This document shows, in pieces, positions 1 through 64,000 of a stretch of 64,000 nucleotides of DNA (the first letter of the stretch is position 1; each line of letters opens with the position of its first letter). The translations under genes were made by a program, and so were the position numbers. The notes under the pieces are model-generated. The model was given only the letters and a program-made list of their open reading frames with translations, was not told the DNA's origin and did not search any database. This DNA is from Arcobacter sp. GTDB lineage: Bacteria; Campylobacterota; Campylobacteria; Campylobacterales; Arcobacteraceae. The stretch is from NCBI GenBank assembly GCA_002869535.1, contig PKUK01000003.1, positions 212 to 64,211 on the forward strand. Direction: 5' to 3'.

Positions 1-5
1 TAGTT

Positions 6-17
6 TGTTAAAGAACT
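6..17 (-). promoter_or_regulatory. boxA-like antitermination site of an rRNA leader
   Basis: Read on the minus strand this is AGTTCTTTAACA, matching 10 of 12 bases of the classical rrn boxA (TGCTCTTTAACA). It lies about 35-40 bases downstream of a consensus promoter with no open reading frame in between. This is the usual arrangement in a 16S rRNA leader, where the Nus antitermination complex loads. The rRNA gene itself would be left of the window, so the call rests on context. Confidence 0.6.
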
Positions 18-49
18 TCAACTCTTCGTGACTTCCATCACTCAAATTG

Positions 50-85
50 GACGGGAATTATAATAGGTTTTTTATCCTTTGTCAA
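50..85 (-). promoter_or_regulatory. Strong sigma70 promoter, probably of an rRNA operon
   Basis: On the minus strand there is a perfect TTGACA (85-80), a 17-base spacer and a perfect TATAAT (62-57). A GC-rich discriminator, TCCCGTCC, follows in an otherwise very AT-rich region. Consensus boxes plus a GC-rich discriminator are typical of stringently controlled rRNA promoters. Transcription would run leftwards out of the window through the boxA-like site. Nothing else is recognised in 86-209, which separates this promoter from mtnN. Confidence 0.75.
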
Positions 86-209
86 GTGCTTTTCTTTAAC
101 ATCTGCTTAAATTTTGAATTTCTTTTTTGTTTGTAATTTTTAGTAATAATATATAGAGATTTTAGGTAGAGAATATAGAGTTAATTATTAAAAATAAGAG
201 TCTAAACTC

Positions 210-905
210 TTATTTTAATAATTCATCAACTATTTTTATTAGATAGTCTGCTGAGTTTTTAGCACTTGATTTCAAAAATTCATCAAAATCAAAGCCTGCA
301 TCCATATCTGCAGTATCAGAAATAGCTCTTAAAATAAAGAACGGAACATTTAAAGCATCACATACTACTGCAACACTTGCACCTTCCATTTCTAAGGCAT
401 CTGCATTAAAAGTACTTTCAATAAAGTTTTTTCGCTCAACTGAGTGAACAAATTGATCACCTGTTGCAATTGTACCTTCAATAACTTTCAATCCATTATC
501 AGAAGCTACTTTCTTAGCTACTTCATTTAACTCTTTAGATGACTCAACAAATACTGCACCACCAGGAACATATCCATTAGGATGTCCAAAAGCAGTAATA
601 TCTAAGTCATGTTGACAAAGTTTATTTGCAATAATTAAATCACCAATATTAAGTTTAGGGTTAATTCCACCTGCAACTCCAGAAAAAAGTAAAGTATCAC
701 ATCCAAATTTTTCAATCATAGTAGTTGCTGTTAAACTTGCAAATACTTTTCCGATTTTTGAATAGGCAATAACAATATCTAATCCATTGTATGAAACTTC
801 ATAATACTTATTATTTGCAAACTCAACTACATTTACACTATCAAAATGAGCTAATAGAGGTTCGATTTCCTCTTCCATAGCTCCCATTATTGCTAATTTA
901 TTCAT
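210..905 (-). CDS. mtnN: 5'-methylthioadenosine/S-adenosylhomocysteine nucleosidase
   Basis: Cytosolic nucleosidase that cleaves adenine from methylthioadenosine and S-adenosylhomocysteine. In Campylobacterota the same enzyme family also hydrolyses aminodeoxyfutalosine in the alternative menaquinone pathway. The 231-residue length is typical. The N-terminal GAMEEEI contains the catalytic Glu (residue 12), ALEMEGA the substrate-binding Met-Glu, and AISDTAD the catalytic Asp (residue 197). The ATG lies inside the end of fabD (8-base overlap), so the two are translationally coupled. It is the last gene of the leftward run, with the divergence from the presumed rRNA promoter beyond it. Confidence 0.95.
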   Translation of the reverse strand: MNKLAIMGAMEEEIEPLLAHFDSVNVVEFANNKYYEVSYNGLDIVIAYSKIGKVFASLTATTMIEKFGCDTLLFSGVAGGINPKLNIGDLIIANKLCQHDLDITAFGHPNGYVPGGAVFVESSKELNEVAKKVASDNGLKVIEGTIATGDQFVHSVERKNFIESTFNADALEMEGASVAVVCDALNVPFFILRAISDTADMDAGFDFDEFLKSSAKNSADYLIKIVDELLK

Positions 906-1827
906 TTATATCTCCAATTACTTTTTCTAAAGAACTCATATCTGATACATTAGATGTAGGTACTTTTACAATTTTTCTATTTAAACCTTTTAAAACAATA
1001 CCATTTCCAAACTCTATAAATAAATCTATTTTAGAAGCATGTTTTTCAATTGATTGTTTATACTTTACAGGACTAGTAAGTTGAGAAGCTAATAGTTCTA
1101 TTGCCTCTTCTTTTGTTGTATATATATCAGTAGATACATTTGAAACTACTGGTGAAAACTCATCTTTTATATACTCTTCTAGGTATGGTCTTAAGTTTTC
1201 AACTGCACTTGTTAATAGCTCACAGTGACTAGCAACACTCATATCAAGTACAATAGCTCTTTTTGCCCCAGCTTGTGTAAAAGTTTCAACTAGTGACTCT
1301 AAATCTGACTTTATACCTGCAAGAACTAGTTGTCCATCCATATTATAATTTGCTGGCCAAACTTGTTTACCATTTTCTCTTTGCTCTTTACAAATAAGTT
1401 CAACTTTTGAATCTTCTAATCCAACTAGTGCCATCATTCCTGCATCTCCACCAGAACAAGATTCATTCATAAAAAGTCCTCTTTTATGAACTAATTCAAC
1501 CGCATCTAAATAATCTATTGCACCAGCTGCAACTAGTGCTGAAAATTCACCAAGAGAGTGTCCTAATAAGAATTCTGGTTTAATATCACATTTATCTTTG
1601 AAAAGTTCAAATGCAATTGCAGATACTAAAAGAATAGCGGGTTGTGTATATTCAGTTTTACCTAAGTTCTCATTTTCCTCAAATAAAAGCTCTTCAAAAT
1701 TTACTCCTAATCTATCACTGGCTTTTTTAATCATATCTTTTGCGATATCACTATTTTCAAAAAAATCTTTTCCCATACCAATTTTTTGACTTCCTTGTCC
1801 GGGGAATATAAAAGCAACTTTTTTCAT
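898..1827 (-). CDS. fabD: Malonyl-CoA:acyl carrier protein transacylase
   Basis: Transfers malonyl from CoA to ACP to supply fatty acid elongation, in the cytosol. The 309-residue length is that of stand-alone FabD. The N-terminal FPGQGSQ loop, the nucleophile motif GHSLGE (Ser 91) and the later catalytic His in SVASHCE are all visible. It overlaps mtnN by 8 bases and is separated from slyD by a hairpin terminator, so fabD-mtnN probably form their own transcription unit. FabD outside a fab cluster is unremarkable in this group. Confidence 0.95.
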   Translation of the reverse strand: MKKVAFIFPGQGSQKIGMGKDFFENSDIAKDMIKKASDRLGVNFEELLFEENENLGKTEYTQPAILLVSAIAFELFKDKCDIKPEFLLGHSLGEFSALVAAGAIDYLDAVELVHKRGLFMNESCSGGDAGMMALVGLEDSKVELICKEQRENGKQVWPANYNMDGQLVLAGIKSDLESLVETFTQAGAKRAIVLDMSVASHCELLTSAVENLRPYLEEYIKDEFSPVVSNVSTDIYTTKEEAIELLASQLTSPVKYKQSIEKHASKIDLFIEFGNGIVLKGLNRKIVKVPTSNVSDMSSLEKVIGDINE

Positions 1828-1900
1828 ATATCTTTTTCCTTATATCTTTTACTTTGTTTTAAAAATGAGCATTATACTATTTAATATGTGTCATAAAAAT

Positions 1901-1936
1901 AAAATGCCCAAAAGCACTCGTGCTTTTGGGCATTTT
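1901..1936 (-). terminator. Intrinsic terminator downstream of slyD
   Basis: A perfect 16-bp inverted repeat (AAAATGCCCAAAAGCA / TGCTTTTGGGCATTTT) with a 4-base loop. Read on the minus strand the hairpin follows the slyD stop codon and runs into T-rich sequence. It would also work as a barrier in the other direction. Confidence 0.85.
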
Positions 1937-1958
1937 AAAGTTTTTACAGTTGTAAGTA

Positions 1959-2540
1959 TTAGTGACTACAACCACATCCACCGTTAGAAGGTTTTTCTTC
2001 TTTAGGTTCACTAGAACAACATCCACCTTCATAATCACCATGGTCATGGCTTCCGCCACCACAACATCCGCCACCCATAGCAGCCATACCACCAACAACA
2101 CCTGTTTGAATCTCTTCTTCAGTTGCTGCTCTTGAACTTAAAATTGCTACAGAAAACATTAATGTTTTACCAGCCATTGGATGGTTATAATCAATTGTTA
2201 CTTCAGAATCTGTAAAACCAGTAACTGTAACTTGTACAGTTTCACCTTGTTCACCAGTTCCATAAAGACTCATACCTTCTTTTAATTCAATACCGGCAAA
2301 TTGCTCTTTTGGTAATACTTGTACCGCTTCTGGGTTTAATTCACCATAAGCATCTTTAGGTTCAACTAATACATCAGCTTCTTCACTTACAGACATATCA
2401 ACTAATTTTGACTCTAATCCTGGGATTATTTGACCTTTTCCTGAAACGAACTCTAATGGATCTTGACCTACATTTGAATCTAAGTGATCTCCTGTGTTAG
2501 CATCTTTTAATGTGTACTCTATTCCTATAACTTTTGACAT
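1959..2540 (-). CDS. slyD: FKBP-type peptidyl-prolyl isomerase SlyD with metal-binding tail
   Basis: Cytosolic peptidyl-prolyl isomerase and chaperone. The FKBP domain with its inserted IF chaperone flap spans roughly residues 1-140 (it starts MSKVIGIEYTLKD and contains DPLEFVSGKGQIIPGLE). The last ~45 residues are a Gly/Cys/His-rich tail with two Cys pairs, an SHDHGD run and a final CGCSH. This is the nickel-binding type of tail that delivers metal to hydrogenase or urease maturation. It sits between cpoB and the terminator at 1901, so it is probably the last gene of the tol run. Confidence 0.92.
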   Translation of the reverse strand: MSKVIGIEYTLKDANTGDHLDSNVGQDPLEFVSGKGQIIPGLESKLVDMSVSEEADVLVEPKDAYGELNPEAVQVLPKEQFAGIELKEGMSLYGTGEQGETVQVTVTGFTDSEVTIDYNHPMAGKTLMFSVAILSSRAATEEEIQTGVVGGMAAMGGGCCGGGSHDHGDYEGGCCSSEPKEEKPSNGGCGCSH

Positions 2541-2552
2541 GTTTTTCCTTTT

Positions 2553-3545
2553 TTAATTTAATTTTGATAGATTTCTATCTGCACTTTTTGCTTCCTTTGA
2601 GTCTGGGTAAACAGTCATCAAAGTTTCATAAAAAGAAGCAGCATTTTTAAAATCGTTTGTTTTTTCAAATGATATTGCACTATGAAGTAGCAACTTAGGC
2701 ATCCATTCTGCCTTATCATACAACATCGCAGATTTTTTAAAATACGAAATTGCTTTACTATAATCTTTTCTATAGTACCACATCTCACCAAGATAAAAAT
2801 TTGATTCTGCAGGTTTATAATTTGCAGATATCAGTTCTTCAAACATTGGTATTGCTTTAGTAAAATAATCAATTTTAAAAAGTATTTTTGCTTCTATTAG
2901 CATTTCAGCTTTATCATCTATTGATACTTTATTTTCCGAATTATTACTTTTTACACTTATTTTAGGTTGAGCTATTTCATTAGTTTTGATATTTAAGCTT
3001 TTTTTCAAAGCTTCAAACTCTTTTACAGTAACAAATTGATTCATATTTTTTTTAAAATCTTTTTCTGAAATATAATTAGAATCTATAACATTTATTTTTT
3101 TTGTTAATTTTTCTACAGCTTGTTTAAGATTTTCTAAATTTTTCTGATTTTCATCTGCAATCTTTTTTTGTAAAGTATTTAATTGATCAATAGATTTTTT
3201 TAACTCTTTTACATCTTCACCATTTTTATCAGTTAAATTTTGATTTGATTCAAAATCATTTAAAAGCTTTGTTAATGTTAAAACAACACTATTTAATTTT
3301 TGTGAATCACCTTCATAAATTGATTCTAAGCCATCAATACGCTCACTGATTGAATCCATAGTTGATTTTACAGTTTTAACTTTTGTATCAATAGAACCTA
3401 GTTCTTTTTTATTTTTTAAAATACGTTGTTCTGATTTAGTAAGACCATAAGGGTTAGAAGAATCTAAATTACCAGCACCGAAAACAGATACCTCTTTGGC
3501 ATATGTTAAGGTGCTTAATAAAATAACTATTAGAAATTTGTTCAT
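2553..3545 (-). CDS. cpoB: Tol-Pal system periplasmic protein CpoB/YbgF, TPR type
   Basis: Periplasmic coordinator of the Tol-Pal machine with cell-wall synthesis during constriction. It has a signal peptide (MNKFLIVILLSTLTYA, residues 1-16), a long polar coiled-coil region (about 40-190) and C-terminal TPR repeats (about 210-330) with YYRKDYSKAISYFKK and FKNAASFYETLMTVYPDS. At 330 residues it is longer than the E. coli protein because of the coiled coil. It lies 3 bases downstream of pal, the canonical position. Confidence 0.88.
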   Translation of the reverse strand: MNKFLIVILLSTLTYAKEVSVFGAGNLDSSNPYGLTKSEQRILKNKKELGSIDTKVKTVKSTMDSISERIDGLESIYEGDSQKLNSVVLTLTKLLNDFESNQNLTDKNGEDVKELKKSIDQLNTLQKKIADENQKNLENLKQAVEKLTKKINVIDSNYISEKDFKKNMNQFVTVKEFEALKKSLNIKTNEIAQPKISVKSNNSENKVSIDDKAEMLIEAKILFKIDYFTKAIPMFEELISANYKPAESNFYLGEMWYYRKDYSKAISYFKKSAMLYDKAEWMPKLLLHSAISFEKTNDFKNAASFYETLMTVYPDSKEAKSADRNLSKLN

Positions 3546-3548
3546 ATA

Positions 3549-4079
3549 TTATGGAAGAGGCTTATATTCTGCTCTTCTGTTTTTTGACCAACATTCTTGT
3601 GTCTTATCTGAACAAACAGGATTACTCTCTCCAAAACTTACAACAGTAATAGAGTTTGATGAAATACCATCAGAAATTAAAGCATCTTTTACAACTTTTG
3701 CTCTTTTTAAACCTAGTGCATAGTTATACTCATCAGTTCCCCACTCATCACAGTTTCCTTCAACTTTAACACTACCTGCTAAACCTTTTAACTTAGAAGC
3801 ATTTTCAGAAGCAACTTTTCTTTGCTCTTCAGTTAAATTAAATTTATCAAATGCAAAATATATTGATTCAATAAACTCTTTTTTACCATCAACTATAAAA
3901 TAGTTACCTTTTCCATCAGCTGCCATGTTATCTTGTGCAATGCTGTTGTTTGTTGTTTCTACTGTATTTAATGCAGATTCAGAATCTGCTGGAGTTGAAT
4001 CCATTTCAACAGTTTTTTGACTACATCCTGTAAATAGTAATGTAGCTGTTATAAAAGCTAGTAAACCGAACTTTTTCAT
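3549..4079 (-). CDS. pal: Peptidoglycan-associated lipoprotein Pal
   Basis: Outer-membrane lipoprotein that anchors the outer membrane to peptidoglycan. It has a lipobox LLFTGC (Cys 19 would be acylated), a low-complexity linker and an OmpA-like domain from about residue 70. The domain carries FDKFNLTEEQR, GNCDEWGTDEYNYALGLKRA and NRRAEY, including the Asp and Arg that bind diaminopimelate. The 176-residue length is normal. It lies between tolB and cpoB. A gap of about 70 bases to tolB contains no recognised signal. Confidence 0.95.
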   Translation of the reverse strand: MKKFGLLAFITATLLFTGCSQKTVEMDSTPADSESALNTVETTNNSIAQDNMAADGKGNYFIVDGKKEFIESIYFAFDKFNLTEEQRKVASENASKLKGLAGSVKVEGNCDEWGTDEYNYALGLKRAKVVKDALISDGISSNSITVVSFGESNPVCSDKTQECWSKNRRAEYKPLP

Positions 4080-4149
4080 TAATTATCCTTATTGTGATTT
4101 GCTAAATTTTACTCAAACAAAACTTAACTCATTATTATAAAATTGTAAT

Positions 4150-5418
4150 TTACCAATCTATTGATTGCAATTTACCACTAACTAAAGGAAATAAGAAAGA
4201 TTTGTTATAGTTCAACCTTATTACCCCTACACTACTTTTTCCATTGTAGTTTTTTATGAATAGTACTGATTCTCCATCACTTGAAAATTTTGGAAATTGA
4301 TTTACACCATTCGTTGTTAATCTTCTAATAAAATCACTTTTTGTAGAGATTAAGTATAAATTGAAAGTATTGTATGAAAATTCATTATTACTCTCTCTAC
4401 TACTATAAACAACATAATTATCATATGTAGTTGCAGATGAGTTATTACTTCCATGATAAACTAATCTCTCAACACCTCTACCGTTAATCTTTTTGGCAAA
4501 AATATTTGGGCTTTTTAATCTATCAGATACAAAAACAATTTTACTGTCATTTTCAACAAAATGTGCTCCAACATCAATACCTTTATAACTTGTCAATTTT
4601 ACTTTTCTTTTATTTTTTGTTTCATATAAATATATATCTGGTTGACCTTCAGGTGAGGCAGTTATAAGAAGTTTAGAACCATCTTTATTTACATCTGAAC
4701 AAACCACCATCCCCTGAGATTTCATGATTTTTTCTACTTTTCTAGTATATAAATTATATTTAATTAACTCTGGAAGAAAGCCATTATATGTTGTATAATA
4801 AAAACTATCTTGCTTACTATTTGCCCATTTAGGAAAAATATTTAATCCACCACTAATTATTGTTTTTTGGAAAGTTAAAGTATAATCAGCAATTACAATA
4901 TCTGCTTTTTTTGCCTCTTTGTAAACAGAAAAAATTACAAATTTATCCATCCAATCAATTGGGGGAGCATTTAAATATTTGTTAATTGCAATAGATGCTC
5001 TATGTGCAACAAATGGGTATCTATCCAATTGAGAAGAACTAATTGTTTTTTCTAAAATTAGTCCCATAATATTATTATCAAAGAGTTTTATATTTAAATT
5101 TAATCCACCAAAACTACTCTCTTTTATTGTTAGATTTAAGAATAAATCAACTCCTCTATTTTTTAATCCTAACATATTTGGATTTTTGGAAAAAGCAAAA
5201 TTCTCTTTGCTATTTGATGATTGAAAATGTCCACTTACAAGCAAATCTTTTACAATCATATTTCTGATTTTATTTGCATATTCAAAATTCTTAGTATCAC
5301 TTGCAACAGCAATTTCGATTTTTGGTAAATTGTCTGATTTTTTGATAATTTCCATTGTTGCATCAACTGCAAATAAATTTGTACAAATCAATATAAATAC
5401 TAAAAATATTTTTTTCAT
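4150..5418 (-). CDS. tolB: Tol-Pal system beta-propeller protein TolB
   Basis: Periplasmic beta-propeller that binds Pal and links it to TolA. It has a signal peptide (MKKIFLVFILICTNLFA), an N-terminal alpha/beta domain to about residue 160, and then propeller repeats with the family style ASPEGQPDIYLYE and RLTTNGVNQFPKFSSDGESVLFI. The 422-residue length is typical. It starts 2 bases after the tolA stop, consistent with a tolQRAB-pal operon. Confidence 0.92.
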   Translation of the reverse strand: MKKIFLVFILICTNLFAVDATMEIIKKSDNLPKIEIAVASDTKNFEYANKIRNMIVKDLLVSGHFQSSNSKENFAFSKNPNMLGLKNRGVDLFLNLTIKESSFGGLNLNIKLFDNNIMGLILEKTISSSQLDRYPFVAHRASIAINKYLNAPPIDWMDKFVIFSVYKEAKKADIVIADYTLTFQKTIISGGLNIFPKWANSKQDSFYYTTYNGFLPELIKYNLYTRKVEKIMKSQGMVVCSDVNKDGSKLLITASPEGQPDIYLYETKNKRKVKLTSYKGIDVGAHFVENDSKIVFVSDRLKSPNIFAKKINGRGVERLVYHGSNNSSATTYDNYVVYSSRESNNEFSYNTFNLYLISTKSDFIRRLTTNGVNQFPKFSSDGESVLFIKNYNGKSSVGVIRLNYNKSFLFPLVSGKLQSIDW

Positions 5419-5420
5419 AA

Positions 5421-6161
5421 TTATCCTTCTGATTTAAATATTACTTCTATTTTTGTCTGAGAACCCTTATTGTGTTCTGGGTATGTAATATTAACTTGTT
5501 CATTTAAAAAAGAGGTTAAAGATTTATCAAAAACCTCATTTCCAGAATATTTTAAAAATTTATAATCAAAACTTCCATTATTTGTAATTATCACTAAAAC
5601 TTTTGCAAATAATTCATCCCCTACCATCATAGGATTCCATCTTTGTGCTAAAAGTTCATAAATCTTTGAATAATAGGGGTCTATAGAGTTTTTTGACTCT
5701 GTACTTGGAAGTACTGATGTTTTTGATTTTACATTATTTAGCAGTGAAGATACAGATAGTTTTTCACTTTTTCTCTCTTTTTCAAACTGTGCCTTAAATC
5801 TGCTAGCAACTTCAGATTTAACAACATTATTTACAGTTTTTTCTATAACATTATTACTTGTGTCTTTTACATTTGCGAAAAGTGACTTTACATTGTTTTG
5901 TTGTTTTGCACTTCTTGATTTTGACTTATCAACAATATCATCAATTTTTTTATTCTTTATCTTTTGTACTTTTTTATTTACAACTTTACTATTATCATCA
6001 ACTAATATACTAAGTTCAATAGTAGTTGTTTTATTAAAAGCATCAAACTTTTTGACATCAGAAGTTTTTAAATATAAAAAAAATAAAAAAATTATACATA
6101 AGTAGATAGATAAAGCTATAATTAGACTATTTTGCTTTGAAATAGAATTATAAAAAAACAT
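5421..6161 (-). CDS. tolA: TolA/TonB-like energy-transducing protein
   Basis: Inner-membrane protein that spans the periplasm and passes proton-motive energy from TolQR to the outer membrane. There is one transmembrane helix (residues about 13-31), a Lys/Ser/Asn-rich extended central region (about 45-155) and a C-terminal TonB/TolA domain (about 160-246) with YYSKIYELLAQRWNP and KVLVIITNNGSFDYKF. At 246 residues it is shorter than enterobacterial TolA. The position between tolR and tolB supports TolA over TonB. Confidence 0.85.
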   Translation of the reverse strand: MFFYNSISKQNSLIIALSIYLCIIFLFFLYLKTSDVKKFDAFNKTTTIELSILVDDNSKVVNKKVQKIKNKKIDDIVDKSKSRSAKQQNNVKSLFANVKDTSNNVIEKTVNNVVKSEVASRFKAQFEKERKSEKLSVSSLLNNVKSKTSVLPSTESKNSIDPYYSKIYELLAQRWNPMMVGDELFAKVLVIITNNGSFDYKFLKYSGNEVFDKSLTSFLNEQVNITYPEHNKGSQTKIEVIFKSEG

Positions 6162-6163
6162 AG

Positions 6164-6553
6164 TTATCCATCAGTGATTAAAGAAACTTTGAAAAAACCA
6201 GCCTCTTTTACAGTCTTTAATACAAAAATAACATCATCATATATCAATCTTTTATCTGCTCTTATATGAACAGGTGTATCTTTGTTTTTATCATTTGAAT
6301 AAAGTATAAAGCTATCTGCAAAATTTTCTAATTCATAGCTATTTTTGCCTATTGATATTATTTTATCTTTGGAGATTAAAATAGAAATCTTTTTTACGTC
6401 TTGAATCTGTTGAGATCTACTTCCATTTGGTAAGTTTACAGGCTCTTCAAACTCTATTACTGGGGCAGTAACCATTAATATTGCAAGTAATACTAACATA
6501 ATATCTACTAAGGGAGTTATATTTAAATCTGGTTTTTGATTAAAATCATACAT
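6164..6553 (-). CDS. tolR: ExbD/TolR-family proton-channel subunit
   Basis: Inner-membrane partner of TolQ in the proton channel that drives TolA. It has a short cytoplasmic start, one transmembrane helix (about residues 12-32) with the proton-carrying Asp in PLVDIMLVLL, and a periplasmic domain. The 129-residue length is typical. It is encoded between tolQ and tolA with 2-5 base gaps. With tolQ interrupted just upstream, translation of tolR could suffer from polarity. Confidence 0.92.
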   Translation of the reverse strand: MYDFNQKPDLNITPLVDIMLVLLAILMVTAPVIEFEEPVNLPNGSRSQQIQDVKKISILISKDKIISIGKNSYELENFADSFILYSNDKNKDTPVHIRADKRLIYDDVIFVLKTVKEAGFFKVSLITDG

Positions 6554-6558
6554 ATGTA

Positions 6559-7119
6559 TTATGCCTTAGCGATCAAGATTTCGGATTGTGCCTTTAAGTA
6601 AGTGTTTAATTCATAAACTTTTCTAGTTAAGATTTGATGAAATGTATAAGCAAATATTGCTACAAAAATCCCAGCTGCTGTTGCCACAAGTGCTTCAGAA
6701 ATAGCAGGGGCTATAACAGAAAATCCAACTTTTGAATGAGTTGAAAACTTTGCAAATGATTCTAAAATTCAAATAACGGTACCAAACAATCCTATAAAAG
6801 GTGATGTTGAAGATACAATCGAAAGCCAAGATAGACCTTCACTGGCATCTTTAATAATTGAAATTTCACAAGCATGTAATAATGGCTTTGATTTAGATGT
6901 TTTAGCACATCTACTTAAACCTGACAAAGGACTTAATGATGACTCTCTAGAAGTAAGTGTTTCTAAAGATTTTCTTTCATTAGTTATTAATGCAGTAACT
7001 TGACTATTTTTATAAATAAAAAGCCAAAAAATTAAGACAAAATAAACAGATAGCAGGGCTAATACAACAAGTGTAATAGCACTACTATTTGTAAAATAAT
7101 TTAAAATTAAATCAATCAT
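6559..7119 (-). pseudogene. tolQ: tolQ (ExbB/TolQ family), interrupted by in-frame TGA
   Basis: Inner-membrane proton-channel subunit of the Tol-Pal motor. The 5' part (116 codons) has the first transmembrane helix and the start of the MotA/TolQ/ExbB domain, ending in SPFIGLFGTVI. Codon 117 is TGA (6771-6769). Reading straight through gives ILESFAKFSTHSKVGFSVIAP and the last two helices, ending at TAA 6561-6559 for 186 residues, a normal length. In the family the interrupted position is the Gly of GTVxGI, so GGA to TGA (one G-to-T change) would explain it. No frameshift is needed. A truncated product would lack two of three helices and should not work. Confidence 0.88.
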
Positions 7120-7126
7120 TTTCTTC

Positions 7127-7504
7127 TTAACTAAATGAGTTAATTCTTGCTTCTACAGAAGCAATTGATACATTAGCATCAGAAACTGAATTAACAAGTT
7201 CTTTAGCCGCATCAATAGCTTTTGCAATATCAGAATCTCCACCCTGAGTTAGAGAAACAGCACCATCAGCCAAAACATCAACTGAAGTTTCGCTAACATT
7301 AACGTGACCCCAGTTTATAGCTACTGCTTCAGTAGTATTCTCTTTTTCTATTATAATTACACCAACTGTTAATGAAGATACCAAAGAAGCATGTCCTGGT
7401 AGTACTCCAAACTCTCCCTCTTTTCCAGGGAGAGTTACAGTTTTAACATCACCATTAAATATTGATCCATTTGGTGTAACTATTGATAATCTTAATGTAT
7501 CCAT
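7127..7504 (-). CDS. atpC: F1Fo ATP synthase epsilon subunit
   Basis: Central-stalk subunit of F1 that couples and regulates rotation. The 125 residues start MDTLRLSIVTPNG and contain the N-terminal beta-sandwich motif LPGKEGEFGVLPGHA. The C-terminal helical part is short. It is the last gene of the atp run, 18 bases after atpD and 7 bases before tolQ, so ATP synthase and Tol-Pal genes may share a transcript. Confidence 0.95.
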   Translation of the reverse strand: MDTLRLSIVTPNGSIFNGDVKTVTLPGKEGEFGVLPGHASLVSSLTVGVIIIEKENTTEAVAINWGHVNVSETSVDVLADGAVSLTQGGDSDIAKAIDAAKELVNSVSDANVSIASVEARINSFS

Positions 7505-7522
7505 AAATTTACCTTAATGGTT

Positions 7523-8935
<1,413 letters not shown>

Positions 8936-8944
8936 TTATTTTAA

Positions 8945-9820
8945 TTATTCAACACCACTGATAATCTCTATCAGCTCTGTTGTAATTGCAGCTTGTCTAG
9001 CTTTATTGTACTCTACTGTTAAACTATCAACTTTTTCTTTTGCATTCTTTGTTGCGGCTTCCATAGCTTGCATTCTTGCACTATGTTCAGCTGCTAAAGA
9101 ATCAAGTAAAGAGTAATACATATTAAATTGAATATATTTCTCTGTTAATTCATTTAACACTTCTTCATCATCATCTGGCTCAATATCAAGCATAGATGAT
9201 TCTTCTTTTATTTCAACACTTTCTAAACTAATAGGTAAGATTTCTCTAACTCTTAACTCTTGAGTTAACATGTTAAGAAATCCGTTGTAAATTAAAACTA
9301 CTTTATCAGTAACTCCATTTTGGAAATCATTTACAACTTCTTGAATAAAGTCAGAAGCTCTATTATAATCAGGTGCAGAAGATAAGTCGCTAACTTTTTG
9401 TGTTAATGGTTCACCTTGGAAAGTGAAATAATCAACACCTTTTCTACCAGCAACTCTTAATCTTACAGTCACACCTTTTGCTTTGTACTCATTCATCATA
9501 TTCGTTACAGCTTTTATAGTAGCCATATTGAATCCACCACAAAGACCTTTGTCAGCAGTAACAAAAACAATATCTACTGTTTTTGGATTTTCATTTTGAG
9601 AAAATGCTCTATTGTGCATTCCATCATCTTGAACTCTGCTAACTCTGTGTGCAATCTCAGAAAGTACATCATTAATCTTTTCTGCATAACTTTTAGCTTG
9701 ATCAGACAATTGTCTAGTACGCGTAAGTTTTGCAGAAGATACAAGCTTCATAGCTTTTGTAGTCTTCTGAGTATTTTTAACACTACCAATTTTTAATTTA
9801 ATCTCTTTTAAGTTAGCCAT
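8945..9820 (-). CDS. atpG: F1Fo ATP synthase gamma subunit
   Basis: Rotary shaft of F1. The 291-residue length is normal. It starts MANLKEIKLKIGSVKNTQKT and has the conserved KAMKLVSSAKL near the N terminus, the middle motif ADKGLCGGFN and the C-terminal helix with EHSARMQAMEAATKNA. A stretch of acidic residues around 210-220 (DIEPDDDEEV) is a lineage-style insertion. It is located between atpA and atpD. Confidence 0.97.
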   Translation of the reverse strand: MANLKEIKLKIGSVKNTQKTTKAMKLVSSAKLTRTRQLSDQAKSYAEKINDVLSEIAHRVSRVQDDGMHNRAFSQNENPKTVDIVFVTADKGLCGGFNMATIKAVTNMMNEYKAKGVTVRLRVAGRKGVDYFTFQGEPLTQKVSDLSSAPDYNRASDFIQEVVNDFQNGVTDKVVLIYNGFLNMLTQELRVREILPISLESVEIKEESSMLDIEPDDDEEVLNELTEKYIQFNMYYSLLDSLAAEHSARMQAMEAATKNAKEKVDSLTVEYNKARQAAITTELIEIISGVE

Positions 9821-9830
9821 TGACTAATCC

Positions 9831-11348
9831 TTATTTTGCACTAAAAACAGTTTTAAACTCTTCTAACGCAGATTTTAAATTATCTTCAGTATCTTCGTCT
9901 AATTTTTTCTTAGATTTAATATCATCTAAGATATTTGAGTATTTTTGCTCAATAAAAGCATGTAATTCACTCTCAAATCTAACAACATCAGAAACTGCAA
10001 TATCATTTAAATATCCCTTAGTTCCAGCATAAATAATTACAACTTGTTTTTCAATAACTAAAGGCTTATTAACACCTTGTTTTAATACTTCTACCATTCT
10101 TTGACCAAGTTCAAGTTCTCTTCTTGTACTCTCATCAAGATCAGATGCGAACTGAGCAAATGCTTCAAGCTCTCTATATTGTGCAAGTGATAATTTTAAA
10201 GTACCAGCAACTTGCTTAGTAGCTTTAATTTGTGCAGCTCCACCAACTCTTGATACTGATAAACCAACATTAATAGCTGGTCTAATACCTGAGTTGAAAA
10301 GGTTAGTTTCTAGGAAGATTTGACCATCTGTAATAGAAATAACGTTTGTAGGAATATATGCAGCAACATCCCCTGCTTGTGTTTCAATGATAGGTAATGC
10401 AGTCATAGACCCAGCACCTTTTTCATCTGACATTTTTGCAGCTCTCTCAAGTAGTCTTGAGTGTAGGTAGAATACATCCCCTGGATATGCTTCTCGACCT
10501 GGAGGTCTTCTTAAAATTAATGACATTTCTCTATATGCAACTGCATGTTTAGATAAATCATCATAAATAATTAAAGCATGTTTACCATTGTCTCTAAAAT
10601 ACTCACCAATTGTAACACCTGTATATGGTGCTAAAAATTGTAATGCAGCAGAATCAGCAGCTGCAGCGTTAACTACAATTGTATAATCCATTGCACCAGA
10701 TTCTTCTAATGTTCTAACAACAGAAGCAACTGAAGATGATTTTTGACCAATTGCAACGTAAATACAAATTACATCTTCACCTTTTTGGTTAAGAATCGTA
10801 TCAATAGCAACAGTTGTTTTACCAGTTTGTCTATCTCCAATAATAAGCTCTCTTTGCCCTCTTCCAATTGGAACAAGAGCATCAATTGCTTTAATACCTG
10901 TTTGTAATGGTTCATGAACTGATTTTCTAGCCATGATTCCAGGAGCTTTTTCTTCAACAAGCTTATGCTCTGCTGCTTCAATAGTCCCTTTTCCATCAAC
11001 TGGCTCACCTAATGCATTAACAACTCTTCCAACCATAGCATCACCAACTTGTGTTTCTAATAGTTTTCCAACTCTCTTACAAGAAGAACCTTCTCTTAAT
11101 CCATTACCAGAACCAAGAACAACAACACCAACTGAAGCCTCTTCAAGGTTAGCAGCTAATCCTCTTTCACCATTCTCAAATTCTACAATTTCACCAGCCA
11201 TAATATTTTTAAGACCGTAAACTTGAGCAATACCATCTGCATATGAGATTATTTTACCAGTCTCATTTACATCAACATTTAATTCAAAGTTATCAATTCT
11301 TTCTTTGATGATCGAACTGATTTCATCAGCTTGAATTTTTGCACCCAT
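9831..11348 (-). CDS. atpA: F1Fo ATP synthase alpha subunit
   Basis: Non-catalytic nucleotide-binding subunit of the F1 hexamer. The 505-residue length is typical. It has P-loop GDRQTGKT (residues 171-178), the family signature [17 protein letters not shown] and the arginine-finger region within it. It follows atpH by 21 bases and precedes atpG by 10. Confidence 0.98.
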
Positions 11349-11369
11349 TCAATTTCTCCTTTATAAGTT

Positions 11370-11900
11370 CTAAACTGCTTTTAAAATATGATTTATCATT
11401 TGTGACTTAAGTCTATCTTTTGAGAAAGAAATCTCAACCCCAAGTCCATCAATATCAACTTTAATACCATCATAATCACATACATCTTGAGTTAAAGATA
11501 ATTTAACATCAAATTTCTTACTAAATTGCTCTGCAATAGAGTTTATATACTGCTCAGATAAAGCATTGTTTGTATAAACAACACCTTCATAACTATTTCC
11601 CATTGCTCCAATTTTAGCTTTTAATTCAGCAACAATAAATGGAATTAATTCTAATCTTTTTTTACTACCTAACAATTTTATTAAATTTTTTGTAGTATCA
11701 GAAGTATTATCAATCAACGAAATAATTAAATCCGCTTTTTGACTCTCTTTAACTTCAATAGAAGATATTATTGAGATAAACTTATCATCAGCAAATGCTT
11801 TTGAAATTTCACTTAATTCATTATAAATTGAAGTTGCAGCAGCTACATCTTTACCATCTAATAATGCTTTAACGTATCTTTTTGCAATTAAATCATTCAT
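11370..11900 (-). CDS. atpH: F1Fo ATP synthase delta subunit
   Basis: Peripheral-stalk subunit joining the b dimer to F1. The 176 residues show the OSCP-like N-terminal helical domain (MNDLIAKRYVKALLDG) and the C-terminal segment with DIDGLGVEISFSKDRLKSQM. Sequence in this family is poorly conserved, so the position between atpF and atpA carries much of the call. It overlaps atpF by one base at the stop-start junction. Confidence 0.93.
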   Translation of the reverse strand: MNDLIAKRYVKALLDGKDVAAATSIYNELSEISKAFADDKFISIISSIEVKESQKADLIISLIDNTSDTTKNLIKLLGSKKRLELIPFIVAELKAKIGAMGNSYEGVVYTNNALSEQYINSIAEQFSKKFDVKLSLTQDVCDYDGIKVDIDGLGVEISFSKDRLKSQMINHILKAV

Positions 11901-12415
11901 TACGCCACCTTCTTAAGTACAATATTTGCTAATTCATCTTGCGATAAAGAAATATTGTCAGATTTTAGTAGCTCTTCTAGAATCTCTTCTACAATTTGTC
12001 TTTGTAGTTTTCTAGTTTCAACTTCGATTTTTTCATCAAAGTTTCTGTTTAATTGAGCAATCTCATTGTCAACTGCATCTGCAACTTTTTGTTTCAATGC
12101 ACCCACTTCAGATTTTGCAAGTTCAACAGTCTCTGCTGCTAGTTTTTTTGCATTTTCAAGTTTTGCAGCCGCTTCATCGACTTTTGCTTGAGATGCTTTT
12201 AAAGTATCTTGTACTTTATCTAATTCAGATTGAATTTCTAAAGTTCTATTTGCAAAAAAAGCTTTAATTTTATCGGCTAATAAATACCATAAAATTCCAG
12301 CAAAAATTACAAAGTTAACGGTTCTTTGAATAATATCAGTTTCCGCACCTTCACTATTAGCAAATAATGCTACAGGAGCTAAAGCTAATAAAGTTAATAA
12401 TAGTAATTTTTTCAC
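11900..12415 (-). CDS. atpF: F1Fo ATP synthase b subunit
   Basis: Peripheral-stalk b subunit. The N terminus looks like a signal sequence (MKKLLLLTLLALAPVALFAN) followed by the membrane anchor (NFVIFAGILWYLLADKI, residues about 33-49) and a long charged helix to residue 171. The leader-like start is also seen in other Campylobacterota b subunits. It is paired with atpF' immediately upstream, giving a b/b' heterodimer. Confidence 0.93.
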   Translation of the reverse strand: MKKLLLLTLLALAPVALFANSEGAETDIIQRTVNFVIFAGILWYLLADKIKAFFANRTLEIQSELDKVQDTLKASQAKVDEAAAKLENAKKLAAETVELAKSEVGALKQKVADAVDNEIAQLNRNFDEKIEVETRKLQRQIVEEILEELLKSDNISLSQDELANIVLKKVA

Positions 12416-12425
12416 TTTCTCTCCC

Positions 12426-12848
12426 TTATATCGAGCTTAATTTAGCTTTTAAGCTCTCATTAAATTGAGGCATTGAAGCAATTAATGAATCTTTTAAAGC
12501 TTTTGAATCATTTTCTAATGAAACTTTGAAATCAGCATATTTAGCTTCTATATCTGATTTTGCAGTTTCTAATTTTGAATCAGCAACTTTTTTAGCTTCG
12601 TTTAAAGCTTCCTCTCTAATTGCAGCAGCTTCTTTTTTAGCCTTTGCAATAACATCATTTGCTTCAGCCAGCATTCCATCTACATCAGCTGTGTTTGACT
12701 TTGCATTCTCTAAATCACTTTTTATAGATATTGCTCTTTCATCCATATGCTTTAGTAGAGGTGTAAATAGACAACTGTTTAGTCTGGCAAGTACTAACAA
12801 GAAAATAATACCAGAGCTAAGCAACAATACAGGACTTATGTCTAACAT
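12426..12848 (-). CDS. atpF': F1Fo ATP synthase b' subunit
   Basis: Second, divergent peripheral-stalk b subunit. It has one N-terminal membrane anchor (PVLLLSSGIIFLLVLARLN) and an amphipathic Ala/Lys/Glu-rich helix up to residue 140. Two b-type genes in tandem, b' first, is the arrangement known in Helicobacter and relatives. It is the first atp gene here. About 100 bases separate it from parB, enough for a promoter, though none was clear. Confidence 0.9.
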   Translation of the reverse strand: MLDISPVLLLSSGIIFLLVLARLNSCLFTPLLKHMDERAISIKSDLENAKSNTADVDGMLAEANDVIAKAKKEAAAIREEALNEAKKVADSKLETAKSDIEAKYADFKVSLENDSKALKDSLIASMPQFNESLKAKLSSI

Positions 12849-12951
12849 TCATTCCTCCATATTTTTTACAGTTTAGTTTGACTAAAACTGATAAATTCTA
12901 GCGAATAATTCTATAAAAATATATTAAATGGGTTAATTTGTTAAATAAAAT

Positions 12952-13830
12952 TTATAAAGTGTTACGAAAGTAATTAGATATCTTTTCAATATACTCTTGA
13001 GATTTAATTTCTATCTTAAAACAGTTCTTTTCTAATTTTACTTTTAGATTGTTTTTAGATAATTCATCAACAACACTATTAAGTGGATTTAAATCATAAT
13101 TTTTAGGTGTTGATTTGCTTTTTATTTTAGTTTTTGTATCTGGGGCTTTAATATCTTTTATTAATTGCTCAGTTTCACGTACAGAAAGTTTTTGACCAAT
13201 GACACTATCAGTAATTTTTCTTTGAGTATCATCATCAAGTCCAATCATAACTTTTGCATGACCAGCAGTTATTTTTTCATTTGCTAACATTTGCTGTACA
13301 TATGAAGAGAGTTGTAATAATCTTAATGTATTTGTAATAGAAGTTCTACTTTTAAAAACTTTTAAAGATAACTCATCATGTGTTAATGAGTGTTCATTAA
13401 TAAGTTGAGCATAAGAGTAAGCTAATTCAATAATGTTTAAATCATCTCTTTGAATATTTTAAATAAGAGCAACTTCTCTTAATTTCTCATCATCAAGATC
13501 CATTATAGTAGCTTTTATTTTATCAATATTTGCTAATTTATGAGCTCTTAATCTTCTCTCACCAGCAATTAAAATATACTCTCCATAAACATTTGATTCA
13601 ACAACTGTAATTGCTTGAATTAAGCCATGCTCTTTTATAGATTCACTTAACTCTTTTAATTTATCTTCATCAAATATTTTTCTAGGTTGTGCTGGATTTG
13701 GTTTTATACAATTTACATCTAAATAGATGTCCATACCACCAGTTTTTGAAGAGTTATTATTACTTTCATAAGCTGATTCAACTTCACCTAATAACTCACC
13801 TAAACCTCTACCTAATGCTGCCTTTGCCAT
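12952..13830 (-). pseudogene. parB: parB (chromosome partitioning), interrupted by in-frame TAA
   Basis: CTP-dependent DNA clamp that binds parS and works with ParA in chromosome segregation. The first 123 codons encode the start and most of the ParB N-terminal domain, including NPAQPRKIF and the CTP-binding GERRLRAHKLA. Codon 124 is TAA (13461-13459). Reading on gives NIQRDDLNIIELAYSY, the helix-turn-helix region and the C terminus, for 292 residues in total. The interrupted position is the near-invariant Glu of the ALIENIQR motif, so GAA to TAA is the simple explanation. The downstream part has its own in-frame ATG at 13290 but no clear ribosome site. Confidence 0.9.
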
Positions 13831-13833
13831 TTT

Positions 13834-14610
13834 TTATCCTGCTATTGCTTTTGCTAAATTTGTATAAGCTTTTGTACCAGTTGCTGTTGCATCATAAAGC
13901 ATAATTGGCTTTCCAAAACTAGGAGATTCTGCTAGTTTTATGTTTCTTGGTATTACAACATATGAACTACCATCTATTTTAAATAATTTACTCTCAAAGT
14001 GTTGTGCCAAGTCTGCAAATACTTGTTTTGCTAAATTGTTTTGTGCACTGTACATTGTAGGAAGAAATCCTCTAATTTGTAGCTGTCTATTTATAGTTTG
14101 TTTTACTAATTTAATAGTATTTAGTAATTGTGCTAAACCTTCTAATGCAAAGAATTCACACTGTATTGGTATTAATACTGAGTTTGAAGCACTTAATGTA
14201 TTTATCGTAATTGGTCCTAAAGCAGGAGGTGAATCAATTATAATATAATCAAAATCTTTTTTAATAGGGTCAATTTTTCTTTTTAATATTAATTCTCTAT
14301 CTTTTGTATTTTTATAAAACTCTTTTTCAATACCAACTAATCCGATATTTGATGGTGCTACCTTTAAGTTGTCTATTTCTGAGTCTAAAATGATTTCGTT
14401 AAGTTCTTTTGTTCCAAGCATTACATGATAAATATTATATTCATAAGTATCCCTATGAAATCCTAAACTTGTAGTTGCATTTGATTGTGGGTCTGCATCT
14501 ATGAGTAATACTTTCTTCCCTTGTAAGGCTAATGCTGCACTTAAATTAACAGCTGTTGTTGTTTTACCAACTCCACCTTTTTGATTTGCTATTGTTATTA
14601 CTTCTGCCAT
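13834..14610 (-). CDS. parA: Chromosome-partitioning ATPase ParA/Soj
   Basis: Deviant Walker ATPase that moves ParB-bound origins over the nucleoid. It has the deviant P-loop KGGVGKTT near residue 11-18, a Walker A' region (LIDADPQSN) and the switch IDSPPALGP. About 258 residues, typical of chromosomal Soj. ATGATG at 14613-14608 gives two possible starts. The second, giving MAEVITIANQKGG, fits the family. Both overlap the birA stop, so birA-parA-parB are coupled. Confidence 0.95.
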   Translation of the reverse strand: MAEVITIANQKGGVGKTTTAVNLSAALALQGKKVLLIDADPQSNATTSLGFHRDTYEYNIYHVMLGTKELNEIILDSEIDNLKVAPSNIGLVGIEKEFYKNTKDRELILKRKIDPIKKDFDYIIIDSPPALGPITINTLSASNSVLIPIQCEFFALEGLAQLLNTIKLVKQTINRQLQIRGFLPTMYSAQNNLAKQVFADLAQHFESKLFKIDGSSYVVIPRNIKLAESPSFGKPIMLYDATATGTKAYTNLAKAIAG

Positions 14611-15245
14611 CATCTTAGACTAAAAACCTTTTTATTATTTATATTTATTGAACCATCACTATTTAACTGTGCATTGATTAAGGGTATTTTTTCATTGTTA
14701 ATTGTTGCGTATAAATTTTTACTTCTGCTGAATTCTACCACATATTCTTTTAAAATATCCTCCCAAAGGATTTTTTTTTCAATATTTTTGAAATATAATT
14801 TAAATAATTCTTTTACATCAATTTTTATATCTAGTTTTAAAAACTCATTATTAACATTATTTAAATTTAATCCTATTCCACAATAGACTAAACCATTTGA
14901 TACAGACGTAATAGTCCCACCTATCTTATTATTATCTATATAAAAATCATTGGGCCATTTAAGCCATAATTTTGAACCAAAACTTTTTAAAATCTTTTTT
15001 AAAATATAAGAAAAATAAATAGATGCACTCTGAATTTGTAGGTCAGGTGGTAAATCTTCTTGTTTTATTACAAAGGAAAAGAACAAGTTTCCTTTAACTC
15101 CTACCCAAGAATTGCCACGACTACCAATACCAGAAGTCTGCTCTTGTGTTGCGATACACAAATTGTTTGTATAACCATTTTGTTTAATATAATTTTTTAA
15201 GTAAGTGTGTGTTGAATCAACACTTTGTAGATATCTTATTTCCAT
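14610..15245 (-). CDS. birA: Biotin--[acetyl-CoA-carboxylase] ligase
   Basis: Attaches biotin to the biotin carboxyl carrier protein. This is the monofunctional form: 211 residues with no N-terminal DNA-binding domain, so it is not expected to repress bio genes. Visible motifs are the biotinyl-AMP loop (SGIGSRGNSW), KWPNDFY and the KIGGT lysine. It precedes parA with a stop-start overlap. The nearby bioA at 47.4-48.6 kb is the other biotin gene in the window. Confidence 0.92.
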   Translation of the reverse strand: MEIRYLQSVDSTHTYLKNYIKQNGYTNNLCIATQEQTSGIGSRGNSWVGVKGNLFFSFVIKQEDLPPDLQIQSASIYFSYILKKILKSFGSKLWLKWPNDFYIDNNKIGGTITSVSNGLVYCGIGLNLNNVNNEFLKLDIKIDVKELFKLYFKNIEKKILWEDILKEYVVEFSRSKNLYATINNEKIPLINAQLNSDGSININNKKVFSLR

Positions 15246-15327
15246 AAAAAGATTATACTAAATATAATTTCAAGTTCATATTAATAAAGTTATATATATA
15301 ATAATTACTTTTAAATTTGGAGAGATA

Positions 15328-16221
15328 ATGTTAGATCCCGTTTTACCAATTGCTTTATATTTAATAATTGGATACTTTTTTAAAGTTTTTATAAAAGACC
15401 ATTCTCAAGCCTTAGTTGATTTTGTAATATACTTTTCATTACCAGCAATGGTTTTTATAAAAATTTACCCACTTGTTTTAGACTTAAAAATTTTAAATTT
15501 GATAATTATGTTCAATGGAATAATTTTGATAAATCTTATTTTGACATATTATCTAGGGAAGTTCTTTAAATTTGACAAAAAAACTTTGGCAACTTTTATA
15601 GTAGTTGGAACTTTTGGTAATACCTCATTTATAGGATTTTCATATATTGATGCTTTTTATGGTCAAGATTATGTGGTATATGCACTTATTTATGATCTGT
15701 TTGGTTCTTTTTTATTAGTAGTATCACTTGGAACTATAATTATAAATTGGGGTAGTGGTCAAGTTGTGAAATTTAAAGCAATGACTAGAAAAGTAATTTT
15801 TTTTCCACCTATTATAATGTTTTTTGTAACTATATTTTTAAAACTCTTTACAGTTCCTGTTTTTGTGATAAATACAGCAGAAGCAGTTGGTGCTACCTTA
15901 GTTCCACTTGCAATGATTGCAATAGGGATGAAGTTAGAACTTAAAAATATTTTTTATAAATTTAAAACTACTACTTTACTTTTAACAGTAAAAATGTTTG
16001 TAATGCCAATACTTGTAATGATAGGATTCTCAATATTTTATAATCTTGATGAAACTTGGAGTAAAGTTACAATCTTAGAAGTTGCAATGCCTCCTATGAC
16101 TACAGCTGTGATTTTGGCTATTCAGGGTGGTTTAGATGAAAGATTAGCAATTAATTCTTTAGTTTTAGGTGTTTTGATTTCACTATTGAGTGTAACAGGT
16201 TTTTATTTCTATTTAGCCTGA
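15328..16221 (+). CDS. AEC-family (auxin efflux carrier) transporter
   Basis: Inner-membrane permease of the AEC family, which export or import small organic anions. The substrate cannot be read from the sequence. The 297 residues contain about ten hydrophobic helices. The first half has NTSFIGFSYIDAFYG and the second has GATLVPLAMIAIGMKL and AMPPMTTAVILA, both characteristic of the family repeats. A good ribosome site (GGAGAG) precedes the ATG. It is divergent from birA and overlaps the convergent kinase gene by 13 bases at its 3' end. Confidence 0.85.
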   Translation: MLDPVLPIALYLIIGYFFKVFIKDHSQALVDFVIYFSLPAMVFIKIYPLVLDLKILNLIIMFNGIILINLILTYYLGKFFKFDKKTLATFIVVGTFGNTSFIGFSYIDAFYGQDYVVYALIYDLFGSFLLVVSLGTIIINWGSGQVVKFKAMTRKVIFFPPIIMFFVTIFLKLFTVPVFVINTAEAVGATLVPLAMIAIGMKLELKNIFYKFKTTTLLLTVKMFVMPILVMIGFSIFYNLDETWSKVTILEVAMPPMTTAVILAIQGGLDERLAINSLVLGVLISLLSVTGFYFYLA

Positions 16222-17585
16222 AATTCTATAGTGAATAAGGCCCCTTTGCATTGTTTATTTTCATATTCAAATTGACAATTTTCAGCCTTAATATTACCAC
16301 TAAAACTTTTTTCAACAATTACTTTTGTCATATATAGACCTATTCCGGTCCCTTTGTGTTCATCTTTAGTTGTGAAGTTTTTTCTAAATATTTTTTTTAA
16401 ATATTTTTCTTCTATTCCACCTGCATTATCTTTTATTTTTATATAAATAGTATTATTTATCTTTTCTAAGTAGATAAAAATAATTTTCTTGATATCTTCA
16501 TTATTTATATAAAATGCATCTTTTGAATTTTGTAAAATATTTAATAAAGCTTGCTTTAATTCATTTTCAAAACCATAATAAGTTAAACTTTTATCCAAAT
16601 AATATTTTACTTCAATTTTATTTTCATATAAAGAGGCATTTGTTATTGATACACTTTGATGTATATTACTAGCGATATTAAACTCTTTTGCTGACTTGTC
16701 AATTCTATAAAAATCCCTAAAATCATCAATTGTTTCTGAAAGATATTTTGTAGTATCAACTATTTTATTTAAGCCATCAATAGTCTCATTTTTATTATAA
16801 TTATCAAGCTCTATATTGTAACTAAGACCACTTGCAAGTGTAGATATAGCACTTAAAGGCTGTCTCCATTGATGGGCAATATTGCCTATCATTTCCCCCA
16901 TAGATGCAAGTTTTGATTGATGATAAATTATTGCTGATTTTTTTTCATTTTCACCTATTTCGTGTTCTACTTTTTTAGTTAATTTTTCATTTGCAACTTT
17001 TAGTTCATCATTTAACTCTTTTAACTTTAAAGAATCATTCTCTGCTTGTGAAATAGTTAAAGCAATAAGAGAACTAACGATTGATAGGGTATCTTTATCT
17101 TTTTCTTTAAAATCGACTTTTTTCCCACTTCTCAATTTATTTATCAATTGAATAACACCTAGTTTACTATTATCTATAGGATGTATAATTGGGGCAGTAA
17201 TTAAGGAGTATGTTTCATAATTATTATTCTTATCATACTCTTTAACTCCCAAAAATTCATATTTGTTGGTATTATAAATATCATTTACAACAATAATTTT
17301 TTCTTTTAAGAGTGAATCTACTGCAATGTATTTATTATTTTTATCAAGTGGAAGTTTTAGACCTTTTAAATCTAAGTATTGAAGATAAATTTGTTCGTAA
17401 TTCATAAAATCATTTTGAAATACTTTAAAATCTAAAGAGTCTCCATTTATTGTGTATATAGACCCTGCTTCAGCATTAAGTACTTCTCTTGTTTGTTTCA
17501 ATATTTTATGTAATAAAACATCAAATCCATTTATTTTAAAAAGTTTTAAATCATATATATTACAATTTTTACCATTTTTTTTCAT
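16209..17585 (-). CDS. GAF-domain sensor histidine kinase
   Basis: Soluble two-component sensor. It has an N-terminal GAF-type domain (about residues 20-180; AEAGSIYTINGDSLDF, LGVIQLINK), a short coiled coil (about 180-220), an H-box MGEMIGNIAHQWRQPLSAIS (phospho-His near 240) and an HATPase domain with N-box ILQNSKDAF, G1 KDNAGGIE and GTGIGLYMTKV. No transmembrane helix, so it should sense a cytosolic signal. No response regulator is adjacent. The H-box closely matches those of the kinases at 41772 and 48702. Confidence 0.88.
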   Translation of the reverse strand: MKKNGKNCNIYDLKLFKINGFDVLLHKILKQTREVLNAEAGSIYTINGDSLDFKVFQNDFMNYEQIYLQYLDLKGLKLPLDKNNKYIAVDSLLKEKIIVVNDIYNTNKYEFLGVKEYDKNNNYETYSLITAPIIHPIDNSKLGVIQLINKLRSGKKVDFKEKDKDTLSIVSSLIALTISQAENDSLKLKELNDELKVANEKLTKKVEHEIGENEKKSAIIYHQSKLASMGEMIGNIAHQWRQPLSAISTLASGLSYNIELDNYNKNETIDGLNKIVDTTKYLSETIDDFRDFYRIDKSAKEFNIASNIHQSVSITNASLYENKIEVKYYLDKSLTYYGFENELKQALLNILQNSKDAFYINNEDIKKIIFIYLEKINNTIYIKIKDNAGGIEEKYLKKIFRKNFTTKDEHKGTGIGLYMTKVIVEKSFSGNIKAENCQFEYENKQCKGALFTIEFQAK

Positions 17586-17627
17586 TTTATTACTTTAAGA
17601 TTGTAGTTTTATAAATAATATAATAAA

Positions 17628-18548
17628 TTAAATTAAAATATCCCCTATAGAAACTCTTTGACCTTTAATATAATCAATTGAATTTATAGCTTTTTTAGAA
17701 GGTGCTTGTAGTGTTTTGATTTTTATACTACCCTTTTTACAAGCAATAGATATGCCCATATCATCAATAGCTAATATCTCACCTGCATTATTAATAGACT
17801 CATCTTCAAGTAGTGAGATATCTTTTAATTTTAGTCCTGATTTCAAATAAATTCCAGGCCAATAAGAGTATGCTTTATATTTTTGATAAACTTTTTTTGC
17901 ATCACTAAAACTTACTTCCCCATACTCTTTTTTTATCTTTTTACAAAAACTCACTTCTGATTCATTTTGTCTTTTAGGATTTATATTTTCAAAGTTTTCT
18001 AAGGTTTCAATTGTTAGTTTTGCTGCTAATGTTGAGAGCTGTGAAAATAGTTCTGCCACTTCCATATTAAAAGGTATTTTAAAATATTTCAAAGCTAAAA
18101 CATCTCCACTGTCAAGTCCCTCTTCCATAAGCATAGAAGTAACTCCCGTATAAGTATCTGCATTAAGAAGTGCTTCTTGAATAGGACTTGCACCTCTATA
18201 TTTAGGTAATAAAGAGGCATGTAAATTAATACAAGGTGCAATATCTAAAATCTCTTTAGGAAGTATTTGTCCATAAGCAGCTACGATTATGAAATCAGGA
18301 TTTAAAGATGCTAACTGTTCTTCAACTTCCTTATTTCCTCTTAATTTTTCTGGCTGAAAAATAGGAGTTGAGATATTATTATCTAAGCAATACTGTTTTA
18401 TATGTGGAGGAGTCATTATTTGCTTTCTTCCAACAGGCTTATCAGGCTGAGTGAAAAGAGCAAGAACTTCATAACCTTCTTTTATTATTGCATCAAAAAT
18501 TATTGTTGCATAATCAGGCGTTCCCATAAAAACAATTTTTTTAGACAT
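17628..18548 (-). CDS. fmt: Methionyl-tRNA formyltransferase
   Basis: Formylates initiator Met-tRNA using 10-formyltetrahydrofolate. The 306-residue length is normal. N-terminal formyltransferase domain with VFMGTPDYA, the catalytic region INLHASLLPKYRGASPIQ and GVTSMLMEEGLDSGD, then a C-terminal OB-like domain containing KAYSYWPG. It shares one base with proB at the stop-start junction and belongs to the obgE-proB-fmt run. Confidence 0.96.
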   Translation of the reverse strand: MSKKIVFMGTPDYATIIFDAIIKEGYEVLALFTQPDKPVGRKQIMTPPHIKQYCLDNNISTPIFQPEKLRGNKEVEEQLASLNPDFIIVAAYGQILPKEILDIAPCINLHASLLPKYRGASPIQEALLNADTYTGVTSMLMEEGLDSGDVLALKYFKIPFNMEVAELFSQLSTLAAKLTIETLENFENINPKRQNESEVSFCKKIKKEYGEVSFSDAKKVYQKYKAYSYWPGIYLKSGLKLKDISLLEDESINNAGEILAIDDMGISIACKKGSIKIKTLQAPSKKAINSIDYIKGQRVSIGDILI

Positions 18549-19318
18549 TATTTTTTAGCCTTAAAAATTGTTCCGCTTTTGTAACTGTCATTTAATAAAT
18601 ACGCATATGCATTTTCCAAGTCAAAACCACTTGTTAAAAACATAGGTATATCATTTTTTAAAAGAAAGTCAGCAGCTTTTAGTTTTGTAGCAATTCCACC
18701 TGTTGCAAACTCTGTATTTGGAGTATGCTTCATATCAAGCATATCTGGCAATATTTCATTTACCTCTTTTTGAATAACAGCATCATCAAATTGATGTGGA
18801 TTTTTATTATAATAACCATCTATATCTGTCAAAATTGCTAACATATCTGCTTTAAAATGATATGTTACATGAGCAGCTAGTTGGTCATTGTCTCCAAATA
18901 ACAATTCATCCGTTGCAGTTACATCATTTTCATTTATAATTGGTAAAATATTATTTGCTAATAAAATCTCAATTGCACCTTTTGCATAGGCTGTTCTTTT
19001 TCTTGAATCAAAATCATCAGCAATAAGTAACATTTGTGCACAAATAATGTCATACTCTTTAAATCTTGTTTTATAATGCTTCATTAAAAGTGGTTGTCCA
19101 ATTGAAGCTAAAGCTTGTCTATTTGCAATATGCTTTTTATCTAACTGTAATGATGTAAATCCAGCAGCAACAGCTCCTGAACTTACAAGTATTACTTCAT
19201 ATTTTTTTTCATTTTTTAATTTTGCAATTAAATCAACAAGATTACTTAATCTTTCAAATGCAAGTTTCCCGTTTTCTGTTAAAACAGCACTTCCTACTTT
19301 TAAAACTAATCTTTTCAT
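18548..19318 (-). CDS. proB: Glutamate 5-kinase
   Basis: First step of proline synthesis, phosphorylating glutamate. Amino-acid kinase fold with KVGSAVLTENG at the N terminus, SSGAVAAG, NENDVTATDELLFGDNDQLAAHV and TEFATGGIATKLKAA. About 256 residues, so the C-terminal PUA domain of the E. coli enzyme is absent, as in many short ProB forms. The ATG at 19318 gives MKRLVLKVG and is preferred. An AAGG overlapping the end of obgE can serve as ribosome site. Confidence 0.93.
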   Translation of the reverse strand: MKRLVLKVGSAVLTENGKLAFERLSNLVDLIAKLKNEKKYEVILVSSGAVAAGFTSLQLDKKHIANRQALASIGQPLLMKHYKTRFKEYDIICAQMLLIADDFDSRKRTAYAKGAIEILLANNILPIINENDVTATDELLFGDNDQLAAHVTYHFKADMLAILTDIDGYYNKNPHQFDDAVIQKEVNEILPDMLDMKHTPNTEFATGGIATKLKAADFLLKNDIPMFLTSGFDLENAYAYLLNDSYKSGTIFKAKK

Positions 19319-19322
19319 TTTT

Positions 19323-20414
19323 TTATTTACCTTGAGCAATTAAATTATATAAAGCAAACTTTAATGAACCCACATTATTGTGTGTTACTGATGATATTGG
19401 TAATATAAAATATGGTTTAGAACTATCATATTTTTCATATACTGTATCTTGAATATAATATGTTAACTCTTTATCAAAACCAAACTCATTAGAACTTGTA
19501 ACTTCTAAACCTAGCTCTTTTATAAAGTTTTCAATATCACCACTTAAATCTTCACCATAATATGCATCTGTTTTAGTTAAAGCAATAGCATAATCTCTCT
19601 GGCTTAATTCTGATGAGAAGTTTTTCAACTCTTCTCTTAAAACATTAAATTGATCAATAGTTTTTCTATAATTTGTAATATCAATAGTAAAAAGTAGAGT
19701 TTTAGTTCTCTCAATATGTCTTAAGAACTCTAAACCTAAACCTTTACCTTCACTAGCTCCATCAATAATTCCTGGAATATCTGCCATTACAAAAGAGTTG
19801 AAATCACCAACTTCTACAACACCTAATTTTGGAGTTAAAGTAGTAAATTCATAATTTGCAACCTCTGGTGTTGCATTTGAAGTTGTAGATATTAAAGTTG
19901 ATTTACCAACATTTGGATATCCAACTAATCCTACATCAGCAATAAGTTTTAACTCTAATCTTAAATTCATAGTTTCACCAGGAAGTCCAGGTTGGAAATA
20001 AGTAGGTCTTTGATTTCTTGAGTTTTTAAAGTGAGTATTACCTAATCCACCTTTTCCACCTTCAAGTAAAAGTTTTTTATCACCCTCTTCAAGTAAATCC
20101 ATAATAACTTCATTGGTATCATCATTGATTACTTGTGTTCCTGGAGGTACAACTAGGATTAAAGCTTCTCCACTTTTACCAGTACATCTACTTCCTAGTC
20201 CTTGCTTTCCATTGTCAGCTTTTAACTTGTGCTTTCCTTTATACCAAGACAAAGTATCAGTGTTATTATCTACTAAAAAGTAAACATTTCCACCTTTTCC
20301 TCCATCTCCACCATCAGGACCACCTTTTACAACAAACTTTTCTCTTCTAAATGAGGCACAACCTTGTCCACCTTTTCCTGAAGAGATACTAAATTTTACG
20401 CTATCTATAAACAT
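19323..20414 (-). CDS. obgE: Obg-family GTPase ObgE/CgtA
   Basis: Ribosome-associated GTPase needed for 50S assembly and growth control. The Gly-rich Obg fold occupies residues 1-157 ([12 protein letters not shown]), then the G domain with G1 GYPNVGKS (about 165-172), [16 protein letters not shown] and the TKTD G4 motif, to residue 363. It is encoded after rplU-rpmA, the widespread L21-L27-Obg order, but separated from rpmA by a terminator and a long inverted repeat. Confidence 0.97.
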
Positions 20415-20442
20415 TACAAACCTTTTAAATAATCCATGTAAC

Positions 20443-20488
20443 TATAATTATTACTAAAAACAAGCCCTTGTATTTAGTAATAATTATA
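20443..20488. repeat. 16-bp perfect inverted repeat upstream of obgE
   Basis: TATAATTATTACTAAA (20443-20458) and its exact reverse complement (20473-20488) flank 14 bases whose middle, CAAG..CTTG, can also pair. It lies between the rpmA terminator and the obgE start, so it would form the 5' leader or operator of the obgE-proB-fmt unit. It is AT-rich and lacks a T run directly after it on the minus strand, so it does not look like a second terminator. Confidence 0.6.
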
Positions 20489-20495
20489 AACTAAA

Positions 20496-20528
20496 AAAGG
20501 GGTGTAGGCAAAAGCACTACACCCCTTT
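20496..20528 (-). terminator. Intrinsic terminator after rpmA
   Basis: A 12-bp perfect stem (AAAGGGGTGTAG / CTACACCCCTTT) around a 9-base loop, 20 bases beyond the rpmA stop codon on the minus strand and followed there by T-rich sequence. It separates the ribosomal protein pair from obgE. Confidence 0.85.
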
Positions 20529-20547
20529 AAATAAAGAAAAGTAAAAT

Positions 20548-20802
20548 TTACGAAGCGTAAACTGAAACTTTTTTTCTATCTTTATCTTTAACTTCGAATT
20601 TTACAACTCCGTCAATTAAAGCATAAATTGTGTGGTCTTTTCCAATACCTACATTGTTACCAACATGTACTTTCGTACCTCTTTGTCTGATGATGATATT
20701 TCCAGCTTTTACAGCTTCCCCACCATATTTTTTAACTCCAAGTCTTCTACCAGCTGAGTCTCTATTATTCTGTGTACTACCTTGTCCCTTTTTGTGAGCC
20801 AT
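20548..20802 (-). CDS. rpmA: 50S ribosomal protein L27
   Basis: Ribosomal protein near the peptidyl-transferase centre. The 84 residues start [16 protein letters not shown] and continue with [14 protein letters not shown] and [17 protein letters not shown]. The N terminus begins directly with AHKKG, so no processed Firmicutes-type extension is present. It follows rplU by 11 bases. Confidence 0.98.
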
Positions 20803-20813
20803 AGTCTATCTCC

Positions 20814-21131
20814 TTATGCAGCTATTTTAGTAATTCTAATTTTTGTAAAGCTTCTTCTGAAACCTTTTTTTAACTTAGAATCTTTTCTTCTTCTTTTTTT
20901 GTAAATAAGAACTTTTCTGTCTCTATTTGCACCAGTACCGTCTAATACTACTACAGCTTCTACTTTTGCAGAAGAAATAGCATCACCACATTTTAACTCT
21001 CCATCGTTTACTGCTAAAACATCAGTAATTTCTAGAGATTCTTTAGCAGCTTTTCCAGTATAGTCGATATCAATCATATCACCTTCTGAAACCTTATACT
21101 GCTTACCACCACACTTTATAATTGCATACAT
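20814..21131 (-). CDS. rplU: 50S ribosomal protein L21
   Basis: Ribosomal protein binding 23S rRNA. The 105 residues start [18 protein letters not shown] and end with the basic [21 protein letters not shown], diagnostic for L21. It is the first gene of the L21-L27 pair. The ~100-base upstream gap has a GC-rich patch (TTCCGTCCCG on the minus strand) resembling the discriminator of the rRNA promoter at the left edge. Confidence 0.97.
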
Positions 21132-21230
21132 ATCTTTTCCTCTAACTTATCAATTCTTTAGTAACTTTTTCATTTAACGGGACGGAATGTTACCAAAGGT
21201 TAGTTTAAATTTAGTTTAAGCGAAAAAGCA

Positions 21231-21620
21231 TTACATGTTAATTACGTCATCACTTGCAGCAATTACATCAATCTCAACTAAGACATTTTTAGGTAATGTT
21301 TTAACAGCTACCGTACTTCGTGCAGGTTTATGTTCACCAAAGTATTCTGCATAAATCACATTTACAACACCAAAATCTTCCATATTTTCTAAATAAATTG
21401 TAGCTTTTATAACTCTTTCTAAAGAGCTATTTGCTTCGGCAAGTACATTTTGTAAGTTTGTCAAAACTTGATGTGTCTGTTTTTTAATATCTCTTTCAAC
21501 TAATTGACCCTCAGCAGTAAGAGCAATTTGACCAGAAGTATAAACTAAACCATTATATTTAAGTGCTTGTGAATAAGGCCCAATTGCAGCAGGTGCAGCC
21601 TCAGTTTGAATAATTTCCAT
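21231..21620 (-). CDS. ridA: RidA-family reactive enamine/imine deaminase
   Basis: Cytosolic trimeric deaminase that clears 2-aminoacrylate and related intermediates. The 129 residues have GPYSQALKYNGLVYTSGQIAL at the N terminus, and RSTVAVKTLPKNVLVEIDVIA near the C terminus contains the key Arg and the EID motif of the RidA subfamily. It stands alone between rplU and dnaG. Confidence 0.93.
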   Translation of the reverse strand: MEIIQTEAAPAAIGPYSQALKYNGLVYTSGQIALTAEGQLVERDIKKQTHQVLTNLQNVLAEANSSLERVIKATIYLENMEDFGVVNVIYAEYFGEHKPARSTVAVKTLPKNVLVEIDVIAASDDVINM

Positions 21621-21678
21621 ATTAGTTTCCTTGATTTTTTATTATTTTACTTTAAAAAAAGTTTTATGAATATTAATT

Positions 21679-23316
21679 TTATAGATTATATGCTATTAAT
21701 TTTCCACTTTTTAACATTGCTATATTATCTTTTATTTTTCTAATTAGAGAACTTTTTTCATTGAAAGTATAAGTTTTATCATATAAAACTTCATTTAACT
21801 TATTTGAGTAAAATTTTCCTAATAAAACTAGAAGTTCTGCATTTAATCTTTCATCTTCATAATCTTCTAATCTCTCATTTAAAAGTATTGAGTTTAATCT
21901 ATCATCATTTATATTATCCATCAATATTTCAAACTCACTTTTATGATATTCAAACATTGAAGCATCTATAACATCTAAAACCCTTGAAAGTCTTTGCTTA
22001 TCATTTAGAATTGCTTTTATAATACAAAGCTCCCCAATATTTACCTTTGATAACTCAAGATTATTATTACTTTTTACTGTATTTTTTTTTACTTTTATTA
22101 AATTTTCTCTAATATTTAGCTTTTGGGCAATATACCTTGAATACTCATCATGATAAAGAGCATTTAGAGTATTTAAAAACTCATTAACATCTTGTAGGGC
22201 TTTTTGTTTATTTTGAGGGTCATTTAAATCAAATTGAGAAATTATATGATCAATAGCAAAAGGAATAAATGGTTTTGGTTTTGAAAATATTTTATTTAAC
22301 TCTTCTATCTTCCCATCTTTTACCATATCTGCTGGGTCAAAACCTTTTTCAAAAATAATAACTCCACCTTCAAAATCATTGTGTGCCATAAGTTGAGAAG
22401 CCTTAAAAGCAGCATTAAGTCCTGCATTATCTCCATCATAGGCAACAATTACTTTTGGCTCACCACGTTTTAATATGGGTAAGTGTTCTTTTGTAAGTGC
22501 AGTTCCAAGTGTTGCTACTGCATTATCAAATCCAGCTTGATGTAACATAATTACATCTAAATACCCTTCTGTGATAATTATCTCTTTTCGTTTGTATATT
22601 TTCTCTTTTGATAAGTTATACCCATAAAGGAGTCTTGATTTGTTGAAAATTTTAGTTTGAGGTGAATTAACATATTTTGCATTGTGTCCTGTTATTGTTC
22701 TTCCACCAAAACCAACTAAAGCACCATTTAATGAATAAATTGGGAAAGTAATTCTCTCAATAAACCTTGCATATAAGCCATTTGCTCCTGAATCTATAAT
22801 TCCTAACTCTTTTGCATCATTTAGATTTAAAAAGTTTGATTTCAGATAATTTATTGTCTCTTGGGAAGTTGGGGCATATCCTATTTCAAACTTCTCAATA
22901 GAAGACTCAAATATCCCTCTTTCTTTTATATAATCTTTAGCAACCATATTAGATACAAAGTTTTTCTGATAGTACCTATTTATCTCTTCTATTGCTTTTG
23001 TATCTTGTTTTTTTTGTTGGGTATCATCATAAACTAGTGAAAAGTTATTCATACTTGCTAATTTTTCTATAGCTTCTGGATAAGAAAGTTTTTCATATTC
23101 CATTACAAATTTAATGGAATCACCTCCAACACCACAACCAAAACAGTGGTATATCTGCTTTGCAGGACTTACTACAAAAGAAGGCGTACTCTCTCCGTGA
23201 AAAGGGCAACAAGCTTTAAAGTTTGCTCCTGATTTTTTTAATTGTAAAAATTGTGAGATTGTGTCAACTATGTCAACATGGTTTTTTAAATTTTCTATTG
23301 AATCTTTGTTTATCAT
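21679..23316 (-). CDS. dnaG: DNA primase DnaG
   Basis: Makes RNA primers at the replication fork. It has an N-terminal CHC2 zinc finger (CPFHGESTPSFVVSP, then CFGCGVGGD), the TOPRIM domain with IITEGYLDVI and VAYDGDNAG, and a C-terminal DnaB-interacting helical region. At 545 residues it is on the short side of the family. It is divergent from the LapB-like gene; the 100-base gap holds both promoters. Confidence 0.96.
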   Translation of the reverse strand: MINKDSIENLKNHVDIVDTISQFLQLKKSGANFKACCPFHGESTPSFVVSPAKQIYHCFGCGVGGDSIKFVMEYEKLSYPEAIEKLASMNNFSLVYDDTQQKKQDTKAIEEINRYYQKNFVSNMVAKDYIKERGIFESSIEKFEIGYAPTSQETINYLKSNFLNLNDAKELGIIDSGANGLYARFIERITFPIYSLNGALVGFGGRTITGHNAKYVNSPQTKIFNKSRLLYGYNLSKEKIYKRKEIIITEGYLDVIMLHQAGFDNAVATLGTALTKEHLPILKRGEPKVIVAYDGDNAGLNAAFKASQLMAHNDFEGGVIIFEKGFDPADMVKDGKIEELNKIFSKPKPFIPFAIDHIISQFDLNDPQNKQKALQDVNEFLNTLNALYHDEYSRYIAQKLNIRENLIKVKKNTVKSNNNLELSKVNIGELCIIKAILNDKQRLSRVLDVIDASMFEYHKSEFEILMDNINDDRLNSILLNERLEDYEDERLNAELLVLLGKFYSNKLNEVLYDKTYTFNEKSSLIRKIKDNIAMLKSGKLIAYNL

Positions 23317-23418
23317 GGAAAAGATTATACAATTTAATCTCTTTGATTTTACAATTTAGATTTTTATATGTTCAATTATGATAATATTAATACCAAAATA
23401 AAAAACAAGGTTTAATAA

Positions 23419-24465
23419 TTGCAGTTAGCATTTGAGTATAGAGATCCTCTTTTTGGAATAATTGTTCTTCTATTACTTATCTTTGTAATCTCATTTTTAA
23501 CTTACACTTTTGGTGCCTATAAAGAAAAAGTTGCAAGAAGAGAGTACCGTAAACTTCTAAAACGTTTTGAATTAGGAAAACTAAAAGAAGAAGATTATGT
23601 ACACCTATATAAAACATATAACCTCCCCTTTGACTCTATTTTACTTTTAGCTTCAACATTTTTGCACAAGGGTGATTATACAAGAGCTATAACAGTTTAT
23701 TTGGCACTATTAGAGCATGTAAAAGACAGAGTAAAAAAAGAAGAGCTTTTGGAACTTTTAGGTTCAACTTACTTTAAAGGCGGATTTTTACAAAGGTCAA
23801 GAGAGATATTTTTAAAGATTTTAAATTTTTCACCAAGAAATAGTGAAGCTTTGAAGTATCTACTTTTGATTAATGAAAAACTAAAAGATTATGAAAAAGC
23901 CTTAGAGGTGATTAATTCACTTGAAGAGCTTGGTATTGACACAATTAGAGATAGAATTTATATTGAGACATTGATTATTTTAAATGATCCTATTATCTCT
24001 TTTGATAAAAAAACAGAAAAACTCTATGCCTTTTTTAAACTAAACAGAATCGTGGAAAGAATGCTTTTAGAATATTTATTACAATACAATAAAAACTTCT
24101 TTTGGGAAAATATTGAGAAGTTCGATATTACCAAAATATTAGATTTACTTTGGTACTTAGATTTCAATGATATTGATTTTGATAAAGTTGAGAATAGTCC
24201 CCTATTAAAAGAGTTATATAATGCCAAGGGGTATTTAAATAATTTAGAAAAAAGTGATGACTTTAGTTTTGGAATATTAATATTGATTAATCAAAATGAA
24301 GCAAACATAAATGCTGATTTAAATTTTGAGTTTTTATGTACCTCTTGTAAAAAGACTCTTCCAATTTATTCAACAAGATGTCCCCACTGTCACAATACAT
24401 TAACATTTAAAGTCAAGCATAATTTAAATAAGGGAATAAGTGAAAAAAATCAATCTTTACAGTGA
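23419..24465 (+). CDS. LapB/YciM-like membrane-anchored TPR protein with zinc-ribbon end
   Basis: One N-terminal transmembrane helix (about residues 12-32), several TPR-type helical repeats (about 70-190; KGDYTRAITVYLALLE, GGFLQRSREIFLKIL) and a C-terminal rubredoxin-like metal site CTSCKKTLPIYSTRCPHC. This is the domain order of LapB, which tunes lipopolysaccharide synthesis through LpxC turnover in enterobacteria. Whether it does so here is inference. The likely start is TTG with an upstream AAGG. It overlaps rnhA by 26 bases. Confidence 0.75.
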   Translation: MQLAFEYRDPLFGIIVLLLLIFVISFLTYTFGAYKEKVARREYRKLLKRFELGKLKEEDYVHLYKTYNLPFDSILLLASTFLHKGDYTRAITVYLALLEHVKDRVKKEELLELLGSTYFKGGFLQRSREIFLKILNFSPRNSEALKYLLLINEKLKDYEKALEVINSLEELGIDTIRDRIYIETLIILNDPIISFDKKTEKLYAFFKLNRIVERMLLEYLLQYNKNFFWENIEKFDITKILDLLWYLDFNDIDFDKVENSPLLKELYNAKGYLNNLEKSDDFSFGILILINQNEANINADLNFEFLCTSCKKTLPIYSTRCPHCHNTLTFKVKHNLNKGISEKNQSLQ

Positions 24466-24886
24466 TGGTTCATCTTTAGGAAATCCAGGTCCTGGTGGTT
24501 ATGGAACAATCTTAGAGTTTAATGGTAAGAAAAAAGAGCTAAGTGGTGGTGAAGATAACACCACAAATAATAGAATGGAATTAAAAGGGGTAATTGAAGG
24601 CTTAAAAGCTTTAAAAGAGCCTTGTGATGTTCATATTACTTCTGATTCTACTTATGTAGTAAAAGGAATAAATGAATGGCTTAGTTCGTGGATTAAAAAT
24701 AACTGGAGATCATCAACAAAAAAACCAGTTAAAAATGATGACTTATGGAAAGAGTACGCTGAAGTTTCACAAAGACACAAAATCGTAGCTTCTTGGGTAA
24801 AAGGTCATGCTGGACATGAAGAAAATGAAAGATGTGATATACTTGCAAAAGATTTTGCACAAAATATAAAGGACAAAAATGAATGA
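24440..24886 (+). CDS. rnhA: Ribonuclease HI
   Basis: Degrades RNA in RNA-DNA hybrids. The 148 residues start at a GTG ([20 protein letters not shown]), preceded by AAGGGA inside the upstream gene. The catalytic carboxylates are Asp in YSDGSS, Glu in NNRMEL, Asp in SDSTYV and Asp in NERCDILA. Its end overlaps rnc by 8 bases. Confidence 0.97.
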
Positions 24887-25550
24887 TTATGCAAATTTAG
24901 AAAAGTGCCTGGATTATCAGTTTAAAAACAAAGATCTGATAGTCGAAGCACTTACTCATAAAAGCTTTAAGAAACCATACAATAATGAAAGATTAGAGTT
25001 TTTGGGTGATGCAGTTTTAAATTTAATTGTTGGTGAATACTTATATAAAAAGTTTCCAGCTTCTAATGAAGGGGATTTATCAAAAATACGAGCTTCACTT
25101 GTAAATGAAACAGGTTTTACAAAATTGGCAAATGAGATAAAGCTTGGCGATTATATTTATCTTTCAGTTGCAGAAGAGAGAAATAAAGGAAGAACAAAAG
25201 CCTCTATCTTATCAGATGCTTTTGAAGCAATTATGGGGGCTGTTTACTTAGAGTATGGCTTAGAAGTTTTAAAGCCAATTATTTTGACACTATTAGAAAA
25301 ATCTTATGATAAGATTAATTTAGATGTCTTATTTAGTGATTATAAAACAGCACTTCAAGAGATAACACAAGCAGAATTTGGTTCAATTCCTGAGTATAAA
25401 ATAGAAGCTTCTTATGGACCAGATCATAAAAAAGAGTTTGAAGTATCAATTTGGATAAATGATAAAAATTATGGACAAGCAATAGGCAAAAGTAAAAAGT
25501 TAGCTCAACAAGCCGTTGCAAAAATAGCATTAGATACGTTAAAAGGTTAA
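24879..25550 (+). CDS. rnc: Ribonuclease III
   Basis: Double-strand-specific RNase for rRNA and mRNA processing. The 223 residues comprise the catalytic RIII domain with [14 protein letters not shown] and the later [12 protein letters not shown] Glu, and a C-terminal double-stranded RNA-binding domain (about 150-223) ending [19 protein letters not shown]. It is translationally coupled to rnhA and 6 bases from aroC. Confidence 0.97.
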
Positions 25551-25556
25551 ATAACA

Positions 25557-26630
25557 ATGAATAGTTTTGGACAAAAGTTTCGATTCTCAACTTTTGGAGA
25601 GAGTCATGGAAATGCATTAGGTTGTATTGTTGATGGAGTTCCTGCAGGAATCAAAATTGATGAAAGATTTATACAATCTGAAATGGATAGAAGAAAACCA
25701 GGTAAAAATGAGTTTGCAACAGCTAGAAAAGAAGGCGATAAAGTAGAGATTTTATCAGGTGTTTTCGAAGGACAAACAACAGGAACACCAATTGCAATGG
25801 TTATATTTAATGAAAATCAAAAAAGTAAAGATTATACAAATATAAAAGATCTTTTTAGACCAGGACATGCTGATTTTACATATTTTCATAAATATGGAAT
25901 CAGAGATTATAGAGGTGGAGGAAGAAGTAGTGCAAGGGAAACAGCAGCTAGAGTAGCAGCTGGTGCTATTGCAAAACTATTTTTAAATGAAATGAATGTT
26001 GAAGTAAGAAGTGGAATTTATGCCATTGATGGTATAGAGTCCTCAACTTTTGATTTTGAATATGCAAAAACTTCAGATATCTATTCACTTGATAAAAATA
26101 AAGAAGACTTCCAAAAAGAGGCAATTTTAGCTGCTAAGAACTCTCATAATAGTGTTGGTGGAGTTGCACTTGTAAATGTTAAAAATGCTCCTATTGGTTT
26201 AGGTGAACCACTATATTATAGACTTGATGCACAAATTGCAGCTGCTATGATGGGAATAAATGCCGTAAAAGCAGTAGAAATTGGCGATGGAATAGAGGCA
26301 AGTAAAGTAAAAGGTTATGATAATAATGACCAAATAGATGCAAATGGATTTAAAACAAACCATTCAGGTGGAATTTTAGGTGGAATATCAAATGGCGATG
26401 ACATCAATGTAAAAGTTTTCTTTAAAGCGACACCTTCTGTATTTATAAAACAAGATAGTATTGATATACATAATAATGAAGTATCATGTGAACTAAAAGG
26501 AAGACATGACCCATGTGTTGCAGTTCGAGGCTCTATTGTAGCTGAATCAATGATGGCATTAGTTATTGCTGACATGCTTATTTTAAATATGAGTAGCAAT
26601 ATAAATAATATTAAAAAAGTTTATAATTAA
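25557..26630 (+). CDS. aroC: Chorismate synthase
   Basis: Last step of the shikimate pathway, making chorismate from EPSP with reduced flavin. The 357-residue length is typical. Signatures visible are GESHGNALGCIVDGVPAG at the N terminus, DYRGGGRSSARETAARVAAG in the middle and GRHDPCVAVRG near the end. It closes the lapB-like-rnhA-rnc-aroC run, followed by a hairpin terminator. Confidence 0.97.
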   Translation: MNSFGQKFRFSTFGESHGNALGCIVDGVPAGIKIDERFIQSEMDRRKPGKNEFATARKEGDKVEILSGVFEGQTTGTPIAMVIFNENQKSKDYTNIKDLFRPGHADFTYFHKYGIRDYRGGGRSSARETAARVAAGAIAKLFLNEMNVEVRSGIYAIDGIESSTFDFEYAKTSDIYSLDKNKEDFQKEAILAAKNSHNSVGGVALVNVKNAPIGLGEPLYYRLDAQIAAAMMGINAVKAVEIGDGIEASKVKGYDNNDQIDANGFKTNHSGGILGGISNGDDINVKVFFKATPSVFIKQDSIDIHNNEVSCELKGRHDPCVAVRGSIVAESMMALVIADMLILNMSSNINNIKKVYN

Positions 26631-26695
26631 AAGATATTAAAGCAAAGGTTTTGTAATATTACTTAGCCTTTACTTTGGTTAAGTTGAAAGGTTGA

Positions 26696-26721
26696 AGCTG
26701 GTTTATTCCAGCTTTTTTTTT
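26696..26721 (+). terminator. Intrinsic terminator after aroC
   Basis: AGCTGG / CCAGCT stem with a 6-base loop directly followed by nine T residues, about 65 bases beyond the aroC stop. This is the standard architecture of a factor-independent terminator on the plus strand. Confidence 0.85.
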
Positions 26722-27043
26722 GATTTATTTTTTAGGTATTTTGATTTAAAAATTTTGTAAAAACCGAAATAGTACTAAAATATGATAAAGTGGTTTTTAC
26801 AAAATAAAGGGGCGCTTATTAAAATTATTCTCCTGAAGGGGGATAGAGAAATAAGATTAATAATGTATGTTATTTGTTAGATTTCAAATAAACAACAAAG
26901 GAGCTAAAATTTATAAATACTGTAAAAATATTCATTTAAATTTTACTTTCTAACATTAATGAACATATGACAGGAATTATAACTACATTTTGAGCATATG
27001 TCAAGTATATTATGCTAGAATATTAAATAAATTAAGGTAAGCA
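26722..27043 (+). other. Gene-free 320-bp leader upstream of the DUF134 regulator
   Basis: No ORF of useful size. It holds a short GC-richer patch (26811-26850: GGGGCGC and CTCCTGAAGGGGG, the latter a small hairpin), a strong orphan Shine-Dalgarno (AAAGGAG near 26900) with no ATG, GTG or TTG at the right distance, and two CATATG hexamers 31 bases apart (26964 and 26995) close to the likely promoter of the next gene. The CATATG pair could be an operator, and the orphan ribosome site could mark a lost small ORF; both are guesses. Confidence 0.4.
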
Positions 27044-27634
27044 ATGGCAAGAGATAAATTAAAACGAAAATTAGACCTTGTACCAGTATGTAAATACTTT
27101 GGTCCAAAGGATATTGAAGCAAAAGAAGATATAGTATTACTACATGAAGAGTTAGAAGCAATACACCTTATGGACTCATTTTGTATGTATCAAGAAGATG
27201 CTGCTAAAAAAATGAATGTATCAAGAGCAACCTTTGCTAGAATTGTTAAAAGTGCTAGAAAAAAGATTTCACTTGCATTAGTAACAGGAAGTAATATCAA
27301 AGTTCATGAAGTAACAAATGAGTTTCACCTTGCTGTTTGTTCAAATTCAAACGAAAAAATAGATTATGCAAATGAAGATTCACAATACATTTGGATATAT
27401 TTTATAAAAGATTATAAATTAAAATCTCAAAACTGTATAGTAAATCCAGCATTTAATAATGACGATGAAATAGCCTGTAACTTATTGCCTGAACTTTTAC
27501 ATGATTATAAAGTAAACTACTTCTTAATCAAAGATATAGATTATGACTTAAAAATTTCGCTTATTGCAAAAGGGATTTACCCTATTTTACAAGATTGTGT
27601 TGATTTAGACACAATGGTTGATATTTTCCAATAA
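27044..27634 (+). CDS. DUF134 (UPF0251) DNA-binding protein with NifX-like C-terminal domain
   Basis: Residues 1-90 match the DUF134 family: an N-terminal LDLVPVCKYFGP, an acidic stretch EELEAIHLMD and a sigma-like helix-turn-helix QEDAAKKMNVSRATFARIVKSARKK. The remaining ~100 residues resemble the dinitrogenase iron-molybdenum cofactor (NifX/NafY) fold, starting EFHLAVCSNSNEKID and ending in a GIYPILQDCVDLDTMV tail. The family often neighbours NifX-like genes; here the two parts seem to be fused. Target genes are unknown. It is convergent with htpX. Confidence 0.75.
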   Translation: MARDKLKRKLDLVPVCKYFGPKDIEAKEDIVLLHEELEAIHLMDSFCMYQEDAAKKMNVSRATFARIVKSARKKISLALVTGSNIKVHEVTNEFHLAVCSNSNEKIDYANEDSQYIWIYFIKDYKLKSQNCIVNPAFNNDDEIACNLLPELLHDYKVNYFLIKDIDYDLKISLIAKGIYPILQDCVDLDTMVDIFQ

Positions 27635-27636
27635 AT

Positions 27637-28488
27637 CTATTTTTTTAGTTCAAACTTCAACTCTTCAAGTCTTGCTATTCTATCTTCAGTTGTTGGGTGT
27701 GTTCTAAATAGATTTCCAAATTTTATATCTCGTCCTGAAAAAGGATTTATTATAAACATATGTGCAGTCTCTTCTGTGGCCTCATTTATTTGTCCTCTTT
27801 GGGCATAAGATTCTAATTTTGACAGAGCACTTTGTAAGCCACCAGGATCTTTTGTAAGCCTAGCTGCTCCTTCATCTGCTAAAAACTCCCTACTTCTACT
27901 AACTGTCATTTGTATTATAGAAGCGGCAATAGGCAAAATAATTGCCATAAGAATCATAACTATAGGATGAGCACCTTGTCTATTATTTCCACCAAACATA
28001 GCCGAAAATTGCATAAAATTTGCAATCATAGCAATAGCCCCAGCAAAGACTGCTGCTATTGTTCCAATTAAAATATCATAATGTCTTATATGAGATAACT
28101 CATGTGCTATAACACCCTCTATTTCTCGCTCATTTAATAAATCAACTAAACCTTGAGTAACAGCAACAGCTGCATTTTGATGATTTCTTCCTGTTGCAAA
28201 AGCATTTGGAACTCTATCGGGAATTAGATAGACCTTAGGCATAGGAAGATTTGCTTCATAGGTTAATTTTTCTACAATTTTATATATGTAATTTTTTCTA
28301 TCTTCAATAATAACTGCGTTGTAGTGTTTTAATACTTGCTTATCAGAATAATAGTATGCATAAAAATTCATACCACCTGCAATTAAAAATGCAATAAGTG
28401 CACCATTAGCACCGCCAAATGAGAATCCTATAAAAACGAATAAAACAGTTAAAAGTGTTAAAAAAAAGACTGTCTTTACTTGTTCCAT
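27637..28488 (-). CDS. htpX: Membrane zinc metalloprotease HtpX
   Basis: Inner-membrane endopeptidase in membrane protein quality control. It has two N-terminal helices (about residues 7-45), the zinc-binding [10 protein letters not shown] motif (about 130), two further helices and a downstream [14 protein letters not shown] carrying the third zinc ligand. The 283-residue length is normal. It stands alone, divergent from the first sixA-like gene. Confidence 0.95.
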
Positions 28489-28549
28489 GTTTCTTCCTTA
28501 GTAAAATTATATTAGTATTCTATAATCTTTTATATAAAAGGAAAAACAT

Positions 28550-29026
28550 ATGAAAAAATTATATTTATTAAGACATGCAAAGTCTTCATGGGAAGATTCT
28601 TCTTTAAAAGATATTGATAGACCATTAAACAATAGAGGGAAAAATCAAGTTAAATATATGAAAGAGTTTGTTTTAAAAAATAATATAAAACCAGATTTGA
28701 TTCTTTGTAGTACATCAAATAGAACTAAACTCACTGTTAATGGAATATTTGATAAGAAAAATTGTGTTTTTATAGATAGTTTGTATCATGCAAGTAGTAC
28801 TGAAATAATGGGTATAATAAAAAAAGTTGAAAAACAAATAGACTCTTTGATGATAATTGGACACAATCCGGGACTTAATGAATTTGCTTATGGACTAATA
28901 AATTTTGAAAATAATATTCAAACTGCAAGTCTTATTGAAATAGATATTTTAATTGATGATTGGAAAGATTTTCATAAAAACGACTCAAAATTTGTTTCAT
29001 ATACTAATCCACCAAAGAAAAAGTAA
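28550..29026 (+). CDS. SixA-like phosphohistidine phosphatase
   Basis: Histidine-phosphatase superfamily, short SixA type of 158 residues. It has the catalytic LLRHAKSSW near the N terminus, an Arg in RPLNNRGK and the second His in IIGHNPGLNEFAYG. SixA removes phosphate from His in phosphorelay or PTS proteins, but the substrate here is unknown. It has an adjacent paralogue 75 bases downstream on the same strand. Confidence 0.82.
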   Translation: MKKLYLLRHAKSSWEDSSLKDIDRPLNNRGKNQVKYMKEFVLKNNIKPDLILCSTSNRTKLTVNGIFDKKNCVFIDSLYHASSTEIMGIIKKVEKQIDSLMIIGHNPGLNEFAYGLINFENNIQTASLIEIDILIDDWKDFHKNDSKFVSYTNPPKKK

Positions 29027-29101
29027 AATATTTTGTAATTTTTTATATTATTTCTAGGAAAATTTACTTAAAATAATAACAATAAGAGAATTGGATTAAA
29101 A

Positions 29102-29602
29102 ATGAAAACACTTTATATAATGAGACATCCTCAAAAGCAAGTAGCAAAACCAAATCAAGATGATTTTGATATTAAATTATCACAAGAGGGAATAGAAGAA
29201 GCAAAAAGAATTGCACAAAATTTGAGCTCTTTAAATATTAAGCCTGACTTGATTGTTGCAAGTCCGGCAAATCGTACAAGAGAAACAGCTGAAATAGTCT
29301 CTGAAATATTGAAATATGACAAAAATATTATGTACAACGAAGTTCTTTTTCAAGCCTATGTAAATGAGCTAATAGAAACAATATCTTATACTTTTGATAC
29401 AGTAAATGAGATGTTTTTGATAGGTCACAACCCTTCTTTAACTGCACTTACTATAACACTTGATGTTTACAGAGAAGAGATAAAACCAGGGGAAGTCTTA
29501 AAAGTAGAGTTTGAAACAAATTCTTGGATAGATATAGGTAAAGAGAATGCAAAATTTATTTGGATAGAAAAACCTGATTATAATAACTTCTTAAAAATCT
29601 AA
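29102..29602 (+). CDS. SixA-like phosphohistidine phosphatase, second copy
   Basis: Histidine-phosphatase superfamily, 166 residues, with the catalytic IMRHPQKQ start, the Arg in ANRTRETAE and the second His in LIGHNPSLTALT. It is clearly related to the preceding gene but divergent, with a longer gap after the catalytic RH. Its 3' end overlaps the convergent flavoprotein gene by 12 bases. Confidence 0.8.
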   Translation: MKTLYIMRHPQKQVAKPNQDDFDIKLSQEGIEEAKRIAQNLSSLNIKPDLIVASPANRTRETAEIVSEILKYDKNIMYNEVLFQAYVNELIETISYTFDTVNEMFLIGHNPSLTALTITLDVYREEIKPGEVLKVEFETNSWIDIGKENAKFIWIEKPDYNNFLKI

Positions 29603-30829
29603 AAGTTTTCCAGCTAAATTGCCACTTGAAAAAGACCATTGGAGGTTATACCCTCCACATGGTCCATCTAAATCAACAACTTCACCACAAAAATATAGCC
29701 CTTTTATAATCTTACTTTGCATGGTTTTTGGATTTATCTCTTTTAAACTAACCCCACCCCTTGTAATCATAGCTTGTTTAAAACCAACATGATCAATGAT
29801 TGTTAAAGGAGTTGAGACAAGATTTTTTATAAGTTTATCTCTTACTTGCCCTGATAAATCTTTAAACTTCTTATTCGTATCTGCTTTGCTTAAAATACAA
29901 AGTTCATTTGCAACAGACTCGGGAATAAGTGTACTAATATTTTCTAAAATAGTTGAGTCAGGATTTGCTTTAATCTCATTGTTAATATGTACCCTAACCT
30001 CTTCTTCATTTTTGCCTTTAATCATATTGATTAAAAGTGGAACTTCTCCATATTTTTCTAAAAAAGGTGTAACTTCCCGTGAGAAATCTAAAACAACAGG
30101 ACCTCTAATACCCTTGGAAGTAAAAATCAAATCACCAACATCTTTTAGTTTTTTTGCTTTTGGTAAATCTATTCTTAGTTCTGCTTTTGCTATAGTATCA
30201 GCTTTACAAGAAGCTACCCAACTCTCTTTTGATATTAAAGGTAACATTGCAGGATATAAATCAGTAACTCTATGACCTAACTCTTTTGCAAAAGTAAATC
30301 CATCACCATTGGCTCCAAGCATGGGATAACCCAATCCTCCAGTTGCTACAACAACATTAGGACTTAAAAACTTTTCATCCAAAGTTTGAACACCAACTAT
30401 TGATTCATCTTCAAATAATAGAGTCTGGGCTTTTGTATTACATCTAACTTCAACTCCCACACGAGTAAGTTCATCTTCTAATGCTTTTATAATAGTAGAA
30501 GAGTTGTGAGTAATAGGAAATACTCTAAATCCATCAGGGATATGAGTCTCAACACCTATTTCTTTAAAGAAGTTCATTAAGTCTTTATAATCAAAAGCAG
30601 TTATAGCATCCATCATAAAACGACCATTGCGACCAAAAGAGTTCATAAAGTCAGAATTATCAAGGGTATTTGTAAGGTTACAGCGTCCACCACCTGTAGC
30701 TTTTAGTTTTGGACCCAGCTTTTCTTGCTGTTCAAGTAATAGTACGCTCTTGCCATCCCTAGAAGCTTTTATACCAGCAATCATCCCAGCAGCACCAGAA
30801 CCTATTACAATCAAATCATAAGTTTTCAT
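29591..30829 (-). CDS. HI0933/YhiN-family flavoprotein
   Basis: NAD(P)/FAD-dependent oxidoreductase of uncharacterised role. It has an N-terminal FAD-binding IGSGAAGMIAGIKASRDG, the family motif ATGGGRCNLTN (about 46-56), GGLGYPMLGANGDG and the C-terminal GLYFCGEVVDLDGPCGGYNLQW. At 412 residues it is full length. No physiological role can be assigned from context. Confidence 0.88.
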   Translation of the reverse strand: MKTYDLIVIGSGAAGMIAGIKASRDGKSVLLLEQQEKLGPKLKATGGGRCNLTNTLDNSDFMNSFGRNGRFMMDAITAFDYKDLMNFFKEIGVETHIPDGFRVFPITHNSSTIIKALEDELTRVGVEVRCNTKAQTLLFEDESIVGVQTLDEKFLSPNVVVATGGLGYPMLGANGDGFTFAKELGHRVTDLYPAMLPLISKESWVASCKADTIAKAELRIDLPKAKKLKDVGDLIFTSKGIRGPVVLDFSREVTPFLEKYGEVPLLINMIKGKNEEEVRVHINNEIKANPDSTILENISTLIPESVANELCILSKADTNKKFKDLSGQVRDKLIKNLVSTPLTIIDHVGFKQAMITRGGVSLKEINPKTMQSKIIKGLYFCGEVVDLDGPCGGYNLQWSFSSGNLAGKLLDF

Positions 30830-30864
30830 TTATTTCCTATTATTCTAAACTACTAAAAATTGCC

Positions 30865-30985
30865 GAGGTATAGATTTTTAGTGCAATTCAAGGCAGAGTA
30901 ATTTCTTTGCGATTGAGCGTACAATTAGTACGTGATTGAGTAAAAAAATTACTCTAACGCAGAAGTGTGCAAAAAGCTATACCTC
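30865..30985. repeat. Structured intergenic repeat, copy A
   Basis: A nested inverted repeat between the flavoprotein gene and mnmE. The outermost stem is GAGGTATAG (30865-30873) with CTATACCTC (30977-30985). Then AAGGCAGAG and CTCTAACGCAGA flank a 9-bp stem GAGTAATTT (30896-30904) / AAATTACTC (30946-30954), with an inner 5-bp hairpin CGTAC (30918-30922) / GTACG (30928-30932). A second copy lies at 58817-58890. Its location just after the mnmE stop suggests a 3' RNA structure or a REP-like DNA element. Confidence 0.7.
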
Positions 30986-30990
30986 TACAG

Positions 30991-32334
30991 CTATTTTCCG
31001 AGGCAGAAGGCTCCAAACATCACATCCAACATCTGGTCATTTTCATATGGCCTTGTTATTAGTGAAATATTCTCAATAGCTTCATGTATATGATGTGCAA
31101 AAAACTCTAACTCACCAGTTTGTAGTGGCATTCTTGATTCTAGTATATGATGTAGTGTTTTTTCCACCGCATCTACTTGTCTTTTAGATATCAAAGTCAT
31201 ATTATCATCATGGGAATTATTATCTAAAATCTTTTCAATTCTTTCAATCAAACTATTAATACTATTTTTTGTACTTAGTTCTATATAGTCATCTTTTAAA
31301 GCAGACTTGTCAAACTTTGATTCCAAATCAATTTTATTTAATACAACTAGTTTTTCTTTATTTTCAATCTCATCTAATATATTTATGATTTTTTTATCTT
31401 CACTATCACAAACTTTTGAATTATCAAATAGTGAAATAATAATATCAGCTTCATCTACTGCACTTAAAGACTTCTCTATACCTATTTTTTCAATTGTATC
31501 ACTAGCTTCTCTTATACCTGCTGTATCAACTATCTTGATAATGTGAGTTCCTATTTTTACTGACTCTTCTATTGTATCTCTAGTAGTTCCTGCAATATCA
31601 CTGATAATTGCTCTATCAAAGTTTAGAAGTTTGTTTAAAAGTGAAGATTTTCCAACATTTGGTTTACCTATAATTGCTACTTTAAAACCTTCTATTAGAC
31701 CTTCTCTTCTTTTACTTGATTCAAGTGTATCTGATAATTTGACAACTATTTTTTCTAACTTTCTCTCTATTTGTTCAAAAATATCTTCAGGTAAATCTTC
31801 CTCTGCATAGTCAATATTAACTTCTGTGTATGCAAGCATAAAAAGTAAATCTTCTCTAATATCATTTACAAAATTTGTAAGTTCACCTTTTAGTTGTCTA
31901 GCCAATAATTTAACGGCATCTTCACTTCTAGCTTCAATAAGTTTTGCTATTGCTTCTGCTTTTGATAAATCTATTTTATTATTTAAAAAAGCTCTTTTTG
32001 AAAACTCTCCTGGATTTGCCATTCGACACCCAAGTTTAATAAGCTCATTTAATATGATGTTTGAAATAGCAATACCACCATGACATTGAAACTCTACAAT
32101 ATCTTCACCCGTAAAAGAGTGTGGATTTTTAAAATAGATTAATAGTGCTTCGTCTATAATTTCATCATTGCTATTATAAACATTTGATAGAGTTGCAAGT
32201 CGTGGTTTTAGGATTTGTTTTTTTGAAAGAGCTAAAGCAAAAGGTAAAGCATCTTTACCACTTACTCTTATTATTGAAATAGAACCAATTCCATTGGCTG
32301 TTGCAATTGCAACAATTGTATCTAGTGAGTCCAT
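30991..32334 (-). CDS. mnmE: tRNA uridine-5-carboxymethylaminomethyl modification GTPase MnmE
   Basis: With MnmG modifies wobble U34 of certain tRNAs. The tetrahydrofolate-binding N-terminal domain starts MDSLDTIVAIATANGIGSI, followed by helical and G domains with G1 GKPNVGKSS, IAGTTRDTIEE, DTAGI and NKID. The C-terminal catalytic motif is FCLGK, a mild variant of FCIGK. The ATG at 32334 is preferred to the TTG at 32340 on family N terminus. It ends the rpmH-rnpA-yidD-yidC-jag-mnmE cluster. Confidence 0.95.
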   Translation of the reverse strand: MDSLDTIVAIATANGIGSISIIRVSGKDALPFALALSKKQILKPRLATLSNVYNSNDEIIDEALLIYFKNPHSFTGEDIVEFQCHGGIAISNIILNELIKLGCRMANPGEFSKRAFLNNKIDLSKAEAIAKLIEARSEDAVKLLARQLKGELTNFVNDIREDLLFMLAYTEVNIDYAEEDLPEDIFEQIERKLEKIVVKLSDTLESSKRREGLIEGFKVAIIGKPNVGKSSLLNKLLNFDRAIISDIAGTTRDTIEESVKIGTHIIKIVDTAGIREASDTIEKIGIEKSLSAVDEADIIISLFDNSKVCDSEDKKIINILDEIENKEKLVVLNKIDLESKFDKSALKDDYIELSTKNSINSLIERIEKILDNNSHDDNMTLISKRQVDAVEKTLHHILESRMPLQTGELEFFAHHIHEAIENISLITRPYENDQMLDVMFGAFCLGK

Positions 32335-32340
32335 AGACAA

Positions 32341-33201
32341 TTAATTACTTCTATACTCATTTACTAATACGTACTTATCACCTCTAACATTAGTTTTAAC
32401 AGCTACGTATTTATTAGGAAACTCTTCTCTTAATCTTTTTAAAGCAATATGAACCAAAATACCATCTAAAGGTTTAGTTTTGTATGTTCCTGTTTCATTG
32501 ATTGTTTCAATTACAGGGATTAAGTAGTTATATATTGCTTCTTCTTGATTTTTCAAAAATTCTGCAACTTCAAGTCTTAACATAAATCCATATTTTTCAT
32601 TTATCCAATTGAATAAAATATATGATAAAGCTTTATATCTATACCCTTCTTTACCTATTAAAAGAGCTGAATCTTTACCACTAAACTCTACGTATAAAGT
32701 CTCATCATCATGAAAGTTAACTTCTATTTCGTCTATTTCATAACAAGTATTTAAAAATAAGTTATTAATATCTTTTTTTACTTCAGAGATGATTTCATCT
32801 CTATCTTTTTTTATTACTATTTTTGATATTTCGTCTTTTTGATTGTTTTCTGTATAAAAGTTATCAAAGATTTGTTCTTTTCCTTCTACGTTAGGAACTT
32901 TTGTTGTATTTTGAACTGTTTGTTTTTTTACTTCTGATTTTGATGTATTTGCGATTTTTTCAGATACATCTTCTATATTTATATTTGATTTTTTATATCG
33001 GGTATCTTTGTATTTTTTGTTTTCTCTTCTTTGTCTTCTTTTTAATTGAGCAGTTGCTATGGCAGTTTTTCTACCAAAGCCAAGAAAACCTTTACTTGGC
33101 TGTTGGATTATTTCTATTTCTAAATCAATAATGGAACAACTAAATTCATTTGATGCTAATTCATATACTTCTTCTAAAGTTTTTGCTTCAAATTTTTTCA
33201 T
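32341..33201 (-). CDS. jag: Jag/KhpB-type RNA-binding protein
   Basis: Cytosolic RNA-binding protein with an N-terminal Jag_N domain (KKFEAKTLEEVYELA, GFLGFGRKTA), a basic, poorly conserved linker (about 60-130), a KH domain (GKDSALLIGKEGYRYKAL) and a C-terminal R3H-like domain. The 286-residue length fits. It sits between yidC and mnmE, its typical position. Confidence 0.9.
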   Translation of the reverse strand: MKKFEAKTLEEVYELASNEFSCSIIDLEIEIIQQPSKGFLGFGRKTAIATAQLKRRQRRENKKYKDTRYKKSNINIEDVSEKIANTSKSEVKKQTVQNTTKVPNVEGKEQIFDNFYTENNQKDEISKIVIKKDRDEIISEVKKDINNLFLNTCYEIDEIEVNFHDDETLYVEFSGKDSALLIGKEGYRYKALSYILFNWINEKYGFMLRLEVAEFLKNQEEAIYNYLIPVIETINETGTYKTKPLDGILVHIALKRLREEFPNKYVAVKTNVRGDKYVLVNEYRSN

Positions 33202-33210
33202 ATTTACTTC

Positions 33211-34857
33211 CTATTTTTTAGCTAGTTTTTTCTCTTCTACTTCTACTGTTTTTCTTTTTTCAAACAGTTTATTAATATAAAATTGTTGAGCAATTGTAAA
33301 TAAGTTATTTATAAACCAGTAAAGAGTTAACCCTGCTGGGAACCACAAGAAGAAGAATGTAAAAATCACTGGTAAAAATTGGAAAATTTTTCTTTGTGTT
33401 TCATCTTGTAATGTATTTGGTGTAATTTTTTGTTGTAAAAACATAGTTGCACCCATCAATACAGGTAATACAAAATATGGATCCATCTCTGCTAAATCGT
33501 GAATCCAGAAAATCCACTCAGCACCTTTTAGTTCAATTGCATTTAATAAAACTCTATAGATAGCAAAGAATACTGGGATTTGCATAACTAATGGCAGACA
33601 TCCACCCATAGGGTTTGCACCATGTTTCTTATACAGTTCCATCATATGAGCTGATTGTTTTTGTTTATCATCTTTGTATTTTGCTTGAATATCTTTGATT
33701 TTTGGAGCTAATTCTTTTAGCTTTTGCATTGATACCATACCTTTGTATGATAAAGGATAAAGTACAAGTTTAATTAAGATTGTAGCTATTACAATAGTCC
33801 ATCCCCAGTTACCTACATAACTTTGAATAAATTGTAAGAATAAGAACATTGGATTTGCAATAAAAGTAAACCATCCATACTCAATAACATCAGTTAACTC
33901 AGGATTTAAAGCAGTTAATGTTTTGTGCTCTTTAGGTCCAGCATATCCACTAAAAGAAATAGATGCATTTTCAGAGTGAATAAAACCTTGTGGGTTTGAT
34001 TCTTTATCAGGCATAAGTGATACTTGGAAAGTTTTTTCAAAGTTATAAAGTACAGTTGTATAATATCTATCAAAGGCACTTAAGAATTTAGCCCCTGTAT
34101 ATGTTTTTGATTTATCAGAGTCACCATCAACAGTTACGTCTAAAGTACCATCAACTAGTTTTACAATTACACCATGGTCAGCATACATATCAGCTAATAC
34201 ATTTGGTCTAAATCCTGATGTTATAAAAAACTGTTTGTTATTTGTTGCTTTTGCTTTTAAATCATAATGACCATCAGCATAAAAAGTAAATGTTTTAGTT
34301 AAAACTGTATCTTTTAATACTTGTGTTAAAACAAGAGTTTGTGTATCTTTTGTTGCATCAACAATAACAGAACTTGCAGTTACTGGAACTTTAAAAGCTT
34401 CATTATTTATAGTTGAATCTGCAAATCTAACTTCTAAAGGTCTTAATTGATCTGCTTCAAAAAGTTTGATATGAGAACCATCTTCTGTGATATATTGTCT
34501 CTCTAAAAGAGTAACTTGTGCTATTCTACCTAATTTATCAATTTGGATAATATTTTTACCAGTAGTAACAGTTGAAACTATATCATTTGCTATAATTGCT
34601 TTTGTAGATAAAGCATCAACTATATTTGAAGGGCTTGATATATTTGAAGCTGGAGCAGATTCAGGATTTGCGCTATTTTGAACCACTTGTGGAGCACTAT
34701 TTGCTTGTGTACTTTTCTCTTGAGCTACTTTAGCAGCTTGTGCCTCTTTTTGAGGTTTTAAAACCAAAAATTCATAAGCTACAAAAAATACAAAAACAAC
34801 TAATGTCATTATTAACATTCGCTTTTGCATACCCTGATTATTATTTAAATTATTCAT
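33211..34857 (-). CDS. yidC: Membrane protein insertase YidC
   Basis: Inserts membrane proteins with or without SecYEG. It has an N-terminal transmembrane anchor (about residues 12-30), a large periplasmic domain (about 50-330) and the conserved five-helix core from about residue 340 (WGWTIVIATILIKLVLYPLSYKGMVSMQKL, GGCLPLVMQIPVFFAIYRVL). The 548-residue length matches Gram-negative YidC. It overlaps yidD by 8 bases. Confidence 0.96.
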   Translation of the reverse strand: MNNLNNNQGMQKRMLIMTLVVFVFFVAYEFLVLKPQKEAQAAKVAQEKSTQANSAPQVVQNSANPESAPASNISSPSNIVDALSTKAIIANDIVSTVTTGKNIIQIDKLGRIAQVTLLERQYITEDGSHIKLFEADQLRPLEVRFADSTINNEAFKVPVTASSVIVDATKDTQTLVLTQVLKDTVLTKTFTFYADGHYDLKAKATNNKQFFITSGFRPNVLADMYADHGVIVKLVDGTLDVTVDGDSDKSKTYTGAKFLSAFDRYYTTVLYNFEKTFQVSLMPDKESNPQGFIHSENASISFSGYAGPKEHKTLTALNPELTDVIEYGWFTFIANPMFLFLQFIQSYVGNWGWTIVIATILIKLVLYPLSYKGMVSMQKLKELAPKIKDIQAKYKDDKQKQSAHMMELYKKHGANPMGGCLPLVMQIPVFFAIYRVLLNAIELKGAEWIFWIHDLAEMDPYFVLPVLMGATMFLQQKITPNTLQDETQRKIFQFLPVIFTFFFLWFPAGLTLYWFINNLFTIAQQFYINKLFEKRKTVEVEEKKLAKK

Positions 34858-35182
34858 TATTCTTATTTCTCTCCCAATTCTTTACTACAAAGTATTTTTT
34901 ATCATTAGTTGGTATATACCAATATTTTACTTTGATTTTTTTATGTATGACAGTTCTACGCGGGATTTTATTAACTATTGGATAGTCAATTCCTCCTTCA
35001 AAAAGCTGGTTACATTTTAATATCCGTGTTATTGTAAAATAAATACCCTTAAAAAAAGAGTTATTTTCCATCTGCCATAGTCCATATTCTGAACAAGTTG
35101 GGTAAAATCTACAACTTCCATATGTATAAGGTGAAATAAATTTCTGATAAAACTTAATTAGATATTTAAATACAAAGTTCAT
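34850..35182 (-). CDS. yidD: Membrane protein insertion efficiency factor YidD
   Basis: Small membrane-associated protein encoded between rnpA and yidC. The conserved core is IKFYQKFISPYTYGSCRFYPTCSEYG followed by the LKCNQLFEGGIDYP region, with the three conserved Cys. At 110 residues it has a modest charged C-terminal extension. The ATG overlaps the rnpA stop (ATGA). Confidence 0.93.
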   Translation of the reverse strand: MNFVFKYLIKFYQKFISPYTYGSCRFYPTCSEYGLWQMENNSFFKGIYFTITRILKCNQLFEGGIDYPIVNKIPRRTVIHKKIKVKYWYIPTNDKKYFVVKNWERNKNNE

Positions 35183-35514
35183 TTGTATAGGTTTAGTCGT
35201 TTAAAAGCAAAGTTAAAATCTTTTTGTAATTGCACATATGACTTCTTTAATAACTCATCTTTTGCTACAAAAATATATTTGCCTGTTATGATTTTTTCTT
35301 CATTTTCCAAAACTATAGCTCGTAGTCTTCTTCTAGCTTTGGCTCTGCAAACTGCATTTCCTACTTTTTTTGAAGTAACAAAGGCAATACTTAGATTTTC
35401 ACTAGAACTAAAAAAAGCGACAAAAGATGGCGTATGCCATTTTTTGCCGCTTTGATATAGTTGTTTAAAATCTCTTGAGCTATTTAGTCTGTATTGTTTG
35501 CTTAAACAGCTAAT
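35179..35514 (-). CDS. rnpA: Ribonuclease P protein component with non-canonical ATT start
   Basis: Protein subunit of RNase P that matures tRNA 5' ends. The reading frame gives [20 protein letters not shown], then [20 protein letters not shown], the family RNR signature, and ends at TGA 35181-35179 overlapping yidD. The frame opens after TAG at 35523-35521 and offers no ATG, GTG or TTG before the conserved part. The only plausible initiator is ATT at 35514-35512, inside the rpmH 3' end, giving 111 residues. ATT may be a rare genuine start or an ATG lost by G-to-T change. Confidence 0.85.
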
Positions 35515-35636
35515 CTTTTTCTACCTTTAGCTCTTCTTCTTGCAATAACTTTTCTACCGTTTTTAGTAGACATTCTAACTCTAAAACCGTGAGTTCTCTT
35601 TTTTGGCGTGTTATGCGGTTGGTATGTTCTTTTCAT
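35502..35636 (-). CDS. rpmH: 50S ribosomal protein L34
   Basis: Forty-four residues, [20 protein letters not shown] onwards, ending KGRKRLAV, an unmistakable L34. An AAAGGGAATG ribosome site lies upstream. It overlaps the rnpA reading frame by 13 bases. It opens the rpmH-rnpA-yidD-yidC cluster; dnaA is not next to it, as is usual in this group. Confidence 0.98.
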
Positions 35637-35669
35637 AGTGTCATTCCCTTTTTAAAATTCAAGTTGCGG

Positions 35670-35698
35670 ATTATAGTTAAAGTTAACTTAAAATTTCT
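35670..35698 (-). promoter_or_regulatory. Probable promoter of the rpmH cluster
   Basis: A perfect TATAAT on the minus strand (35675-35670), about 35 bases upstream of the rpmH ATG and followed by the GC-richer CCGCAA. The -35 region at 35698-35693 is a poor match, so the call rests mainly on the -10 box and the position. Confidence 0.5.
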
Positions 35699-35730
35699 TT
35701 ATATTAAGCCAGGATAAACCTTTCCTAAAA

Positions 35731-38304
35731 CTATATTTTTGCTATTACCTCATCATTTTGAACATCAAATACAACTTTACTTCCTGATTTAATTTTATCT
35801 TCCAATATCAAATCAGCAAGTTTATCTTCTACTATTTCATAGATTGCTCTTTTTAGCGGTCTTGCCCCATATACTGGGTCAAATCCAACTTTTGCAATAA
35901 ACTCTTTTGCACTTTGGCTTAACTCTATTTGGATATCTTTATCTTGTAACTTTTTCTTAATATCATCAAACATTATAGAAACAATATTTGTAATTGAGTC
36001 TAATCCTAATTGTTCAAAAATAATTATATCATCTAATCTATTTAAAAATTCTGGTCTAAAATAGTTTTTTATTTCTAAAAATACCTCATCTTTTCTTTTA
36101 TCTTTATCTGATATTTCTATAATTTTACTACTTCCAATATTTGAAGTTAAGATAATAATTGTATTTTTAAAATCTATTGTTACACCTTTGTTATCTGTTA
36201 ATCTTCCATCATCAAGAACTTGAAGTAAGATATTAAATACATCGGGATGAGCTTTTTCAATCTCATCAAATAAAATCACACTGTAAGGTTTTCTTCTAAC
36301 AGCCTCTGTTAACTGTCCACCTTCATCATAGCCCACATATCCAGGAGCTGCACCTATTAGTCTTGAAACAGCATGTTTTTCCATATATTCACTCATATCA
36401 AATCTTATAAGTGATTTTTCATCATCAAATAAAAACTTTGCTAAACTTTTTGCACTCTCTGTTTTACCAACACCTGTTGGTCCTAAAAACATAAAAGAAC
36501 CTATTGGTTTACTATCTTCACTTAGTCCCGCTTTATTTCTTTTGATTGCTCTACTTATTGCTTTTAGAGCTTCATCTTGTCCTTTTACATCCTCTTTTAA
36601 TACCTTTTCAACCTCTAGAATTCTTTGTTTTTCACTACTTAGCATTTTATTTACAGGAATTCCAGTCCATCTTGAAACTATACTTGCAATTGCATCTTCA
36701 TCGACACTATTTCTTAAAAGTGTCCCCTCTTCTTGCATGATGTTCCATTTTTCTTCATTTTCTTTCACTTGTTTTTCTAACTCTGGTATTTCCCCATACT
36801 CTATAGAAGCAGCTTCTTCAAATCTTGATTCTCTTTTTGCCGCTTGAGCTTTTGTTTTAAGTTCATCAATTTTTACTTTTAATCCTGAAGCTTTATTAAA
36901 TGTCTCTTTTTCATTTAAAAATCTTGATTCTAAGGCTCTTTGTTCTTCACTTAGATTTGCTAACTCTTTTTCTATTTCATCTATTCTTTGAGTATTCTTT
37001 TTAGATTTTTCCATCTTTAAAGCTTCTTTTTCTACCATCAAAGTCTGAACAGCTCTTTTTACAGTTGATAAAACTATTGGCTCACTCTCAATTTGCATTT
37101 TAAGTTCTGCTGCTGCTTCATCAATAAGGTCAATGGCCTTATCTGGTAGAAATCTATCAGAGATATATCTATCACTTAATTTTGCAGCTGCTACTAGTGC
37201 ACTGTCATTGATAGTTACACTGTGAAAAGTCTCTAGTTTCTCTTTTATACCTCTAAGTATCTGTAAATCTTCATTTACACTAGGTTCATCTACAGAGATT
37301 GGTTGAAATCTTCTTTGCATAGCTGTATCTTTTTCAAAATACTTTCTATACTCTTTTAATGTTGTTGCTCCTATTGTATGTAATTCACCACGTGCAAGTG
37401 CTGGTTTAAGTATATTTGCAGCATCCATACTTCCTTCGCTAGCCCCTGCTCCAATGATAGTATGTATCTCATCAATAAAAAGTATAACATTTCCAGCTTT
37501 TTTAACTTCATCTATTACTGATTTTAGTCTATCTTCAAATTCACCTCTATATTTTGCTCCTGCTATTAAAGCACTCATATCAAGTGTTACCACTCTTTTA
37601 TTTTGTAAAGATAGTGGAACATCCTTTGCTACTATTCTTTGAGCTAAGCCTTCTGCAATGGCTGTTTTACCAGTTCCAGGTTCCCCTAAAAGTATAGGGT
37701 TGTTTTTTGTTTTTCTTATAAGAATCTGCATCATTCTTTGTATTTGTTCATCTCTTCCAATTACAGGGTCTAGTTTTCCATCTATAGCTTGTTGGTTTAG
37801 GTCAATTCCATATTTGCCTAAGGCTTCTAAGTTTTCATCACCTGAAGCTGAATCAATAACACTTCCACCTCTTATGGCTTCAAGTTCTTTTTTTGCTTCT
37901 CTTAAGTCTATATATTTACCTAATACCTCTTTAAATACTTTATTATCAAGATTTGCTATTAGCCATGAGTCAATAGCAATAAATTTATCCCCAAGTGTAG
38001 CCATTTGTCCTTCTGCTTTTTGTAGCGAATCCAAAAATGCTCTACTTAGTTTTATATTCTCTTTTGTAACTGATGAAACAGTTGATAAAGATGAAGTATA
38101 TGATTTTGCTTCTAGTACTAAAGCTGTTTTGTCTATATTCATTTTATTTAATAATTGGTTTAGTACTGAGTTGGTATTTGTTAACAGTGCCCAAAGCATA
38201 TGTATAACTTCAACTTCTTGATTTTTATTATGTAAAGCTAAAGCAATAGACGAATCAATGCTTTCTGCCATTTGGTTTGTTAGTTTTTCAAAAATTTTAT
38301 TCAT
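35731..38304 (-). CDS. clpB: ATP-dependent chaperone ClpB
   Basis: Hexameric disaggregase that works with DnaK. It has an N domain (1-145), the first AAA module with GEPGTGKT (about 207-214), a coiled-coil middle domain (about 400-520), and the second AAA module with GPTGVGKT and [21 protein letters not shown]. From the ATG at 38304 (MNKIFEKL) it is 857 residues, normal for ClpB. That ATG has AAAGGAG 8 bases upstream. The overlapping CIRCE-like operator suggests HrcA control. Confidence 0.97.
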
Positions 38305-38306
38305 AA

Positions 38307-38333
38307 TTAGCACTCCTTTAATTTAACTGCTAA
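38307..38333 (-). promoter_or_regulatory. CIRCE-like HrcA operator in front of clpB
   Basis: On the minus strand the sequence is TTAGCAGTT-N9-GAGTGCTAA. The consensus CIRCE is TTAGCACTC-N9-GAGTGCTAA: the right arm is perfect, the left arm matches 7 of 9, and the spacer is exactly nine. It overlaps the clpB ribosome site and lies just downstream of the -10 box. This predicts HrcA repression relieved by heat shock. Confidence 0.88.
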
Positions 38334-38336
38334 TAA

Positions 38337-38366
38337 ATTATAGCACCTTGAGTGTAGTTTTGTCAA
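38337..38366 (-). promoter_or_regulatory. Sigma70 promoter of clpB
   Basis: On the minus strand a perfect TTGACA (38366-38361), an 18-base spacer and a perfect TATAAT (42-37 of the same block). The transcript would start within or just before the CIRCE-like operator, the classical arrangement for HrcA-repressed heat-shock genes. Confidence 0.8.
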
Positions 38367-38428
38367 GTGTTATTTTTATTTTCTTTAATATTTTTTACAA
38401 TATAATTAGCTAAACAGAAAGGAAATAG

Positions 38429-38965
38429 ATGTTGTGTGGTATAGATGAAGCAGGAAGAGGTCCACTTGCTGGCCCAATGGTTGTAGCTGGAGTTGTTTTA
38501 AAAAACCCAATAGAGGGATTAAATGATTCTAAAAAACTAAGTGAAAAGAGAAGAGAGAAACTTTTTGATGAGATAATAGCCAACTCTTTTTATCATATAG
38601 TATTTACAGATGCAAAGACTTTAGATGCTCTTGGCTTGTCACTTTGTTTAAAAAACTCTATAGAAGAAATTATGACTAAATTAAGTGCAAGTGAATACCT
38701 AATGGATGGAAATACCTCTTTTGGAATAGAAGAGTTAAAACATGAGATAAAAGCAGATGCAAATTATCCTGAAGTTAGTGCTGCTTCTATTTTAGCAAAG
38801 GTAAGCCGTGATAGATATATGGTTGATATTGCAAATAGCTATCCAAACTACAAGTTTGAAAAACACAAAGGTTATGGAACAAAAATTCATATAGAGATGA
38901 TAAAAGAGTTTGGACGAAGTGAAGAGCATAGATATAGTTTTAAAACAAAAGGTATAGATTACTAA
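38429..38965 (+). CDS. rnhB: Ribonuclease HII
   Basis: Removes ribonucleotides from DNA. Starts MLCGIDEAGRGPLAGPMVVAG with the catalytic Asp-Glu of GIDEAGRG, then LNDSKKLSEKRRE and EVSAASILAKVSRD. The 178 residues are slightly short but complete, ending HRYSFKTKGI. It is divergent from clpB; the promoter must lie in 38367-38428. Confidence 0.96.
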   Translation: MLCGIDEAGRGPLAGPMVVAGVVLKNPIEGLNDSKKLSEKRREKLFDEIIANSFYHIVFTDAKTLDALGLSLCLKNSIEEIMTKLSASEYLMDGNTSFGIEELKHEIKADANYPEVSAASILAKVSRDRYMVDIANSYPNYKFEKHKGYGTKIHIEMIKEFGRSEEHRYSFKTKGIDY

Positions 38966-39004
38966 AATAAGTGCTATAATTTCACAAAAAATTTAGTAGG
39001 TTAT

Positions 39005-39757
39005 ATGACTGCACCTTTTGATATAAAAAAACTTGAACTTACTCAAGTTGGCAATAATGTTTTTTGCCCAAAACACTGGCTTGATACTATTGTTCCTGAG
39101 AGTATGAAAATACTTCCTAATCCCTATTATGAAGCCCCATTTATATATGAAAATATTGATTTTAATTTTTCAGGCATGAAAAGTTTTGTAAAAAACCATG
39201 AAGATGAATCAAAAAAGATAGGGATAATTAGTACAGACGATGGGGTTGTTCTTCCTAAAAAAAATACACAAATAAGAAATACATATAATATCATCCCCAA
39301 TGAGACTTTTATAAAAGAGTATAATAGATTTTTTGAATCACAAAGAAATAAAATAGAAGAATTTTTCAATGTCTCTCTTATGCAATCAATTGAACCACAA
39401 ATACTTATTTATAAAGATGGCTGTTTTTATAAAAGACACTCTGACAACTGTAGTGAAATAGTTGACTTAGACAAAAACATTATTGAGTTCAATCCAGTAG
39501 CACCTGCAAGAATTATCACAACTGTTTTATTCATCACTACAAGTGTAAAAGAGCCAAAAGATGAATTTGAATTTAGTGGTGGAGAGTTAGTTTTTGATTT
39601 CTTATTTGATGATAAATTTAGAAAACTATCAATCAAACCTAAAGAGGGAGACTTTGTCTCTTTTTTAAGTAATCCCTACTTTTCACATAGTGTAAAAAAA
39701 GTAAAAAGTGGTATGAGAGTATCTATTGTGCAATGGCATAATGCCATTGTACACTAA
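39005..39757 (+). CDS. 2-oxoglutarate/Fe(II)-dependent oxygenase, prolyl 4-hydroxylase type
   Basis: The C-terminal half (about residues 120-250) shows the double-stranded beta-helix signature: an HxD pair in KRHSDNC, FSGGELVFDF, the distal His in YFSHSVKKV and the 2OG-binding Arg in GMRVSIVQW. The N-terminal half has no recognised domain. The substrate is unknown; relatives hydroxylate Pro or other residues in proteins. It overlaps the convergent small secreted gene by 4 bases. Confidence 0.75.
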   Translation: MTAPFDIKKLELTQVGNNVFCPKHWLDTIVPESMKILPNPYYEAPFIYENIDFNFSGMKSFVKNHEDESKKIGIISTDDGVVLPKKNTQIRNTYNIIPNETFIKEYNRFFESQRNKIEEFFNVSLMQSIEPQILIYKDGCFYKRHSDNCSEIVDLDKNIIEFNPVAPARIITTVLFITTSVKEPKDEFEFSGGELVFDFLFDDKFRKLSIKPKEGDFVSFLSNPYFSHSVKKVKSGMRVSIVQWHNAIVH

Positions 39758-39999
39758 TCAATATCTTTTGGTAGACGTTTTAAGTTTTTCAAATATTTGT
39801 ATTTATCAGCTTTTGTATAAAGGATTTTTATCTCTTTAACATCTCTTTTTGATGTTGATTCATACTCTATATAATACTCACCATGCATACAAGTAAAAAT
39901 AACTGATGTTTTAGAAACTGTTGATTGAACACACTCTTGTAAATCATCTGCTGAAAAAAGTGTACTTACTAATAATGTTAATATAAATATATATTTCAT
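39754..39999 (-). CDS. Small secreted protein of unknown function
   Basis: 81 residues with a clear signal peptide (MKYIFILTLLVSTLFSA), leaving a periplasmic product of about 64 residues. It carries two Cys (ECVQ and TCMHG), probably a disulphide, and a Lys-rich C terminus. The family is not recognised. The start overlaps the end of the thiamine-binding gene by 4 bases (ATGA), so they are probably co-expressed. Confidence 0.7.
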   Translation of the reverse strand: MKYIFILTLLVSTLFSADDLQECVQSTVSKTSVIFTCMHGEYYIEYESTSKRDVKEIKILYTKADKYKYLKNLKRLPKDID

Positions 40000-40310
40000 T
40001 TTGAAACCTCTCCTATATGTTTTTCTATGGACTCTATTTTTGATTTTAATCTATTATCATGACCTTTTCTAATATCAAATGTTAAAGTAGAATAAACCCT
40101 ATTGCAACCATTTGATTCTAAAATATTATAACACTCTTCAACAAGTTTTAAAGCTTGCCCTATTTCATTTGTTTCGATTATTGTTCCCATTGAAGTTAGT
40201 TGATATGTATAGCCACTCTGCCTTATGAGGCTTATAACTTGAGCTACATATTCACTTTTACTCTCGCCTTGGTCAGTTGGGAACATCGCCATTTCTAATA
40301 ATACTGACAT
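39996..40310 (-). CDS. MTH1187-family thiamine-binding protein
   Basis: The 104 residues start MSVLLEMAMFPTDQGES, with YQLTSMGTIIET and GCNRVYSTLTFDIRKG, matching the DUF77/YkoF-like family, members of which bind thiamine or its pyrimidine precursor in the cytosol. It is coupled to the small secreted gene downstream and 12 bases from the diguanylate cyclase upstream. A THI5-like domain also occurs in the kinase at 48702. Confidence 0.82.
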   Translation of the reverse strand: MSVLLEMAMFPTDQGESKSEYVAQVISLIRQSGYTYQLTSMGTIIETNEIGQALKLVEECYNILESNGCNRVYSTLTFDIRKGHDNRLKSKIESIEKHIGEVSK

Positions 40311-40321
40311 CTAAACTCCTC

Positions 40322-41755
40322 CTAAACTTCTTTTTCTACTTTGTTTTTACCACTATTTTTAGCAGCATATAAAGCATGATCAGCCCTTGAAATGACTTTT
40401 TCTATTGTATCATCTTTTCTAAATGTAGCAACACCAAAACTTGCTGTTACTGAGCCTTTTACAAGATTGCTTAACTCAAGGTCATCTTCAAAACTTGCTC
40501 TTATTTTTTGAGCAACTTGAAAACTTTGTTCTACATTTGAGTCATTTAATAAAATTAAAAACTCTTCTCCACCCCATCTTGATATAGTATCACAATCTCT
40601 AATTTGAAGATTTAAAATTACTGCAATTCTTTTTAAAACATTATCCCCAACTAAATGTCCATAGTTATCGTTTATCATTTTAAAATTATCTATATCAAAA
40701 AATATAACTGACCTAGGAATATTATCTCTTTTAAAAAGCTTAAGGGATTTTTCAAAATATTCATTAAAGTTTCTTCTATTTGGTAAGTGAGTCAAACTAT
40801 CATATGAAGCTAAGTTTTCCAATTTCTTATTGTAAGTTCTAATTGTATATAAAATTATCATTATAATAATTGCTGTTATAAGCAAAGATATTAGAAGATT
40901 GGTATAAAAAGTTTTTTCTAACTCTTTTGTAAACTTATCTAATTCTGCTTCTACAAACAGATATAGCTTTAACTCTTTTATATATTTAGTATTTAAAATA
41001 TATGCTTTTCCATTTTTTTTGTACTCAATAACTTTAGAGTTTTCAATCAAACTAGCTTTATCTAGGTTTAGGTCTTTTATATTTCTGGCTTTGCCTATAT
41101 CATTATTTTCTTGTTCTGAAAGTACAATATTTCCATCTTTATCTGTAAAAAAAACATTGAAGTTATATTTGAGTCTAAAATGTTTTAACATATCATCTAT
41201 ATATGAGATTTTTATTCCAATTCCAGTGGCACCTAAGTAGTGAAAGTTGTCATCGAAAATCTTATAATTAATAAACATAATTAAAGAATCCCCTAGGTAT
41301 TTATTAAAATCTAAATTTATCTCATAATTATCTTGAATATCTCTGAATTTAAAATACCATTCATTATTTGGATTTTCTTCTTTTATCTTTTCAAGTAGAC
41401 CTTTTGAGGTATAGTAGTTACCTGTTTTTTGCGAAACTAAAAAAGTGCTAAAAACATTATGTCTATTTTTAATACTCTCTAAATATCTAGCTATTTTATT
41501 AGTTTTACTTTCATCATGGATTATCCAATCTTTTAAAAAGGTATCATTTGCCATCATTGAAGATACTAATGTTGGTTCTATTAGATTTCTTTGAACTTCT
41601 GTGTATATATTATCAATGGATAAAGGTAGTGAACGCTCTTTTAACTCTTCTTGTGTTTCATTGAGTGACTTCATATAGTTTAAAACTGAAGAACCAATTG
41701 AAAATGTAATAAGTAGAAAAGTAACTATAAGTACAACATAGTTTTTAAAATTCAT
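40322..41755 (-). CDS. Membrane diguanylate cyclase with periplasmic sensor domain
   Basis: Two transmembrane helices (about residues 7-25 and 287-305) enclose a periplasmic Cache-like domain (about 40-280). This is followed by a GGDEF domain (about 320-477) with DSLTHLPNRR, FFDIDNFKMINDNYGH, the active site RWGGEEF and SFGVA. All catalytic residues are present, so cyclic-di-GMP synthesis is expected. The ligand is unknown. It is 17 bases from the interrupted kinase gene, suggesting co-transcription. Confidence 0.88.
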   Translation of the reverse strand: MNFKNYVVLIVTFLLITFSIGSSVLNYMKSLNETQEELKERSLPLSIDNIYTEVQRNLIEPTLVSSMMANDTFLKDWIIHDESKTNKIARYLESIKNRHNVFSTFLVSQKTGNYYTSKGLLEKIKEENPNNEWYFKFRDIQDNYEINLDFNKYLGDSLIMFINYKIFDDNFHYLGATGIGIKISYIDDMLKHFRLKYNFNVFFTDKDGNIVLSEQENNDIGKARNIKDLNLDKASLIENSKVIEYKKNGKAYILNTKYIKELKLYLFVEAELDKFTKELEKTFYTNLLISLLITAIIIMIILYTIRTYNKKLENLASYDSLTHLPNRRNFNEYFEKSLKLFKRDNIPRSVIFFDIDNFKMINDNYGHLVGDNVLKRIAVILNLQIRDCDTISRWGGEEFLILLNDSNVEQSFQVAQKIRASFEDDLELSNLVKGSVTASFGVATFRKDDTIEKVISRADHALYAAKNSGKNKVEKEV

Positions 41756-41771
41756 ATATTATCCTATTTTT

Positions 41772-44057
41772 TTATTCTCTATTAAGGGGCAAAGATATCT
41801 TAAAGTTTGCACCTGTATATTTTACAGACTCATAGTTTAAATTTACATTTTTTACTTTTATAAAACCATCCAAATGCTTAACAACAATTTCTTGAGTCAT
41901 ATATAAACCAATCCCGGTACCTTGTGCCTTGTGCTTTGTTGTAAAATATGGTTCAAATACTTTTTGAATTATTTCTTCACTTATTCCACCTGCATTGTCA
42001 GTTACACTAATTATTACATTGTCATATTTTTTATAAATTTTTACAAAAATTAATTTTTTAGATCTACCATTTTTCACTAAAACATCATGTGCATTGTTAA
42101 AAATATTCATTAAACATTGTACAAGTTCATTTTCTAAAGTAGTACAATATATGTCTTCACAATCTTCTATTATCTCTATATTCAAGCTATCAAATTTTGA
42201 TTTTAAGAGTTTGATAGTATTTTGATATACTATTTTTATATTACATTTTGTTCTTACTTTATCTTTGACAAAATACTTTCTAAAATCTTCAATTGTATTA
42301 GATAAGTATGTTGTATTATCAATGATATTATCTAAACCAGTTGTAAGTTTATTACTATCTAAAAGGTTATAATCATTCTCTAATTTCATTCCCGTAGCAC
42401 TTGTTGAAATAGCAGATAAAGGTTGTCTCCACTGATGGGCAATATTTTCTATCATCTCTCCCATTGCAGCCATTTTTGACTGATTAAATAAAAGCTTTGA
42501 TTGTTCTTAAATTTTTTTATCTTTTTCATATTTTTCAGTTATATCTTGCAGTGTTCCAATAACAATAGTATTACTCTTTTCAATAAAAACTTCACTTTGA
42601 TTGTTTACCCATTTTATTTTATTCTTTATTTTTATTCTGTGAGTAATTTCATGGGATTTTTTATCTTTTAATAACTTTTCAAAAACAGTATTAACTCTAT
42701 TTTTATCATCATTATGAACAAAAGATAAAAATAGCTCATATGAGGGTTTTTTTCTATTTTTATCTATTTCAAAGATTTCATAAATTTCATCTGAAAAGAT
42801 TATCTCATTAGTATCAAAGTTATAACTCCATGAGCCTATTTTTGATATTTTTTGTGCTTTTTTTAGATTTTCTTGACTTTGAATTAACTTTTTTTGGTCT
42901 TTTTTTATTCTTCTTTGGATTTTATAAAAAATAATTGTTGATAAAAGTATCATCACACAAGAGAAAATCAACCCCCAAAAAAGTGAATTACGAATCAAAC
43001 TATCCAAATATTCACTTGACTGTTTATTTAACTTTTCTATTTGTGAAATTAAGTCATCAGGATAAAATCCGCAAGCAATTACCCAATTCCACTCTTTATT
43101 AAGATAAAAATATGTATATTTTTCTTTATGCTCTTTAACTCCTGGTTTTTTATACCAATACTTTAAAAAGCCCTCTCCTTTTTCTCTTAAAATCTTTAAA
43201 TACTCTTTTCTATATAAGTTTCCCTTTGAATCTCTTACTTCATCATCTAATACTTTTCCAACTAACTCTTTTCGATTTACATTAGCTAGCATTGTTGCAT
43301 AACTTTTTCCACCATTTATATTATGCACATCGAGTATGAATACATATTTATTCATATCATTATTTTGAGATACTTTTTTGATAAAATCATTTTTAAATTC
43401 ATTTATTGCATCATCTATGTATTCGCCTGTTCCTACTAAGATATCAAGTGGTTCAAAATATTTAACTGCAACTATCTTTAAAAACTTTTTCTTTTGGTTA
43501 TTTGGCTTGTAAAAATGATATTTTACAAAACTAACTTCATCTTTTTTGAGACTTTTTCTTATTTTTGTAGATAAACTTACATTATCCACATCAAAGATAT
43601 TGCTTGTACTTTTCCCAATCATCTCTTTTATGGGGTGTTCTATTAACTGGTCATTTTTATCAAGAATATAATAATATCCTCTATTTTTATTATAAGACAA
43701 AAGAGATAATCTCTCTGATAAAATTTTTACAATTTGTTTTTTGGATAAATTTTTATTCTCTTTAAAAATATTTTCTGAAATTTTTATAGCAGTGTTTATT
43801 TTTTCTTTTAGTTCTTCTTTTATATTAAATTCTATTTTATTGTTTTGAATTTTTATTTCACTATTTAAGTATTGTACTTTATTGTATACAGATTTTTTTT
43901 GAATATCGAAGTATTCAACTCTTTTATCTTTTATCTGCTTTTCTAACTGTTTTTTTGTTAGGTGAATGTTATAAATAGTTATACTTATTATAAGAAAAAT
44001 TATTATTAAAATTGGTAAAAATATTATCTCAAATATATAGTTCTTTTGTTTTTCCAT
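41772..44057 (-). pseudogene. Cache-PAS sensor histidine kinase, interrupted by in-frame TAA
   Basis: Membrane kinase: N-terminal helix, periplasmic Cache region (YYILDKNDQLIEHP, WVIACGFYPDDL), second helix near residue 360, a PAS domain (about 400-510), then the kinase core with MGEMIENIAHQWRQP and GTGIGLYMTQE. TAA at 42509-42507 (codon 517) falls in the linker between PAS and the H-box. The frame continues as EQSKLLFNQSKMAAM without a shift. The original codon could be GAA, CAA or AAA. The ATG at 44057 (MEKQKNYIF) has AAGG 7 bases upstream. The downstream piece could start at an internal ATG and make a bare kinase core. Confidence 0.85.
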
Positions 44058-44211
44058 CTTTAGCCTTAAAATACACATGTATACTACAAAAAACAATAGA
44101 AATAACAACTTAATTTATATTTCTAAAAAGAAAAAATTTAAATAAAATATTAAACAATATTTCAATTCTATTTTGCTATATTTGTTGTATATATTTTATT
44201 AAAGGATTAAT

Positions 44212-44553
44212 ATGCAATTAACTATGTCACCTGAAGTTGTCTTATCACAATTGGGTTACTCAAAAAGTGAGAGTGCACTAAAACAAGCAGAAGTAATGAT
44301 ACAAAATACAAAAGATTTTGATAAATTTGCAAAACATATAATTAGTTTAAATGATCATCTAAAAAAGATGAATGCATATGTAGGTTTATCAAATAAAACT
44401 GAGTTTTTAAAAATCAAATGTGATGAAAATGATTCAAATGAAATCCTTGAAGAATTTCATGAAGAGGTTTCTCATTGGTCAAATAAGTATGGTGTGAAAG
44501 TTGAACAAATAAGTGAAAAACCTATCTATTATATTTTAGGAACAGAAAACTAA
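44212..44553 (+). CDS. Small cytosolic protein of unknown function
   Basis: 113 residues starting MQLTMSPEVVLSQLGYSKSE, with no signal peptide or membrane segment. It is acidic and mostly helical by composition, with a DFDKFAKHIISLNDHLKKM helix. The family is not recognised. It has a clear ribosome site region (AAAGGATTAAT before the ATG) and overlaps the convergent msrBA by 4 bases. It is flanked by the divergent kinase gene. Confidence 0.6.
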   Translation: MQLTMSPEVVLSQLGYSKSESALKQAEVMIQNTKDFDKFAKHIISLNDHLKKMNAYVGLSNKTEFLKIKCDENDSNEILEEFHEEVSHWSNKYGVKVEQISEKPIYYILGTEN

Positions 44554-45401
44554 AATATCTTTTTATAAGTATGACAATATGGCACCTTATGGTGTCTGTC
44601 ATAATAGTCCTGATGATACTCTTCCGCCTCATAAAATGTTGTAGCTTCTCTTAGTGTTGTAGCAACTTTAAAACCTCTATTTTCTAACTCATCTAAAAGT
44701 TCTAAAGATATATTTTTTTGTTCTTCATCTTTGTAAAATATTGCAGATAGATATTGACTACCTATATCTGGACCTTGTCCATTTTCTTGAGTAAAATCAT
44801 GAATTTCAAAAAAAAGTTTTGCTAACTTTTCAAAAGAGACTTTTTTCTTATTATACTCAACTTGCACAACTTCTAAATGCCCAGTTCTTCCTGTACAAAC
44901 TTCTTCATAACTTGGATGTAGTGTATCTCCACCCATATATCCTGAAACTGCACTATATACTCCATCTAAATGTTCAAAATGGTATTCAACACCCCAAAAA
45001 CATCCAGCTGCAAAATAACATATACCTTTGTCTTTATTTGATTTATTTTCATTGTCAAAGTTTACTGAAATAGAATTTACACAGTGTCTTGTGTTTTTAG
45101 AAGTAAATCCTTCTCCCTCAAAGACATGTCCCAAGTGGGCACCACAATTTGCACAAATAATTTCAACGCGTCTGCCATCAGCATCTGGAACTCTTTTTAC
45201 AGTTCCTAAGTCATCATCAAAACTTGGCCAACCACATCCAGAATTGAATTTACTTTTAGAAGAGTACAATTTTGTATCACACTTCTTACACTTATAAATT
45301 CCTTCTGAATAAAAGTCATAATATTTTCCAGAGAAAGGTCTTTCTGTACCTTTTTTTTCTATAACTCTAATCTCTTCATCAGTTAATTTATTAAATTGCA
45401 T
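44550..45401 (-). CDS. msrBA: Bifunctional methionine sulfoxide reductase MsrB-MsrA
   Basis: Repairs both R- and S-methionine sulfoxide. The MsrB domain comes first (1-118), with two zinc CxxC pairs (CKKC, CANC) and the catalytic RHCVNS. The MsrA domain follows (about 125-283) with catalytic YFAAGCFWGVEYHFE and HPSYEEVCTGRTGH. It lacks a signal peptide, so the protein is cytosolic. The order B-then-A is as in Helicobacter MsrBA. Confidence 0.95.
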   Translation of the reverse strand: MQFNKLTDEEIRVIEKKGTERPFSGKYYDFYSEGIYKCKKCDTKLYSSKSKFNSGCGWPSFDDDLGTVKRVPDADGRRVEIICANCGAHLGHVFEGEGFTSKNTRHCVNSISVNFDNENKSNKDKGICYFAAGCFWGVEYHFEHLDGVYSAVSGYMGGDTLHPSYEEVCTGRTGHLEVVQVEYNKKKVSFEKLAKLFFEIHDFTQENGQGPDIGSQYLSAIFYKDEEQKNISLELLDELENRGFKVATTLREATTFYEAEEYHQDYYDRHHKVPYCHTYKKIF

Positions 45402-45500
45402 TTTTTAAAATCCTATATTTAATTTTGAAAAGTTTATCAAAAGAAAGAAAGTTCTCTTATAAAAATTAAATATAGTTTATTTGTTTAATTAAACTCAAAT

Positions 45501-46124
45501 TTAATGAGAAGGTAATACTTCAAATTTAACTTCAAGTAATAGCTCATCTTTACATAATATTTTTCCAATAAAATGGTCACCCACTTTAAACTGTCCAACT
45601 CCACTTGGCGTTCCTGACATCAAAATATCTCCATCTTCAAAAGATGAAAAAGTACAAAACTCTTCCATTATGTCCAAAGGTTTGTTTATCATCATAGATA
45701 CATCACCTTTTTGCTTTAGTTCATCATTTATATATAATTCAACCTCAAGTTCTGAGATATCACCATTGAAATTTACAAACTCTGAAAAAACAGCTGCATT
45801 GTCAAAAGATTTTGCTCTCTCCCAAGGAAGACCCTTTTGTTTTAACTTTGATTGAACATCTCTTAATGTTAAATCTAAACCAAATCCAACAGCTGATATT
45901 TTATTCTCTTCAATCAAAAAAGATATTTCAGATTCATAGTGGCATGAATTTGCAAACTTTGGAAAAAAGAGTTGATTAGCTATTGCAGAGTTGGGTTTAA
46001 TGAAAAAAACCATCTCTTCAGGTGTTTCATTATTTAACTCTTTTATATGTTCAACATAATTTCTTCCAATACATACAACTTTTGATGGAAATATCTCTTT
46101 ATTATTAATTACTATTCTATTCAT
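45501..46124 (-). CDS. Fumarylacetoacetate hydrolase-family protein
   Basis: 207 residues with the FAH fold: KVVCIGRNYVEHIKELNNE at the N terminus, metal-binding residues in YESEISFLIEE (Glu-Glu), DLTLRDVQ and the C-terminal MSGTPSGVGQFKVGD. Relatives act as acylpyruvate hydrolases or oxaloacetate decarboxylases. The exact substrate is undetermined. It stands alone between msrBA and the DoxX gene. Confidence 0.85.
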   Translation of the reverse strand: MNRIVINNKEIFPSKVVCIGRNYVEHIKELNNETPEEMVFFIKPNSAIANQLFFPKFANSCHYESEISFLIEENKISAVGFGLDLTLRDVQSKLKQKGLPWERAKSFDNAAVFSEFVNFNGDISELEVELYINDELKQKGDVSMMINKPLDIMEEFCTFSSFEDGDILMSGTPSGVGQFKVGDHFIGKILCKDELLLEVKFEVLPSH

Positions 46125-46209
46125 GATTCCTACTTTAATTTAAAATATTTTACAAATATACTTAGATGTAAGATTTAAATTATATCAAAATCAAATTAAT
46201 AATAATTAT

Positions 46210-46641
46210 CTATTTTTTAAATATAAAATTATCAACTGATATCTTTCCTGCACCATGCGATAGAAAAATACCTAAGAATAATAAATAATATAATGGTATC
46301 TCAAATCCATTATCTCCTGCACTAAAGCCATTTCCAATATGTACTGTAAAAATTGCAACAATCATTACAACTATTAAAGGTATAGAAATTAACCTAGTAA
46401 ATAAACCAAGAGCTAGTAGTACAACCCCTAAAAGTTCAGTTGTAGCAGCCATATATGCGTTTAATGTAGGAAATGGAATCCCCAATGATCCAAACCATTG
46501 TGCAATACCCTCTATATCAGACCACTTTTTCATTGCTGGTTCATAAAAACCGTATGCAAGAGTTAATCTAGCCAATAGTAAAAATATAGATTGAAAGTTA
46601 CTAAAAAGGTCCGAAATTATGTCGTGAATTCTTGAAATCAT
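46210..46641 (-). CDS. DoxX-family membrane protein
   Basis: 143 residues with four hydrophobic helices and the family start (LLLARLTLAYGFYEPAMKKW), ATTELLGVVLLALGLFTRL and LYYLLFLGIFLSHGAGKISVDN. DoxX proteins are linked to redox and thiol stress defence in some bacteria. The role here is not determined. Confidence 0.85.
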   Translation of the reverse strand: MISRIHDIISDLFSNFQSIFLLLARLTLAYGFYEPAMKKWSDIEGIAQWFGSLGIPFPTLNAYMAATTELLGVVLLALGLFTRLISIPLIVVMIVAIFTVHIGNGFSAGDNGFEIPLYYLLFLGIFLSHGAGKISVDNFIFKK

Positions 46642-46725
46642 GATTTATCCTTTTTTGTGTATTTACTTTAATTATAAATAAATAGTATTTAGTCTTTGTT
46701 TATTTATAACAATTTTGTTTGAATT

Positions 46726-47382
46726 TTAATACTTTTTTAATAAATCATTTAAAATAACTGCTGTCAATCCCCAAATAACTCGTTTTTTATACTTATATAC
46801 GTAGACTTTATGTTTTTTATTTCCCCATGGTTTTTGATATGTTTCTGGAAGTTTTAATTTGTCAACTGGAAAATAAACCTCTTTATTTCCATGTTCATCT
46901 ATGTGATATGGCTTTACTTCAGTTCTTAGATTATAAATATCTGGTTCATTTTTTTTGAAGTAATCTAAGGGAATCAAATATGTATTTTCAACTTCATTTT
47001 TATCAAGTTTCATATTTTTGATAGCTTTTTTCTTTATTAATCCAACAAAAGGCTCTACTATAGTTCCAAATGAAGCAACCATCGTATCAAGTTGTCCTAT
47101 AATTTTTATATCTTTTTTAGCAATACCTAACTCTTCATTTGTCTCTCTTAGTGCTGTATCTTTGAAGTTTTTATCAATACCTTCTTCAAAGCCACCTCCT
47201 GGAAAACAGATATCTCCGCCTTGTTTTATACCTGCTGCTCTTTTTTGAAAAAGAATAAAATATTGACCCTTAATTTTTACAAAGGGGATTAAAACTGCAC
47301 TATTAAAAAATCTATCTCGACCCATCACACCAGGATATTTTGGTAAGTTTGTTATTAACTTTTTAAAACCCTCTTTTTTCAT
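46726..47382 (-). CDS. Nudix hydrolase, CoA pyrophosphatase (NudL) type
   Basis: 218 residues with the Nudix box GGGFEEGIDKNFKDTALRETNEELG in the middle and the preceding FPGG that marks the NudL/CoA diphosphatase branch. The upstream KQGGDIC is a variant of the usual LxxHxGQ element, so specificity for CoA is tentative. The C-terminal extension, with IWGLTAVILNDLL, is also NudL-like. It lies one base from bioA. Confidence 0.8.
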   Translation of the reverse strand: MKKEGFKKLITNLPKYPGVMGRDRFFNSAVLIPFVKIKGQYFILFQKRAAGIKQGGDICFPGGGFEEGIDKNFKDTALRETNEELGIAKKDIKIIGQLDTMVASFGTIVEPFVGLIKKKAIKNMKLDKNEVENTYLIPLDYFKKNEPDIYNLRTEVKPYHIDEHGNKEVYFPVDKLKLPETYQKPWGNKKHKVYVYKYKKRVIWGLTAVILNDLLKKY

Positions 47383-47383
47383 C

Positions 47384-48649
47384 TTAACTCTTTATTGCTT
47401 TTATTGCTTTAATCATAGTTCTAACAATTTTTCTTAAATCTTCTTCTTCAATAGTATATGCAACTATGGAATAAATAAGTTTTCCAAAAGGTCTTATCCA
47501 TACCCCATTTTTCACACAATAATCTTGAATCTCTTGTGCATAAGAGTCATCTTTTAATTCAATTACTCCTATAGCCCCTATATTTCTCACATCTTTTACA
47601 AGCTCAATACCTTTTGCATTTTCTAGTTCATCTGAAAATATTTTTTCTATATTTTGAACTCTTTTTTCCCATGAAGACTCTATCAAAAGTTCAATAGAAG
47701 CTATGGCAACACTACAAGCTAAAGGATTAGCCATAAATGTTGGTCCATGCATAAGTACACCTATTTTGCTATTTGATATAGTATCACTTACCTCTTTTGA
47801 GCTAATCATTGCTGCCATAGTCATATAACCACCAGTAAGTCCCTTTCCAAGTGTCAATATATCTGGTTTTATATTTGCATGTTCACAAGCAAACATTTTT
47901 CCTGTGTGTCCAAAGCCTGTTGCAATTTCATCTGCTATAAGTAAAATATCATATTTACTACATAACTCTCTAGCTTTTTGTAAATAGCTTGTGTTATATA
48001 TCCTCATGCCACCTGCCCCTTGAACAACTGGCTCAAGGATAAATCCTGCTATTTCCTCATGATGTTTTTTAAACTTTTCTTCTAAGTGTTTTATAGAACT
48101 AGTACAATCACTATCAAAACCAAATTCTGGTTCTTGGGTAAATATATGTTGTGGTAAATATGAACCATATATTGAATGCATAGAGTTTTTTTGATCACAT
48201 ACACTCATTGCCCCCAATGTATCTCCATGATAGGCATTATTTAGTGCAAGAAATTTATACTTTTCTTTTCCTTTTGCTTTTTGATATAAAATTGCAGTTT
48301 TTAGTGCAACCTCAACAGAAACTGAGCCACTGTCACATAAGAATACAGAGTTTAAACCTGTCAAATCAACCAAAAGTTTAGAGAGTTTTGCAGCACCCTC
48401 ATGCGCAAGTCCCCCAAACATAACATGGGGCATAATATCAACTTGTTTTTTTAATGCTTCATTTAGTTTGGGATGATTATACCCATGAATCGCACTCCAC
48501 CAGGAACTCATACCATCTATAAGTTTTGTCTCATCTTCTAAAAATATAAAAGTTTTATCAGTTCTTTTTACTGCTAAAAGTTTTGTTTTTGAAGGGAGTG
48601 AATTGTAAGGGTGCCAAACATGCTTTTTATCTATATCTAACCAGTTCAA
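47384..48649 (-). CDS. bioA: Adenosylmethionine-8-amino-7-oxononanoate aminotransferase
   Basis: Makes 7,8-diaminopelargonate in biotin synthesis, using SAM as amino donor. Class-III PLP aminotransferase of 421 residues, with KHVWHPYNSLPSK, the SSWWSAIHGYNHP substrate loop, ADEIATGFGHTGK and the PLP lysine in LTLGKGLTGGYMT. Other bio genes are absent nearby. Confidence 0.95.
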   Translation of the reverse strand: MNWLDIDKKHVWHPYNSLPSKTKLLAVKRTDKTFIFLEDETKLIDGMSSWWSAIHGYNHPKLNEALKKQVDIMPHVMFGGLAHEGAAKLSKLLVDLTGLNSVFLCDSGSVSVEVALKTAILYQKAKGKEKYKFLALNNAYHGDTLGAMSVCDQKNSMHSIYGSYLPQHIFTQEPEFGFDSDCTSSIKHLEEKFKKHHEEIAGFILEPVVQGAGGMRIYNTSYLQKARELCSKYDILLIADEIATGFGHTGKMFACEHANIKPDILTLGKGLTGGYMTMAAMISSKEVSDTISNSKIGVLMHGPTFMANPLACSVAIASIELLIESSWEKRVQNIEKIFSDELENAKGIELVKDVRNIGAIGVIELKDDSYAQEIQDYCVKNGVWIRPFGKLIYSIVAYTIEEEDLRKIVRTMIKAIKAIKS

Positions 48650-48701
48650 ATAGCAATTCCTAATTTAATAATATGTAGTAATTATATCAAAAGTTAAATT
48701 A

Positions 48702-51296
48702 TTAGTCATAAAAAATTATTTTAAACTCTGCGCCTGTATATTTGTTCTTATTGTACATATACTCTGTATTTGAGACATCTAATAATCCATTCATGTGTTT
48801 AGAAATAATTTGATTACACATATACAACCCTATACCTGTACCTTGACTTTTATGTTTAGTTGTAAAATATGGCTCAAATACTTTCTCAATAATTTCAGGA
48901 TCAATCCCACCTGCGTTATCTTTTATCTTAATAACTGCAGTATTTTTTTCTTTATAAATATCAACAAAAATGAGTTTTTCTTCTAACTCTTGAACCATCA
49001 GTGCATCTTTTGCATTATTTAATATATTCATTAACACTTGTATTAATTCTGTTTCATATCCTACTATTTTTATCTCTTCTATATTTTCTATTATCTTTAT
49101 ATTTTCATTGGCAAACTTAAAACTAATGATATTTAAAGTTTTTTGAAAACAGTTTTCTAAAATAAAACTTTTTTTATCTTTATTTGGTTTAAAGAAAAAT
49201 CTAAAATCATAAATTGTATGTGAAAGATAAAGTGCAGAGTTAGTTATTGAATCTAAAGAAGAAAATAGATACTTATCATCTAATTTATCCATCTCTTTTT
49301 TTAGTTTTATTCCACTAGCCCCAGTGCTTATTACAGATAAAGGTTGTCTCCATTGGTGAGCAATATTTTCTATCATCTCACCCATTGAAGCCATTTTTGT
49401 TTGACGCTGTAAAAGCTTATCTTTTGCTAAGTTCTCTTCTACTTCTTCTTTAATTCTTTGTTCTAGATTTTTATTTATATTTTTTAACTCTTCTGTTTTT
49501 TCTTCAACTTTTTCATATAGAGATTTATTTGCAGCTTTCAATACTTTTTGTCTATATAAAAGTGCTAAAAAAATCACTCCAACTACTGCTAATATTTCCC
49601 AAAGAAGAGTATATTCAGTCTTCTCTTTATACTCAACTGTTAGCCATGGTTTAATAAGTTTATCAATACTTTCATCATCAATACTATTTACAGCTTTATT
49701 TATTATATTAAAAAGATATTTATCATCATTTCTAACCCCAATACTAAGATTTCCTCCAATATCAAGTTTATTTGAAATCTTTAATTCAAAATTGTTTTTA
49801 TCATAAAGCTTATACAATGAACTATAAAGAACATCAACATGTCCATCTATTTCTTCATTTAATACTTTTGCAATACCCTCATCTATATCTTTTACATCCA
49901 CAAACTCTATATTTGGATATTTTTCTTTCACTCTTTTGCTAATATTATAACTACCAACTATTCCAATTTTTTTATCTTTTAAGGCACTTAAACTATCAAT
50001 AAAGGGAAAATCTAATCTAGAAATAAGAACAAAAGGAATAGAAAAGTATGGTTTAGTGAAATTTGCATACTCTTTTCTATGTTCTGCATTTGATAAAGAG
50101 CTATGAATATCACACTTTCTATTTTTAAATAAATCAACAGAGTCTTTAAAGTTATCTCTTTTTATTATTTCAAACTCTATTCCTGTTTTTTTTGATATTA
50201 TTTCAAAATAATCAGAAACAAAACCTTTGAAATCTTGATTTTCAAAATAACTATATGGTTTTAAACTTGGATGTGCACATACTTTAAAAGAATTTTTTTC
50301 ATTTAAATAACTTTTCTCTTCTTTTGTTAAAGATATTTTTCTGTTTTTATGCTCATAATAGACAAATTTTTTAGGATCTGTCTTTTGGGGAATTAAACCC
50401 ATAACATTGTATAAGTCATATATTCTTTGTACTTTTTCTTCTTTTATTTTTCCAAGAGTTTTTGTATGATGATATGATAGTTTTTTTAACTCTTTTGCTT
50501 CATATGCTAATGCTTTTCTTGATATGTTCTGTGAATTATATTTTTTAGAAATTAAATCAACTGATTCATCTATATTTGAATAGGCATATTCCCAGCCCTT
50601 TAAAGAGGCCTGCTTAAAAGCATCTACTATATCTAAATCCTTATTTATCATATTCTCATTGGTAAATAAAAAATCACTGTACATATCAAAGCCATAATCT
50701 TTTGGGTCAAATACTTTATAAGGTATTCCTTTTTCATCTAAGTCAAAGGGAGATTTGGAAATATATGCGGAGATTATGTCTGTATTTTTATTTATTAAGT
50801 CATTTATGTTGTGAGTATGTTTTATAAAGTGTAAATCTTCAACTTTTACTTTTTTTGAGCTAATCATAGCTTTTATAGAGACCTCACTAGAGTCATCTGA
50901 TGTGGTCATTATTTTTTTATCAACAAAGTCTTCAACTTTGTTAATATTTGTATCATTTGAAGTGAGTAAAATTAAAGGGGTAGCTTGAAACAAAGCATAA
51001 AGTGCAACTATTTTTTTGCCCTTTGCCCTATCTAAAATTAAAGTCTCTCTTCCAACCCCAAAATCAGCTCTTCCTTCATCTATCTCATTGGGAACATTTA
51101 TTCCAAAAGCAAATGGTTTTATTTCAACATCTAAGCCTAAATCTTTATAAAAACCTTTTTCTTTGGCTATATAATACCCAGCAAATTGAAATTGATCAAA
51201 CCAAGAGAGCTGAAGAGTTACTTTTTTTAACTCTTGAGCACGTAATACTTGAAAAGAGATTAACAGTAATAAGATAATAAAAAGTCTCATTTTCAA
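48702..51296 (-). CDS. Sensor histidine kinase with THI5/NMT1 and SBP_bac_3 periplasmic domains
   Basis: Signal peptide (to about residue 20), a NMT1/THI5-type binding domain (about 22-310; SWFDQFQFAGYYIAKEKGFY), then a type-3 solute-binding domain (about 340-580; FKVCAHPSLKPYSYFE). A transmembrane helix (about 590) leads to a coiled coil and the kinase core with MGEMIENIAHQWRQP, ILNNAKDAL, KDNAGGIDP and GTGIGLYM. Two binding-protein modules on one kinase suggest sensing of a pyrimidine-like or other small ligand. TTG at 51296 has AAGG at 7 bases; ATG at 51290 is the alternative. No response regulator is adjacent. Confidence 0.87.
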   Translation of the reverse strand: MKMRLFIILLLLISFQVLRAQELKKVTLQLSWFDQFQFAGYYIAKEKGFYKDLGLDVEIKPFAFGINVPNEIDEGRADFGVGRETLILDRAKGKKIVALYALFQATPLILLTSNDTNINKVEDFVDKKIMTTSDDSSEVSIKAMISSKKVKVEDLHFIKHTHNINDLINKNTDIISAYISKSPFDLDEKGIPYKVFDPKDYGFDMYSDFLFTNENMINKDLDIVDAFKQASLKGWEYAYSNIDESVDLISKKYNSQNISRKALAYEAKELKKLSYHHTKTLGKIKEEKVQRIYDLYNVMGLIPQKTDPKKFVYYEHKNRKISLTKEEKSYLNEKNSFKVCAHPSLKPYSYFENQDFKGFVSDYFEIISKKTGIEFEIIKRDNFKDSVDLFKNRKCDIHSSLSNAEHRKEYANFTKPYFSIPFVLISRLDFPFIDSLSALKDKKIGIVGSYNISKRVKEKYPNIEFVDVKDIDEGIAKVLNEEIDGHVDVLYSSLYKLYDKNNFELKISNKLDIGGNLSIGVRNDDKYLFNIINKAVNSIDDESIDKLIKPWLTVEYKEKTEYTLLWEILAVVGVIFLALLYRQKVLKAANKSLYEKVEEKTEELKNINKNLEQRIKEEVEENLAKDKLLQRQTKMASMGEMIENIAHQWRQPLSVISTGASGIKLKKEMDKLDDKYLFSSLDSITNSALYLSHTIYDFRFFFKPNKDKKSFILENCFQKTLNIISFKFANENIKIIENIEEIKIVGYETELIQVLMNILNNAKDALMVQELEEKLIFVDIYKEKNTAVIKIKDNAGGIDPEIIEKVFEPYFTTKHKSQGTGIGLYMCNQIISKHMNGLLDVSNTEYMYNKNKYTGAEFKIIFYD

Positions 51297-51351
51297 GCCA
51301 TTTCCTTAAAAAGAAAAATTATATCTATATTATTTAAAAACAAAATAAATT

Positions 51352-52608
51352 CTAATTATTAGCTTGCTGTTCATCAACCCACTCTTGGTCTTGTCTTGGG
51401 TCAAACTCTGGTACTATAGCCCCTGCTGCAACTGGAACAGATACAAAGACACTCATATGATCATCTTCAACACGTTTTCTTGATAAAGAATATAAGGCTA
51501 AATAAACACCTAAAATAAGAAACATAATAAAAAGTATTTGATGTGATAGGTAATTAAATCCTATCCCAATGATAACTGGTGCAAAAAATGAGCCCATACC
51601 ATATGCAAAAAGTAAAGCTCTACTAATCTCTACAATATCTTTATTTTCATCAATAACATCATTTGCTCTAGATAAACTTAAAGGATAAATACAAAAAATG
51701 CTAATTCCCAATAAAACACCTAAAATATATGTCATGGTTTCACTTGGAGGTAATAATATGAACATCAAAGAGATAATTGCTGTAAAAAATCCAGTAAATG
51801 AAATAAGTTTTCGTCTACCATAAATATCAGAAAGCTTACCAATAGGCCATTGTGAAAGTAGTCCTCCAATAAGAGTAAAAGTCATAAATAAAGATAAGAC
51901 CTCTTTAGAATCAAAAACTTTTAAAATATAAAGTGGCACCATTGTAAAAAAACCACCAATAAAAAAACCACTAATAAAACTACCCGTTACCGCTAGGGGT
52001 ACCACATTATAAAGCTTTGGAAAACTATATCTTTCAAAAGGCTGTAAAATAGGTTCTTTAATCTTTGTCATTGCTATAAATATTACAGAAAAAAGTACCA
52101 ACACAGCACCAATAGAAAAAATCATATGTTTAAAATCATCTTCAATATTTAATAATAACTGTCCAACCGCAGTTGAAAGATAAAATACAGCAGTATAAAT
52201 AGCTAATATCTGACCTCTTTGTTCATTTGAACTTTTTTCATTTAGCCAACTCTCCAAAATAATCAATAAGCCATAATAAGCAAATCCAGATATAAGCCGA
52301 AGTATTGCCCAAAATGCTTCATTTAAAAATAAAGAGTGAAGTAAAAATGTAATAACCATCAAAGAAGCAAAGGTAACAAAACTACGAATATGCCCAATGT
52401 TAGAAATAATCTTTTGAGAAAAAATAGCAGAGGCCATAGCACCTAGGAAGAATGCAGCATTTATAAGCCCAATAACCATATCCGAACTTCCATTTTCTTT
52501 AAGAAATACACCAACAAAAGTCATAATCATCCCGTACCCAATAGCTAAAAAACCAATTGAAAAAAATAGTGAAGATATAGCTATAAATACTGATTTTGTT
52601 CGTTCCAT
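51352..52608 (-). CDS. MFS transporter, YcaD-like
   Basis: 418 residues, twelve hydrophobic segments, with LGAMASAIFSQKIISNIGH in the first loop and SQWPIGKLSDIYGRRKLI in the middle loop, both typical of the YcaD/UMF-type branch. The hydrophilic C terminus is rich in Asp and Gln. The substrate is not known. Confidence 0.85.
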   Translation of the reverse strand: MERTKSVFIAISSLFFSIGFLAIGYGMIMTFVGVFLKENGSSDMVIGLINAAFFLGAMASAIFSQKIISNIGHIRSFVTFASLMVITFLLHSLFLNEAFWAILRLISGFAYYGLLIILESWLNEKSSNEQRGQILAIYTAVFYLSTAVGQLLLNIEDDFKHMIFSIGAVLVLFSVIFIAMTKIKEPILQPFERYSFPKLYNVVPLAVTGSFISGFFIGGFFTMVPLYILKVFDSKEVLSLFMTFTLIGGLLSQWPIGKLSDIYGRRKLISFTGFFTAIISLMFILLPPSETMTYILGVLLGISIFCIYPLSLSRANDVIDENKDIVEISRALLFAYGMGSFFAPVIIGIGFNYLSHQILFIMFLILGVYLALYSLSRKRVEDDHMSVFVSVPVAAGAIVPEFDPRQDQEWVDEQQANN

Positions 52609-52785
52609 TATATTCCTTTTATTTTTCGTGATGATAGTGCATGTATGATTAAAAAGCGGTAAAAGATATTATACAATTTTCATATTTAATTGAAATGTTT
52701 TATTAGCAAAATTCAGATATTTAAAAATATCTTTATAGAGACTTTTCATTCTTAATCAAAGTATACGATTTACTAAACATCTATC

Positions 52786-53901
52786 TTATTTTTCTTTTAA
52801 AAAAAGTCTGTAAATATTCCCACTATCAGTTGAAATATAAAGCTTGCCATTTTTACCTTCCATAACACTTCTAATACGTTCATCTAACTCTTGTAAAAGG
52901 CGCTCTTCTTTTACAACATTATTGTTTTTATCAATAACTATACGATTTAAATGGGTGAGTTTTAAGGCACCTTGAAAGATATCTCCTCTCCATGATTTAA
53001 AATGACTGCCCTCATAGACTATCAAAGAACCAGGAGCAATTGATGGGTCATAATATTTAATTGGTTGAGCCATCCCTTGTTTATGTGTGTCTTCACCTAC
53101 AGGTAGTGGATTCCAATACTCTTTACCATATGAAATAACTGGCCAGCCATAGTTTGTGCCTTTTTTAATAATATTGATTTCATCTCCACCTCTTGGTCCA
53201 TGTTCTCCACTAATTAGCTGTTGGGTCTTTTTATAAAAAAAGAGTCCTTGTGGATTTCTATGACCAAAGCTATAAATTTCAGGTAAAGCATTTTTTTGAT
53301 TTATAAAGGGATTATCTTGTGGAATTGAACCATCTAAATTGAGTCTAATAATAGAGCCTGAGTGTGTGCTTAAATCTTGTCCATTGGGTCTAACCCCTCT
53401 ATCACCTATACCAAAATAGATATGCCCTTTATCATCAAATGTAATTCTACTTCCAAAGTGTCTAGTTGTATCACTTAAAGATTTTGTGACTAAAATATCT
53501 TGTATATTTTCTAATTTTTCATTAATTAACTGTGCTTTTGCAAGTGTTGTTGCACCTTGATTGTTGATATTTTTCACATAAGTAAAAAATATCGTCTTAT
53601 CTTTTTCAAAAGAAGGTGAAGCTTGCACATCTAACAAACCAGCTTGTCCTTGCAAAAACACATCCAAAGATGGTTTAAGAGGTGTTGGAGTTCCATTTTG
53701 CGTGTTCAGGACAACAAATTGACCTTTTTTTAAACTCAAAATTATTCTGTGTTCATCTAACTCACTCATACCCCAAACTATTCCTAAGTTTGATGCAATT
53801 TTTTCTACAACCACCGTCATTTTTTCACTTTTAAACTCTAAAACATTTTGTGAAAATAGAGATAAAGAGAGTATTGCACTAATTATAAAAACTTTTAACA
53901 T
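52786..53901 (-). CDS. PQQ-dependent sugar dehydrogenase, soluble type
   Basis: Periplasmic beta-propeller of 371 residues with a signal peptide (MLKVFIISAILSLSLFS). The motifs NNPQ-like SFGHRNPQGLFF, ISGEHGPRGGDEINII and GTNYGWPVISYGKEY match the YliI/aldose sugar dehydrogenase family. PQQ synthesis genes are not in the window. Oxidation of sugars with electron transfer to the respiratory chain is inferred from the family. Confidence 0.88.
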   Translation of the reverse strand: MLKVFIISAILSLSLFSQNVLEFKSEKMTVVVEKIASNLGIVWGMSELDEHRIILSLKKGQFVVLNTQNGTPTPLKPSLDVFLQGQAGLLDVQASPSFEKDKTIFFTYVKNINNQGATTLAKAQLINEKLENIQDILVTKSLSDTTRHFGSRITFDDKGHIYFGIGDRGVRPNGQDLSTHSGSIIRLNLDGSIPQDNPFINQKNALPEIYSFGHRNPQGLFFYKKTQQLISGEHGPRGGDEINIIKKGTNYGWPVISYGKEYWNPLPVGEDTHKQGMAQPIKYYDPSIAPGSLIVYEGSHFKSWRGDIFQGALKLTHLNRIVIDKNNNVVKEERLLQELDERIRSVMEGKNGKLYISTDSGNIYRLFLKEK

Positions 53902-54023
53902 GAGATTATCCTTGTAATTTTTATATGTAACTATTGTAATAATATAAGTTTTAACTACAATAAATTATACACTTTAAATATATACTTAATAAACTCAATA
54001 TCAAAATAAGCTATACTTTTTTC

Positions 54024-54542
54024 ATGAAATACATATTTACAATACTATTTTCTATCTTATTTATTGGATGTACAGCATCAAACATACAAGTTAATGAACA
54101 AGTAGATAATAATAAGTTAGCCATATTATTATACTCTTTAAATGAAAAAGTAGATAAAAAAGAAGCCACAATTCTCTCCAATGAGATGTTTAAACAAGCA
54201 AAAATTTTAAAAGAATCATACAGTTTAGTAAGCCCTCCATTATTTCATAATTTTTTAGTCAATATTGGAGTAAAAGAGAAAGGCTACTGCTGGCATTTTG
54301 CAATTGATATGTTAAAACATGCAAAAAGTTTAGAGTTAAAAAGTTTTGACTATTATTTTGCAACAGCAAATTTAGGTGACTATTGGAAAGAACATAACAC
54401 CTTAGTAGTTACCTGTAAAGCCTGTGATATCAATGAAGGTATAGTACTTGACCCCTGGAGAAATTCAGGAGAGCTATTCTACTGCAAAATTAAAAATGAT
54501 ACTGAATATATCTGGTATCAAAGAGGTGAAAAAAGAAATTGA
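54024..54542 (+). CDS. Lipoprotein with a Cys-His-Asp triad pattern, unknown function
   Basis: 172 residues with a lipobox ILFIGC (Cys 16). The mature part has GYCWHF (Cys 89), KEHNTLVV (His 124) and VLDPWR (Asp 143) in the order and context used by papain-like and transglutaminase-like folds. This is motif reading only, and no family name can be given. It is flanked by the PQQ dehydrogenase (divergent) and the BCCT transporter. Confidence 0.65.
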   Translation: MKYIFTILFSILFIGCTASNIQVNEQVDNNKLAILLYSLNEKVDKKEATILSNEMFKQAKILKESYSLVSPPLFHNFLVNIGVKEKGYCWHFAIDMLKHAKSLELKSFDYYFATANLGDYWKEHNTLVVTCKACDINEGIVLDPWRNSGELFYCKIKNDTEYIWYQRGEKRN

Positions 54543-54685
54543 TAAATTAAATTAAAGTCTAAGAACCGGTGGTCATGTAGGAGCTAGTAGACAATGACGC
54601 AGACTGTTTAACACTTCAAAACCTCCCTCTTTTAGGGACATTATATTACTTTGAGGATATAATGGATTCAAATTAAAGGAGAATT

Positions 54686-56686
54686 ATGGAAAATAAGAAA
54701 AAACAATCAACTGTTTTAAAACCTGTATTTTACCCCTCCGTTGCTATTATTGTAATACTTGTAATATTTGCAATGGCAATGCCGCAGGTAGCAGGTGAAA
54801 CTTTTAGTGGTATGAAACAATTCATAGCAGACAAATTTGGTTGGCTTTATATGCTTAGCGTTGGAATATTTACTTTATTTGTAATATTTTTAGCAGTTTC
54901 TCCCTTTGTGCGATTTAAACTTGGACCTGACCAATCAAAACCAGCATATAGTCATATTTCATGGTTTGCCATGTTATTTAGTGCTGGTATGGGTATAGGA
55001 TTGATGTTTTGGGGTGTAGCAGAACCTGTTATGCACTATGGCGCGCCTCCATCAGGTGATAAAGAGACAATAGAAGCTGCTAAGCAAGCTATGAGGATTA
55101 CATTTTTTCACTGGGTATTACACGCTTGGTCAATTTATGCTGTTGTTGGTTTAGTACTAGCATATTTTTCTTTTAGACATGGATTACCTCTTTCTATTAG
55201 ATCTGCACTTTATCCAATGATAGGTGATAAAATTTATGGAAAAATAGGACACAGTGTTGATACTGTTGCAATTCTAGGAACTATTTTTGGTGTTGCTACC
55301 TCTCTTGGTTTGGGAGTTTGACAAGTTAATGCGGGACTTAATTATATCTTTGATGTACCAGTAGGACTTACTACCCAAATTATCTTGATTGCTATTATTA
55401 CATCAATGGCAACTGTCTCTGTTGTTTTAGGACTTGATGGAGGAATCAAACGATTATCTGAACTAAATCTTTATCTTGCCTTTGCACTTGTTTTATTTGT
55501 ATTTATAGCAGGTCCAAGCTTTTTCTTACTTGGAGCATTGGTTGAAAATATAGGCTCTTATTTAACTCATATTGTACAAATGACTTTTAATCAATATATA
55601 TATGAAGATACAAAATGGATGGGTTGGTGGACATTCTTTTATTGGGCTTGGTGGATTGCTTGGGCACCTTTTGTTGGGATGTTTATTGCACGAGTTTCAC
55701 GAGGTAGAACAATTAGAGAGTTTGTACTAGGAGTATTATTTGTTCCTGTTGGATTTACTTTTATATGGATGACAGTTTTTGGAAACAGTGCATTACATGC
55801 TATTATGAAAGAAGGTTTTACTGATTTAAGCAAAGCAGTATCAGCAGATGTTGCAACTGCCTTGTTTAAATTCTTAGAACACTTTCCTTTTGCTAGTATT
55901 ATTTCAATAATTGCAATTATTTTAGTTATTACTTTCTTTGTAACTTCTTCGGATTCAGGTTCATTGGTAGTTGATACTATTTCAAGTGGAGGAAGAGAAA
56001 ACAACCCTGTATGGCAAAGAATATTTTGGGCAGTACTTGAAGGTGTCGTAGCAGCAGCATTACTTATAGCTGGTGGACTTGCAGCATTACAAGCCGCTTC
56101 TATTGTTATTGCTTTACCCTTTGCTATTATTATGCTTATTGCTTGCTGGGGACTTTATAAAGCCTTACATTTAGAATCTATTAGATACGAGTCACTTCAA
56201 CATCATATGAATGCAGGACGACATGGAAAAGTATCTGGAACTTGGCAAAATAGACTTTCAAGACTTATTGAATTTCCACCGCCAGAAGAGACAAGAAGAT
56301 ATATCAATGAAGATGTAATCACTGCTATGAAAACTGTAGAAGAAGAGCTTGAAAATAATGGTTGGAATGTAGAAGTTACCAATAATAAAGAGAAAAGTGT
56401 TTCTGTTTTAACAGTAGAGCACAATGGTGATTTAGACTTTATATATGAAGTAAGATTTAGTAGATATGATACACCAACATATGCATTTCCTGAGATACTT
56501 AACCCTACTCATGAACAAAAGAAATATGCTAGAGCAGAAGTCTATTTACAAGATGGTAATAAAGCTTATGATATTTATGGTTATGAGATGGATGTAGTTG
56601 CAAATGATATTATTGATCAGTTTGAAAAACACAGACACTTTTTACATATTACTGCTGGATTGAATCCTGTTATACCTATAGATTAG
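54686..56686 (+). pseudogene. BCCT-family (BetT-like) transporter, interrupted by in-frame TGA
   Basis: Choline/glycine-betaine/carnitine-type transporter with twelve helices and a long cytoplasmic tail (from about residue 500), the BetT layout. Helices include GMGIGLMFWGVAEPVMHY and the Trp-rich MGWWTFFYWAWWIAWAP that forms the substrate pocket. TGA at 55319-55321 (codon 212 of about 667) follows SLGLGV and is followed in frame by QVNAGLNYIFDVP. GGA to TGA or TGG to TGA would explain it. The start has a strong AAAGGAG. No betA/betB or other choline-oxidation genes are nearby. Confidence 0.87.
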
Positions 56687-56697
56687 AAAAAATTATA

Positions 56698-56726
56698 CCA
56701 ATAGCTTTTAGAGCTATTGGTGTTTT
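56698..56726 (+). terminator. Intrinsic terminator after the BCCT gene
   Basis: A 9-bp stem, CCAATAGCT (56698-56706) / AGCTATTGG (56712-56720), followed by TGTTTT, starting 12 bases after the BCCT stop codon. Confidence 0.8.
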
Positions 56727-56757
56727 AAAACTTTCATTATAATTTTTTATTTCTCTT

Positions 56758-56781
56758 GAAGAGGAAAACCTCTTCTCTTTT
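56758..56781 (+). terminator. Second hairpin with T-rich tail
   Basis: GAAGAGG / CCTCTTC with an AAAA loop (56758-56775), followed by a pyrimidine-rich tail. It may be a backup terminator for the BCCT gene or part of the leader of the next gene. Confidence 0.5.
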
Positions 56782-56883
56782 CTACTTTTATCTTTTCCTC
56801 AAATTTTTCAAAGCAATCCCCTTGACACTCATAAAAATATGTGTTACTTTAGAATAATTCATATACATACAAAAGGAGTACCT

Positions 56884-57396
56884 ATGTTAAAAGTAGCTAT
56901 TTTAATAGAAGATATGGTTGAAGATGTTGAGTTTTTATATCCTTACTATCGTTTTTTAGAAGAAAAACATGACGTAGATGTGATATCACAAACAAAAAAG
57001 AGTATCAAGGGTAAAAAAGGGGGCGTTTTTAAAACGGACTTATCTATTAGTGACGTAAAAAGTAGCACGTATGATATTGTTTTTATATCAGGAGGATATG
57101 GCCCTGATAAACTAAGAGCAAATAAAGATGTTTTAGATTTTGTTCAAAAAATGCACCAAAGTGAAAAACTGATTGCTGCGATTTGTCATGGCCCTTGGGT
57201 TTTGGTTTCAGCTCAAATATGCAAAGATAAGAACATGACATCTTTTCCATCTATTCAAGATGACCTTAAAAATGCAGGTGCAAACTACACCAATAAACCT
57301 GTGAGTGTGGATAAGAATATCATCACAGCAATGGATCCATCTGCCATGCCTGAGATGTTTCAAGAAATCATAAAAGCATGTAAGAGTTTGAGTTAG
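56884..57396 (+). CDS. DJ-1/PfpI-family protein
   Basis: 170 residues from the ATG at 56884 (MLKVAILIEDMVEDVEF), which has AAAGGAG at the right distance. An upstream in-frame ATG at 56839 lacks one. It has the family nucleophile elbow AAICHGPWVL (Cys about 103) and the acidic EDVEF partner. Members include stress deglycases and intracellular proteases. The exact role is open. Confidence 0.85.
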   Translation: MLKVAILIEDMVEDVEFLYPYYRFLEEKHDVDVISQTKKSIKGKKGGVFKTDLSISDVKSSTYDIVFISGGYGPDKLRANKDVLDFVQKMHQSEKLIAAICHGPWVLVSAQICKDKNMTSFPSIQDDLKNAGANYTNKPVSVDKNIITAMDPSAMPEMFQEIIKACKSLS

Positions 57397-58110
57397 GGCT
57401 CAAATAGAATAATCAGGGATAGTATATTGGTTTTAACTATATTATTTTACATATTTTATTAATAAGTACCTCTTTCTTGGAGTTATAGTTATCACCTGCC
57501 CCTATTCTTTTACTTTATTCTCTTGAAAACCTAAAGGTTTCCGCTTTCTTACTTTTTAGTTGTAAAAAGTAAGACAAAAAGCAACCAGACGAGTTGATGA
57601 AGGCAAAGCTCCCTTCCAGTTAAATATTTATTTCCTGCCCTGCAAAACTCACTAAAGAGTGCATTTAGCACTCTTCTTAACGCTCAAACAGTTTCGGGTG
57701 TTACCGAAAATAAACATCTAACTTCCAGCTTCATCAAAGTCTGGAAAGAAGAAAAGTTCAAACTATCATTTGTAAATTTAAATAAGTAAAAGTTTGAATA
57801 TAAGACAAATCAAAAATGCAAATGTCCTTATCCCACCTTTGTTCTCCAACATCTGCAAAAGACGAGCGTTTATTTTTCATTTCGGAAAAAGCTGAGGACT
57901 GTTTGAATAAAAAAGAGTGATAAACTCACTCTTTTTTATGAGTTCCGCAAGCTAGAAATTAAAAATAATAAGTGAGGGTAGTCGAAGACCTTTGAAGCCG
58001 TTGGTGGTTTTGCTTACTTTGTCCACACAAAGTAAGAGAAACGAAGACCTTAAGAGGTCTTCATGAGAATCATTGAAATATATTATTAATTTGTATCCTA
58101 TCCTTGGATT
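57397..58110. other. Gene-free region with an array of hairpins
   Basis: About 700 bp without a credible ORF but with eight clear inverted repeats: 57527-57540 (6 bp), 57547-57574 (12-bp stem, CTTACTTTTTA), 57655-57675 (8 bp), 57692-57709 (6 bp), 57723-57746 (6 bp), 57909-57937 (12 bp), 58013-58036 (10 bp, CTTACTTTGT) and 58043-58062 (8 bp). The second and seventh share the CTTACTTT...AAAGTAAG arms. TTGATGAAG near 57594 can also pair with CTTCATCA near 57729. The base composition is richer in GC than the neighbours. It may encode a structured RNA or be a mobile-element remnant. Confidence 0.55.
57909..57937. terminator. Bidirectional terminator-like hairpin
   Basis: A perfect 12-bp stem, AAAAAAGAGTGA / TCACTCTTTTTT, with a 5-base loop. 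A-run on one side and T-run on the other allow termination in both directions. It sits inside the hairpin-rich region, well away from both flanking genes, suggesting that some transcript ends here. Confidence 0.65.
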
Positions 58111-58659
58111 TTACCACCACTGTCTTGGATTACAGTCTTTTGGTGTAGGTTTCCAGTTTTGTACTAACTTATCACCTTCTATAATTTGTTCCTTAGTCAT
58201 TTTTTTAATTGTAATTTTAATTAGTTTTTTAGCATACTCTTTTTCACTATCATATTTTGCATATCTTTCAGATAGTTTATACCATTTATATGATTGAACT
58301 ATATCTTTTTCACACGTTTTACAATATAAGTATCCTTCATTCATAGGGTCATATAAATCTCCAAGCCTCGCTTGAGCCATTTGTTGGTTTCCATTAGCCG
58401 CTTTTTTAAATAAAGCTACAGCTTTATCTTTGTTTTGTTTTTTACCTTTTCCAAGAAGATAAGCCATTCCCATTGCATTTTCAGCATCACAATCACCTTT
58501 TAAAACGAGTGGTTCCCAATACCTTACAGCATATTCATAATTTCCTCTATCATACCATCTAGCACCCGTTGCATAATCATCAGTTGTACTATAATAAGTA
58601 TTTGGAATACATCCCGTATAAAATAATATAATCCCTATTAACAAAATTAATTTAAACAT
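58111..58659 (-). CDS. Sel1-repeat lipoprotein
   Basis: 182 residues with a lipobox FYTGC (Cys 17) and Sel1-like repeats: CDAENAMGMAYLLGKGKKQNKDKAVALFKKAA-type units from about residue 55 to 140, where GNQQMAQARLGDLYDP and YKWYKLSERYAK follow. Such proteins act as scaffolds for protein partners. The C terminus (WKPTPKDCNPRQWW) is conserved-looking and unusual. Start ATG with a fair ribosome site. Confidence 0.8.
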   Translation of the reverse strand: MFKLILLIGIILFYTGCIPNTYYSTTDDYATGARWYDRGNYEYAVRYWEPLVLKGDCDAENAMGMAYLLGKGKKQNKDKAVALFKKAANGNQQMAQARLGDLYDPMNEGYLYCKTCEKDIVQSYKWYKLSERYAKYDSEKEYAKKLIKITIKKMTKEQIIEGDKLVQNWKPTPKDCNPRQWW

Positions 58660-58816
58660 AATATCGTTCCTTTTTATTAAAAATATATTTTATACAAAAA
58701 AGTCTTAAATTAGTAGTATAAATAAAATAATTATATTATATTAATAAAATTTAAAAACATGAGATTTTAAAATAAATCCAAAAGATTGATTTTATGAGTA
58801 AGATTTCAAAAGAAAT

Positions 58817-58890
58817 CAAGGCAGAGAAAACTTTATTCGTAGGAGCTTACTGGAGTAAGTGACTAGAAGAAAGTTTTCTCTAACGCAGAG
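58817..58890. repeat. Structured intergenic repeat, copy B
   Basis: It carries the same flanks as copy A at 30865 (CAAGGCAGAG on the left and CTCTAACGCAGA on the right) around an 11-bp stem GAGAAAACTTT (58824-58834) / AAAGTTTTCTC (58870-58880) and an inner 5-bp hairpin CTTAC (58846-58850) / GTAAG (58855-58859). It is located just beyond the 3' end of purH. Stem bases differ from copy A in a paired manner, while GAGC before and GTGA after the inner arms are kept. Confidence 0.7.
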
Positions 58891-58898
58891 TTATGAAG

Positions 58899-58923
58899 AA
58901 AGATGATTATTTAAATCATCTTT
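58899..58923. terminator. Hairpin at the end of purH
   Basis: A 10-bp stem (AAAGATGATT / AATCATCTTT) with a 5-base loop, immediately after the purH stop codon on the minus strand. The T run lies on the plus-strand side, so it may act mainly against plus-strand read-through, or together with the adjacent structured repeat. Confidence 0.5.
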
Positions 58924-60456
58924 TTAGTGTAAGAAATGTCGTTTATTACTAAAATAAAGAGACATACCGTACTCATCCGCCGCTTCTATAATCTCATCAT
59001 CTCTAATAGAACCACCTGGCTCAATCACACATTTCACACCAGCTTCTTGTGCTGCATCAATTGAATCTCTAAATGGGAAGAAAGCTTCACTAGCTAGTAC
59101 TGAACCACTTACATCTATACCTAAATCTTCTGCTTTTCTAAGTGCTGCTTTTGCTGCGTCAACTCTTGAAGTCATACCCATACCAACTGCAACCATAGCT
59201 GAGTTTTTCACGTATACTACACAGTTTGATTTTGTTAAAGATGCTACTTTGTAAGCTATCTACATATCTTTTACTTCTTGAGTAGTCGCTTCTCTTTTTG
59301 ATTTTAGTTCAGAATTTTTAACTTCGTCCTCTTCTACTTTATCAGCATCTTGATAAACAAATCCACCATCAACTATTTTGAAGTTGAATTCATCATTTGC
59401 CATTTCAAGTTTAGATGTTCCTTGTTTGAATAGTTTGATTCTTTTCTTTTTATTTAACTCTTCTTCAGCTTCAGCTGTAAAATCAGCTGCAAATACTACT
59501 TCTAGGAAGATTTCATTCATTTTAACTGCTAAGTCTAAGTCAACTATTCCATTTACAGCAACCACTCCACCAAATGCTGAGATTGGGTCACATTTAAGAG
59601 CTTCAGTATAAGATTCTAAAAGTGTATCTTTGATAGCAAATCCACATGGGTTACCATGTTTTACTATACATACTGCATTGTCATCACCAAATGCTGATGC
59701 TATTTTAGCAGCTCCACTTATATCTCCCATGTTATTAAAAGATGCTTCACCTTTTAGTGTGATAAATTTATTTGATAGGTGTTTATCAAACTCGTATAAT
59801 GCACCTTTTTGGTGTGGGTTTTCTCCGTATCTTGTATCAAATACTTTTTCACCTACGATGAATTGTTTTGCACCCATTCCACCGTTGAATCTTTTGTTCA
59901 TGTAGTTTGCAATCATTGCATCATAAGCAGCTGTATGCTCATATGCTTTTATCATCATATCTCTTCTAAACTCTTGTGTATTTGTGTCATTTTTAAGATT
60001 GTTTAATACTAAATCATAATCAACAACATCAGTTACAATAATAACACTATCGTGGTTTTTTGCAGCACTTCGCACCATCGCTGGTCCACCGATGTCGATG
60101 TTTTCAATAATCTCTTCAAAATCATCTGTTTTTTCAATTGTTGCTTTAAATGGGTACAAGTTTACACATACTAAATCAATACCTTCAACACCTAATTCTT
60201 TCGCTTGGTCCAAATGAGATTGCTTGTCTCGTCTGTGTAAGATTCCACCATGAATATATGGGTTTAGAGTTTTAACTCTTCCTTCAAAACACTCTGGGAA
60301 TTTTGTAACTTCGTTTGCTTCTATTACAGGTATATCTGCATTTTCTAAAGCTTTATAAGTACCACCTGTACTAATTATCTCGTAACCTAATTTTACTAAC
60401 TCTTTTGCAAAATTCTCAACACCACTTTTATCACTAACACTGATTAATGCTCTCAA
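58924..60456 (-). pseudogene. purH: purH, interrupted by in-frame TAG
   Basis: Bifunctional AICAR transformylase/IMP cyclohydrolase, the last two steps of IMP synthesis. It has an N-terminal MGS-like domain ([28 protein letters not shown]), then the transformylase with [25 protein letters not shown] and [17 protein letters not shown] at 59262-59260 (codon 399 of 511) falls between KDM and [12 protein letters not shown], just before the KSN segment of the active site. The frame continues to [12 protein letters not shown] and the end. GAG to TAG would explain it. The preferred start is TTG at 60456, preceded by AGAGGA. Confidence 0.9.
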
Positions 60457-60528
60457 ATTAATTCCTCTGTTATTATATAATTTTTCGAGATTATACAAAA
60501 AAAGTAATTAGTAGTCGCTTTTAAAAAT

Positions 60529-60547
60529 CTGTATATTTTATATACAG
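60529..60547. promoter_or_regulatory. 8-bp palindrome in the purH/amt divergent region
   Basis: CTGTATAT-TTT-ATATACAG, a perfect 8-bp dyad with a 3-base centre, midway between the divergent starts of purH and the Amt-GGDEF gene. Size and position suit a dimeric repressor site. The regulator is unknown and an RNA hairpin is equally possible. Confidence 0.45.
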
Positions 60548-60618
60548 TATGTAGTTTTTAAGAGATTACTTTTTGGATATTATTTCTTCATATTATATGT
60601 TACGTTAGGAAGTTTCTT

Positions 60619-62433
60619 ATGAGTAATATTGACTTATTATGGATTTTATTATGCGCCTTTTTAGTTTTTATGATGCAACTTGGTTTTGCACTAATAGAGA
60701 CAGGTACAGTTAGAACAAAAAACACTATTAATGTGGCAATGAAAAATCTTATTGACACTGTGTTTGGTATTATCTTCTTTTGGATTATTGGTTTTGGATT
60801 GATGTTTGGAACTGATAATTTTGGACTATTTGGCACTGATAGATTTTTAATAAGTGGCTTAAACTTAGAAGAGAATGCAATCTTCTTTTTCCAAGCGATG
60901 TTTGCAGCAACTGCCATTACTATTATTTCAGGTGCAGTTGCAGAGCGAATAAAATTTAATGGTTATATTATTGTAGCCATTATCGTTTCTGCACTAATAT
61001 ATCCTATTTTTGGACATTGGGCATGGAATGACAATGGATGGTTAAAACAACTTGGCTTTATCGATTTTGCAGGTTCTACTGTTGTGCATTCACTTGGAGC
61101 TTGGATTGGTTTAGCTGGAACACTTGTTTTAGGACCAAGACTTGGAAAATGGAAAAATGGAAAAATAAAATATTTTGCACCAAGTAATCATAACTTTATT
61201 GTTTTTGGTGTTTTTATACTCTTTTTTGCTTGGTTTGGATTCAATGCTGGAAGCTTACTAAAGTTTGATGCTTCTGTTACTTTGATTTTGTTAAATACTC
61301 TTTTATCAGCAGTATTTGGTGGATTTGGGGCATGGGTAATTACCCTATTTTCTAAAGAGAAAGTTGAAGTTGAAATATTTAGTTTTGGGATAATTGCAGG
61401 ACTTGTTGGAATCACAGCAGGCTGTTATGAGTTAACTCTAATTCAATCAGCTTTTGTAGGTTTTATTTCTGCTTTTGTTATGTTTTATAGTGATCAGCTT
61501 TTATTAAAAGTGTTTAAAGTAGATGATCCTTTGAGTGCCATAAGTATACATGGGTTTACAGGAGCTTGGGGAACTATTGCTGTTGGGATATTTGCAAAAC
61601 TTCCAGAAGGATTTTCAAGGTTTGAGCTTATTTGGGTACAAACCTTAGGTGTTTTGGTTGCTTTTGTTTTTGCTTTTTCCCTTGGAGTTATTTTATTTCT
61701 TTTTTTACATAAAATCAATCTATTAAGAGTAAGAAAAAAACATGAAGTTTTAGGATTAAATACAAGTGAACATAATGCAAGACTTCCTTGGGTTGAGACC
61801 ATTGATAGTATTGTTAGTATTATGAAAACTGGAAATATACAAAAAAAAGTTTATGAAGAAAGAGATACTGAAATTGGAATTGTGGCAAAGTTTTTTAATC
61901 TCTTGCTAAGTATTTTAAGAGAAAAAAATACAGTATTGACTAACACAAATAAGAACTTACGCCTTAAAGCTTACTATGATGCTTTAACTGGTATTTACAA
62001 TAGAAGAGGATTGGAAGAAAACATAAAAAATATGAACCTCAGTTTTAATTACTCAATTGCCATACTTGATATTGATAAATTTAAAGATGTAAATGATACC
62101 TTTGGGCATGATGTGGGAGATACTATACTAAAAGAACTTTCAGCTTTGATTTCAAAAAAGATTAGACAAAATGACATTTTTGCAAGATGGGGTGGTGAAG
62201 AGTTTATACTTTTATTGCAAACAAAAGATTTGGCAATCGCTGAAAAGATTACGGATAAACTAAGGTCTGATATAGAAAAAGCAGATTTCTAAATAGTAAA
62301 ACATATTACAGTATCTTTTGGAATAAGTAATTTTAAAACTTCAAAACAAACTTTTGATGAAGTATTTAAAAATGCAGACAATGCTTTATACCAAGCAAAA
62401 GAGAGTGGTAGAAATAGAGTTTTTACTTACTAA
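60619..62433 (+). pseudogene. Ammonium transporter-GGDEF fusion, interrupted by in-frame TAA
   Basis: Residues 1-385 are an Amt domain: MQLGFALIETGTVRTKNT, AGSTVVHSLGAWIGLAGTLV with the first pore His, and SAISIHGFTGAWGT with the second. A HAMP-like linker follows, then a GGDEF domain (about 450-604) with AYYDALTGIYNRRG, LDIDKFKDVNDTFGHDVG and RWGGEEF. TAA at 62290-62292 (codon 558) comes after IEKADF. The frame continues IVKHITVSFGIS to TAA at 62431-62433, completing the domain. GAA to TAA fits the usual F-E-I/V context. It probably reports ammonium through cyclic-di-GMP when intact. Confidence 0.87.
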
Positions 62434-62644
62434 ACTCTGTTTGCATTTGTACTCTCTATATGCTAAATAGTTATAAAAAAATCACTTTTGAAACACTAAT
62501 TAAAATAATTTTATAAATTATATAAGACTATATTATAACTAATAATAAACTTATATTATTTGGTATATTTTTTATACAAAATCGCTTGACTTATAAAAAG
62601 ATTATGCTACTATTCTATTTACTAAACTTAAGTGGAATCTAATT

Positions 62645-64000
62645 TTGAACTTTTTAAAAAAACAAGCTTTTATAAAAATAACTATCATAACAACCCTATT
62701 CTCATTTATTATATTGGGAACTTATTTACATGGGGTATATACTAAAATTGAAAACAACTACATAATAAATATTTAAAAACATAATGAACTTCAATATAAT
62801 ATAATAGAAAAAAACCTACTAAATACAAAAAAAGATATCTTATATATCGCAAGTGTTTACAATTACTTCTTAAATAACAAAAAATATTATTATGATGAAA
62901 ATCTAGAATTTTTCACACAAGATTTAAAAAGAATATCCCAATCAAGAAAAGTCTACTCACAAATACGATTTGTAAATAACAGTGGACAAGAAGTTGTAAG
63001 AGTAGATAATAAAAATAACAAAACAATTATTATAAAAAAAGAGAATTTACAAGATAAATCAAATAGATACTACTTTAAGGAATCAAAAACTTTAAAAGAT
63101 GGTGAAATCTATCTATCTCAATTTGATTTAAATGTTGAAAATGGAAAAATAGAAATACCATATAATCCAACAATAAGAATTTCTACTCCTGTAACAAATG
63201 CAGATGGCAAAATATCTGGATATATATTAATAAATTATTTAGGTGATGAGATTTTAAAAGAGTTAAAACTATCTTCTATAGATATAAACAGCTTACTTTT
63301 AAATAAAGATTCATACTATATGTTAGGGTTTAAGTCATCGGATGAATGGGGATTTATGTTTAATAAAAATATAAGTTTTCAAAATGACTATCCTAAAGGT
63401 TGGGCAAAAATCAATTCTTCTAATGTAAAACACTCAATAGCGCTAGATGAGAATAATAAACTTTTTGCTTTTCGTCAGATAAATCCTGTAGATATTATTA
63501 GTCCAAATAGAGAGACACTCTCAAGAAGAAATTGGACTATCATATCTTATATACATAAAGAAAAGATATTATTGAGCTTTTATAATTTCATCGATTCAAT
63601 TAAATATTTAACTATTGCCTTTGGTTTGATTATTTTTGCATTTGCATATATTATTTCACAATATGTAAAAAAACTTCAAGAAGAGGGTTTAAGAGTTGAA
63701 ATTGCAGATGAAGTTTTTAAAAATACTATGGAAGGTATCTTAGTACTAAATAGTGATAGAAAAGTAATCCAAACTAATCATGGTTTTGAAAGAATAAGTG
63801 GCTATAAAGAGAGTGAAATCATAGGAAAAAATCCTAGTATATTGCATGGTAAGCATGGAGAGTCAAAAGAGTTTTATAAAAAGCTATGGAAATCAGTAAT
63901 CAATGAGAACTTTTGGAATGGTGAATTAACAAATCAACATAAAAATGGTCAAAAGTATATTTCAAAACTTGCAATTGGAGTTGTAAAAAGAGATAAAAAA
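62645..64000 (+). pseudogene. Membrane sensor with periplasmic domain and PAS, in-frame TAA, cut by window edge
   Basis: TTG start (62645) then MNFLKKQAFIKI and a first transmembrane helix. TAA at 62774-62776 is codon 44. The frame then stays open for over 1.2 kb to the window edge, so the stop splits one gene. It encodes a periplasmic dCache- or CHASE-like sensor (about 45-315; GQEVVRVDNKNNK, IRISTPVTNADGKISGYILI), a second helix (about 318-340) and a PAS domain (about 358-450) with NTMEGILVL and ISGYKESEIIGKNPS. An output domain (GGDEF, EAL or kinase) should follow beyond 64000. GAA or CAA to TAA would explain the stop. Confidence 0.8.

Follow-up and report, generated by a model that had tools for sequence, protein, structure and literature searches.

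We assign two structured repeats in a 64,000-nucleotide stretch of an Arcobacter sp. genome (the window), here called copies A and B, to the ERIC (enterobacterial repetitive intergenic consensus) family on the basis of their core sequence and predicted fold. We propose that these repeats and their counterparts in related genomes are probably ERIC-family elements which moved, for the most part, long ago, and which would now be structured 3′ UTRs that set the fate of mRNA 3′ ends. ERIC sequences have been used in strain typing for more than 30 years, and their role is partly known. Their occurrence in another phylum, fixed behind the stop codons of housekeeping genes and with a constant loop between changing stems, makes the function of ERIC testable, and does so in a simple setting of single copies, known host genes and one orientation. 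ERIC-PCR in Arcobacter-type bacteria may also have genuine targets.

Structure and host genes of the two repeats

On the + strand of the window, copy A occupies positions 30865-30985 and copy B approximately 58796-58911. Copy A is a closed palindrome of 121 bp, whose outer arms (GAGGTATAG..TGCAATTC and GAAGTGTGCA..CTATACCTC) enclose the 5′ side of an internal loop (AAGGC, 30890-30894), which is present in nearly all copies, an inner hairpin with an ERIC-type apex (GAGCGTAC..GTACGTGA, 30895-30955) and the 3′ side of the loop (AACGCA, 30956-30961). These elements are read on the + strand, while the mRNA sense is the - strand. The span given for copy B is that matched by model R2, described below, at 49.4 bits; on the + strand it holds AAGGC at 58818-58822, an inner hairpin at 58823-58881 whose apex, GGAGCTTAC....GTAAGTGACT, is the ERIC centre, and AACGCA at 58882-58887. 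A previous reading of the window, made from the sequence alone, had located both copies correctly, with their flanks, the GAGC and GTGA words and the differences between their stems; its account of a repeat pair was sound but understated, and it did not recognise ERIC.

Both copies fold better than dinucleotide shuffles on either strand (DNA fold z-scores of -2.7 to -4.9). The outer arms close the palindrome in copy A, but in copy B pair poorly with each other and form a local hairpin on each side instead (window 58796-58924). One such hairpin (AAAGATGATTATTTAAATCATCTTTT, 58899-58924) lies between copy B and the purH stop codon, and this arrangement recurs behind the orthologous gene in two further genomes, G450 and G453. 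The arm arrangement of copy B was observed behind the orthologous gene in another genus (locus L261), with outer arms 92% alike. Most copies in the genus fold end to end.

The exact flank pair has two matches in the whole genome, which are copies A and B alone; a third occurrence of TTCTAACGCAGA in the window, at position 9861, belongs to an unrelated stretch. In relatives the flank words enclose other stems. What is conserved is the internal loop AAGGC/AACGCA, which lies between two stems, and not AAGGCAGAG/CTCTAACGCAGA, because AGAG/CTCT is part of a variable stem.

Copy A is the immediate 3′ UTR of mnmE (30991-32340, - strand, an open reading frame), since the stop codon of this gene (30991-30993) lies 6 nt past the repeat, and this type of placement behind mnmE is common to the window genome (G000), its congeners G001 and G002, and G011 from another genus. 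Copy B comes directly after the stop codon (58924-58926) of purH (58924-60498, - strand) on the mRNA-sense strand, so that both repeats sit just past the 3′ end of a minus-strand gene, as had been noted. The genes here called mnmE, purH, htpG, efp, hypD and ribD are presumably these, the names having been assigned by reading their sequences. The purH frame carries one in-frame TAG near 59262 (- strand, window 59240-59280; ..EVKDM*IAYKV..), which divides it into two open pieces and is either a true nonsense change or a sequencing error.

Relationship to ERIC

Enteric ERIC copies were retrieved from E. coli, Klebsiella, Salmonella, Enterobacter and Rahnella, and the AAGGC/AACGCA loop is found between their stems too. 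We built one covariance model, R3, from nine enteric ERICs and no other sequences, and another, R2, without enteric ERICs, the training set of which includes copy B and a near-identical counterpart of copy A from G002. R3 recovers copy B (33.2 bits, E 3e-6), 13 further copies in congeners (E 1e-11 to 0.01) and a copy in an Arcobacter MAG, and it matches copy A weakly (22.1 bits, 30864-30988). R2 finds copy A at 57.3 bits (E 8e-10, 30868-30984) and, among the enteric ERICs, 5 of 10 loci at E<0.03 in 11 kb, the best at 3e-7. Copy counts vary with model and filter: R3 gives 10 in the window genome and 9 and 8 in two congeners, and structure-aware model matches number 19 in the window genome, 16 in G001 and 11 in G002. 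The window genome holds about 20 copies, A and B among them; the further covarying copies for which the sequence-only reading had suggested a search do therefore exist in this genome and its relatives.

The repeats share with ERIC its core sequence and structure, the form of an imperfect palindrome of ~127 bp, and a dispersed, intergenic distribution in many copies, none of the 43 in the genus lying inside an ORF. They resemble the enteric ERIC (also IRU or RU-1; E. coli, Klebsiella, Salmonella, Yersinia) in the loop, in the apex GGAGC-TAC....GTA-GTGAC, in forming a single long hairpin (~125-131 nt in the enteric form), and in having copies that overlap or adjoin stop codons in the same orientation. 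The window genus differs in belonging to the Campylobacterota, in its AT-rich arms, and in that neither the TATAC terminal repeat nor the TA duplication was recovered among its copies; the arms of copy A contain TATAG/CTATA, yet pairing extends beyond into GAGG/CCTC. Nearly all copies in the genus are stop-adjacent and old, whereas enteric ERICs occur in both settings. Among relatives with conserved flanks we found no clean empty site. The Vibrionaceae ERIC (~103 bp) is a short form, which the Photobacterium copies, having the same loop, appear to resemble, whereas the window copies carry the ERIC apex and are long-form elements.

Rfam gave no match at gathering score in the window, and the tested elements remained blank up to E 5. 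We know of no loop or apex that the Correia/NEMIS and RUP elements have in common with ERIC. These MITEs are also small palindromic intergenic elements able to affect mRNA, but their ends and hosts differ from those of the window repeats (PMC2229807). Integron attC sites were considered on account of the word TCTAAC and then dismissed, since the conserved bases make up an internal loop inside a long hairpin rather than R boxes at the foot of one. The twister and twister-sister ribozymes have similar loop words, but there is no Rfam match and their parts do not fit.

Covariation of the stems

Every true element follows one plan, in which an outer stem, C[AAGGC], an inner stem, [AACGCA]G and the returning outer stem succeed each other, usually with the ERIC apex GGAGC-TAC...GTA-GTGA on the inner hairpin. 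Across 33 diverse elements, standard pairs fill 80.9% of pair cells, against 54.8% after shuffling; cells with a double change number 325 against 136, and the covariation score is 0.619 against 0.177, falling to 0.14-0.26 when partners are shifted by 1-3 columns. AGA/TCT beside the loop is invariant in this set through the choice of hits; in copies found by the models the loop-adjacent pairs vary (GGA/TCC, GGT/ACC, AAA/TTT, GCA/TGC) and the loop stays constant. At the nrdB site the inner arms differ among genomes yet pair, in 0.815 of cells against 0.64 with arms exchanged (0/2000). The idea that paired base changes between copies A and B mark a selected structure is thus upheld on a wider set of elements. 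These comparisons support strong covariation of the stems, and point to selection on pairing, whether as RNA or as a DNA palindrome, between which covariation does not separate.

Position behind stop codons and proposed role

Gene context was read from the ORFs in the stretches around each copy. Of the 43 copies in the genus, 42 begin 0-45 nt past a stop codon; their orientation is always the same, and 10-46 nt separate stop and loop (one of the 42 has no computed loop distance). Counted as distinct gene loci the figure is 21 of 22 (binomial P ~5e-6). Placement behind a stop codon, in the same orientation, is likewise seen for 25 of 27 copies in other genera of the family, and the opposite side of the element follows no stop-codon rule. 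Read on the - strand, the elements of the window genus are the 3′ UTRs of mnmE, purH, nrdB, gyrB, uvrB, rho and other genes. The genes ahead of the copies are mostly long housekeeping genes, with NCBIfam matches of their C-terminal parts to Mfd, NrdB, UvrB, GuaB, SbcC, GyrB, FabI, Dxs and Rho. An equal placement and orientation is seen in four of nine enteric ERICs (L194-L197; dgoD, a Rahnella ABC-transporter gene, cusC and ybhI), and De Gregorio et al. (2005) reportedly described one common orientation ('B') for stop-adjacent ERICs of Yersinia. The Yersinia ERIC has an orientation-dependent effect on mRNA stability through RNase E (reviewed in PMC2229807; PMC10969869).

Such a fixed place and direction behind stop codons strongly suggests that the elements act on mRNA ends, a role that the sequence-only reading had listed among several. 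Closeness to stop codons could in part reflect an insertion preference in a compact genome, which leaves the single orientation unexplained. We infer that the selected form is RNA rather than DNA, and that its effect would be on mRNA ends, through termination, decay or stability. In the model that we favor, short palindromic units, mobile but non-autonomous, would have spread long ago, and those which landed behind stop codons in the present orientation would have been kept. In the mRNA the - strand would form a long, two-storey hairpin just after the stop codon, made of an outer stem, the loop UGCGUU/GCCUU and an inner hairpin. This hairpin may block exonucleases or offer a site for an RNase, with ribosomes at the stop codon acting as a gate, and the invariant loop is probably where a conserved factor binds or cleaves.

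Copies with A/U tracts at their base may in addition help to end transcription. In the genus the outer stem is often bounded by AAAA, following the stop codon, and by UUUU, and T reaches 0.62-0.74 at positions 21-24 after GCCTT, compared with ~0.4 beyond; this modest enrichment of U at the base of the hairpin suggests that some copies also help termination. These ends, together with the location at gene 3′ ends, are what would be expected if the repeats were plain intrinsic terminators with an ERIC-like core. We consider this rather unlikely, as termination does not call for a hairpin 100-130 nt in length whose internal loop and apex are invariant, the AT-rich closing stem is late to form, copy A lacks a U-tract, and a separate hairpin accompanies copy B.

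Age and mobility

Most copies in the genus are old and common to several species: the nrdB site is common to ten genomes, the purH site to the window genome, G450 and G453, and the htpG site to three genera. At mnmE, the window genome and G001 are 97% alike in the outer arms of the element, 61% in its inner arms and 87% in the coding end of the gene. The same pattern holds for uvrB and for nrdB (G001/G013) and is reversed for fabI, from which it follows that outer stem and inner hairpin change as separate modules. The suggestion of a small non-autonomous transposable unit was right in kind, given that ERIC counts among the MITEs, but has to be set against this age and this sharing among species.

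It is decidedly unlikely, in our view, that the repeats are purely selfish ERIC-like MITEs, with insertion next to stop codons tolerated or targeted and a loop that serves transposition and not the host. The palindromes of Photobacterium, Saprospiraceae and Flammeovirga would fit such a description, being short, recently multiplied, numerous and near-identical, with clear terminal repeats, TA- or CTAG-like flanks and no stop-codon rule. In the family of the window genus, by contrast, copies have diverged, lie behind the same genes across species and genera, and have kept their pairing after substitution, and tolerance alone does not predict one orientation. Of the marks of mobility (recent identical copies, target duplications, a partner transposase), some were seen in Saprospiraceae and Photobacterium and none in the window genus, and no partner transposase was identified.

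The Photobacterium palindromes have a short inner stem and ends TATACCAAT..TTGGTATA, TATACC ends also being seen. The terminal repeat ATACCAATCTGGATAAG is present ~197 times in G060, the genome of Photobacterium pectinilyticum that holds locus L015, against 74 matches of the loop-element model, and therefore other elements share these ends and probably the transposase too; no autonomous partner element for this terminal repeat was identified. Contigs of Saprospiraceae MAGs (L014, L025, L029, L049, L058, L065, L069, L071, L074 and others) hold ~30 palindromes of almost the same sequence, delimited by TGCCTCGGGCA and CTAG flanks and in many cases located at contig ends, which represent a recent burst of a mobile relative with the same loop.

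Taxonomic range

The range of ERIC has been given as Enterobacteriaceae and Vibrionaceae (PMC10969869; PMC2267715), and our literature search found no paper on ERIC-like repeats in Campylobacterota. With strict filters, which make the counts of the large searches lower bounds, R3 is positive in at least 42 of the 101 genomes from the window's family, covering at least 13 of its 20 genera, but in only 2 of 114 genomes sampled from across the class to which the Photobacterium genome belongs; a broader model is positive in at least 45 of 298 genomes of the phylum. In other Campylobacterota, as well as in Desulfobacterota, Bacteroidota and Gammaproteobacteria, the loop is combined with different stems and different ends. 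On these model matches, the published range is too narrow. More tentatively, it is possible that ERIC is at root an old 3′-UTR RNA element of several phyla and not an enterobacterial one. A widely conserved factor that works on mRNA ends close to terminating ribosomes would then read its invariant internal loop, the mobile forms with many copies (enteric, Vibrio, Photobacterium, Bacteroidota) would be offshoots, and inner hairpin and outer stem would be modules replaceable independently at one locus, as at mnmE, uvrB and nrdB.

Convergence of unrelated palindromes that share short ERIC motifs by chance has to be weighed in so wide a survey, as such motifs are short and palindromes arise often. 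A scan of 84,980 species genomes gave at least 118 stretches with the loop-and-flank words, and since ~58 chance matches are expected for a 19-base pattern in 257 Gb, a two-stem test was applied to each hit. It was passed by 96 of 114 distinct exact-motif elements, among the matches listed, against 6.5% of random controls, and was failed by each of the seven hits that we attribute to chance matches in coding sequence (Gemmobacter, Flavivirga, Saccharimonadia, Herpetosiphon, Lachnospiraceae, Flavobacteriaceae and Pseudanabaena). The reciprocal model matches moreover run across all 131 positions, apex and loop stand at matching spacing, and the orientation to the stop codon is shared, all of which makes convergence very improbable. 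A viral origin was also considered and rejected; four of the five hits on viral contigs were put through the two-stem test, and all four fail it.

The earlier suggestion of a REP-like element is not supported: although REP/RAYT systems too comprise small structured repeats outside genes, and the window genome and G001 have one Y1 domain match each (that of the window genome with internal stops), the motif differs, no linked Y1 transposase is present here, ERIC models match the repeats, and G002 has no PF01797 (Y1) match despite at least 11 copies, so that movement by a REP-associated Y1 transposase is scarcely credible, and this enzyme is not the mover of the repeats.

Two further arrangements were observed in the survey. 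A second, shorter element type of 97 nt with the same loop lies behind a urea-type ABC transporter ATPase gene (L171, L183, L186), with one site common to all three species of the window genus. Elements also occur in adjacent pairs, at G058:C30:25677-25878 and G208:C1:2011402-2011603, once in opposite and once in the same orientation, which suggests composite or tandem forms.
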